Below, piece by piece: positions 1 to 32,066 of a stretch of 32,066 bases of DNA (position 1 is its first letter; the number at the start of each line of letters is the position of its first letter). This DNA is from Candidatus Zhuqueibacterota bacterium (GTDB lineage Bacteria; Zhuqueibacterota; Zhuqueibacteria; Residuimicrobiales; Residuimicrobiaceae), in the NCBI GenBank assembly GCA_963169875.1, contig CAUJEL010000133.1:1-32066 (forward strand), read 5' to 3'. The position numbers and the translations under genes were made by a program. A model generated the notes under the pieces. It was not told the origin of the DNA, did no database searches, and saw only the letters and a list, made by a program, of their open reading frames with translations.

Positions 1-204
1 ATAGGCGGCCTGGAACGCGGTGACGATGTAGCCGTACTGCGCATCGCTCCAGCCGATCTCCTGCTGCAGCACCGGCTGAAGAATACCGATGACCTGACGG
101 TCGATGTAGTTGATGGTGGTGGCAAAAAAGAGCAACGCGCAGACTGTCCAGCGGTAATTGCCTATCTTCAATTTGCCTGGTGATGACAGATCAGTGCTTG
201 TCAT
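1..204 (-). CDS. MFS sugar-acid transporter, ExuT-like (N-terminal part only)
   Basis: The first 68 codons of a membrane transporter run off the start of the window. After a short basic N-terminus (MTSTDLSSPGKLKIGNYRW) comes the first membrane helix and the stretch FFATTINYIDRQVIGIL, which is typical of the anion:cation symporter group of the major facilitator superfamily (hexuronate transporter ExuT and relatives). The ATG at 204 has AGGAAT seven bases upstream. It starts 38 bases after the racemase-like gene on the same strand, so it is probably the third gene of an IclR-led operon. The expected substrate is a sugar acid or other hydroxy acid; this is inferred from family and context. Most of the protein is not visible, so substrate cannot be narrowed. 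Confidence 0.85.
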   Translation of the reverse strand, partial: MTSTDLSSPGKLKIGNYRWTVCALLFFATTINYIDRQVIGILQPVLQQEIGWSDAQYGYIVTAFQAAY

Positions 205-242
205 GATTATTCCTTTCGTTTGTGCCGCGTCGAAACCCGATA

Positions 243-1526
243 CTATGCTTGACTGCTAATGAACCGTTCCTGATAGGCCCATAATCCAATGGCAGGATTA
301 TGGATGAAATAGATCTCTTCCCCGTCAGCAAGGGTGTTGTACCCCTCCTGCAAATGTTCTGGATGGTAGCGCTGCAGCATGGTGTGCAAATCGCCATACT
401 GGAAGTGGACGCTTTCGATCTCCTCCCGGCGCAAGTGCCCCGGGCAACAGGTCACGGAAAAACGTCCTTCGCTGGAGCCATGGATGAGGTGTGCGGCGGC
501 GCTGAGATTTTGCTGCAGAGCGGTTTCCTTTTCAATAAGCGCCAGGATCGCCGGCGTGCCGGCATAGCCATATTGGCGGATGAGTTGGTCGATTTGTGCA
601 TCTTCGCCGAATTCATGCAACCCGGGGGCGAGGATGATCAGCTCGCCGCCGTCGGCAATGGCCATGCGCGTGCGATAGATGCTCTTGTTGCCGAGCCAGG
701 TGCTCTTGTATTCCCCTGGGTCGAGATAGACGACGACCTTTTGCAGGGGTTTTTCCAGCATGGTGAAGTTCACCTGCAGCGACAGCTCCGCGGCGAGGCG
801 GTAGCATTCTTCATCATCGCCAATAAACAGTCCGCGCAGGGCGAGATCGCCGGATTCATCGCGGCCGATGACGGTTTGCACATAGACGATGGGGAATTGT
901 TGTAAAAATTCATCCGAGGCGCGATTCAAAACCTGGCGCACCGGATTGACCGCCCGTCCCATGATGCGCTCCATGCCATAGGCGGCGCCGAGAAAATGGC
1001 TCTTGTTGATGCCCTCTGTGCCGCCGGTGCCGACGAAGAGATTTTTATTGTAATTGGCCATGCCAGCCACTTCATGGGGCACGACCTGGCCGATGGAGAG
1101 GATCAAATCATAATCGCCTTCTGTGATCAGGGAAGAAACCTGGGCCGGCCAGTCGTACGCTACCGCGCCCCCGGAGATGGCGGCGATATAATCAGCGGGG
1201 ATGCGGCCCAGGGTGGAGAGACGGTTTCTCCAGTCGTGTACGCGGAAAAGCTCCGCGGGCACGGCGGGGAACATGGCCGATATTTCCGCGCCGGTCATGG
1301 GGCGATGGGTGCCCAGCGCGGGCAAAATGTCCGTGACGGCGTTTTTATAGTAGGAATAGGCCAGGGCCGTCAAATCGCCGGCGCGGGAGTGCAAGCGCGT
1401 GAAATCGGGCGGGATGAGGAGCACCTTTTTTTTCGCCCCCAGCTGCTGCAAAGCGTGATAGAGGCCCTCTTTCATCTCAAAAGCGGATAATTTGTCCCGG
1501 CTCGAGCCGCGCTGATAGAACATCAT
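243..1526 (-). CDS. LarA-family nickel-pincer 2-hydroxyacid racemase/epimerase homologue
   Basis: This 427-residue protein matches the lactate racemase family (DUF2088) in length and motifs. The N-terminal domain has VLLIPPDFTR (35-44) and ALGTHRPMT (70-78). The four residues used in LarA for catalysis and for nickel/cofactor binding appear to be present: H74 in GTHRPMT, H151 in PHEVAG, K161 ten residues later and H177 in KSHF, with the same 10- and 26-residue spacings as H174, K184 and H200 of the Lactobacillus enzyme (spacing recalled from the literature). LarA relatives racemise or epimerise many 2-hydroxy acids, including sugar acids. The neighbouring ExuT-like transporter and IclR regulator favour a sugar acid over lactate. 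No cofactor-making larB, larC or larE lies in this window. Its ATGA start overlaps the stop of the IclR gene, which implies translational coupling. Confidence 0.85.
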   Translation of the reverse strand: MMFYQRGSSRDKLSAFEMKEGLYHALQQLGAKKKVLLIPPDFTRLHSRAGDLTALAYSYYKNAVTDILPALGTHRPMTGAEISAMFPAVPAELFRVHDWRNRLSTLGRIPADYIAAISGGAVAYDWPAQVSSLITEGDYDLILSIGQVVPHEVAGMANYNKNLFVGTGGTEGINKSHFLGAAYGMERIMGRAVNPVRQVLNRASDEFLQQFPIVYVQTVIGRDESGDLALRGLFIGDDEECYRLAAELSLQVNFTMLEKPLQKVVVYLDPGEYKSTWLGNKSIYRTRMAIADGGELIILAPGLHEFGEDAQIDQLIRQYGYAGTPAILALIEKETALQQNLSAAAHLIHGSSEGRFSVTCCPGHLRREEIESVHFQYGDLHTMLQRYHPEHLQEGYNTLADGEEIYFIHNPAIGLWAYQERFISSQA

Positions 1527-2353
1527 GGACGGTATTCCTCATCTTGTTTTTGTGCTGCGTCCGTCGCCATGTATCCCAGTGTGATGGAGATGCGATCGGC
1601 ATGGCGGCGCACATCCAATCCGATCCGCTCGAACTCATCTTCCTTGATGCGGCTCGATGGACCGGTGATCCATATCGCCGCCACCGGATAGCCGTGGCGG
1701 TTAAAAACAGGCGCGCCTATGCAATGCATGCCATCCATCTGCTCCGCGTGATCGATGGAATAGCCCAGTTGGCGGACGCGCGCCAGTTCGCTGCGGTAGA
1801 CCGACGGTTCGGTGATGGTGCGCTCGTTGTAGCGCTGAAACGTCATGTTCCTGATGATTTGTTCGCGTTCAACTTCGGGCAGAAACGCCACCATGGCCTT
1901 GCCCGGCGCAGAAGTGTGCAGCTGGAACCGTCGTCCGGGCTCATAGACATAACGAAAGGAATGCGTCCCCTGCACGCCTTCGAGGATCAATCCTTCATGG
2001 CCCTGGAGAATGGCCAGCGGCACGGTCTCTTTGTAGCGATCGCGCAGTTCCCGCATCACGGTGAGGGCATTTTCCAGCAGATTGCTCTCATTGACGACCG
2101 CGTAACCCAGGGTCAGCAGTTTGGGGGAGAGTTGAAAGACTTTATTATCGTCATCGCGGCGGAGATAGCCCAGATCCAGCAGGGTTGCGGTGATGCGGAA
2201 AACGCTGTTTCTGGGAACATTCAGGGATTCGGTGATATGGGCGATGGTGAGGCCGCCGGGGTGCTCGGAGAGCAACTCAAATATCTGCAGGGCCCGTTCG
2301 AGATTGGGCACATGATATTTCGAGTTCGGATATTTTGATTTTTGGGATGCCAT
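1523..2353 (-). CDS. IclR-family transcriptional regulator
   Basis: This 276-residue protein has the two-domain plan of IclR regulators. The N-terminal winged helix-turn-helix begins at VPNLERALQIFELLSE and continues through GLTIAHITESLNVPRNSVFRITATLLDLGYL. The larger C-terminal effector-binding domain includes LHTSAPGKAMVAFLP and GYSIDHAEQMDGMHCIGAPVF, both characteristic of the family. The ATG at 2353 is preferred because AGG lies eight bases upstream and IclR proteins usually begin shortly before the helix-turn-helix; the frame stays open to 2422. It is the first gene of a minus-strand operon with the LarA-like enzyme and the transporter and probably controls that operon in response to its substrate or a metabolite of it (inference). 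Confidence 0.9.
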   Translation of the reverse strand: MASQKSKYPNSKYHVPNLERALQIFELLSEHPGGLTIAHITESLNVPRNSVFRITATLLDLGYLRRDDDNKVFQLSPKLLTLGYAVVNESNLLENALTVMRELRDRYKETVPLAILQGHEGLILEGVQGTHSFRYVYEPGRRFQLHTSAPGKAMVAFLPEVEREQIIRNMTFQRYNERTITEPSVYRSELARVRQLGYSIDHAEQMDGMHCIGAPVFNRHGYPVAAIWITGPSSRIKEDEFERIGLDVRRHADRISITLGYMATDAAQKQDEEYRP

Positions 2354-2937
2354 AACCATCGCCTGCCAGGTTGATATGTAGTCATCGCATCTAAATATAA
2401 ACCATTCGTATGGCAGATGCAACTATTTTTTCATTTTGTGGCAAAAAAATGGTGGCGATTTTTACTCTTGCGCAACCCCGCATAAATGATTATTATGGGT
2501 CCATCCGAAGGATGAATATTTGATAATTTGCCAACCTGAATGATTCACCGCCGAGGCCGCAGAGGTACGCAAAGAATAACAAAAAAATGGCATCGATAAC
2601 ACTTAACTTGCATTATTCACAAACAGCAAAAGGAGAAGCTTTATAAATATTTTTAACAATATGTTATATCATTCAGACACAAAACTTTATTGTACCAAGA
2701 TGCGCACGAAGCGCACGAAGGATAACTCTCTAACTTAATATAATTAATAGAAGAGCCATGTCATTTTTATTCGTGTTCTTCGTGAACTTGGTGGTTAGAA
2801 ATTATTCAGGTTAAATGAGCGAGATGAAATTCGAATCAAAAATTATCGATCATCATAATACTATAGCTCAGCGGCCTCGGCGCTCCCGGCGGTTAGCATC
2901 AGGTGATAATGATTCGAAATAAAAATCAATTATCTCC
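2354..2937. repeat. Intergenic region with several inverted dispersed-repeat arms
   Basis: This stretch has no convincing gene. It separates divergent operons and should hold both promoters. AACCTGAAT at 2533-2541 is answered by ATTCAGGTT at 2804-2812. Inside these lie short degenerate repeats: CCGCCGAGGCCGCAGAGG at 2550-2567; CCAAGATGCGCACGAAGCGC from 2696, which is roughly inverted at 2772-2795 (TTCGTGAACTTGGTGG). GCGGCCTCGGCGCTCCCGGC at 2871-2890 is an inverted relative of the first arm, and a similar one occurs near 24590. These resemble non-coding dispersed repeats seen in many environmental FCB genomes. A short dyad CATCC-GAA-GGATG lies at 2502-2514 in front of the IclR gene and could be an operator, but that is weak. 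Confidence 0.55.
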
Positions 2938-3279
2938 ATGAAAATTATAATTTTAATACTTTTGCTGTGTCTGATATGCCTTGGGTGTGCCTGCACCGCA
3001 ACGGCGCCACCGCGTGTGCCCGATTCGCTGCCCCTCCTCCATGCAAAAATAGATACCCTGAATATCCGTCTGGCGAAATTGGATTCGCTCCTGCGTTCAC
3101 TTAAACCAGACACGTTCTCCAGAGCCGCACCGGCCATCATGCCGCTTCCAGATTCCTCGCAAGTGCGGTCAAGCGTCCCCATTGTGCGCCAGCAATGCCA
3201 GGCCATCACCAAGGCCGGCAAACGCTGCACACGCCCGGCCAAATCCGGCCGTCCCTATTGCTGGCAGCATGACCGCTGA
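2938..3279 (+). CDS. Small exported protein with DUF5763-like Cys/His tail
   Basis: The 113-residue product starts with a strongly hydrophobic stretch (residues 3-16) that ends CLGCAC. This is compatible with a lipoprotein signal, although the lipobox is imperfect. Residues 31-55 are a short leucine-spaced helix. The C-terminus (87-111) reads CQAITKAGKRC, then PYCWQH. The pattern C87, C97, C108, H111 with the TKAGKRC core matches the small putative metal-binding DUF5763 family as I remember it. Function is unknown. The ribosome site is poor (only TCTCC-rich sequence upstream), so the start is less certain than the frame. An exported location for a zinc-type cysteine motif is unusual. It stands alone between a repeat region and the DUF937 gene. 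Confidence 0.7.
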   Translation: MKIIILILLLCLICLGCACTATAPPRVPDSLPLLHAKIDTLNIRLAKLDSLLRSLKPDTFSRAAPAIMPLPDSSQVRSSVPIVRQQCQAITKAGKRCTRPAKSGRPYCWQHDR

Positions 3280-3443
3280 AAAATTGGCGGGAACAATCGG
3301 AGTCTATGGATTGTTATCAAGTGTGTGTGCCAAGATTACCAAACCATCTCGGGGGTAGCCACTTCACTGCTTTTTCGAGACAGGTTATTTTCACACACTC
3401 AACTATTAAGCAACTATTTATTATGTATCAACAAGGAGACGCC

Positions 3444-4025
3444 ATGAATCTGATCATGCAGATGCTGATGCAACAGATGGGTAAAAATGCCATTGGCAAA
3501 ATCGCACAACAACTGGGACTCAGCAATTCAGCTGCCACCGCTGCCGTGAGTGCCGCCATCCCTCTCTTGATGTCCGCTTTGGCGCGCAACTCTTCTTCCG
3601 AAGAAGGCGCCAGCAGCCTGTTAAACGCCTTGAACAAGGATCACGATGGATCGGTTCTGGACGATATCGCCGGCTTTTTGGGCAATCCGGAACAGGGCAA
3701 TGGCGCAGGCATTTTAGGCCATATATTGGGGGGTGATCGCGAAGTTGTACAAAACCGGGTCGGACAGACAGCCGGTGTCGACGGCAACACCATGGGCAGG
3801 GTGCTGGAGATGATCGCGCCGCTGGTCATGGGGCAGCTGGGCCGGACCGCACAGCAGGAACAGCTCGATCCATCCAGTTTGTCAGGCCTCTTGACGGAAC
3901 AGAAACAGCAGGCCGAAGAACAGCAGCCGGATATTTTCGGTTCGATCGGCAAACTGCTCGATTCAGATGGTGATGGCAATCCAATTAACGATCTCGGGGG
4001 ATTGCTGGGCAAATTCTTGCGCTAA
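3444..4025 (+). CDS. DUF937 (YidB-like) family protein
   Basis: The 193-residue protein consists of the DUF937 fold: MQQMGKNAIGKIAQQLGLSN, then AAIPLLMSALARN, then repeated GILGHILGG-type and LEMIAPLVMGQLGR segments. It ends with DSDGDGNPINDLGGLLGKFL, whose DSDGDGN piece resembles a calcium-binding loop. It has no signal peptide or membrane helix. The family's role is not established. The start at 3444 is chosen because AAGGAG sits six bases upstream; the frame is open further up to 3306 but without a ribosome site. A strong terminator follows the stop by 23 bases, so it is probably transcribed alone. Confidence 0.85.
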   Translation: MNLIMQMLMQQMGKNAIGKIAQQLGLSNSAATAAVSAAIPLLMSALARNSSSEEGASSLLNALNKDHDGSVLDDIAGFLGNPEQGNGAGILGHILGGDREVVQNRVGQTAGVDGNTMGRVLEMIAPLVMGQLGRTAQQEQLDPSSLSGLLTEQKQQAEEQQPDIFGSIGKLLDSDGDGNPINDLGGLLGKFLR

Positions 4026-4047
4026 CTTTTCCTTTTATTGCACGGAT

Positions 4048-4082
4048 AAGGACCGGGAAATTTTCTTCCGGTCCTTTTTTTA
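4048..4082 (+). terminator. Rho-independent terminator after DUF937 gene
   Basis: The arms AAGGACCGG (4048-4056) and CCGGTCCTT (4068-4076) form a nine-base-pair stem and are followed by a run of T residues. Confidence 0.9.
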
Positions 4083-4506
4083 TTCATCCCGCAGAGCACA
4101 GCGGCAGGTTGAACCTGTGGCAGGCATCGTGGCGGCATGGTTCGTATCCTGCAGCGGTAATAATAAAATGTCATACTGATAACATCTTTGCGGTCCGGCG
4201 GCAGGATGCAGCGTGTGATACAAACCGAGCAAATGCGGGAGTGGTGAACAAAGCCTGAATACAAATGGGTAACGAATTCGTGTAAATCCCTGGCATTCCT
4301 CCGCACGAACCCGCGCATTCAGCCTCTGCTGTTCACCATCCCGGCACACAGCATTCCAGCACCGGCTCGGGATGACGCCCCTGGCGGCGTGAAACGCAAA
4401 GCATCTCCGCCAAAGGAAGTCCATCCTTTTCTCTTGCCTCGCACCCGGGTTTTTCTTATTATTAGTGACGCATTCATCGAAAAAATCGTGTAGCATGGAA
4501 ATAAAA
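4083..4506. other. Intergenic stretch without recognisable gene
   Basis: I see no gene with codon bias, ribosome site or recognisable product here. It should contain the promoter of the following three-gene operon, but no box is clear enough to name. Confidence 0.5.
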
Positions 4507-5013
4507 ATGTCAACCATCACCATCTCCCCCATTCGCATCCAGCACATCAAATCGTTCCGAGATACACTGGATACGGTAGCGCGTGAAAAAAAATATCTGG
4601 CGTTCCTGGAGGCCCCGCCCCTGGAAGCCGTGCGTCATTTCATCCTCGAGAATCTGCGGCGCGATATCACCCAGTACGTCGCTTTAGACGGCAAGAAAGT
4701 CGTCGGCTGGTGCGATATCATCTGGCCGGAACTGCCGGGTTTCGCCCACTGCGGCCGTCTCGGCATGGGGCTCCTCCCCGCTTACCGCGGTCAGGGCCTG
4801 GGGCGCCGGCTTGCGGAAACGTGCCTGGCAGATGCCTGGCACAAGGGACTCACGCGCATCGAGCTGGATGTCTATGCTTCCAATCAGGCGGCCATTCATC
4901 TCTACGAACAATTGGGATTTGTCCATGAAGGCCGCAAAAACAATGCCCGCTTCCTCGATGGTCTCTATGACGATATCCTTCTCATGGCCATTGTTAAACC
5001 GGATAAAATATGA
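4507..5013 (+). CDS. GNAT-family N-acetyltransferase
   Basis: The 168-residue protein carries the acetyl-CoA binding signature of the GNAT fold: LGMGLLPAYRGQGLGRRLAE, in which RGQGLG (94-99) is the pyrophosphate-binding loop. It is followed by the family's later strand-helix ELDVYASNQAAIHLYEQLGF. The substrate cannot be deduced; the pattern is closest to generic RimI/phosphinothricin-type acetyltransferases. Three starts are possible (GTG 4465, ATG 4495, ATG 4507). ATG 4507 is chosen because GGAA lies six bases upstream and the domain begins soon after. The stop overlaps the next start by ATGA, so it is translationally coupled to the CPBP protease gene. Confidence 0.88.
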   Translation: MSTITISPIRIQHIKSFRDTLDTVAREKKYLAFLEAPPLEAVRHFILENLRRDITQYVALDGKKVVGWCDIIWPELPGFAHCGRLGMGLLPAYRGQGLGRRLAETCLADAWHKGLTRIELDVYASNQAAIHLYEQLGFVHEGRKNNARFLDGLYDDILLMAIVKPDKI

Positions 5014-5735
5014 ACAAAGACTCTTCGCGCCAGCCCATCCCGGTGTGGCAATCCAGCGCCTGGTTTCTCGGCGCCGGTCTTCTTCTTTTTATTTTGACGC
5101 ATTGGGGCATCCCGCTATGGAGCCACTGGAGCGGCTGGCCGGTCATTTTAAGCTGGTTTCTCGTCGGTGGCGTTGGCGTCTTTGTGCCTTTGTTTGTCTC
5201 GGCCATTGCCTGCGCCCGCCGCAGTCCCATCCCGGCATGGCAGCATCTGCGTTTGCGCCCGCTCAACCGCGACGACGGACGCTGGTTTCTGCGGGGGTTC
5301 ATCATGATCGCGCTGGCCACTGCGGCCGTTACCTGGCTGCTGCAGCACATTCCGGCTTTCCTGAACATCGCCACCCCCGCACATCCCTCTCCCCCTTTTC
5401 TGCCCTTCGCCGGATTTGAGCCTGGGCAGCAGTGGATGCTGCTGCCGTGGCTGCTCTTCTTTTTCTTCAATATTTTCGGTGAGGAGATGATGTGGCGTGG
5501 CTATATTTTGCCGCGGCAGATCGCCCGCCATGGCGCCCGCGCCTGGCAAATCAACGCCCTACTGTGGACCCTCTTTCATCTCTGTTTCGGCTGGTACCTG
5601 CTCATCATGCTGCTGCCCATCCTCTGGGTGATACCTTATGTCGTGCAGAAATGCGGGAATACCTGGGTGGGCATTCTGCTGCACGGGCTTTTCAATGGCA
5701 GCGCTTTTCTCGCCCTCTCTTTGCGCTTGTTCTGA
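5010..5735 (+). CDS. CPBP-family intramembrane metalloprotease (CAAX protease/bacteriocin-processing type)
   Basis: The 241-residue protein has about six to seven hydrophobic segments and the family's active-site motifs in order: GEEMMWRG (EE at 158-159, R163), H190 in TLFHL, and H225 with N229 in LLHGLFNG. In Rce1-type proteases the glutamates and histidines form the membrane-embedded active site. Bacterial members have varied and mostly unknown substrates. It starts inside the GNAT stop (ATGA) and is followed after seven bases by the U32 gene, so all three are probably one operon. No clear functional link among them is known to me. Confidence 0.88.
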   Translation: MNKDSSRQPIPVWQSSAWFLGAGLLLFILTHWGIPLWSHWSGWPVILSWFLVGGVGVFVPLFVSAIACARRSPIPAWQHLRLRPLNRDDGRWFLRGFIMIALATAAVTWLLQHIPAFLNIATPAHPSPPFLPFAGFEPGQQWMLLPWLLFFFFNIFGEEMMWRGYILPRQIARHGARAWQINALLWTLFHLCFGWYLLIMLLPILWVIPYVVQKCGNTWVGILLHGLFNGSAFLALSLRLF

Positions 5736-5742
5736 GGATGCC

Positions 5743-7578
5743 ATGATTCTGAAAAAAAATCACATCGAACTCCTGGCCCCGGCCCGCGACGCAGAGGCCG
5801 GACGCACAGCCATCAACAGCGGCGCCGACGCCGTCTATATCGGCGCCAGCCGCTTCGGCGCCCGCGAACAGGCCGGCAATTCAACGCAGGACATTGAGGG
5901 TCTCATTCAGTATGCCCATCGCTATTGGGCCCGCGTCTATGTCACCCTCAACACGCTGCTGCGCGACGACGAAATCGGGGATGCCGTCACCCTCATTCGC
6001 CAGCTCCACGACCTCGGCGCCGACGGTCTCATCATTCAGGACGCCGGCCTGCTGGCCTGCGACCTGCCGCCCATTCCGCTCATCGCCAGCACCCAGATGC
6101 ACAATCACACACCGGAGCGCGTCGCCTTTCTGCAGAGCTGCGGCTTGCAGCGGGCCATCCTCGCGCGCGAGCTCTCGCTGGATCAGATCAAGGCAATCCG
6201 CGCTAAAACCACGCTGGAGCTGGAATTTTTCGTCCATGGCGCCCTGTGCGTCTCCTACAGCGGACAGTGTTATCTCAGCCAGGCCATAGGCGGCCGCAGC
6301 GGTAACCGCGGCCAGTGCGCCCAGCCCTGCCGCCGCCGCTATCAACTCATCGACGCCTCCGGCAAAACCCTCATGGACTGGAAGCACCTGCTCTCACTGC
6401 GCGACCTCAACCTCTCTCATCACCTCGGCGATCTCCTCGACGCGGGCATCACTTCCTTCAAGATCGAGGGACGCCTCAAGGAGAGCGGCTATGTCAAAAA
6501 CGTCGTCGGCTATTATCGCGGCAAACTGGATAAACTGCTCGAAGAGAAAAATCTGTGTAAAAGTTCGTCCGGATCGGCGTCCCTTGCGTTCAATCCCGAT
6601 CCTTCAAGAAGTTTCAACCGCGGTTTCACCTCCTATTTCCTCAACGGCCGGGATGCGTCTCTCACCTCCTGGGACTCACCGAAACATGTGGGCGAAGCGA
6701 TCGGCCGCATCCTTCAGACCGGCCGCGACTCCTTCACCCTGGAATTGGGCGCTGCTCAACTCAATACCGGCGACGGACTGACTTTTTATACCCGGGCCGG
6801 CCAGCTCGACGGCACCCGCGTAAATAAGGTCAAAGGTGCTGATATTTTCCCCGACCGCAGGGAAAATCTGGCAGCTGGAATGCAACTCTACCGCAACCTC
6901 GATCATGTGTTCGCCGAGCGATTGAAAAAAGATCGCAGCGAACGCAAGATCACTGTAAAGATGCACTTTCTGGAGACTCCTGAAGGATTCAACCTCACCG
7001 TCAGCGACGAAGACGGCGTCACGGCCATTGCATCCATCCAGGCGGGTGCAGAGCCGGCGCGGGATCCCGAAAGAGCCCGCAGCACGATTTTGGCGCAGCT
7101 GCGCAAGAGCGGCGGCACTCTATTTGACTGCGGGGAGGTATCCATCGCCTGGCAGCAACCCTGTTTTTTGCCCGTGGCGCAGATCAATGCCCTGCGCCGG
7201 GAGGCACTGGACAAGCTGCTGTCCGAGCGCCTGCGGCAACATCCGCTGCTGCGGACGGCGCGCATCGATCAGGACGCGCCCTTTCCGGAGAAGCGCCTCG
7301 ATTTTCACGGCAACGTCCTGAATAGCAAGGCTGAATTATTTTACCGCCAACATGGCGTGGAGAGCATTGCACCCGCCGCGGAAACAGGCGCCTCTTTGGC
7401 CGGGGAGCGGGTGATGACAATGAAATATTGTATTCGCGGCGAGTTGGGGTTATGCGGCGGGGCGCTTGACCACAAAGGGTTCAAGGAACCGTTATATTTG
7501 CTCGACGAGGACGGCCGCAAGCTGCGCCTCGACTTTCGCTGCAAGACGTGCGAGATGGATGTCTATTTTCCGGAATGA
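5743..7578 (+). CDS. Peptidase U32-family protein, RlhA-like (23S rRNA C2501 hydroxylation type)
   Basis: The 611-residue protein begins IELLAPARDAEAGRTAINSG and continues with the U32 signature EFFVHGALCVSYSGQCYLSQ (161-180), giving C169 and C176, then RGQCAQPCR with C192 and C196. A second domain contains FNRGFTSYFL, typical of the DUF3656 part of RlhA. The C-terminus has further cysteines (KYCIRGELGLC and FRCKTCEM). U32 proteins such as RlhA and TrhP act in RNA hydroxylation and use clustered cysteines, probably for an iron-sulfur centre. The length is near the 650 residues of E. coli RlhA. Start 5743 is preferred because GAGG is placed upstream; the open frame extends into the previous gene. 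RlhA is the best guess; a TrhP-like role is the alternative. Confidence 0.85.
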   Translation: MILKKNHIELLAPARDAEAGRTAINSGADAVYIGASRFGAREQAGNSTQDIEGLIQYAHRYWARVYVTLNTLLRDDEIGDAVTLIRQLHDLGADGLIIQDAGLLACDLPPIPLIASTQMHNHTPERVAFLQSCGLQRAILARELSLDQIKAIRAKTTLELEFFVHGALCVSYSGQCYLSQAIGGRSGNRGQCAQPCRRRYQLIDASGKTLMDWKHLLSLRDLNLSHHLGDLLDAGITSFKIEGRLKESGYVKNVVGYYRGKLDKLLEEKNLCKSSSGSASLAFNPDPSRSFNRGFTSYFLNGRDASLTSWDSPKHVGEAIGRILQTGRDSFTLELGAAQLNTGDGLTFYTRAGQLDGTRVNKVKGADIFPDRRENLAAGMQLYRNLDHVFAERLKKDRSERKITVKMHFLETPEGFNLTVSDEDGVTAIASIQAGAEPARDPERARSTILAQLRKSGGTLFDCGEVSIAWQQPCFLPVAQINALRREALDKLLSERLRQHPLLRTARIDQDAPFPEKRLDFHGNVLNSKAELFYRQHGVESIAPAAETGASLAGERVMTMKYCIRGELGLCGGALDHKGFKEPLYLLDEDGRKLRLDFRCKTCEMDVYFPE

Positions 7579-7607
7579 TTTTTGAAAGCGAGGATTCGGG
7601 ATTGTAT

Positions 7608-7721
7608 GGCGTGCACCGACTGTGCCGATGCCTGAGGCCGCAGACCTCAGCAGGGAGCTGCCGCCACCTGGCCGCCTGAGAAACGGCGGCCTGCAGTGAC
7701 TGTGTGACTGCAGGCCAAATT
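7608..7721. repeat. 114-bp multi-hairpin repeat, copy 1
   Basis: This is the first of two nearly identical copies in the convergent gap between the U32 gene and the YeeE-rhodanese gene. It contains CTGAGG/CCTCAG (7632-7637/7645-7650), GGCCGCC/GGCGGCC (7670-7676/7685-7691) and GGCCTGCAGT/ACTGCAGGCC (7688-7697/7707-7716). The last two stems share bases and are therefore partly exclusive. The central 67 bases or so are identical to copy 2; differences concentrate at the two ends. Confidence 0.9.
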
Positions 7722-7814
7722 ACTATTTATTTTGAGTCCATTTCCGGTATTGGGAAGATTGCGGGATATTTTGTGTCCCGCAAAAGATTTTGGGTTTCTC
7801 TGGAGTGTTTCCTT

Positions 7815-7928
7815 GGCGTGCATCGACTGTGTCGATGCCTGAGGCCGCAGACCTCAGCAGGGAGCTGCCGCCACCTGGCCGCCTGAGAAACGGCGGCCGG
7901 CAGTGACACAGTCACTGCACTCCAAATT
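7815..7928. repeat. 114-bp multi-hairpin repeat, copy 2, with 16-nt terminal inverted repeats
   Basis: This second copy lies 207 bases after the first. Its ends are inverted: GTGCATCGACTGTGTC (7818-7833) and GACACAGTCACTGCAC (7905-7920) pair at 14 of 16 positions. GGAGTG (7802-7807) and CACTCC (7918-7923) could close it further. The ends also form local hairpins, GCATCGAC/GTCGATGC and GCAGTGA/TCACTGC. The internal CTGAGG/CCTCAG and GGCCGCC/GGCGGCC stems are as in copy 1. It may be a MITE/REP-like element or a structured RNA. Confidence 0.9.
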
Positions 7929-7941
7929 AAAATTTGCAGCA

Positions 7942-8040
7942 CGACATTAACCCGGGTGTTAAGCCAGAGCAGTCCTAGACCATAATCCCCGGAACCACCC
8001 CATATGACATCAACCCGGGTGCTGCATCTGAGCAATCACA
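7942..8040. repeat. Short direct repeat pair around CCCGGGT
   Basis: GACATTAACCCGGGTGTTAA (from 7942) and GACATCAACCCGGGTGCTGC (from 8003) are related, and the similarity continues into GCCAGAGCAGTC versus TCTGAGCAATC. No gene is seen in the whole 7579-8097 gap; it holds this pair and the two larger repeats. Confidence 0.6.
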
Positions 8041-8097
8041 TCCGGCTATAGTTGCCCCCCTCGCATCCCGTTCATTCAAACCATTCTCAGATCGCAA

Positions 8098-9324
8098 TCA
8101 ACCGCAGCCGCCCTGGCGCTTGACCACTTTGGTCACCTTGACTTTGGGCGTGAATTCGCCGAGACTGCGCAGCAGCTTTTCATCCGGAAAAGCCGCGGGA
8201 TGACGCGCCCCCAGCGCGGCGCTGAAAGCATGGTCGAGCCGGTCGCCGGGTTCTTCCTGCCGCGTGACCGAAGCAGCGCCCGCAGGGTCAAAAGTCGCCA
8301 GCCAGCGATTGAGTCCGCCGCCGAGGATATAGACATTGGGGATTTCCTGCATGGTCACCAGCTTCCAGGCATGCGTCGCCGCCGCCTCGTCGTTGCCGGT
8401 GATGACAATGACCTGGTTGGCTGTTGGATCGATGCCTGTGGCGGTGATGTTGCGCAGGGTGCTCTCCTCCATGCGTTGCGCTGTTTTCAGGTGAAAGAGG
8501 TTATAGTCGCGCTCCGGCCGCACATCCCAGATGACCAGGCCGCGGGTGTCGTCGTGCATCAGGCTGAGCATCTCCGCGGGCTCGATATAGATCGCGCGCT
8601 GATCCAGCAAAGGCTGTTTCTCCGGACCCGCAATCTGCCATTTTTTCTCAAGCGTGGGCTGGCCCGTGAAGGCCGTGACCAGGGCCAGCAGCAGCAATCC
8701 GGCCGCGGCGCCATAACGCCATTTAGGTTCCCGTTTTAAATCCCTGCCCCCGAAGATGCGCTCGAGCTGCTCGCCGCCCCAGAACATCCCCACCGCCATG
8801 AGCACGACGCCAACGACGACCGCACCGGCGGGAATCCCGAAGAAATCGAAAAGGGTTACCCGTCCGAAAAACGACGAATGCCAGTACCCGTCAAAAAGCG
8901 AGACCGTCTCCCCGAACATAAAAATACCGAAAAGACCACCGAGCACAAAGAACAGGCCATCCAGTTTGAAAGTGGCCATACCCACCAGCGATGTGCCGGG
9001 GCAAAATCCGCCGATGATAAAACCCGCGCCCATGATCAGTCCGCCGACGATGCCCGGCCACAGATAAGTGGGATTGACGTAGAGCTTGCTATAGTCCAGA
9101 AGCCCCAGGCTGGCGGCCAGAAAGATCAGCACCATGGCGGTGATGATGGCCGTAAACATGACCTTGAGCACGGTGAGTTCCTTGAAGTAAAACTGGGCGG
9201 CCAGTTTGGTCGATTTGCCGAAGCCGGACAGCTCCAGCGCGATGCCGAAACCGAGCCCGAGCGCGAAATAGACGGCCATCATGCCCCAATAGCCCAAAAG
9301 AGACTGCAGTTGAAAAGGCGCCAT
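8098..9324 (-). CDS. YeeE/YedE-type sulfur transporter half fused to a cysteine-less rhodanese domain
   Basis: The 408-residue protein has an N-terminal membrane part (about 1-220) with the YeeE/YedE signature GGFCPGTSLVG; C108 is the only cysteine there. In the family member TsuA such cysteines carry thiosulfate through the membrane. Residues 235-345 form a rhodanese domain (LVIWDVRPERDYNLFHLKTA; NVYILGGGLNRW), but the active-site loop that should begin with cysteine reads ITGNDEAAA (308-316). Persulfide transfer by the usual cysteine is therefore not possible. The protein ends RQGGCG, giving a cysteine two residues from the C-terminus. ATG 9324 has AGGAG seven bases upstream. It follows the other YeeE half by eight bases and is the last gene of the multiheme operon. 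Confidence 0.85.
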   Translation of the reverse strand: MAPFQLQSLLGYWGMMAVYFALGLGFGIALELSGFGKSTKLAAQFYFKELTVLKVMFTAIITAMVLIFLAASLGLLDYSKLYVNPTYLWPGIVGGLIMGAGFIIGGFCPGTSLVGMATFKLDGLFFVLGGLFGIFMFGETVSLFDGYWHSSFFGRVTLFDFFGIPAGAVVVGVVLMAVGMFWGGEQLERIFGGRDLKREPKWRYGAAAGLLLLALVTAFTGQPTLEKKWQIAGPEKQPLLDQRAIYIEPAEMLSLMHDDTRGLVIWDVRPERDYNLFHLKTAQRMEESTLRNITATGIDPTANQVIVITGNDEAAATHAWKLVTMQEIPNVYILGGGLNRWLATFDPAGAASVTRQEEPGDRLDHAFSAALGARHPAAFPDEKLLRSLGEFTPKVKVTKVVKRQGGCG

Positions 9325-9332
9325 AGGTTCTC

Positions 9333-9866
9333 CTAATTCCATGCCTTGCGTAAAAACCAGGCCAGCGCATAAGCGCCGGCAAAGACCGCGAACATAAAGA
9401 CCCAGCTGCCGGCGGAGAGCACAGCACCGCCTGAGAGAGCCTGCCCCGAGGTGCAACCGCGGGCGAAGCGGGCGCCATAGCCCATGATGGCGCCGCCCGC
9501 AAAGGCCAGGATCCAGCGGGTTTTGTTCGAGATGTTGGGCCCCTTGTTGGTCTCCACCTTGAGGCGCCGGTTGAAGAGTCCGCTGAGAAATCCGCCAAGG
9601 ATGGTGCCCGCGACCATCGGGATGATCCAGGCGTCCAGGGGGTTGAGATCGCCGCCGGCCATTTCCAGCAGATAGGGCGTGCGGTCCACATGGCCGGGCA
9701 CGATCAGGTCCTCAAAAAAGACGATGATGCGGTTCAGTCCGCCCGAAGCACCCAGACCATTGCCGCTGAGAAAGAATGAGAGAAAGAGGACGCATCCCAG
9801 CAGGATTCCGCCGGCATAGGGATGAATATAGGGTTTCGGGCCTTTTTGCGCACGTGTTTCAGCCAT
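9333..9866 (-). CDS. YeeE/YedE-family membrane protein (short, half-transporter)
   Basis: The 177-residue protein has about five hydrophobic segments and the family motif GYGARFARGCTSGQALSGG (129-147) with C138; another cysteine (C25) lies in the first helix. Full YeeE/YedE thiosulfate transporters are roughly 350 residues with two such cysteine motifs. Here one motif is on this protein and the other on the next gene product, so the two probably pair as a split transporter (inference, as in other two-gene YedE systems). AGGAGG precedes the ATG, which directly abuts the stop of the cytochrome gene. The likely cargo is thiosulfate, sulfide or another reduced sulfur species. Confidence 0.85.
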   Translation of the reverse strand: MAETRAQKGPKPYIHPYAGGILLGCVLFLSFFLSGNGLGASGGLNRIIVFFEDLIVPGHVDRTPYLLEMAGGDLNPLDAWIIPMVAGTILGGFLSGLFNRRLKVETNKGPNISNKTRWILAFAGGAIMGYGARFARGCTSGQALSGGAVLSAGSWVFMFAVFAGAYALAWFLRKAWN

Positions 9867-12116
9867 TTATTTTTCCTCCTGATGAACGGCCACCTTTTCC
9901 CATCCCGAGATCATGGCTTTGATGTTCGCCAGCGGGGTATGGCCGGTGGTGGTCAGATAGATGTGCAATATCAGAAAAGCAGCGAAGAACCAGGCCAGCA
10001 GACTGTGTGCCGGGACGAGAAAACCGAGTCCGCCCAGACTGGCCGAAAGGTCCGGCCAGATCTGCGCTCCGGCGATGAGAATGCCGCTGACGATCTGCAG
10101 TGGCAGCAGTAGATTGAGGATGACCAGATAGGTGATCTTTTGCAGCGGATTGAGTTTTTTCTGCAGGCTCTTTTCGAAGGGATGGGGTTCCCCCTTGAAA
10201 ATGCCACCGAGATAATAACGTCCTTGCGAATACATCTGGCTGAAAAATCCGCTGGACTCGGGCAGATAGGTCTTGATTTTGCCGCTGGCAAAGTGATAGA
10301 AAAGCGAAAGAAAGGCGTTGAAGAGCAGCAAGCCGGCCAGCACATTGTGAATGCGCACAGCCGCGGCGAAGGAGAGCCAGGCGAACCGCCCCGGCGCATG
10401 AATGGTGAGGCCGGTGAAGATGAGGCCGACGATGACAATGGCCTGCAGCCAGTGCCAGTAACGTTCGTAAACCTCGTACATGTAGACCAGCTGCGTCGGC
10501 CCCTCCCCCGCTCTCTTGCGTTTGTTGGCGCGAATGCGCAGATAAGCGTGTAACACAATACCGGCCAGGGTGAGAAGGAGCACAGCGCTCCCCAATATAT
10601 GCACCCAGGCGACACGGGTGTGGCCGAGCAGGTAAAAGCCCGCCATCTCCGGACTGGGATTAAAGTACAGCTCGCCCGCGCGCGCAGTGATCTGACCGGC
10701 CGGCAGTACGCCTGTTTGCGCTTGCCACAGAAGCGGCATGGCGCCGGGCCGCTCCGTTCCGAGCGGCAGCGCGGCGCTGAGCATCGAATTCCGGTCATGA
10801 CAAGTCTGACAGTCGCGCACGACGTATTCGCCATGCGCAATGGTATGATGAATGCCATAGGGCTGCACCTCGCCGCGGAGACGGCTCGCCCCATCCGCTT
10901 CCTTGTCATCTCGCTCCCAGGTGGTGATCAAGTTAAAAGGAGCCAGACGCACGCGGCCGTCGCGTTCCGCACGCGGCAGGATGACCGGCTGGAATCCGCC
11001 GGCCAGGTGATGGACCGCATCCGCCGAGCCATCGCCGCCGCGGTAGCGGATGACCGCTTCATCGCCGCTGAGATCGACGACCGATGCGGCCGGGACGTAC
11101 AGGCGCGGAATGTGGCAGGTTTCACAGGTCAGGCTGTTGGCGTGCCGGGCCTTGAAGGGCAGCCAGTCGTGGGTCTTGTTGTAATCATGGCATCCCTCGC
11201 AGCGCCGCATCGGCGCAGCGGCGCCGGGCAGGTCCGGCGCATCAGCGGCCGTGCTGCCGGCGAGGATGTGACTGGGCCGGTGCAGATATTCGCGTATGTC
11301 GAGCCGCCGCGGCGAGTAGGCGAGATGATCGGGCTGATTGGCCGGATCGGCCTGCTGATGGGCGGGATTGTTGAGCGCGAAATGGCAGCTCACGCAGTCA
11401 AGGAGCCGCTCGCTGTGAACGTCCCAGGGACGATTGAGCTCCTGTTTGCCGGCGAGATTGAGGCCGCTCTCGCGGATGCGTTGGGGTGAGAACACCTGCC
11501 CGGTGGTGAAAGTGCTCCACAGCTCCGGCGCTCCGGACTCGAAGACCAGCGGTATCTTGTTCTGGGTGTGCACCTGGCCGTGGCAGTATCCGCACTGTTC
11601 ATTTTTGGGATCCTGCATCTGGGCGTACGCGGGAAGCAGCTCGCCCGCGGCATTGAAGGCGCTGCGCTGATACTGCCAAGCCGCGCCGCTTTTGACGACG
11701 ATGCCGCTGCCTTCAAGGGTCGCGGTGACAGCCCAGTCGCTGCGTCCGTCGCTCAGGGCCTCCAGGCGCGCCCGGTTGTTGGGCTGCTGAAAATGGCAGA
11801 GGAAGCAATTCATGGCGTCAGCCGACGCCTGGCCGGCCGCTACGGTTTGCGCGCTATGTTTCAGCCGCGAAAACGGTGGCCCGTAGAGCTCCGTCTGACT
11901 GGCATGGCCGCGGGTGCTATTGGCGATGATATAGCCGGCGTCATGGCACTGGCCGCAGGTGCGGACAGCGCTGATCGCATTGCCGCTTTTCAGGACATGG
12001 CCGCCGGTTTCGTCGAGCAATGGAAAGAGCGGGTGCATGGTTTGCGCCCACCCGGCCGGTGCCAGGCAGGTAATCAATAGCCCAAAAGTGAGGAGAATAA
12101 AGAAGGTCCGTCTCAT
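9867..12116 (-). CDS. Heptaheme c-type cytochrome fused to cytochrome b561-type membrane domain
   Basis: The 749-residue protein starts with a signal peptide (residues 1-25, ending GWAQ). Seven CXXCH haem c sites follow: CGQCH 54, CFLCH 104, CGYCH 175, CVSCH 241, CEGCH 306, CETCH 331 and CQTCH 436. After a membrane helix near 502-525 comes a cytochrome b561/Ni-Fe-hydrogenase-b-like domain with about four helices. Candidate haem b ligands are H555 (YWHW), H590, H704 and H718. Such a fusion would pass electrons between the quinone pool and periplasmic haems on one polypeptide. It lies between the octaheme cytochrome gene (22 bases away) and the transporter genes, so it is the obvious electron donor or acceptor for the octaheme protein. 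The start has AGGA nine bases upstream. Confidence 0.9.
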   Translation of the reverse strand: MRRTFFILLTFGLLITCLAPAGWAQTMHPLFPLLDETGGHVLKSGNAISAVRTCGQCHDAGYIIANSTRGHASQTELYGPPFSRLKHSAQTVAAGQASADAMNCFLCHFQQPNNRARLEALSDGRSDWAVTATLEGSGIVVKSGAAWQYQRSAFNAAGELLPAYAQMQDPKNEQCGYCHGQVHTQNKIPLVFESGAPELWSTFTTGQVFSPQRIRESGLNLAGKQELNRPWDVHSERLLDCVSCHFALNNPAHQQADPANQPDHLAYSPRRLDIREYLHRPSHILAGSTAADAPDLPGAAAPMRRCEGCHDYNKTHDWLPFKARHANSLTCETCHIPRLYVPAASVVDLSGDEAVIRYRGGDGSADAVHHLAGGFQPVILPRAERDGRVRLAPFNLITTWERDDKEADGASRLRGEVQPYGIHHTIAHGEYVVRDCQTCHDRNSMLSAALPLGTERPGAMPLLWQAQTGVLPAGQITARAGELYFNPSPEMAGFYLLGHTRVAWVHILGSAVLLLTLAGIVLHAYLRIRANKRKRAGEGPTQLVYMYEVYERYWHWLQAIVIVGLIFTGLTIHAPGRFAWLSFAAAVRIHNVLAGLLLFNAFLSLFYHFASGKIKTYLPESSGFFSQMYSQGRYYLGGIFKGEPHPFEKSLQKKLNPLQKITYLVILNLLLPLQIVSGILIAGAQIWPDLSASLGGLGFLVPAHSLLAWFFAAFLILHIYLTTTGHTPLANIKAMISGWEKVAVHQEEK

Positions 12117-12138
12117 AGAAAAAATCCTGATTGTTAGC

Positions 12139-13563
12139 CTAGAGTTTGCGGCTCCCGTAGGTCAGGGGATCGCCGGGATAGCCCAACTGGATCCAGTCCA
12201 GCCGTTTTTCGCCCTCGCCGTGACAACTGCTGCACTGCAGGGCTTTATCTTTGGTCGCCACCATATGGGTGAGGGTCCAATACATCTCGGTGTCGGCAAA
12301 ACCATACTGGCCGCTGTAGGCCATTCCAGCCGCTTCCGAGCCGATGCGCGCGGCCGTATCCCAGTCGAACTTGCTCCAAAAGCCATCGGGACCGGCCGTG
12401 TTGGGCTGGATGAGATAATTGAATTTGGCGTCATAGATCTGCCGGGCGCGGTGGATCTTGAAGGGCATGATTCTGGCCTTGGGATCGCGGATATCACCAT
12501 TGGGATGATTCAAATCGGTGATGCCATTGGGATCGATGCGGTCGCCGAGCAAATAGTGTTCGCTGGTGCAGTTATACCAGCGGTATTCCGGGATGATGTT
12601 CTTTTCCCAGGTGAAGCGGCCCTTGATCTTGAGATATTCGTGCTCATCCTCAGGGAGATCCTGGCCGGCCTGGGACCAGTCCCAGTGGGTCTTGGTCCCT
12701 TCCTTGACCGCGCCGTAGGGGACGTGGCAAGTCGGACAACCGACGCTGGCGACATGGCGGTTGATGCGTTCGTCCTGGTGCAGGGTTTCCGTGTGGCAGT
12801 CGGTGCAGTGGACCTGGCCGGTGTCGGTTTGGCTGATGCAGAAGGCGCGGCCGCGGATGTCGTGCTCCGAGGTCTTGTGGCAATCGGTGCAAATGAATTG
12901 ATGCCGGCCCATATGGGCGTCGATTTCTTCACTGGGAAAATAGAGGCTGCCGTCGAGATCGCCATGTTTGACAGCATCGCCGCCGCCGCCGCGGAAATGG
13001 CAGCCGCCGCAGTTTTCGCGCGTCGGATTACCGACGCTGCGGGCGGAAGCGAGGAGGTCTACGCCTTTTTCGGGCAGGCCGCTGTCACCTTTGATGTACT
13101 GGCCGCTGCGGTCGTGACAGACGAGGCAATCGACGAGTTCCTGGTTGGAAAAGTCAAAATCGGCGTCGCTCCAGCCATAGCCGGCGTGGCAGGCGGTACA
13201 GGGGGGCCAGTTTGACTGGATGCCGATGCAGAAATTATTGATGGCGTTCTTTTTGCCGAGCCGCACCGGTTCCGGCCGGTTGGCGACCCGGAAGGGTTGG
13301 CTCTCCCAGGTCCAGTGCGAGGTCTTCATGATATCCCGGGCCGCATTTGGATGGCATTCGAGGCAAGCGAGCGTCACCTCGCTGCCGCTGCTGAAAGGCC
13401 CTTTGAGCAGATGGGTGTGGTCGGTTTTGTTCTTGTGCGCCTTCACGTACGACCAGGGATCATCGGAGGGGGATGAATCGCCGGGCCGCAGCAGCCACAC
13501 GGGCAGCGCGATGGAAGCCAGTACCAAAGCGATGAGAAAATAGGTTGATTTTTTCCGCGGCAT
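12139..13563 (-). CDS. Octaheme c-type cytochrome, tetrathionate reductase (OTR) family
   Basis: The 474-residue protein has an N-terminal signal/anchor helix (6-25) and eight CXXCH sites: CLECH 67, CTACH 122, CLVCH 146, CGGCH 185, CTDCH 225, CTDCH 253, CPTCH 276 and CSSCH 444. The stretch NNFCIGIQSNWPPCTACHAG followed by VDCLVCHD is characteristic of the octaheme tetrathionate reductase family (Shewanella OTR). OTR reduces tetrathionate, nitrite and hydroxylamine in vitro; its physiological substrate is not settled. The adjacent b561-linked cytochrome and two sulfur-transporter genes favour a sulfur oxyanion here (inference). It is the first gene of the operon; GGAGA lies seven bases before the ATG. 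Confidence 0.92.
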   Translation of the reverse strand: MPRKKSTYFLIALVLASIALPVWLLRPGDSSPSDDPWSYVKAHKNKTDHTHLLKGPFSSGSEVTLACLECHPNAARDIMKTSHWTWESQPFRVANRPEPVRLGKKNAINNFCIGIQSNWPPCTACHAGYGWSDADFDFSNQELVDCLVCHDRSGQYIKGDSGLPEKGVDLLASARSVGNPTRENCGGCHFRGGGGDAVKHGDLDGSLYFPSEEIDAHMGRHQFICTDCHKTSEHDIRGRAFCISQTDTGQVHCTDCHTETLHQDERINRHVASVGCPTCHVPYGAVKEGTKTHWDWSQAGQDLPEDEHEYLKIKGRFTWEKNIIPEYRWYNCTSEHYLLGDRIDPNGITDLNHPNGDIRDPKARIMPFKIHRARQIYDAKFNYLIQPNTAGPDGFWSKFDWDTAARIGSEAAGMAYSGQYGFADTEMYWTLTHMVATKDKALQCSSCHGEGEKRLDWIQLGYPGDPLTYGSRKL

Positions 13564-13631
13564 GGTGCATTCTCCACTGCAAAGCGGGTGAGCGGAATCG
13601 AAAAGTCCGATTGAAATGATTAAGGTTGAAT

Positions 13632-13660
13632 AATCTAAGGATAAGAAAGGAATTTTTCAA
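13632..13660 (-). promoter_or_regulatory. Candidate sigma70-type promoter of the octaheme operon
   Basis: On the minus strand, TTGAAA (13660-13655) and TAGATT (13637-13632) are separated by 17 bases and end about 70 bases before the octaheme start. This is a sequence match only; FCB bacteria may use different box sequences. Confidence 0.35.
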
Positions 13661-13850
13661 CCACTTTTCCGGACTGAACAATGCAAAGCCAATATTGCAG
13701 AGATACGCAACATGCCGCTCTCCCCCTTCTGGCCTCATTGCGGTTTAGGCATGGAACAGGCCAATGCGTGGCCGTCTGGAGATAGCGGCGATCTGGCGCA
13801 GTCGTGCAGCTGTCTCTGCCGGGCCGTGATTCCGAAGCGCGATGTGCATG

Positions 13851-13950
13851 CCCGTGCCAGGCACGTGCCCGGCACGGGTACCAGGGTTGATCAGCGCTTC
13901 AAGATTTTCCGAACAGTGATGAAACAGTGCCAGGCGCGCGCCTGGCACTG
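13851..13950. repeat. REP-like GTGCCAGG palindromes (two)
   Basis: CCCGTGCC/GGCACGGG (13851-13858/13871-13878) is the first hairpin. The second, at 13925-13950, is a perfect 26-base palindrome with arm CAGTGCCAGGCGC. The same core recurs at 20887-20910. The rest of 13564-13963 has no gene. Confidence 0.8.
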
Positions 13951-13992
13951 TCGCCGGGATTTATCAGCGCTTGAGAATTTTGCCGAACAGCG
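13890..13992. repeat. Imperfect duplication of the Kelch gene 3' tail
   Basis: The sequence at 13963-13992, which encodes the ancestral LFGKILKR-stop end of the Kelch protein, is repeated imperfectly at 13890-13918 (ATCAGCGCTTCAAGATTTTC versus ATCAGCGCTTGAGAATTTTG). The offset is 73-74 bases, with the 26-base palindrome between them. Confidence 0.75.
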
Positions 13993-14020
13993 GTTTCACA
14001 TCGGTATCGACGCGCAGGTA
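13964..14020 (-). pseudogene. Cut-off end of the Kelch protein sorting domain, beyond an in-frame TAG
   Basis: Reading on past the TAG at 14023-14021 in the same frame gives YLRVDTDVKPLFGKILKR and then TGA. This is the expected last strand of a sorting-type C-terminal domain (family ends usually read like AGLYxLRV ... KxLKR). The TAG thus sits where a residue such as tyrosine is expected. Confidence 0.75.
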
Positions 14021-15430
14021 CTAGAGGCCCGCGGGCTGGCGGCTCAGATCGATGCGGCGCTGGCCGGGATCGGCGAGCCGCAGCACCAGCTGTCCGAGCT
14101 GGTTGTAGATTTTAATAGACCGGACGCGCATATCCTCGCGCAGCGTGAATGCGACCACGCCGTCAGACGGATTGGGCCAGACCGGCACCGCGACTTCCAG
14201 CTCCGGCGAGACCGGAAACACGATCTCATCCACCGTGGTCTGCAGACCGGTCCATTGGGCGGTGGTGGTGTCGAAGCGCTGCACCGCTTTTTGCGTCAGG
14301 CTGTAGCGGTATTGGCTATTGTCCACGATGGTATCGCCATTGGCCTCAATACTGGAAATGCCGCCGTTGACATAAAACAACGTATCGGAGCCGGTGATAT
14401 CCACCGTAAGGGCGCCTTGCGAAATAGGCGGCAGGTTGTTCGCCAGCACCCGGCCGTAGAGTCCGCCGTTTTTTGCAGTGATGGCGCAGAGGTCGCCGCG
14501 GATTTCCTCACCCTGTGGTGCAGCGCCTTTTTGCAGCACGAGATAGCCGCTGCCGCCCCAGATGAACAGCGAATGGCCCTCTTGCGCAAACGCGGCGTTG
14601 GAGCGCGACGGGATGTGCGCGCCCTGGATGGGCGGCCCCCAGCCAAAGCTTTTGGCGGTCAGATCATAGACATAATTATCGAACTGCGGCCCCGACTGGT
14701 TACTTCCGCCGAAAAAGTGCACTTTCTCTGCTTCGGCATCATAGAGGGCGGCATGGCCATAGAGCGCCCGCGGCGTAGAACCGCGGTTTTCGATGGTCAC
14801 GCCATCCTTGTCCAGTGTGGCGACAAAAAGCTCGTTCGATATCTGGCCGGTGTGGACGTCGATGCCGCCGTGAAAGACCGCGGTTCCGGTCAGCTCACCG
14901 GCTGGACCGCTTGGCGAAAAATCCACCGCCGCGGCCATCTGGCCATGGCCGTAAAATTTGTGGACGCCGAGCTGGCGCCACTGGTTGCTGCGGATGTTGT
15001 ACATATAGACGCTGCTGTCGCCGTTGGCATTGCGGCCGCCGAAACAGTACATAAAGCCATCCAGCTTGTTCTGCAGCGCAACGTGCCCGGCCATGGGGGG
15101 CACCTTGGTCCAGGTTTCGTCGTAGGGTTTTAGCTGAACCCATTCGTGGGTGCGGCGATTGTATTTCCAGACCTCGGGCGAGCGTTCGAGCACGGTATAT
15201 TTTTTGAATGTCTGATATTGACCGGTGCCGGTCTGGACGCTGTAGACGATCTCTTCGGTTTTAAAACCGCCGAGCATGATCTCCACAAAGTCACCGTTTT
15301 CCTCGAAAACCGTTGTGGTGTGCGCATAAAAATTTTCCGGCCGCTGCGCCTGGACATGCACGGCAGCAGCCAACATAACCAATACCAGACAGTTCAACAC
15401 ATGTTTGCAAATACGGTTCTTCATTTCCAT
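14021..15430 (-). CDS. Secreted Kelch-type beta-propeller protein with truncated C-terminal sorting domain
   Basis: The 469-residue product has a signal peptide (VLVMLAAAVHVQA, cleavage likely before Q29). Its body consists of Kelch-like blades, for example GFMYCFGGRNANGD followed by VYMYNIRSNQWRQLG, and KVHFFGGSNQSG. The end has VWPNPSDGVVAFTLREDM and SIKIYNQLGQLVLRL, the start of a type IX-like (Por) sorting domain, but the gene stops at an amber codon before the last strand. It may be poorly anchored or secreted if the stop is real. The ATG at 15430 is chosen because AGGAGG lies six bases upstream; the next ATG at 15424 is possible. No enzymatic role is visible; Kelch propellers usually bind partners or glycans. 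Confidence 0.85.
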   Translation of the reverse strand: MEMKNRICKHVLNCLVLVMLAAAVHVQAQRPENFYAHTTTVFEENGDFVEIMLGGFKTEEIVYSVQTGTGQYQTFKKYTVLERSPEVWKYNRRTHEWVQLKPYDETWTKVPPMAGHVALQNKLDGFMYCFGGRNANGDSSVYMYNIRSNQWRQLGVHKFYGHGQMAAAVDFSPSGPAGELTGTAVFHGGIDVHTGQISNELFVATLDKDGVTIENRGSTPRALYGHAALYDAEAEKVHFFGGSNQSGPQFDNYVYDLTAKSFGWGPPIQGAHIPSRSNAAFAQEGHSLFIWGGSGYLVLQKGAAPQGEEIRGDLCAITAKNGGLYGRVLANNLPPISQGALTVDITGSDTLFYVNGGISSIEANGDTIVDNSQYRYSLTQKAVQRFDTTTAQWTGLQTTVDEIVFPVSPELEVAVPVWPNPSDGVVAFTLREDMRVRSIKIYNQLGQLVLRLADPGQRRIDLSRQPAGL

Positions 15431-15486
15431 GCAGTTCCTCCTCATAGCTGTTCCATGCCGGAGCGATTGATTTCTTTTCCTTAAAA

Positions 15487-15577
15487 TCCGCTATAGCGGA
15501 CGTTTGTTTTTAGACAGCGGTTCAATCCGTCTTTTTGGGATGATCACATTGTATATCTCAAAATCCGCTATAACGGA
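15487..15577. promoter_or_regulatory. Pair of TCCGCTATAGCGGA-type dyads upstream of Kelch gene
   Basis: TCCGCTATAGCGGA (15487-15500) is a perfect palindrome and TCCGCTATAACGGA (15564-15577) is a one-mismatch copy. Both lie in AAAATCCGCTATA-CGGAC contexts 77 bases apart, 57 and 134 bases before the Kelch start. They could be operators or a dispersed repeat. Confidence 0.5.
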
Positions 15578-15626
15578 CCCTTGTTTCCTGACTCCGCCTG
15601 CAATTATTCCCGCAGGCCATCTGGCC

Positions 15627-18600
15627 CTATTTCAGCAGCAGCATCCGGCGGATCTGTTTGAAAGACCCGGCCTTGAAGGTGCAGAAATAGAGTCCCGACG
15701 GATTTTTCCCCGCCTCCCAGGTGACCTGATGCACGCCGGCTCCCAGCCTGCCATCCACAACCACCGCCACCTCCTGCCCCAGCACGTTGTGGATCGAAAC
15801 CGTGACATGCTCTGCGCACGGCAGCGCAAAAGAGAGAGTCGTGCCCGCGTTGAACGGATTGGGGTAATTGGGCAGCAGGGCGTATGCTTCCGGCGCGCCC
15901 GCGCTCTTGTCGCGCACGGAGGTGTAGAGATTGTTTTTAATTTGCAGGATGCCGCGGAACTTGTCGAGGACAAAGATATGCTCCTTGTGCACCGCCACAT
16001 CGATCAGATCGATGTCCGTTCTGTAAAACCGCGATGCCAGCAGCGGCGCCGCTGGATCGCTGAAATCGAGCAGATTCAATCCATACCAGCCGCCGGCCAC
16101 GTAGAGATAACGCCCATCCGCGCGCAAGGCAGTGCCGTAGATCATGTTGTTGTAAATGCCGGCTGCGACCGGAGCGGCGGGATTGCTGATATCGACAGCC
16201 CTGATTTTTTTGCTGCCATAGCGGCTGCCCAGATAGAGATACTCGCCGGACAGCGTCATATCGTCGATGGAGACATCGTCGCTGAAGCTGCCGGCCTCGC
16301 GCGGGTTGGCGGGATCAGAGATATCCAGGACGCGCAGCACCTTGCCATCGTTGACAAAGGCGTGGCCCCCCTTGAGCAGAATCCGGGCGCGATTGGCGGC
16401 ATTGCCGACCGGTAGCACCCCCAACAGCACGGCCTGAGGCTGGCTGATATCATAGACCCGGAGTGCACCGTTGGACCCGTTATAGTTGGAAGAACGAATG
16501 TAGGCGCGCGCACCGTCGATGGTGAAACCGCGGATCTGAAAATCGCCCAGGGACCAGGTGGCGAGGATATCCAGATCATCGGCGTGTAAATCAATTTTGT
16601 GCAGATGGCCGAAAGAGGTTTCCGCTATATAACCATCGCGCCCGGCGATCTGCAGCCCCGCCAGCGCTGTGCTGTTATGATCCTTGAAAAGACGGGCGCC
16701 GGCCATGACCAGCGTCCCGGGGGCGCGTCTGAACCGGTGCAAGGTCGCCTGATTGTCGATCAGATAGACATGGATTTCATCGGCCTCGATATCCTCATTG
16801 GCCGCGGTGCAGCGCACATCGCCCAGCAGCGTCGTGCTCGCCTGGTTGCTGACATCGGTGACATAGACCTCCTTGTTCAACGTCGGCCGGATAAAATAGG
16901 GCGGATAGTAAAGGGCGCCCAGATAATTGTCCACGCGCTGCATCTCGCTGAGTTTGCGCCACTGGCGCATATCCGAGACGTCGTAGGTGACGAAATAGCC
17001 GCCCGGGCAATAGGCCGTGTTGCCGGCGAAAACGGGTGCGGCAAAAAAGGGCTGATAAAAGGCGGAGATGCGAACGGGACGGGTGGGTTGCGCCAGATCA
17101 AAGATGATCACGCTGTCCTGGGTGGTATTGGCGATGCCGTAGTGGCCGTGAATGCTGAAAGAAAGCGCCTCCTGACCGGGGAGCATCACAGCGGATTTGT
17201 TCGCCGCCGTGGTATCGGCGATATCAAGGCAATAGAGTTCTCCCGCCACGGTTAAAGTATTTGGCTGGGCGATGCAGTAAACCGCATCTCCTCTGGCGCC
17301 AAAGACGCGCACCGGGGTCTCGGTTTCAATGAATGCGAGTCTCTGCGGTGTGCGCGGATCCGCCAGATGAAACAAGTCGAATCCATGCAGAGTGGCGCCG
17401 CTGGACCAGGTGAACAGCGAATCGCCCTGCTTCAGCAGATAGTTCTTGGTACCGGAGAGTCCGATCCTGCTCTCCTCGGCAGGATTGTGGATGTCGTCGA
17501 GATTGGTGGTGACCAGAAAAGGATTGCCAAAACCATCCTGGGTTGTATGATAAACATAGGGGGCGTCAAAAACGTATTCATCCAGGTAGACCTCGGCCGA
17601 GTCGGCCAGCCGGGGATGGAGGACATCCTCGACCTCATAGAGGCGCAGTTTGCCGTTGCCGAACGGCGGAAAGGCCATGAAGCCGTTGACCATGAAGGGC
17701 GCTTTCAGGACCTTGTCGGAGATCCATTTGCCGTATTGGGCCGGCTTGGCCGGATTGCTGACGTTGAAGGTGCTGAAGCCGAAATCGCTGACCGCGGCAT
17801 AGACCACACCGGGCCGCACCGCCACGCCGACGGCGCTCCGCGAATAGCAGTTGGAGAGTTTTTTCAGCGCCGCATCGCCGAGATCGTGGAGATCGATGCC
17901 CGAGGATGTAGTGTTGACCAGATAGGCGATGTTATCCTGAAAAGCGGCATCTACCACCGTGCCGTTCAGGGTGGTGATCTCTTTGGGGTGCTGGATATCG
18001 CTGAAATCCGTCACCCGCACGTCATTGGGGCCGCAGATAAAGACCGTGCGTCCGCAGGCAGCCACATGATAGACAGTATAGCCGCCGGCATGGTTGAGCA
18101 CTTTGGCGGGCGCCGCCGGATTGGTCACATCGACGACGCAGAGGCCGGCTGTGTTACAGGCGAGGAAGGCCCAGGGGCCGTCCAGCGCCACATCGTCCAC
18201 CCAATCCTCGGGTTTGTAATTCGTCACGGTTTTCGGCGCGGTGGGCTGACTGATGTCCACAATGCGCAGGCCGGAACCGCTGGTCGCGATATAGGCGTGA
18301 TTGTCCTTTATGGCAACTTTGGCGGCATAGACATCCCCGACCGCGGCGCTCAGACGCAGGTACGCGGGATTGGAGATGTCCAGGATCAGCAGTCCCGCCT
18401 CGGCGGCCGCGACGTAGGCGTAGTGGCCGGCGATGACGATATTGCGGACGTAACCGGATGTTGAGAATTGGTCAAGTGCGGCAAACGTGCGCGCATGGAA
18501 GGCTGAAACGAATCCGCCGTGGCCAAGAAAAATCACGCTGTCCGTGACGCTGATGGCGGTGGCCGGTCCGCCGGGCCATTGCGCCGTGAGTTCGAGATCG

Positions 18601-18677
18601 GCCGCCTGCAGGGAGAACATTGCGACGAAAACAGCCATTGTCAAGCATACAGTGTATACAAACCCCTTGTTATTCAT
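15627..18677 (-). CDS. Secreted LVIVD-repeat beta-propeller protein with C-terminal sorting domain
   Basis: The 1016-residue protein begins with a signal peptide (MNNKGFVYTVCLTMAVFVAM, ending near LQA). It contains many LVIVD repeats with the pattern AYVAxxxxGLxIxDISNPAxP, such as GLLILDISNPAYL, GLRIVDISQPTAP and GLCVVDVTNPAAP. About residues 930-1016 form a sorting-type domain: LLPNYPNPFNAGTTLSFALP, VSIHNVLGQEVAVVVDG and NPSGLYFCTFKAGSFKQIRRMLLLK. LVIVD proteins are surface or secreted propellers of unknown ligand; the C-terminal domain suggests type IX-like export and surface attachment. ATG 18677 is preferred because AGGGG stands six bases upstream and the signal peptide begins there. The neighbouring Kelch gene lies downstream on the same strand after about 200 bases. 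Confidence 0.9.
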   Translation of the reverse strand: MNNKGFVYTVCLTMAVFVAMFSLQAADLELTAQWPGGPATAISVTDSVIFLGHGGFVSAFHARTFAALDQFSTSGYVRNIVIAGHYAYVAAAEAGLLILDISNPAYLRLSAAVGDVYAAKVAIKDNHAYIATSGSGLRIVDISQPTAPKTVTNYKPEDWVDDVALDGPWAFLACNTAGLCVVDVTNPAAPAKVLNHAGGYTVYHVAACGRTVFICGPNDVRVTDFSDIQHPKEITTLNGTVVDAAFQDNIAYLVNTTSSGIDLHDLGDAALKKLSNCYSRSAVGVAVRPGVVYAAVSDFGFSTFNVSNPAKPAQYGKWISDKVLKAPFMVNGFMAFPPFGNGKLRLYEVEDVLHPRLADSAEVYLDEYVFDAPYVYHTTQDGFGNPFLVTTNLDDIHNPAEESRIGLSGTKNYLLKQGDSLFTWSSGATLHGFDLFHLADPRTPQRLAFIETETPVRVFGARGDAVYCIAQPNTLTVAGELYCLDIADTTAANKSAVMLPGQEALSFSIHGHYGIANTTQDSVIIFDLAQPTRPVRISAFYQPFFAAPVFAGNTAYCPGGYFVTYDVSDMRQWRKLSEMQRVDNYLGALYYPPYFIRPTLNKEVYVTDVSNQASTTLLGDVRCTAANEDIEADEIHVYLIDNQATLHRFRRAPGTLVMAGARLFKDHNSTALAGLQIAGRDGYIAETSFGHLHKIDLHADDLDILATWSLGDFQIRGFTIDGARAYIRSSNYNGSNGALRVYDISQPQAVLLGVLPVGNAANRARILLKGGHAFVNDGKVLRVLDISDPANPREAGSFSDDVSIDDMTLSGEYLYLGSRYGSKKIRAVDISNPAAPVAAGIYNNMIYGTALRADGRYLYVAGGWYGLNLLDFSDPAAPLLASRFYRTDIDLIDVAVHKEHIFVLDKFRGILQIKNNLYTSVRDKSAGAPEAYALLPNYPNPFNAGTTLSFALPCAEHVTVSIHNVLGQEVAVVVDGRLGAGVHQVTWEAGKNPSGLYFCTFKAGSFKQIRRMLLLK

Positions 18678-19107
18678 GATCGCCCCTTTCCTGGATTCGG
18701 GATGTTCCTCACTGGCGCGGAGGAAGCATCGGCACAAGAATGAGAACTGCTTCTGGAGATGTCCGTGCAGTTGATTTTTTTATCAAATAATTTACAAATT
18801 ATTGAAAAAAAGAAAAAGAAAATCAATTTGAATGAGAGATTTAGGCGAAGGCTATCTTGCGGGGCACAGAGCGACGCAGGCTGATTCGAATTCACCCATG
18901 ATCAGGGGGCCATGGCATTGGTGGGCGCGTCCCCAGGGACTGCGCATGGGTGGCGATAAAAAAAGCGATCGTTGAGAGGGGGGGTGAAACGAATAAATCC
19001 TTGAAGGAAAAACGACAGGGTGCGCGCGGTAGAGGTCTCTGACGCGATTTTTTGCATAGACCGGAGCAGGGGGGCGTGATCGATAACATCAGCGTGGGTA
19101 TGGCATA
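18678..19107. other. Intergenic region, promoter side of the LVIVD gene
   Basis: No gene is recognised. An AT-rich tract contains the dyad AATAATTT-AC-AAATTATT (18786-18803), about 110 bases before the LVIVD start, which may be part of its promoter or an operator. The frames open across 18900-19276 show no family I recognise and no convincing ribosome site. Confidence 0.45.
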
Positions 19108-19138
19108 AAAGAAGCCAGACGATAAGCCTGGCTTCTTT
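19108..19138. terminator. Candidate bidirectional terminator
   Basis: AAAGAAGCCAG (19108-19118) and CTGGCTTCTTT (19128-19138) make an 11-base-pair stem with a 9-base loop. It lies about 147 bases after the S74 protein gene (minus strand). The T-rich side is short on both strands. Confidence 0.6.
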
Positions 19139-19190
19139 CGATTCCTGATCCCGGCGCTGCAGGATGCCGGGATCTGTGTCCGGTGAAGTA

Positions 19191-19302
19191 GCAGCAGAAA
19201 ACGCGTGAATGGCTCGGGTTGATTTGTGCAAAACTTGCACCACAGTCGCCGCTGCCCTTCGTCCGGCAGGAAACACGTGAAAGGCTATGGGTTGATTTGT
19301 GC
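19191..19302. repeat. Imperfect duplication of the S74 gene 3' tail
   Basis: The last bases of the S74 gene and its flank (19266-19302, containing GGGTTGATTTGTGC) recur at 19191-19229 with about four fifths identity (GTGAATGGCTCGGG versus GTGAAAGGCTATGGG, then both GTTGATTTGTGC). The offset is 72-73 bases. Confidence 0.7.
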
Positions 19303-20634
19303 GCGCAGAGCGCGGATTTCCTGGTTCATCTCCTTGATGGCTTCTATCAATACAGGGACAATTTTGGCATAATCGACGGCGAGATATCCATCCTCGTCTT
19401 CCTGCACTGCCTCGGGCAGGATGGACTGCACCTCCTGCGCGATCAAGCCGAGTTGTTCCCCTTGTGGAAAAAGTTGTTGCGGAAATTCATCCCGGCGCCA
19501 GTCATAGGTTACGCCGCGCAGGGACTCCACTTTGGCGAGTGCTTGTTTCATGGGGCGGATGTTGGTTTTGAAACGGATATCCGAAGTTTGGCTGACGCTG
19601 GTACAGCGGATGATGCCATTGACATCCAGGGCGTAGGTGTCGCTCGGCACCTTCAAGACGCCAATGCCGGTGGATTTAATCCACAAGACATGAGTCAAAG
19701 ACGTAGTATTACCTGCCAATCCGGGATTGGCAATACTCAGGTTTAGGGCGCCTTCCGTGGGAACCGGATCTACACAGCCGCCCATACCTCCCATCTGGAT
19801 CACAGCTCCGGCCCCATCGGCCCTGTATCTCCAGGTGTTGGCGGAAACATAATCCAGATTATGACTCCACTGTGAATAGCGTCCGGGCCAGGAAGCAAAA
19901 TGGCTTTCGCCAAATACGATACTGCCATATTTGCCGGTCACAGGGCCACAGGTGAGGGGCATGGTGACCTCCAAAATGCCCTGCGGAGCGGTCGTGCCGA
20001 TGCCAACAAAACCGGTCGGCGTAACTGTGACCAGGGTAGTCGGTGTAAAAGCGGCATCCTGCGTGGCCCCTTCGCCGGGACTTTTGATAATGGAGGTATA
20101 ATTGCCCCATGGATAATGGGTCGCCAAACCGACGGCGCCCATGCTTTCGTGGGTCTCGGCGAATTTGAACACGTTTGGATCTTCGAGATAGGCATTTCCG
20201 GCATAGAGAGAATAGCCATGTGAACAGGCGGACATTTGCGCGTAATTATGTGTGCGGATAGCTCCACCCCAGACATGCAATTTACTGCGGGGCGCCACCA
20301 TGCCGATGCCAACCTTGCCGCCGGCCGGATTGATGGCCAGGTCAGCGCCGCTGAAACTGGCATTAACGCTTTGCACGGCCGGAATGCCGTATTCGGTACT
20401 CCGGGTTATGTAGACGCCGCCGGTGGTACCGCTCTGATACCCGGTGAGCAAATGCTTGGTCGCATAGACATCTCCGGTAACACTCAGCTTGTAGACGGGA
20501 TTTGTGACGCCGATCCCTACATTGCCCGACGGGGTGACCGTCATGAGCACCGTTTGATTGCTGTTCTTCACCTGCATCTGGCTGAAGGCCGTGGATAGCA
20601 GGCACAGCAGAATGGGAATGATTGAGCGTTTCAT
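19285..20634 (-). CDS. Exported tail-fibre-like protein with peptidase S74 chaperone domain
   Basis: The 449-residue product has a signal peptide (MKRSIIPILLCLLSTAFSQ). It then has several GNVGIGVTNP/KLxVxGDVYA-type repeats, typical of trimeric fibre shafts in FCB proteins. The C-terminal S74 intramolecular chaperone domain starts with SDIRFKTNIRPM; S351 and K356 fit the Ser-Lys dyad used for self-cleavage. It continues with LGLIAQEVQSILPEAV and DYAKIVPVLIEAIKEM, and a short coiled coil lies at the very end. Such proteins are usually surface adhesins, or phage-derived fibres reused by cells; no other phage gene is nearby. ATG 20634 is chosen for AGGAGT seven bases upstream and the signal peptide. 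The stop is TAG. Confidence 0.88.
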   Translation of the reverse strand: MKRSIIPILLCLLSTAFSQMQVKNSNQTVLMTVTPSGNVGIGVTNPVYKLSVTGDVYATKHLLTGYQSGTTGGVYITRSTEYGIPAVQSVNASFSGADLAINPAGGKVGIGMVAPRSKLHVWGGAIRTHNYAQMSACSHGYSLYAGNAYLEDPNVFKFAETHESMGAVGLATHYPWGNYTSIIKSPGEGATQDAAFTPTTLVTVTPTGFVGIGTTAPQGILEVTMPLTCGPVTGKYGSIVFGESHFASWPGRYSQWSHNLDYVSANTWRYRADGAGAVIQMGGMGGCVDPVPTEGALNLSIANPGLAGNTTSLTHVLWIKSTGIGVLKVPSDTYALDVNGIIRCTSVSQTSDIRFKTNIRPMKQALAKVESLRGVTYDWRRDEFPQQLFPQGEQLGLIAQEVQSILPEAVQEDEDGYLAVDYAKIVPVLIEAIKEMNQEIRALRAQINP

Positions 20635-21123
20635 AGGATTACTCCTGATAAAGGATATGCCATTTAGGGTGTCACAAAAATGGGTCATCTGTCATAGGAT
20701 TGGATCACCCGCTGAAGGCGCCTAACATTTTCATCTTTATTAATATTTAATTTATGCATATTAATGACGATGATTTACAGCGTGATTTTATAGCTTATGA
20801 TTATTTGCAAATTCAATGCCAAGGTTGATGTGGGCAGGGGGGCCGACGACAGATATGTCCGACACGCGGGAACGACAGGGAACGGCAGTGCCAGGCACGC
20901 ACCTGGCACTAATGCAAGTCTAAAAGGTAAATTTATCAGCGAAAAATAAAAACCAACTGCAATTGATCCTGCAGATGTAGCAGCACCAGACAATAAGTCG
21001 TGCCTTTGATCAGTCAGGGATATTTTATCCTGGCCGGAATAGTAGAATCGGGCCTCTGCCTGATGTCTCCATCCAATGCCTTGATTGGGATATAAAGTGA
21101 AATTTATTGAATTGTTGACTTCC
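20635..21123. repeat. Intergenic region with a REP-like hairpin
   Basis: No gene is recognised. AGTGCCAGG (20887-20895) and CCTGGCACT (20902-20910) form a hairpin with loop CACGCA and match the palindrome family at 13851-13950. The promoter of the S74 gene should be near 20640-20720, but no clear box is assigned. Confidence 0.7.
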
Positions 21124-23151
21124 TCACCAGCCCAGCGCCCAAACCAGGTACCACAATCCCAACAGTGACAAGACGCTGATCAACACCGCCGGCCAGACGA
21201 CCCGGTCGCCGCTTCTGGATGCCTGAAAGGTGCGGCGCCAGACGATGAAACCGAGTACAAAGGTGTTCAACGCCAGCGGCAGCAGCAGAAAAACCGAGGG
21301 CTCGTGCCAGGCGCTGGCCTGCCCCAGGGCGGACAGGCTCGCGTGCCAGCGCTCGCTCCAGCCGCCCGCGGTCAACGCCTTGTTGGCCAGGATGATGATG
21401 TCAAATCCCCGCGTCAAAAAGAGCAGCATATTTCCCACCAGGGCCAGGCCAGCGCCGATCCGCGCCGCATGCGCAAAGCGCTTTCCGGACAGGACGGTCT
21501 CCTCCCCTTCCAGGCGGCTGTGCAAGACGCCATACCCCGAATAGATGACAAATCCGATGTTCAGCCAGCCGGCAAAGCGCAGCCACGACGTGGGCGGCAG
21601 GTAATAGATCAAATAGAGACAGGAGAGGATGCCCATGACCGGAAAAATATGATTGCGGCTGATGACGAACACGATGGCCGCGATCAACAACACGGCCAGC
21701 CGCGTCGTGGCCTGAATCGGCAGAAAGAACGAGGCAGCCGCCAGCACGATATACAATCCAATGGCCCAGGGCCAGCCGCCGGGCACGCGGAACCCGCGCG
21801 GCCGATCCGGCTCGCGCTTGCGCAGGATGATGATGCCCGCGCTCACCAGTATGAACGCGAACAGGGTGCCAATGTTGGTCAAATCCACCATCTCGTCGAT
21901 GCTGGCCACGGCGGCAAAAGAGGCCACAAACACGCCGGTGATGAGGGTCGAGATGTGCGGCGTGCGGAAGCGCGGATGCACGCGGCGGAAAACCGGCGGC
22001 AGCAGGCCGTCGCGCGACATGGAGAAAAAGATGCGCGGCTGGCCGAGCTGAAATATGAACAGCACCGCCGTATGGGCGATGACGGAACCGAATGCGACAA
22101 TACCCACGGCCCAGCCAAGCGTGGGACTGGCGTGCTCCAGCGCCATGGTCAGGGGTTCGGCCTGTTCGGTGGCCAGCGTCGCCCTTAGGTCCGGATAAGA
22201 GATCAATCCGGTGAACACCGCGGAAACTATCACATAAAAAACCGTACAGATGATCAGAGAGGCGATGATGCCGATGGGGAGATCGCGGCGCGGATTGCGC
22301 GTCTCCTCCGCCGCGGTTGAAACCGCGTCAAAACCGATGTAGGCGAAAAAGACGATGGCCGCTCCGGCGCTGATGCCCGCCCAGCCATTGGGCGCAAAGG
22401 GCGTCCAGTTCTCCGGCTTGATCCACATGGTGCCGACCACGATGAAAAACGTCAGCACTACAATTTTGATGCCGACCATGACCGCGTTGAAGCGCGCGCT
22501 CTCGCGGATGCCCCAAATGAGAATGAATGAGATGAAAGCCACGATGCAGACGGCGAGCAGATTAAAGATGATGGGCATGCCGAGGATGTGCGGCGCATCG
22601 CGGAATACCGTTTGCACGCCCTCCGCATCGACGATACGGGCGGCGGTGCGGTAATCCATGGAGAGCCAATCGGGGATGATGATGTTGAACCCCCGCATGA
22701 AGGTCTTGAAGTAATTGGCCCAGGAGATGGCCACGGCGATGTTGCCGACGGCATACTCGATGATCAAATCCCAGCCGATGATCCACGCCACCAGTTCGCC
22801 CAGTGTGGCGTAGGAATAGGTGTAGGCGGAGCCTGAGATGGGCACCAGGGAGGCGAACTCGGCATAGCAGAGGGCGGTGAAGCCGCAGACCACAGCGGTG
22901 ATGACGAAAGAGAGCATCAGCGCCGGACCCGCACCGGGACGAAACGCATCGCCCGCGGCGGCCGTGCCGATGGTGGCAAAAATGCCCGCGCCGATGATGG
23001 CGCCGATGCCGAACAGGGTGAGTTGCACCGGACCGAGGACGCGGTTGAGGCGGTATTCCCCTTTTTCGGAATCCTGGAGAATGCGGTCGAGGGATTTGAT
23101 GCGAAACAGTGATGATTTTTTCTTTTTGTTCAGGCCGTTTTCTGGTGGCAT
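21124..23151 (-). CDS. APC-superfamily amino acid permease (cationic amino acid transporter type)
   Basis: The 675-residue protein opens with the hallmark LGPVQLTLFGIGAIIGAGIF of the amino acid-polyamine-organocation superfamily. The helix-1 break GIGAIIGAG binds the substrate backbone. FAYIGFDAVSTAAEETRNPRRDLP is the helix 6-7 signature of the cationic amino acid transporter (CAT/YfnA) group. The first about 470 residues form the usual 12-helix core; roughly 190 more residues add several hydrophobic helices, as in CAT proteins with 14 helices. ATG 23151 has GGAG eight bases upstream; the frame stays open into the tandem repeat upstream. Substrate specificity is not certain. It stands alone, and its leader carries three tandem hairpins. 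Confidence 0.9.
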   Translation of the reverse strand: MPPENGLNKKKKSSLFRIKSLDRILQDSEKGEYRLNRVLGPVQLTLFGIGAIIGAGIFATIGTAAAGDAFRPGAGPALMLSFVITAVVCGFTALCYAEFASLVPISGSAYTYSYATLGELVAWIIGWDLIIEYAVGNIAVAISWANYFKTFMRGFNIIIPDWLSMDYRTAARIVDAEGVQTVFRDAPHILGMPIIFNLLAVCIVAFISFILIWGIRESARFNAVMVGIKIVVLTFFIVVGTMWIKPENWTPFAPNGWAGISAGAAIVFFAYIGFDAVSTAAEETRNPRRDLPIGIIASLIICTVFYVIVSAVFTGLISYPDLRATLATEQAEPLTMALEHASPTLGWAVGIVAFGSVIAHTAVLFIFQLGQPRIFFSMSRDGLLPPVFRRVHPRFRTPHISTLITGVFVASFAAVASIDEMVDLTNIGTLFAFILVSAGIIILRKREPDRPRGFRVPGGWPWAIGLYIVLAAASFFLPIQATTRLAVLLIAAIVFVISRNHIFPVMGILSCLYLIYYLPPTSWLRFAGWLNIGFVIYSGYGVLHSRLEGEETVLSGKRFAHAARIGAGLALVGNMLLFLTRGFDIIILANKALTAGGWSERWHASLSALGQASAWHEPSVFLLLPLALNTFVLGFIVWRRTFQASRSGDRVVWPAVLISVLSLLGLWYLVWALGW

Positions 23152-23190
23152 TCCGTCCACTCCCAGATGAAGATTGATGTCCTGTGAGAA

Positions 23191-23292
23191 GGTGGGCTGG
23201 CGCCCACCCAATAAATAAATTTCTATTCAAATGGTGGGCTGGCGCCCACCCGATAAATAAATCTCTCTTCAATTGGTGGCCTGGCGCCCACC
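23191..23292. repeat. Three 42-bp tandem repeats with GGTGGGC/GCCCACC hairpins
   Basis: The core GGTGGGCTGGCGCCCACC occurs at 23191-23208 and 23233-23250, with a one-base variant at 23275-23292. Each can fold into a 6-7 base-pair hairpin with loop TGGC, separated by AT-rich AATAAATAAAT spacers. The period is exactly 42. They lie 40-141 bases upstream of the permease start. Confidence 0.9.
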
Positions 23293-23436
23293 CTGCGATT
23301 TCCTGTGAATGGAAAAATCAACAAAATCCTGGTACATGTGTCCATTATATTTATTTTTAGGGGAAAAAGCAAATAATTTTAGTTTACCGCGCTGTCACAT
23401 TTCGCCGCTTAGCGGTTTTTGTGCCTTTTTGGATAG

Positions 23437-23549
23437 CCTCGAAAGAAAGAATCTCTCTTGATGAGGAGATCTCTCGTCGTTTTTCTCCTCGGAATGACGT
23501 GGTTCTCTTTGGCTGGCGATCCCTCATCGCTGCATGCCTCGGAATGACG
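23437..23549. repeat. Dispersed-type repeat with CCTCGGAATGACG units
   Basis: Two related 32-base units end in CCTCGGAATGACG (23468-23499 and 23518-23549), exactly 50 bases apart. They resemble non-coding dispersed repeats whose reverse translation reads HSEACSDEG, often misannotated as protein. The rest of 23293-23595 holds no gene that I can see. Confidence 0.65.
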
Positions 23550-23595
23550 GTTGCTTGTTATCAATATCTGGCTTGGGAAAAAGAAGATAAAACTA

Positions 23596-24492
23596 TCACA
23601 CCACATGCTCGGGCGCCAGCGGACAGCGCTGCGAGCCATTGCCCATTTCAATCTGAATTGTCGCATGGCCGATATGAAAACGGTTATTCAGTTCAGCATG
23701 GAGAAGCCGCAGCCAATCGTCATTGTGCGGAGCAGTGGACATGACCACATGCGCGGTGAGCGCGGTCTCGGTGGTGCTCATGGCCCAGATATGCAGATCA
23801 TGCACTTCGATGACGTTGGATTGTGAAGCCAGGTAAGCGCGCACCTCTACTGGATCAATCTCAGCAGGAACCGCATCCAGGGTCAGGTTCAGGGATTCGA
23901 GCAGCAGACGCCAGGCGCCGATGGCGATGACCAGGGCGATGATCAAACTGACGGCCGGATCGAGCCAGAACCAGCCGGTGAGCATGATCAGCAGTGCTGC
24001 AAAAACGACCCCGAGTGAAACACCGGCATCCGCTGCCATGTGCAGGAAGGCGCCGCGCATGTTGAGATCGCGCTGGCCGCTGCGATGAAACAGCCAGGCG
24101 GTAATGCCATTGATGAGGATGCCGGCCGCAGCCACGGGGATCACGATGCCTCCGGCAATTGCAGCCGGATGCATCAAACGATCGATGGCTTCCTTGGCGA
24201 TGATGCCCACCGCGACCAGCAGCAGGCTGGCATTGAGGAGAGCGGCCAAAATAGAAGTTCGACGCAAACCATAGGTGCGCCGCTCGGTCGGCCGCCGTGT
24301 GCTTAAATAACTGCCGCCCCAGGCTAAAAGCAGTCCGAGCACATCGCTGAAATTATGACCGGCGTCGGCAATCAACGCCAAAGAGTCCGCTAAAATGCCG
24401 AAAACGACTTCAATAATGATGAAAAGGCCATTGAGAAGCAGAGCCACGATGAAGATATGTCTGGTGGCATGAGGATGGTGATGTTTTTCCAT
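23596..24492 (-). CDS. Cation diffusion facilitator (zinc/cobalt/cadmium exporter, CzcD/ZitB-like)
   Basis: The 298-residue protein begins with a His-rich N-terminus (MEKHHHPHATRH) and has six membrane helices. The family's transport-site motifs are present: DSLALIADAGHNFSD in helix 2 (D43, H46, D50) and HMAADAGVS in helix 5. The HNxxD pattern points to zinc-type CDF proteins. The C-terminal cytoplasmic domain has VIEVHDLHIWAMSTTETALTAHVV, which binds metal and dimerises in relatives. The protein would export Zn2+ (perhaps Co2+ or Cd2+) by proton exchange. ATG 24492 is chosen because the His-rich tail starts there; an upstream TTG at 24516 in the same frame is less likely. It stands alone between repeats. 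Confidence 0.92.
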   Translation of the reverse strand: MEKHHHPHATRHIFIVALLLNGLFIIIEVVFGILADSLALIADAGHNFSDVLGLLLAWGGSYLSTRRPTERRTYGLRRTSILAALLNASLLLVAVGIIAKEAIDRLMHPAAIAGGIVIPVAAAGILINGITAWLFHRSGQRDLNMRGAFLHMAADAGVSLGVVFAALLIMLTGWFWLDPAVSLIIALVIAIGAWRLLLESLNLTLDAVPAEIDPVEVRAYLASQSNVIEVHDLHIWAMSTTETALTAHVVMSTAPHNDDWLRLLHAELNNRFHIGHATIQIEMGNGSQRCPLAPEHVV

Positions 24493-24588
24493 GAAAACAA
24501 TCCCATTTAATGGCAAGGAGATAATCCATGTTGCAGAATATAGGCAAATAAATGAATCAAGTCAAGAAGGGAACGCGATGGGGGCGCT

Positions 24589-24625
24589 GCCCGCCGGTGA
24601 CCTCGGCGGTCCCGGCGGTTTATGA
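24589..24625. repeat. Copy of the CCTCGGCGGTCCCGGCGGTT repeat arm
   Basis: ACCTCGGCGGTCCCGGCGGT here resembles GCCTCGGCGCTCCCGGCGGT near 2874, and the reverse of the arm at 2546-2567, so this repeat family is dispersed over at least two intergenic regions of the window. Confidence 0.6.
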
Positions 24626-24634
24626 ATAAACAGG

Positions 24635-26827
24635 CTAAAAATAGAACAGATATTTGAGTTTCACCACATTGACCCGGTCGATCATGTGCAGGCGGTTCGG
24701 CAGCAGCTGGTCTTCCTGATCATATTCGTCGCTGCGATCCTGGATTTCATTGAGGGCGAAATAGATCCAGCTCTTGGGCCGGAAGTTATAGGAGAAGAGG
24801 AATCCGCCGATCACCCGCTCCAGATGGCCGGTGGAGCGAACATAGAGATTGTCGACATAGAGGCGCATGTTGAGGCCGTTGACCGGCGTCCAGGAGACAT
24901 AGGGCCGCGCATTGAAAGTGACATCCTCGACGTTGCCCGCCGGATTGCCTTCGACGAACACGTCGGCCGACGTGCCGAGGCTGAGCACCTTGGTGGTCAG
25001 CCAGTTCATCTGAACGCCCGTCCAGCTGTAAAACGCGAGATAAGAGCGGTTGAAATTATAGGTCTTGGCATAGCCACCGAAGAGATTGCCTTCCCATTTG
25101 GGGGAGGTATGGAACCAGGAGGAGAGGCTCAGTTCATGCGAATTATAGTTAACACCCATGTCGCGCGACTTGCCGCTGAGGAAATTGATCTCGAATCCCC
25201 AGTTGCTGCGGAACTGCATGTTGTAACCAAAGGCAGCCATGTGATCCGTATAGCCATCGACCTTTTCATAGGTGAAAAAGGGGCCGCCATAAACCATAAC
25301 CTGACTTACGGGGCCGGTTTGATGGTACCAGCGCGGACCAGCCAACAGCGCATAGTTCCAGGTCCCCTGCCAGGGGACAAATCCGACTTCCTGGATATCG
25401 AATTTTTCGCCCACGTACCGCGAGCGCATGCCGATGAGATATTTTTCCTTGGGCACCCAGAGACCGATGGAAGCGGCGTAATCGCCCTCGTCGTTTTTAT
25501 AAGAGCGGGCGAACTGATAGGAGAACTGCCAGTCCGACGCCCGCAATGCGCCATCGATATCAATGACGCCGTTGCGATTTTCCGCTTCATTTTTGCCGAC
25601 ATAGAGCAACCCCACCGAAGAGTTGCCGAATATCTGTTTTTTCAAACGCACCGAACTGAAAACAGCGCGCGGCTCGGTGACCATGCCCTCCTCCGCGCGA
25701 TACTCCTTTTCGCCCGTGGCGGCGAGGAATCCGCCGTATTCCCAATCCTTGTAGCGGCCAAAAGCCTTGCTGCCGAGCTGCAGGGGCACCTCGCTGCCGT
25801 CCGCCAGTTTACGGCCGATGCGGCGGGAATAAAAAAGCTCGATGGGCTGGTAGAATCCCGACCCTTGCTGTTTGCCGGACGGCATAAAGACCTCATTGCC
25901 CTCGGTGAAAAAGGGACGGCGTTCGGAATAGTAGGTCTCATAGCGCGAGATGTTGAATTCATAGGGATCCGCCTCAATCTGGGCGAAATCGGGATTGGCG
26001 GTGAGCTGAAACGTGAGCCGCTGTGAGGGGTTATAGAAGACATCGACGCCGGCATGGGGGGATAATTCCCAGTCCGCGCCCGGCTGCTGCTCGGCCTTGG
26101 CCAGGCCGACGGGATAGATCTCCAGATTCAGGCCTTTGACGGTTGGACGATAATCGCTGAAAACCAGGCGGCCGAATTTGGAGATGCGCTGACCTTCGTT
26201 CTGTTCATAGCTGCTCCAATAGGTGTCTTCCTGATCCTTGGAGGTCCAGCGATCCACATCCATGCCCCATTCGCTCAATTTTTCGTCGTACTGAATGGAG
26301 CGGAATGGGATCTCCATCTCCACAACCCAGCCCCAATCGTAGATGCGGCTGGCGGAAAACCACACCCCATCCCAGCTGTAATCGCGGTTGCGGGCGTCAT
26401 CGAGGAGGCGGCAATCGCCGCGGCTGCCGCCGGCGTAAACCGCAAACTTGTAAGCGGTTCTGTGGTCGCCGAAGGTATCCAGCATCAGCGAGACCATATC
26501 GCCGGCAAAATCGTCCAGCTTGCCGGTGTTGTGCTGGATGTGCTCTTTGTCATCCCAGCACAGGATGAGGCAGTACAAGCTGTTTTTATCGGTCAGCATT
26601 TTTGCCACGGTTCGATGCAGGGGCGGCCGGCCATAATAGGGCTGCAACTGAAAAAAATCATGGGCCGAGTCGGCGCTGCTCCACTGGGGATCGATCATGC
26701 CGTCAATGATTGGGGATTGGGATGCGGTGCGCAGTTCTATGACTTTGCCGGTGCCAGCATATGCCGTCATGGTGCCGAGGATGAGGAGGATGAAAATATT
26801 TCTATAATCAGGAAGAGCAAGCCGCAT
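24635..26827 (-). CDS. DUF5916 protein with N-terminal CBM9-like domain, probable outer-membrane barrel
   Basis: The 730-residue protein has a signal peptide (ILLILGTMTAYA). An N-terminal domain of about 200 residues resembles family 9 carbohydrate-binding folds (PIIDGMIDPQWSSADSAHDF and WVVEMEIPFRSIQYDE). The DUF5916 signature then follows: LTANPDFAQIEADPYEFNIS and YYSERRPFFTEGNEVF. The remainder alternates short strands with aromatic ends and finishes VVKLKYLFYF, as in outer-membrane beta-barrels. The function of DUF5916 proteins is not established. GGAG lies six bases before ATG 26827. There is no operon partner; the CDF gene follows on the same strand after about 140 bases containing a repeat arm. 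Confidence 0.88.
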   Translation of the reverse strand: MRLALPDYRNIFILLILGTMTAYAGTGKVIELRTASQSPIIDGMIDPQWSSADSAHDFFQLQPYYGRPPLHRTVAKMLTDKNSLYCLILCWDDKEHIQHNTGKLDDFAGDMVSLMLDTFGDHRTAYKFAVYAGGSRGDCRLLDDARNRDYSWDGVWFSASRIYDWGWVVEMEIPFRSIQYDEKLSEWGMDVDRWTSKDQEDTYWSSYEQNEGQRISKFGRLVFSDYRPTVKGLNLEIYPVGLAKAEQQPGADWELSPHAGVDVFYNPSQRLTFQLTANPDFAQIEADPYEFNISRYETYYSERRPFFTEGNEVFMPSGKQQGSGFYQPIELFYSRRIGRKLADGSEVPLQLGSKAFGRYKDWEYGGFLAATGEKEYRAEEGMVTEPRAVFSSVRLKKQIFGNSSVGLLYVGKNEAENRNGVIDIDGALRASDWQFSYQFARSYKNDEGDYAASIGLWVPKEKYLIGMRSRYVGEKFDIQEVGFVPWQGTWNYALLAGPRWYHQTGPVSQVMVYGGPFFTYEKVDGYTDHMAAFGYNMQFRSNWGFEINFLSGKSRDMGVNYNSHELSLSSWFHTSPKWEGNLFGGYAKTYNFNRSYLAFYSWTGVQMNWLTTKVLSLGTSADVFVEGNPAGNVEDVTFNARPYVSWTPVNGLNMRLYVDNLYVRSTGHLERVIGGFLFSYNFRPKSWIYFALNEIQDRSDEYDQEDQLLPNRLHMIDRVNVVKLKYLFYF

Positions 26828-27202
26828 AAAAGACTCCAATTGAAAATGAATACCGGGGCCATTTGCACTTTATCTACGAAATATTGGGGGGCGGGTTTCA
26901 TCTTCCGGTGGATTGGGGCTTGAACAACAGCGGTTTGCAGGGGTGGCATACGGCAACGCTGAGAGGCAGTGTGGCCGGGTTACAAAACCAAAACGTTGTC
27001 ATCCTTGTAAGGAACTTTTGGCATCAGCGGCAGGTTTTCACAAATAATGATGGTCCGGCACCGCGGGACCTGAAAGATTCCTTCAGATGACATTTTGGGG
27101 AATTGTGGCACTTATTGACTCTATTGCGCAGAAGATTTTTCCTGAAAAATTCACCAGTACGCGCGACTGACAAAAACTCGTCAACCAGTCTCCAGAAAGC
27201 AC
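26828..27202. other. Intergenic region with a possible short inverted-repeat element
   Basis: No gene is seen. TTGTCATCCTTGTAAGGAAC (from 26996) and its degenerate inverse GATTCCTTCAGATGACATT (ending near 27094) could be the ends of a roughly 100-base MITE-like repeat. The remainder is leader and promoter space for DUF5916 (minus) and the tRNA (plus). Confidence 0.4.
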
Positions 27203-27231
27203 TTGATTTTTCACGTTTTTTTCACTAAAAT
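27203..27231 (+). promoter_or_regulatory. Promoter of tRNA-Gly
   Basis: TTGATT (27203-27208) and TAAAAT (27226-27231) are separated by exactly 17 bases, and the -10 box ends 10 bases before the mature tRNA, as expected for a sigma70-type tRNA promoter. Confidence 0.65.
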
Positions 27232-27241
27232 AAGGGACAAA

Positions 27242-27313
27242 GCGGGAGTAGTTCAGCGGTAGAACGCAAGCTTCCCAAGCTTGATGTCGCGGGTTCGATC
27301 CCCGTCTCCCGCT
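27242..27313 (+). tRNA. tRNA-Gly (anticodon CCC)
   Basis: The cloverleaf is complete: acceptor GCGGGAG/CTCCCGC, D arm GTTC..GAAC, anticodon stem CAAGC/GCTTG around loop TTCCCAA (anticodon CCC, reads GGG), T arm GCGGG/CCCGT around TTCGATC, and discriminator T. CCA is not encoded. A promoter precedes it and a strong hairpin follows six bases later. Confidence 0.95.
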
Positions 27314-27318
27314 CAAAA

Positions 27319-27352
27319 AAAAAGCCTTTTACCGGTTGGTAAAAGGCTTTTT
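27319..27352. terminator. Bidirectional terminator between tRNA-Gly and acetate kinase
   Basis: AAAAAGCCTTTTACC (27319-27333) and GGTAAAAGGCTTTTT (27338-27352) form a perfect 15-base-pair stem with loop GGTT and T runs on both strands. It should end both the tRNA (plus) and the acetate kinase transcript (minus). Confidence 0.95.
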
Positions 27353-27381
27353 GCGTTTCTCAGGTTCTATCGTCACAGGTT

Positions 27382-28572
27382 CTATCGCTGCGCCAATAGC
27401 ACGCGCTGGGTTTCGCGGGCGATGGCCAATTCTTCATTGGTGGGCACCACCAGCACCTTGACCACGCCGGTGCCGATATCGAATTCATTCTTGCTGTTTT
27501 TCTGTTCGTCGATGGCGATGCCAAATGCTTCCAGGCCCCGGCAGGTCAAACCGCGCACATAGGGTGAATGCTCGCCAATGCCGGCGGTGAAAACCAGGGC
27601 ATCGAGTCCGCCGAGAATCGCCATATAGGCGCCGATATACTTTTTCAAGCGGTGGCAAAAAATCTCCAGAGCCTGGATGCACACGGGATCGCCCTTTTCC
27701 GCGGCCTCTTCGATTTCGCGAAAATCATTGGTCTTTTCCGTCAGTCCGAGCATGCCGCTCTTTTTGTTGAGCAGCGCATCCACCTTTTCCGTGGAGAGAT
27801 CTTCCATTTTGGCGATATAGGGGATGAGTGCAGGATCGACGTCACCGCAGCGCGTGCCCATGACCAGCCCCTCCAGCGGCGTGAAGCCCATGCTGGTCTC
27901 CACCGAATTTCCACGGTCAATGGCCGTGACGCTGGCACCGTTGCCGAGATGACAGGTGATGATTTTCATCTCCGTGATCGGACGGCCGCAGTGTTCAGCC
28001 GCCTTTTGGGCCACATAAGCGTGGGAGGTGCCATGAAAACCATAGCGGCGAATGCGGTGCTTGCGATACAGCGACATGGGCAGCGCATACATATAAGCCT
28101 TCGCCGGCAGGGTATGATGGAACGCCGTGTCAAAAACACCCACCTGGGGCACCCCGGGCATGAGCTGTTCGCAAACTTCGACGCCCTTTAAATTATGGGG
28201 ATTGTGCAGCGGGGCAAACTGGATGCAGCGTCGCACCCCCTCTTTGACATTTTGATCGATCAGCACTGATTCGACAAATTCCTCGCCACCGTGGACCAGG
28301 CGATGGCCGGCGCCACCGATTTCACTCAGATTGTGAATGACACCGTGTTGCGGATGGCACAACAAATCGAGGACCAGGCTCAAGGCTGATTCGTGGTTGG
28401 TTATTTCACGCGTCTGTGACACGCTCTCTTTGCCCGTGGGCTTGTAATTCAAGATCGCATCAGAGGCGCCGATTCGTTCCACCAATCCCTTGACCACAAC
28501 CTGTTCGTTATCCGTCTCAATGAGTTGAAATTTGAGAGAAGAACTACCGCAGTTGAGAACAAATATCTTCAT
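27382..28572 (-). CDS. ackA: Acetate kinase
   Basis: The 396-residue protein is a full-length acetate kinase (family about 400). It starts MKIFVLNCGSSSLKFQLIET, the first phosphate-binding motif. GGAGHRLVHGGEEF, GVFDTAFHHTLP, RRYGFHGTSHAYV, CHLGNGASVTAIDRGNSVET, TSMGFTPLEGLVMGTRCGD and VFTAGIGEHSPYVR are all present. It interconverts acetate plus ATP and acetyl phosphate plus ADP, giving substrate-level ATP in fermentation. The usual partner, phosphate acetyltransferase (pta), is not adjacent in this window. AAGGG precedes the ATG. The gene is a single-gene unit closed by the shared terminator. Confidence 0.98.
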   Translation of the reverse strand: MKIFVLNCGSSSLKFQLIETDNEQVVVKGLVERIGASDAILNYKPTGKESVSQTREITNHESALSLVLDLLCHPQHGVIHNLSEIGGAGHRLVHGGEEFVESVLIDQNVKEGVRRCIQFAPLHNPHNLKGVEVCEQLMPGVPQVGVFDTAFHHTLPAKAYMYALPMSLYRKHRIRRYGFHGTSHAYVAQKAAEHCGRPITEMKIITCHLGNGASVTAIDRGNSVETSMGFTPLEGLVMGTRCGDVDPALIPYIAKMEDLSTEKVDALLNKKSGMLGLTEKTNDFREIEEAAEKGDPVCIQALEIFCHRLKKYIGAYMAILGGLDALVFTAGIGEHSPYVRGLTCRGLEAFGIAIDEQKNSKNEFDIGTGVVKVLVVPTNEELAIARETQRVLLAQR

Positions 28573-28829
28573 GGAATACCCTTTATGATTTTTGTATCCG
28601 TTGCTTAAAATTGAGTATTTAATTTAAGAAATAGAAACCAAAATTCAAGGGATTTTCTTTGCGGAAAAACCCCACGAAGGTATCCAGGGAACCCTCGCAA
28701 GGTAAAACGATGATTCTGTTTGCAATTATAAAAAAAAAGATTAATTTAGTAGTTTATGGCGCGGGATGGGGTTTAAATCAAGTACAACGTGCCTGTTCAG
28801 CACGATTCAGACAAATAAAGGAGAGTACC

Positions 28830-29003
28830 ATGGCAGAAGAGATGATGTCCGCTGGCAAATTAGCCAAAGAGTGGGGTGTTCCCGAGACCGCGGTGAAGAA
28901 AGCGATCAAGGAACTGGGCATCGAGGCGGATGCCAAAAAAGGCGTCTGCAGCATGTACGGAAAGGCCACGGCTGCAAAAATAAAAAAGGCCATCAAAAAA
29001 TAA
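28830..29003 (+). CDS. 57-residue helix-turn-helix-like small protein
   Basis: A very good ribosome site (AAAGGAG, six bases before the ATG) starts a small basic protein: MAEEMMSAGKLAKEWGVPET, then VKKAIKELGIEADAKKG, ending in a lysine-rich helix AAKIKKAIKK. The segment KLAKEWGVPETAVKKAIKEL looks like a helix-turn-helix (excisionase/MerR-type or IF2 N-terminal-like), so DNA or RNA binding is plausible. No partner or target is visible. It is short but has strong codon-level plausibility. A hairpin (29042-29074) lies between it and the next gene, which may be cotranscribed. Confidence 0.75.
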   Translation: MAEEMMSAGKLAKEWGVPETAVKKAIKELGIEADAKKGVCSMYGKATAAKIKKAIKK

Positions 29004-29041
29004 TCAGTTCGCGTGTATGTTCAGATCCATTGCATGATGCA

Positions 29042-29074
29042 CTGGCGTGCAACGCCGGTGACGCGGCACGCCAG
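29042..29074 (+). promoter_or_regulatory. Stem-loop just before the ribosome site of the next gene
   Basis: CTGGCGTGC (29042-29050) and GCACGCCAG (29066-29074) form a perfect nine-base-pair stem with a 15-base loop that ends three bases before the AGGGG ribosome site at 29078. With no T run it is more likely to affect RNA stability or translation than to terminate. Confidence 0.5.
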
Positions 29075-29086
29075 AGAGGGGAATCC

Positions 29087-29902
29087 ATGAAAAAACTTTT
29101 ATACTGGTTGATTGCCATCGGCCTCGCCTTTCTCATGGTGTGGGGTGTGCGCAATTATTTCATCAAACGCGTTTTCTACCAGCCGGACTGGTACGAAGAG
29201 CAAAAAAAGACGGGTGAGGCCTTGCATTCCCCGGAATGGAGCCAGCCCGATGCAACACCGCCGCCGGCTGTCGCTGTGGTTCCGGAATCACCGCTTCGCA
29301 GCGCGCCATCTCGGAGCATGCCGGCAACGGCCTCGCATTCGGAACCGGCAAGCCGCTCGCAAGGAACGGTCACTTCCGGTTCACGTCCCCGTGATACGGC
29401 TGTCAGCACACTTGAAGCGGACCGGGAGACACGCCTGGACCGGGCTTTGCGCGAAGAGGGCCGCGTGCGTATCGCCGCGGGCGATCTGGTGCCGCTGTTG
29501 CTCGACGAAATGCGCGGCCAGGATGATTTTGATCCCTATTCTGTGGTGCGCGGCGCCAAATCAACCATCACACCGGGTTCTGTCATCGTTGAGATGATCC
29601 TCGATGTGGAAAAAATCCCGCCAGAACGATTGACGCCGGAGGGCGTTCGCGTCCTCGATGAAATTCGCAAGCTCGTGCCGGAAAAGTATCTGCATGAGGT
29701 CTACGTCAAGGCCAATCTGCTGCCGCGCGTGAACGGCGATCAAATCGAGTTCGCCGGAAACTCTACGATCAGCATCGGCCGCATCTCCCTGCCCTTCAGC
29801 GAACTGGAAAAACGGCTCGATATTCAACCGCGCATGGAGATGGAGGCCTTTAACTTTCGCGATTTGCGGATTGAGAACGGATATATTGAATTGTACAAAT
29901 AG
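29087..29902 (+). CDS. Membrane-anchored protein of unknown function
   Basis: This 271-residue protein is not recognised. It has an N-terminal membrane helix ([20 protein letters not shown]) and a Pro/Ser/Ala-rich linker of about residues 45-110. The C-terminal domain of about 150 residues is probably periplasmic and has conserved-looking segments [36 protein letters not shown] and [22 protein letters not shown] precedes the ATG by about six bases. It lies 84 bases after the small HTH-like gene and 25 bases before the cyclophilin gene, so it may share a transcript with them. A scaffold or envelope role is only a guess. Confidence 0.8.
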
Positions 29903-29927
29903 AAAACATCAACCAGGAGAATTCACC

Positions 29928-30413
29928 ATGTCCAGCAAACAATGGCCTCACCCGCCAGCCATGCAGATCGATGTGAAAAAAAGCTACACCGCAATCATCG
30001 AAACCGAGCGCGGCAGCATCGAAATCGAACTCTATCCGCAGGACGCCCCTAAAACCGTCAATAATTTCGTCTTTCTGTGCCGCGAAGAATTCTACGATGG
30101 CGTCATCTTTCATCGCGTGATCGCGGATTTTGTCATCCAGGGCGGCGACCCGACCGGCACCGGTCGCGGCGGTCCGGGTTATCGTTTCGAAGACGAAACC
30201 AAAGGTAATCCCCGCAAACACGGCACCGGTTCCCTCTCCATGGCCAATGCCGGACCCAACACCAATGGCAGCCAATTTTTCATCACCCATTCGCCGCAGC
30301 CCCATCTCGATGGCAAGCATACGGTTTTCGGACAGGTGGTGAAAGGCCAGGAAGTCGTTGACGCCATACGGCCGGGTGACGTGATGAATAAGGTCACTAT
30401 TCTTGAAAAATAG
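29928..30413 (+). CDS. Cyclophilin-type peptidyl-prolyl cis-trans isomerase
   Basis: The 161-residue protein has the cyclophilin core: [40 protein letters not shown] (catalytic R in FHR), [20 protein letters not shown] and [20 protein letters not shown]. It isomerises prolyl peptide bonds. With no signal peptide it should be cytoplasmic. AGGAG lies seven bases before the ATG. It is the third gene of the plus-strand group. Its 3' end overlaps the open frame of a GyrI-like remnant. Confidence 0.95.
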
Positions 30414-30600
30414 CGGCCGTTTCGAACTGGCCGCCGATGAATACCAGGCCGCCTGGGATGCCCTGTGCGGCGATTGGCTTCCTGATAGCGGCTACGAACC
30501 CGATGACCGTCCCTGTTTCGAACTCTGCCTCAACGATCCCGGTACGCATCCGCAGCACAAGCATATCGTCGACATCTGCATTCCGGTGCGGCCGCTGTAA
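30403..30600 (+). pseudogene. C-terminal remnant of a GyrI-like (AraC effector-binding) domain
   Basis: The frame immediately after the cyclophilin stop encodes FELAADEYQAAWDALCGDWL and then GYEPDDRPCFELCLNDP, HKHIVDICIPVRPL and a stop. This matches the last about 60 residues of GyrI-like small-molecule-binding domains, whose full length is about 150. No start with ribosome site exists; the only near-cognate start is a TTG inside the cyclophilin gene. The missing first two thirds suggest a deletion that joined this remnant to the cyclophilin gene. A very short coupled protein is possible but unlikely. Confidence 0.7.
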
Positions 30601-30642
30601 AAGTGGCGGAATTTAAACATGCGAATTTTTAGTGCGCCAGGC

Positions 30643-30800
30643 GGCCGGGCGCAAGTCCGGCCTCTTTAACGCAAAATGATGATGCATCGATGTACGAAAC
30701 CCATGAGGCCGGGTGCAGGTCCGGCCTCTTTAACGCAAAATGGTGATGCATCGATGTACGAAACCCATGAGGCCGGGCGCAAGTCCGGCCTCTTTAACGC
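30643..30800. repeat. 64-bp tandem repeats with GAGGCCGG/CCGGCCTC hairpins
   Basis: The unit starting GGCCGGGCGCAAGTCCGGCC recurs at 30643, 30707 and 30771 with period 64 (2.5 units). Units 2 and 3 fold as GAGGCCGG/CCGGCCTC with an eight-base loop followed by TTTAACG. It lies between convergent genes and could act as weak tandem terminators. Confidence 0.9.
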
Positions 30801-30812
30801 GCATAGCGGGCC

Positions 30813-32066
30813 TCAGGATCGATCTTCCGTAACATCCGATTCGATCACCCGCATCGTCTTCCAGATGCCCGTCTGAAAACGGACCAAGAAAAAGATCCCC
30901 AATCCGATCACGTAAAGCGTGACAAATCCCCAGAGCCAGAAAATCCCTTTGCCAAAAAAATACCAGACCACGATGGAAGGAATGGTCATCACCAGCCAGG
31001 CGAGACGGATGGTGGTTTTGGCCACGAAACGGGTGTCGCCGGCGCCCTTGAGGGCGGCGGAGAAGATCATGTTCATGGCGTCGAAAATCGAATAGACGGC
31101 GACAAAACGCAGCAGTTTCCTGGCGATCGCGGCGACGGGCTGGAATGCAGATGCATCCATATTCATGAGGAACGGCATGAGAAAGAGGCCGGGAAAGAAG
31201 AAATAGACAAAACACAGCGATGCAAAAAATGTCATGCCGATGTGGAAGGCGGACCAGGTCAAGCGTTCCGCATCCGCCGGTTTGTCCTGCCCCAGCGACT
31301 GCCCCACCAGCGTGGTGACCGCGGTCATCATGCCGATCATGGGCATGAACACCAGCGAGTTGATATTAAAGGCGATGTTGGTGGCCGCCAATTCGACGAC
31401 GCCGACGCGGCCCATGAGGAATATGAAGAAGGCGAACGCCGAGACTTCCAACACCACCTGCAGACCATTGGGGGCGCCGTAGCGCAGCAGACGTCCGAAC
31501 AATTCGCGTTCATATCGCCACGCCCGGCGTGTGGCGTATTCGCGCGCATTTTCCTCCGAAAAAAAATGGGCCAACAAAAAGAGGGCGGCTACCGAGACGG
31601 CAATCACCGTCGCCAGCCCCGCGCCCGCGATGCCCATCTCGGGGAATCCCGCACGGCCGAAAATGAGCACATAATCCAGCACAACATTGATCAGCGTGGC
31701 CATCACATCCGCCCAAAAGATGATCCAGGGCCGGCCCAGGCCGCTGAAAAAGGATCCCACGACCGCGGTGATGATCGCTGCGGGCGCGCCAAACAATAGC
31801 ATGCTGAAATACGCCGTCTCCTGCTGCTGCACACCCTCGGGATGTCCCACAAGACGGAAAAAATCAGCGGCGAATGGATGCACCAACACCACCAGGAAGC
31901 TGGCGATGATGGTGAAATAGAGCCCCTGCCATACGGCGCGGCCGACGCGCTGCGGCCGGTTGGCGCCATGGTATTGCGCCACGAAGGTGTTGACATAGGA
32001 GCCGACGCCGATAAAAAAGCTGAACAGGGCAAAGTTGGCGATGCCGGCAGGCGCCGAAGCGGCAAT
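30813..32066 (-). CDS. MATE-family multidrug/metabolite efflux transporter (N-terminus outside window)
   Basis: The visible 417 residues (the frame is open to the window edge) include about ten membrane helices. MATE-type features are VAQYHGANRPQRVGRAVWQG, AVVGSFFSGLGRPWIIFWAD, LDYVLIFGRAGFPEMGIAGAG, LLRYGAPNGLQVVLEVSAFA and TTLVGQSLGQDKPADAERLTW, which repeats the VGQ/AQxxGA motif of the second half. The family exports cationic drugs or metabolites with Na+ or H+ exchange. Only about 40 residues at the N-terminus are missing. The gene converges on the cyclophilin group across the 64-bp repeats. Confidence 0.92.
   Translation of the reverse strand: MAASAPAGIANFALFSFFIGVGSYVNTFVAQYHGANRPQRVGRAVWQGLYFTIIASFLVVLVHPFAADFFRLVGHPEGVQQQETAYFSMLLFGAPAAIITAVVGSFFSGLGRPWIIFWADVMATLINVVLDYVLIFGRAGFPEMGIAGAGLATVIAVSVAALFLLAHFFSEENAREYATRRAWRYERELFGRLLRYGAPNGLQVVLEVSAFAFFIFLMGRVGVVELAATNIAFNINSLVFMPMIGMMTAVTTLVGQSLGQDKPADAERLTWSAFHIGMTFFASLCFVYFFFPGLFLMPFLMNMDASAFQPVAAIARKLLRFVAVYSIFDAMNMIFSAALKGAGDTRFVAKTTIRLAWLVMTIPSIVVWYFFGKGIFWLWGFVTLYVIGLGIFFLVRFQTGIWKTMRVIESDVTEDRS

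Follow-up and report, generated by a model that had tools for sequence, protein, structure and literature searches.

A conserved octaheme cytochrome cassette with a candidate sulfur-carrying arm on a YeeE transporter

Gene content of the cassette

Four adjacent minus-strand genes in a 32,066-nucleotide stretch of DNA from a Candidatus Zhuqueibacterota bacterium (the window; contig CAUJEL010000133.1) form a cassette that, by its gene order, which recurs far above chance, is a conserved functional unit. We are somewhat inclined to read it as a periplasmic sulfur oxidoreductase that is linked to quinones and has a dedicated sulfur carrier and importer. The parts, their order and conservation, a C-terminal tail and the topology pattern can all be read from the sequences themselves. 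The features are as follows:

12139..13563, minus strand: OTR gene, 474 aa, octaheme cytochrome c family
9867..12116, minus strand: fusion gene, 749 aa, seven-haem periplasmic domain and b-type membrane domain with quinone site
9333..9866, minus strand: YeeE half 1 gene, 177 aa, YeeE/PmpA-like C-terminal half
8098..9324, minus strand: YeeE half 2 + rhodanese gene, 408 aa, YeeE/PmpB-like N-terminal half, non-catalytic rhodanese and GGCG tail
8101..8112, minus strand: GGCG tail codons (Cys407), proposed sulfur-carrying arm, from conservation of the Cys in relatives

The genes are transcribed in the order OTR, fusion, YeeE half 1, YeeE half 2 + rhodanese, with gaps of 22, 0 and 8 bases. A sequence-only reading that preceded this analysis had described these four genes, their single minus-strand run and the three gaps, and all were confirmed in the window. 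The last gene starts with the ATG at 9324, and the mechanical ORF reaching 9456 is an upstream extension. Upstream of the cassette, at 14021-18737 on the minus strand, the window encodes secreted Kelch-repeat and LVIVD-repeat proteins with Por-type C-terminal sorting domains, which are apparently unrelated.

The first protein is a member of the OTR family, as had been supposed: it scores 552.8 bits against TIGR04315 (cut-off 375), contains eight CxxCH motifs and aligns end to end with Shewanella OTR (1SP3; E 2.8e-150), and its N-terminus is a membrane anchor or signal. Cys112 (in NNFC) and Lys199 (in VKHGD) are invariant in all 156 aligned OTRs, and we take Lys199 to be the lysine that ligates the catalytic haem in 1SP3. 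The second protein carries seven CxxCH motifs and a PF01292 b-type domain, which bears out the proposed fusion. Its b-type domain best matches the thiosulfate reductase cytochrome b model PRK15006 at 138 bits, under that model's cut-off, and resembles FdnI and HyaC in the AF2 model. In the fold search the b-type domain alone was matched, and no match was obtained with the seven-haem domain (AF2 model, haems absent). A natural fusion of OTR with the seven-haem domain, 971 residues long and with 15 haems, occurs in L114. A second OTR-type protein (737 aa, 15 haems, C-terminal membrane anchor) is encoded at L065:5119-7332, on an Anaerolineales contig that also has a full cassette.

Both remaining proteins contain PF04143, and the second also PF00581, in agreement with the predicted two YeeE halves, one with a rhodanese. 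These two families are the only Pfam matches above cut-off in YeeE half 2 + rhodanese, and the SoxY fold (PF13501) is absent from it. In half 1 the GCTSG cysteine 138 is invariant in the alignment, and half 2 has six membrane helices and an invariant channel Cys108. Profile matches of the halves include the TsuA entries 8J4C and 6LEO, and half 1 aligns with 8J4C 239-328. The Sulf_transp fold and the two indispensable cysteines (Cys138, Cys108) expected of YeeE/YedE transporters are thus both present. As in PmpA/PmpB and SoxT1A/TsuA, there are two halves, each with one invariant cysteine, at the positions of TsuA Cys293 and Cys91 (PMC11582611). Unlike in these systems, one cassette half adds two membrane helices, a dead rhodanese and the GGCG arm, and the cassette pair shares an operon with OTR.

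Conservation and distribution

In the home phylum, OTR above the TIGR04315 cut-off was found in 13 of 82 genomes, and the full four-gene order in 9 of the 82, including one cassette split over two contigs and one whose last gene is truncated. Two further genomes of the phylum contain a variant: its b-type protein lacks the haem domain, and in its YeeE protein no homologous rhodanese part can be recognised. Among the best 80 OTR loci of the genome collection, YeeE halves adjoin OTR in about 57, and most of the 64 loci nearest to the window have the four-gene order, most exceptions being short contigs that do not reach as far as the YeeE genes. Loci rather than species are counted here, as some genomes are represented twice. 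The sequence-only reading had left conservation of gene order to be checked, and the order is kept in both sets. By their titles, cassette loci belong to Chloroflexota, Calditrichota/KSB1, Lysobacterales (Gammaproteobacteria), Planctomycetota, Gemmatimonadota, Neomarinimicrobiota, Krumholzibacteriia and Deltaproteobacteria, nearly all from metagenome-assembled genomes. The cassette is absent from the Shewanella and Desulfuromonadales loci within the best 80.

In the OTR tree, 78 rows bearing the cassette or the fusion fall within one 82-row clade (local support 98); the other four rows are three cut contigs and L119, which has YeeE genes in a different order. The rhodanese-tail domain (E < 1e-30) was detected in 11 of the 82 home-phylum genomes, and these 11 all belong to the 15 genomes in which OTR is complete or partial (hypergeometric p ~1e-10). 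Fusions of YE1, YE2 and rhodanese, which ORF lengths suggested in L103 and L106, were rejected as overlapping frames.

Recurring neighbour families of the cassette that we looked at are mostly regulators; the YTD sulfur-disproportionation cluster, for its part, consists of YedE with TusA- and DsrE-like genes. Of 84 cassette loci, 39 have an ArsR-family gene just upstream of OTR (for example L200:843-1259), in many cases sharing a few bases with the OTR gene, while the window locus has none. A two-Cys sulfane sensor was considered for this ArsR protein and is unsupported, as it has a single conserved Cys.

A dead rhodanese with a conserved GGCG arm

The sequence-only reading correctly recognised a rhodanese domain and a transporter pair, but it mentioned neither the lost catalytic Cys nor the GGCG arm, by which the same protein would also be a sulfur carrier facing OTR. 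The rhodanese fold is retained, and the catalytic loop Cys of active sulfurtransferases is missing in the window and in all 59 aligned relatives, where an SNDE-type loop is found instead; sulfur transfer by the rhodanese itself was dropped for this reason. Across the 59 relatives, channel Cys108 and the GGCG tail Cys are the only widely conserved cysteines. The tail Cys is present in 56 of them, two others read TGA in its place and the last is truncated at a contig end, so every complete relative keeps the residue as Cys or TGA. Among 1,559 chosen ORFs from 127 loci of the first surveys, 71 end in GGC plus at most three residues; all 71 are YeeE-rhodanese proteins, and the tail occurs in none of the approximately 1,488 other ORFs. 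No tail-bearing partner was found at Shewanella-type OTR loci.

In the AF2 model of YeeE-rhodanese (pLDDT 83), six long membrane helices are followed by the rhodanese domain and a disordered tail. The mean Lys/Arg numbers in 42 relatives are 0.0, 2.5, 0.3, 1.1, 1.1 and 3.8 for the N-terminus and loops 1-5, and loop 4 shows an acidic excess in the same relatives. From these alternating charges, the N-terminus, rhodanese and tail would be placed outside, beside the haem domains. TsuA has nine helices and a cytoplasmic TsuB partner (PMC11582611), which is fused in entry 8J4C, and this helix count and TsuB side likewise suggest an outside N-terminus, agreeing with the charge pattern of the cassette. 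The rhodanese and the GGCG arm therefore appear to lie in the periplasm with OTR. Like SoxY, whose GGCGG arm is loaded with thiosulfate by SoxAX, the protein would hold a C-terminal Gly-Gly-Cys arm near a periplasmic c-type haem redox enzyme; unlike SoxY, its arm is carried by a membrane transporter with a rhodanese fold rather than by SoxYZ, and SoxAX is absent. From its sequence, YeeE-rhodanese is a candidate carrier that would work like SoxY but belongs to another family. The tail could also be a metal ligand or a regulatory thiol.

Candidate selenocysteine in the tail

TGA codons occur in the tails of three YeeE-rhodanese relatives (L054:11429, L090:15840 and L214:7833). In L054 and L090 the sequence is GGG-TGA-GGC-stop, with TGA replacing the Cys codon, and in L214, which was found in the Neomarinimicrobiota survey, TGA is likewise followed by Gly and a stop. 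Downstream of the TGA, all three have a hairpin of 6-7 bp, closed by a loop of three bases, whose start lies 16 nt from the T, and between L090 and L214 three of its six base pairs are changed on both sides. SelB was found in all three TGA-tail genomes and tRNA-Sec in both of the two tested. The folding z-scores of the hairpin are modest (-1.8 and -1.6), the minimum-energy fold of L214 favours an alternative pairing, and the Rfam search with these SECIS-like hairpins returned no match. A 2026 selenoproteome review includes selenoproteins of the OTR and YeeE kinds, as well as rhodanese forms whose motifs differ, and the GGCG-type selenocysteine tail is absent from it (PMC13188914). Selenocysteine is likely encoded at the tail position in L054, L090 and L214, while the window itself has Cys.

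Neighbours of other OTRs

The earlier reading would have been in difficulty if OTR neighbours in related genomes were unrelated to sulfur genes, and this is not what we found, either in the cassette or beyond it: OTR lies beside SoxY and a triple rhodanese in L287, beside SoxY in L285, and beside a full YeeE and a triple rhodanese in L262. In two gammaproteobacterial loci SoxY is at most 40 bases from OTR, and soxY also adjoins otr in lucinid symbionts (PMC11237559). Gammaproteobacterial OTR is usually paired with an unfused b-type protein. In six gammaproteobacterial loci (L258, L259, L264, L265, L267 and L271) a DUF302 protein is encoded directly upstream of OTR, and in all six the glycine-rich C-terminal tail closes with GGC or SGC. 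Within the stretch read, no tail-bearing neighbour was present in 27 of 35 gammaproteobacterial OTR loci.

Shewanella OTR (1SP3, TIGR04315) is homologous to the cassette protein over its full length and keeps the eight CxxCH motifs, the Lys and the extra Cys; at its loci, by contrast, a mono-haem cytochrome and a DUF3373 protein take the place of the fusion and the YeeE pair, and there is no arm. Conversely, L304 (G027:C39:9000-25171) contains at 7931-13732 a PhsA/PsrA-like molybdoenzyme, an Fe-S protein and NrfD, then YeeE halves, together with a separate periplasmic rhodanese that lacks the catalytic Cys and ends in EEGC. This Phs/Psr-type operon resembles the cassette in the order of the YeeE halves and in a dead rhodanese with a terminal Cys, whereas in its redox part OTR and the fusion are replaced by the PhsA-like Mo enzyme, the Fe-S protein and NrfD. 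In L304 the carrier module would thus be attached to a different redox enzyme.

Proposed mechanism and alternatives

How the parts would form a complex, with what chemistry and in which direction, we infer as follows. The second YeeE protein would extend its dead rhodanese domain and flexible GGCG arm into the periplasm, where the arm cysteine could bind thiosulfate or sulfane sulfur and bring it to the active-site region of OTR with its lysine and cysteine. Two electrons would be exchanged between OTR and the arm-bound sulfur. Linking OTR with the quinone pool, in either direction, would be the seven-haem domain, which brings the c-haems of the path to 15, and the b-type cytochrome, while the arm would pass sulfur to, or receive it from, the channel of the two YeeE halves. 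In an oxidative version, the arm would be loaded in a SoxAX-like manner with quinone as acceptor, and the sulfur then imported. Transfer from the SoxY cysteine to the YeeE-like SoxT1 has been proposed (PMC11582611); unlike in Sox, electrons of the cassette can reach quinone through a b-type cytochrome. The earlier notion of a quinone-linked sulfur module holds in that the cassette is conserved, sulfur-related and linked to quinone through this cytochrome.

The carrier-arm reading draws on the gene order across phyla, the cassette clade of the OTR tree, the restriction of the rhodanese-tail protein to OTR genomes, the kept tail, the TGA tails, the dead rhodanese, the loop charges, the L114 fusion and the DUF302 and SoxY neighbours of other OTRs. 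Weighed against it are the nitrite and hydroxylamine activity of OTR (PMC4484225), the armless Shewanella loci, the 27 of 35 tail-less gammaproteobacterial loci and the origin of nearly all cassette loci in metagenome-assembled genomes. A dependence on the Sox system was dropped, since a SoxY match was found in just 3 of 40 searched genomes. A wider claim, to which we give a little under an even chance, is that OTRs are at heart redox enzymes for sulfur held on C-terminal Gly-Gly-Cys arms of three unrelated folds (rhodanese-YeeE, DUF302 and SoxY; convergent) and, jointly, that the cassette is a Sox-independent, quinone-linked thiosulfate/sulfane-sulfur pathway with the arm built into the importer and a selenocysteine arm in some lineages.

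As to direction, we lean slightly to oxidation. A heme-copper oxidase (COX1-family) gene was found in 34 of the 40 searched genomes, nearly all of them cassette carriers, where the COX1 family includes NO reductases and the single match of the window genome is weak; SoxY/OTR neighbours in sulfur oxidisers point the same way, while the b-type relatives and the in vitro activity of OTR lean to reduction. Reduction, with tetrathionate as an example of a substrate, was the suggestion of the sequence-only reading; given these COX1-family genes, oxidation is at least as plausible. A quinol-driven reductase of tetrathionate (or polysulfide or sulfite) would act on the free oxyanion at OTR, with YeeE importing the thiosulfate product and the tail serving only as a scavenging or docking thiol. 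OTR does reduce tetrathionate in vitro (PMC4484225), the fusion b-domain is nearest to thiosulfate reductase cytochrome b, and L304 joins a PhsA/PsrA-like operon to a related YeeE pair and a dead rhodanese ending in GC. We nevertheless hold this alternative to be unlikely, because it sits poorly with the oxidase-family genes in 34 of 40 genomes, growth tests of Otr-bearing Caldithrix failed to reveal the respiration of sulfur compounds that had been predicted (PMC5317091), and the strict retention of the tail and the likely replacement of its Cys by selenocysteine would be left unexplained.

Sulfur sensing or assimilation, in which arm and channel supply small amounts of sulfur for signalling (SoxT1B-like) or cysteine synthesis and OTR keeps the arm thiol reduced, seems improbable to us. 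The ArsR-family gene directly upstream in 39 of 84 cassette loci would suit it, as this regulator type is linked to the YeeE-like SoxT1B in Hyphomicrobium (PMC11582611; PMC10451225). But 15 c-haems and a quinone site would be a high price for signalling, the cassette ArsR has one conserved Cys where SqrR/SoxR have a pair (PMC10451225), and the window locus lacks this regulator. It is very improbable that OTR serves nitrite or hydroxylamine detoxification or respiration with the YeeE genes as a linked but separate assimilatory unit: although Shewanella OTR reduces both compounds in vitro and interacts with the shuttle STC (PMC4484225), the cassette co-occurs strictly in a fixed gene order, and SoxY, rhodanese and YeeE genes repeatedly adjoin OTR.

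Each part of the cassette is already known, and the combination, as a set, appears to be new. In the open-access literature we found no report of YeeE with a GGC tail or in one operon with OTR, of a YeeE half bearing a dead rhodanese and a SoxY-like arm, or of recurrent C-terminal Gly-Gly-Cys arms beside OTR. The structure of OTR reportedly dates from 2004, and its role is said to have been open since, with substrates guessed from in vitro tests. If the reading of the arm as a partner of OTR is true, it suggests what an 'octaheme tetrathionate reductase' is for, and a conserved arm that must meet OTR makes this role testable by one mutation. It would also tie a carrier arm physically to a YeeE channel, a step proposed but unproven for SoxY to SoxT1 (PMC11582611), and it hints that a sulfur pathway exists in groups such as Anaerolineae, Calditrichota/KSB1 and Planctomycetota, where SoxY is missing from most of the searched genomes. 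In three other loci (L257, L260 and L263), OTR and a b-type cytochrome lie beside five-haem, separate eight-haem and four-haem cytochromes, and these possibly represent an extracellular or nitrogen-related OTR branch.
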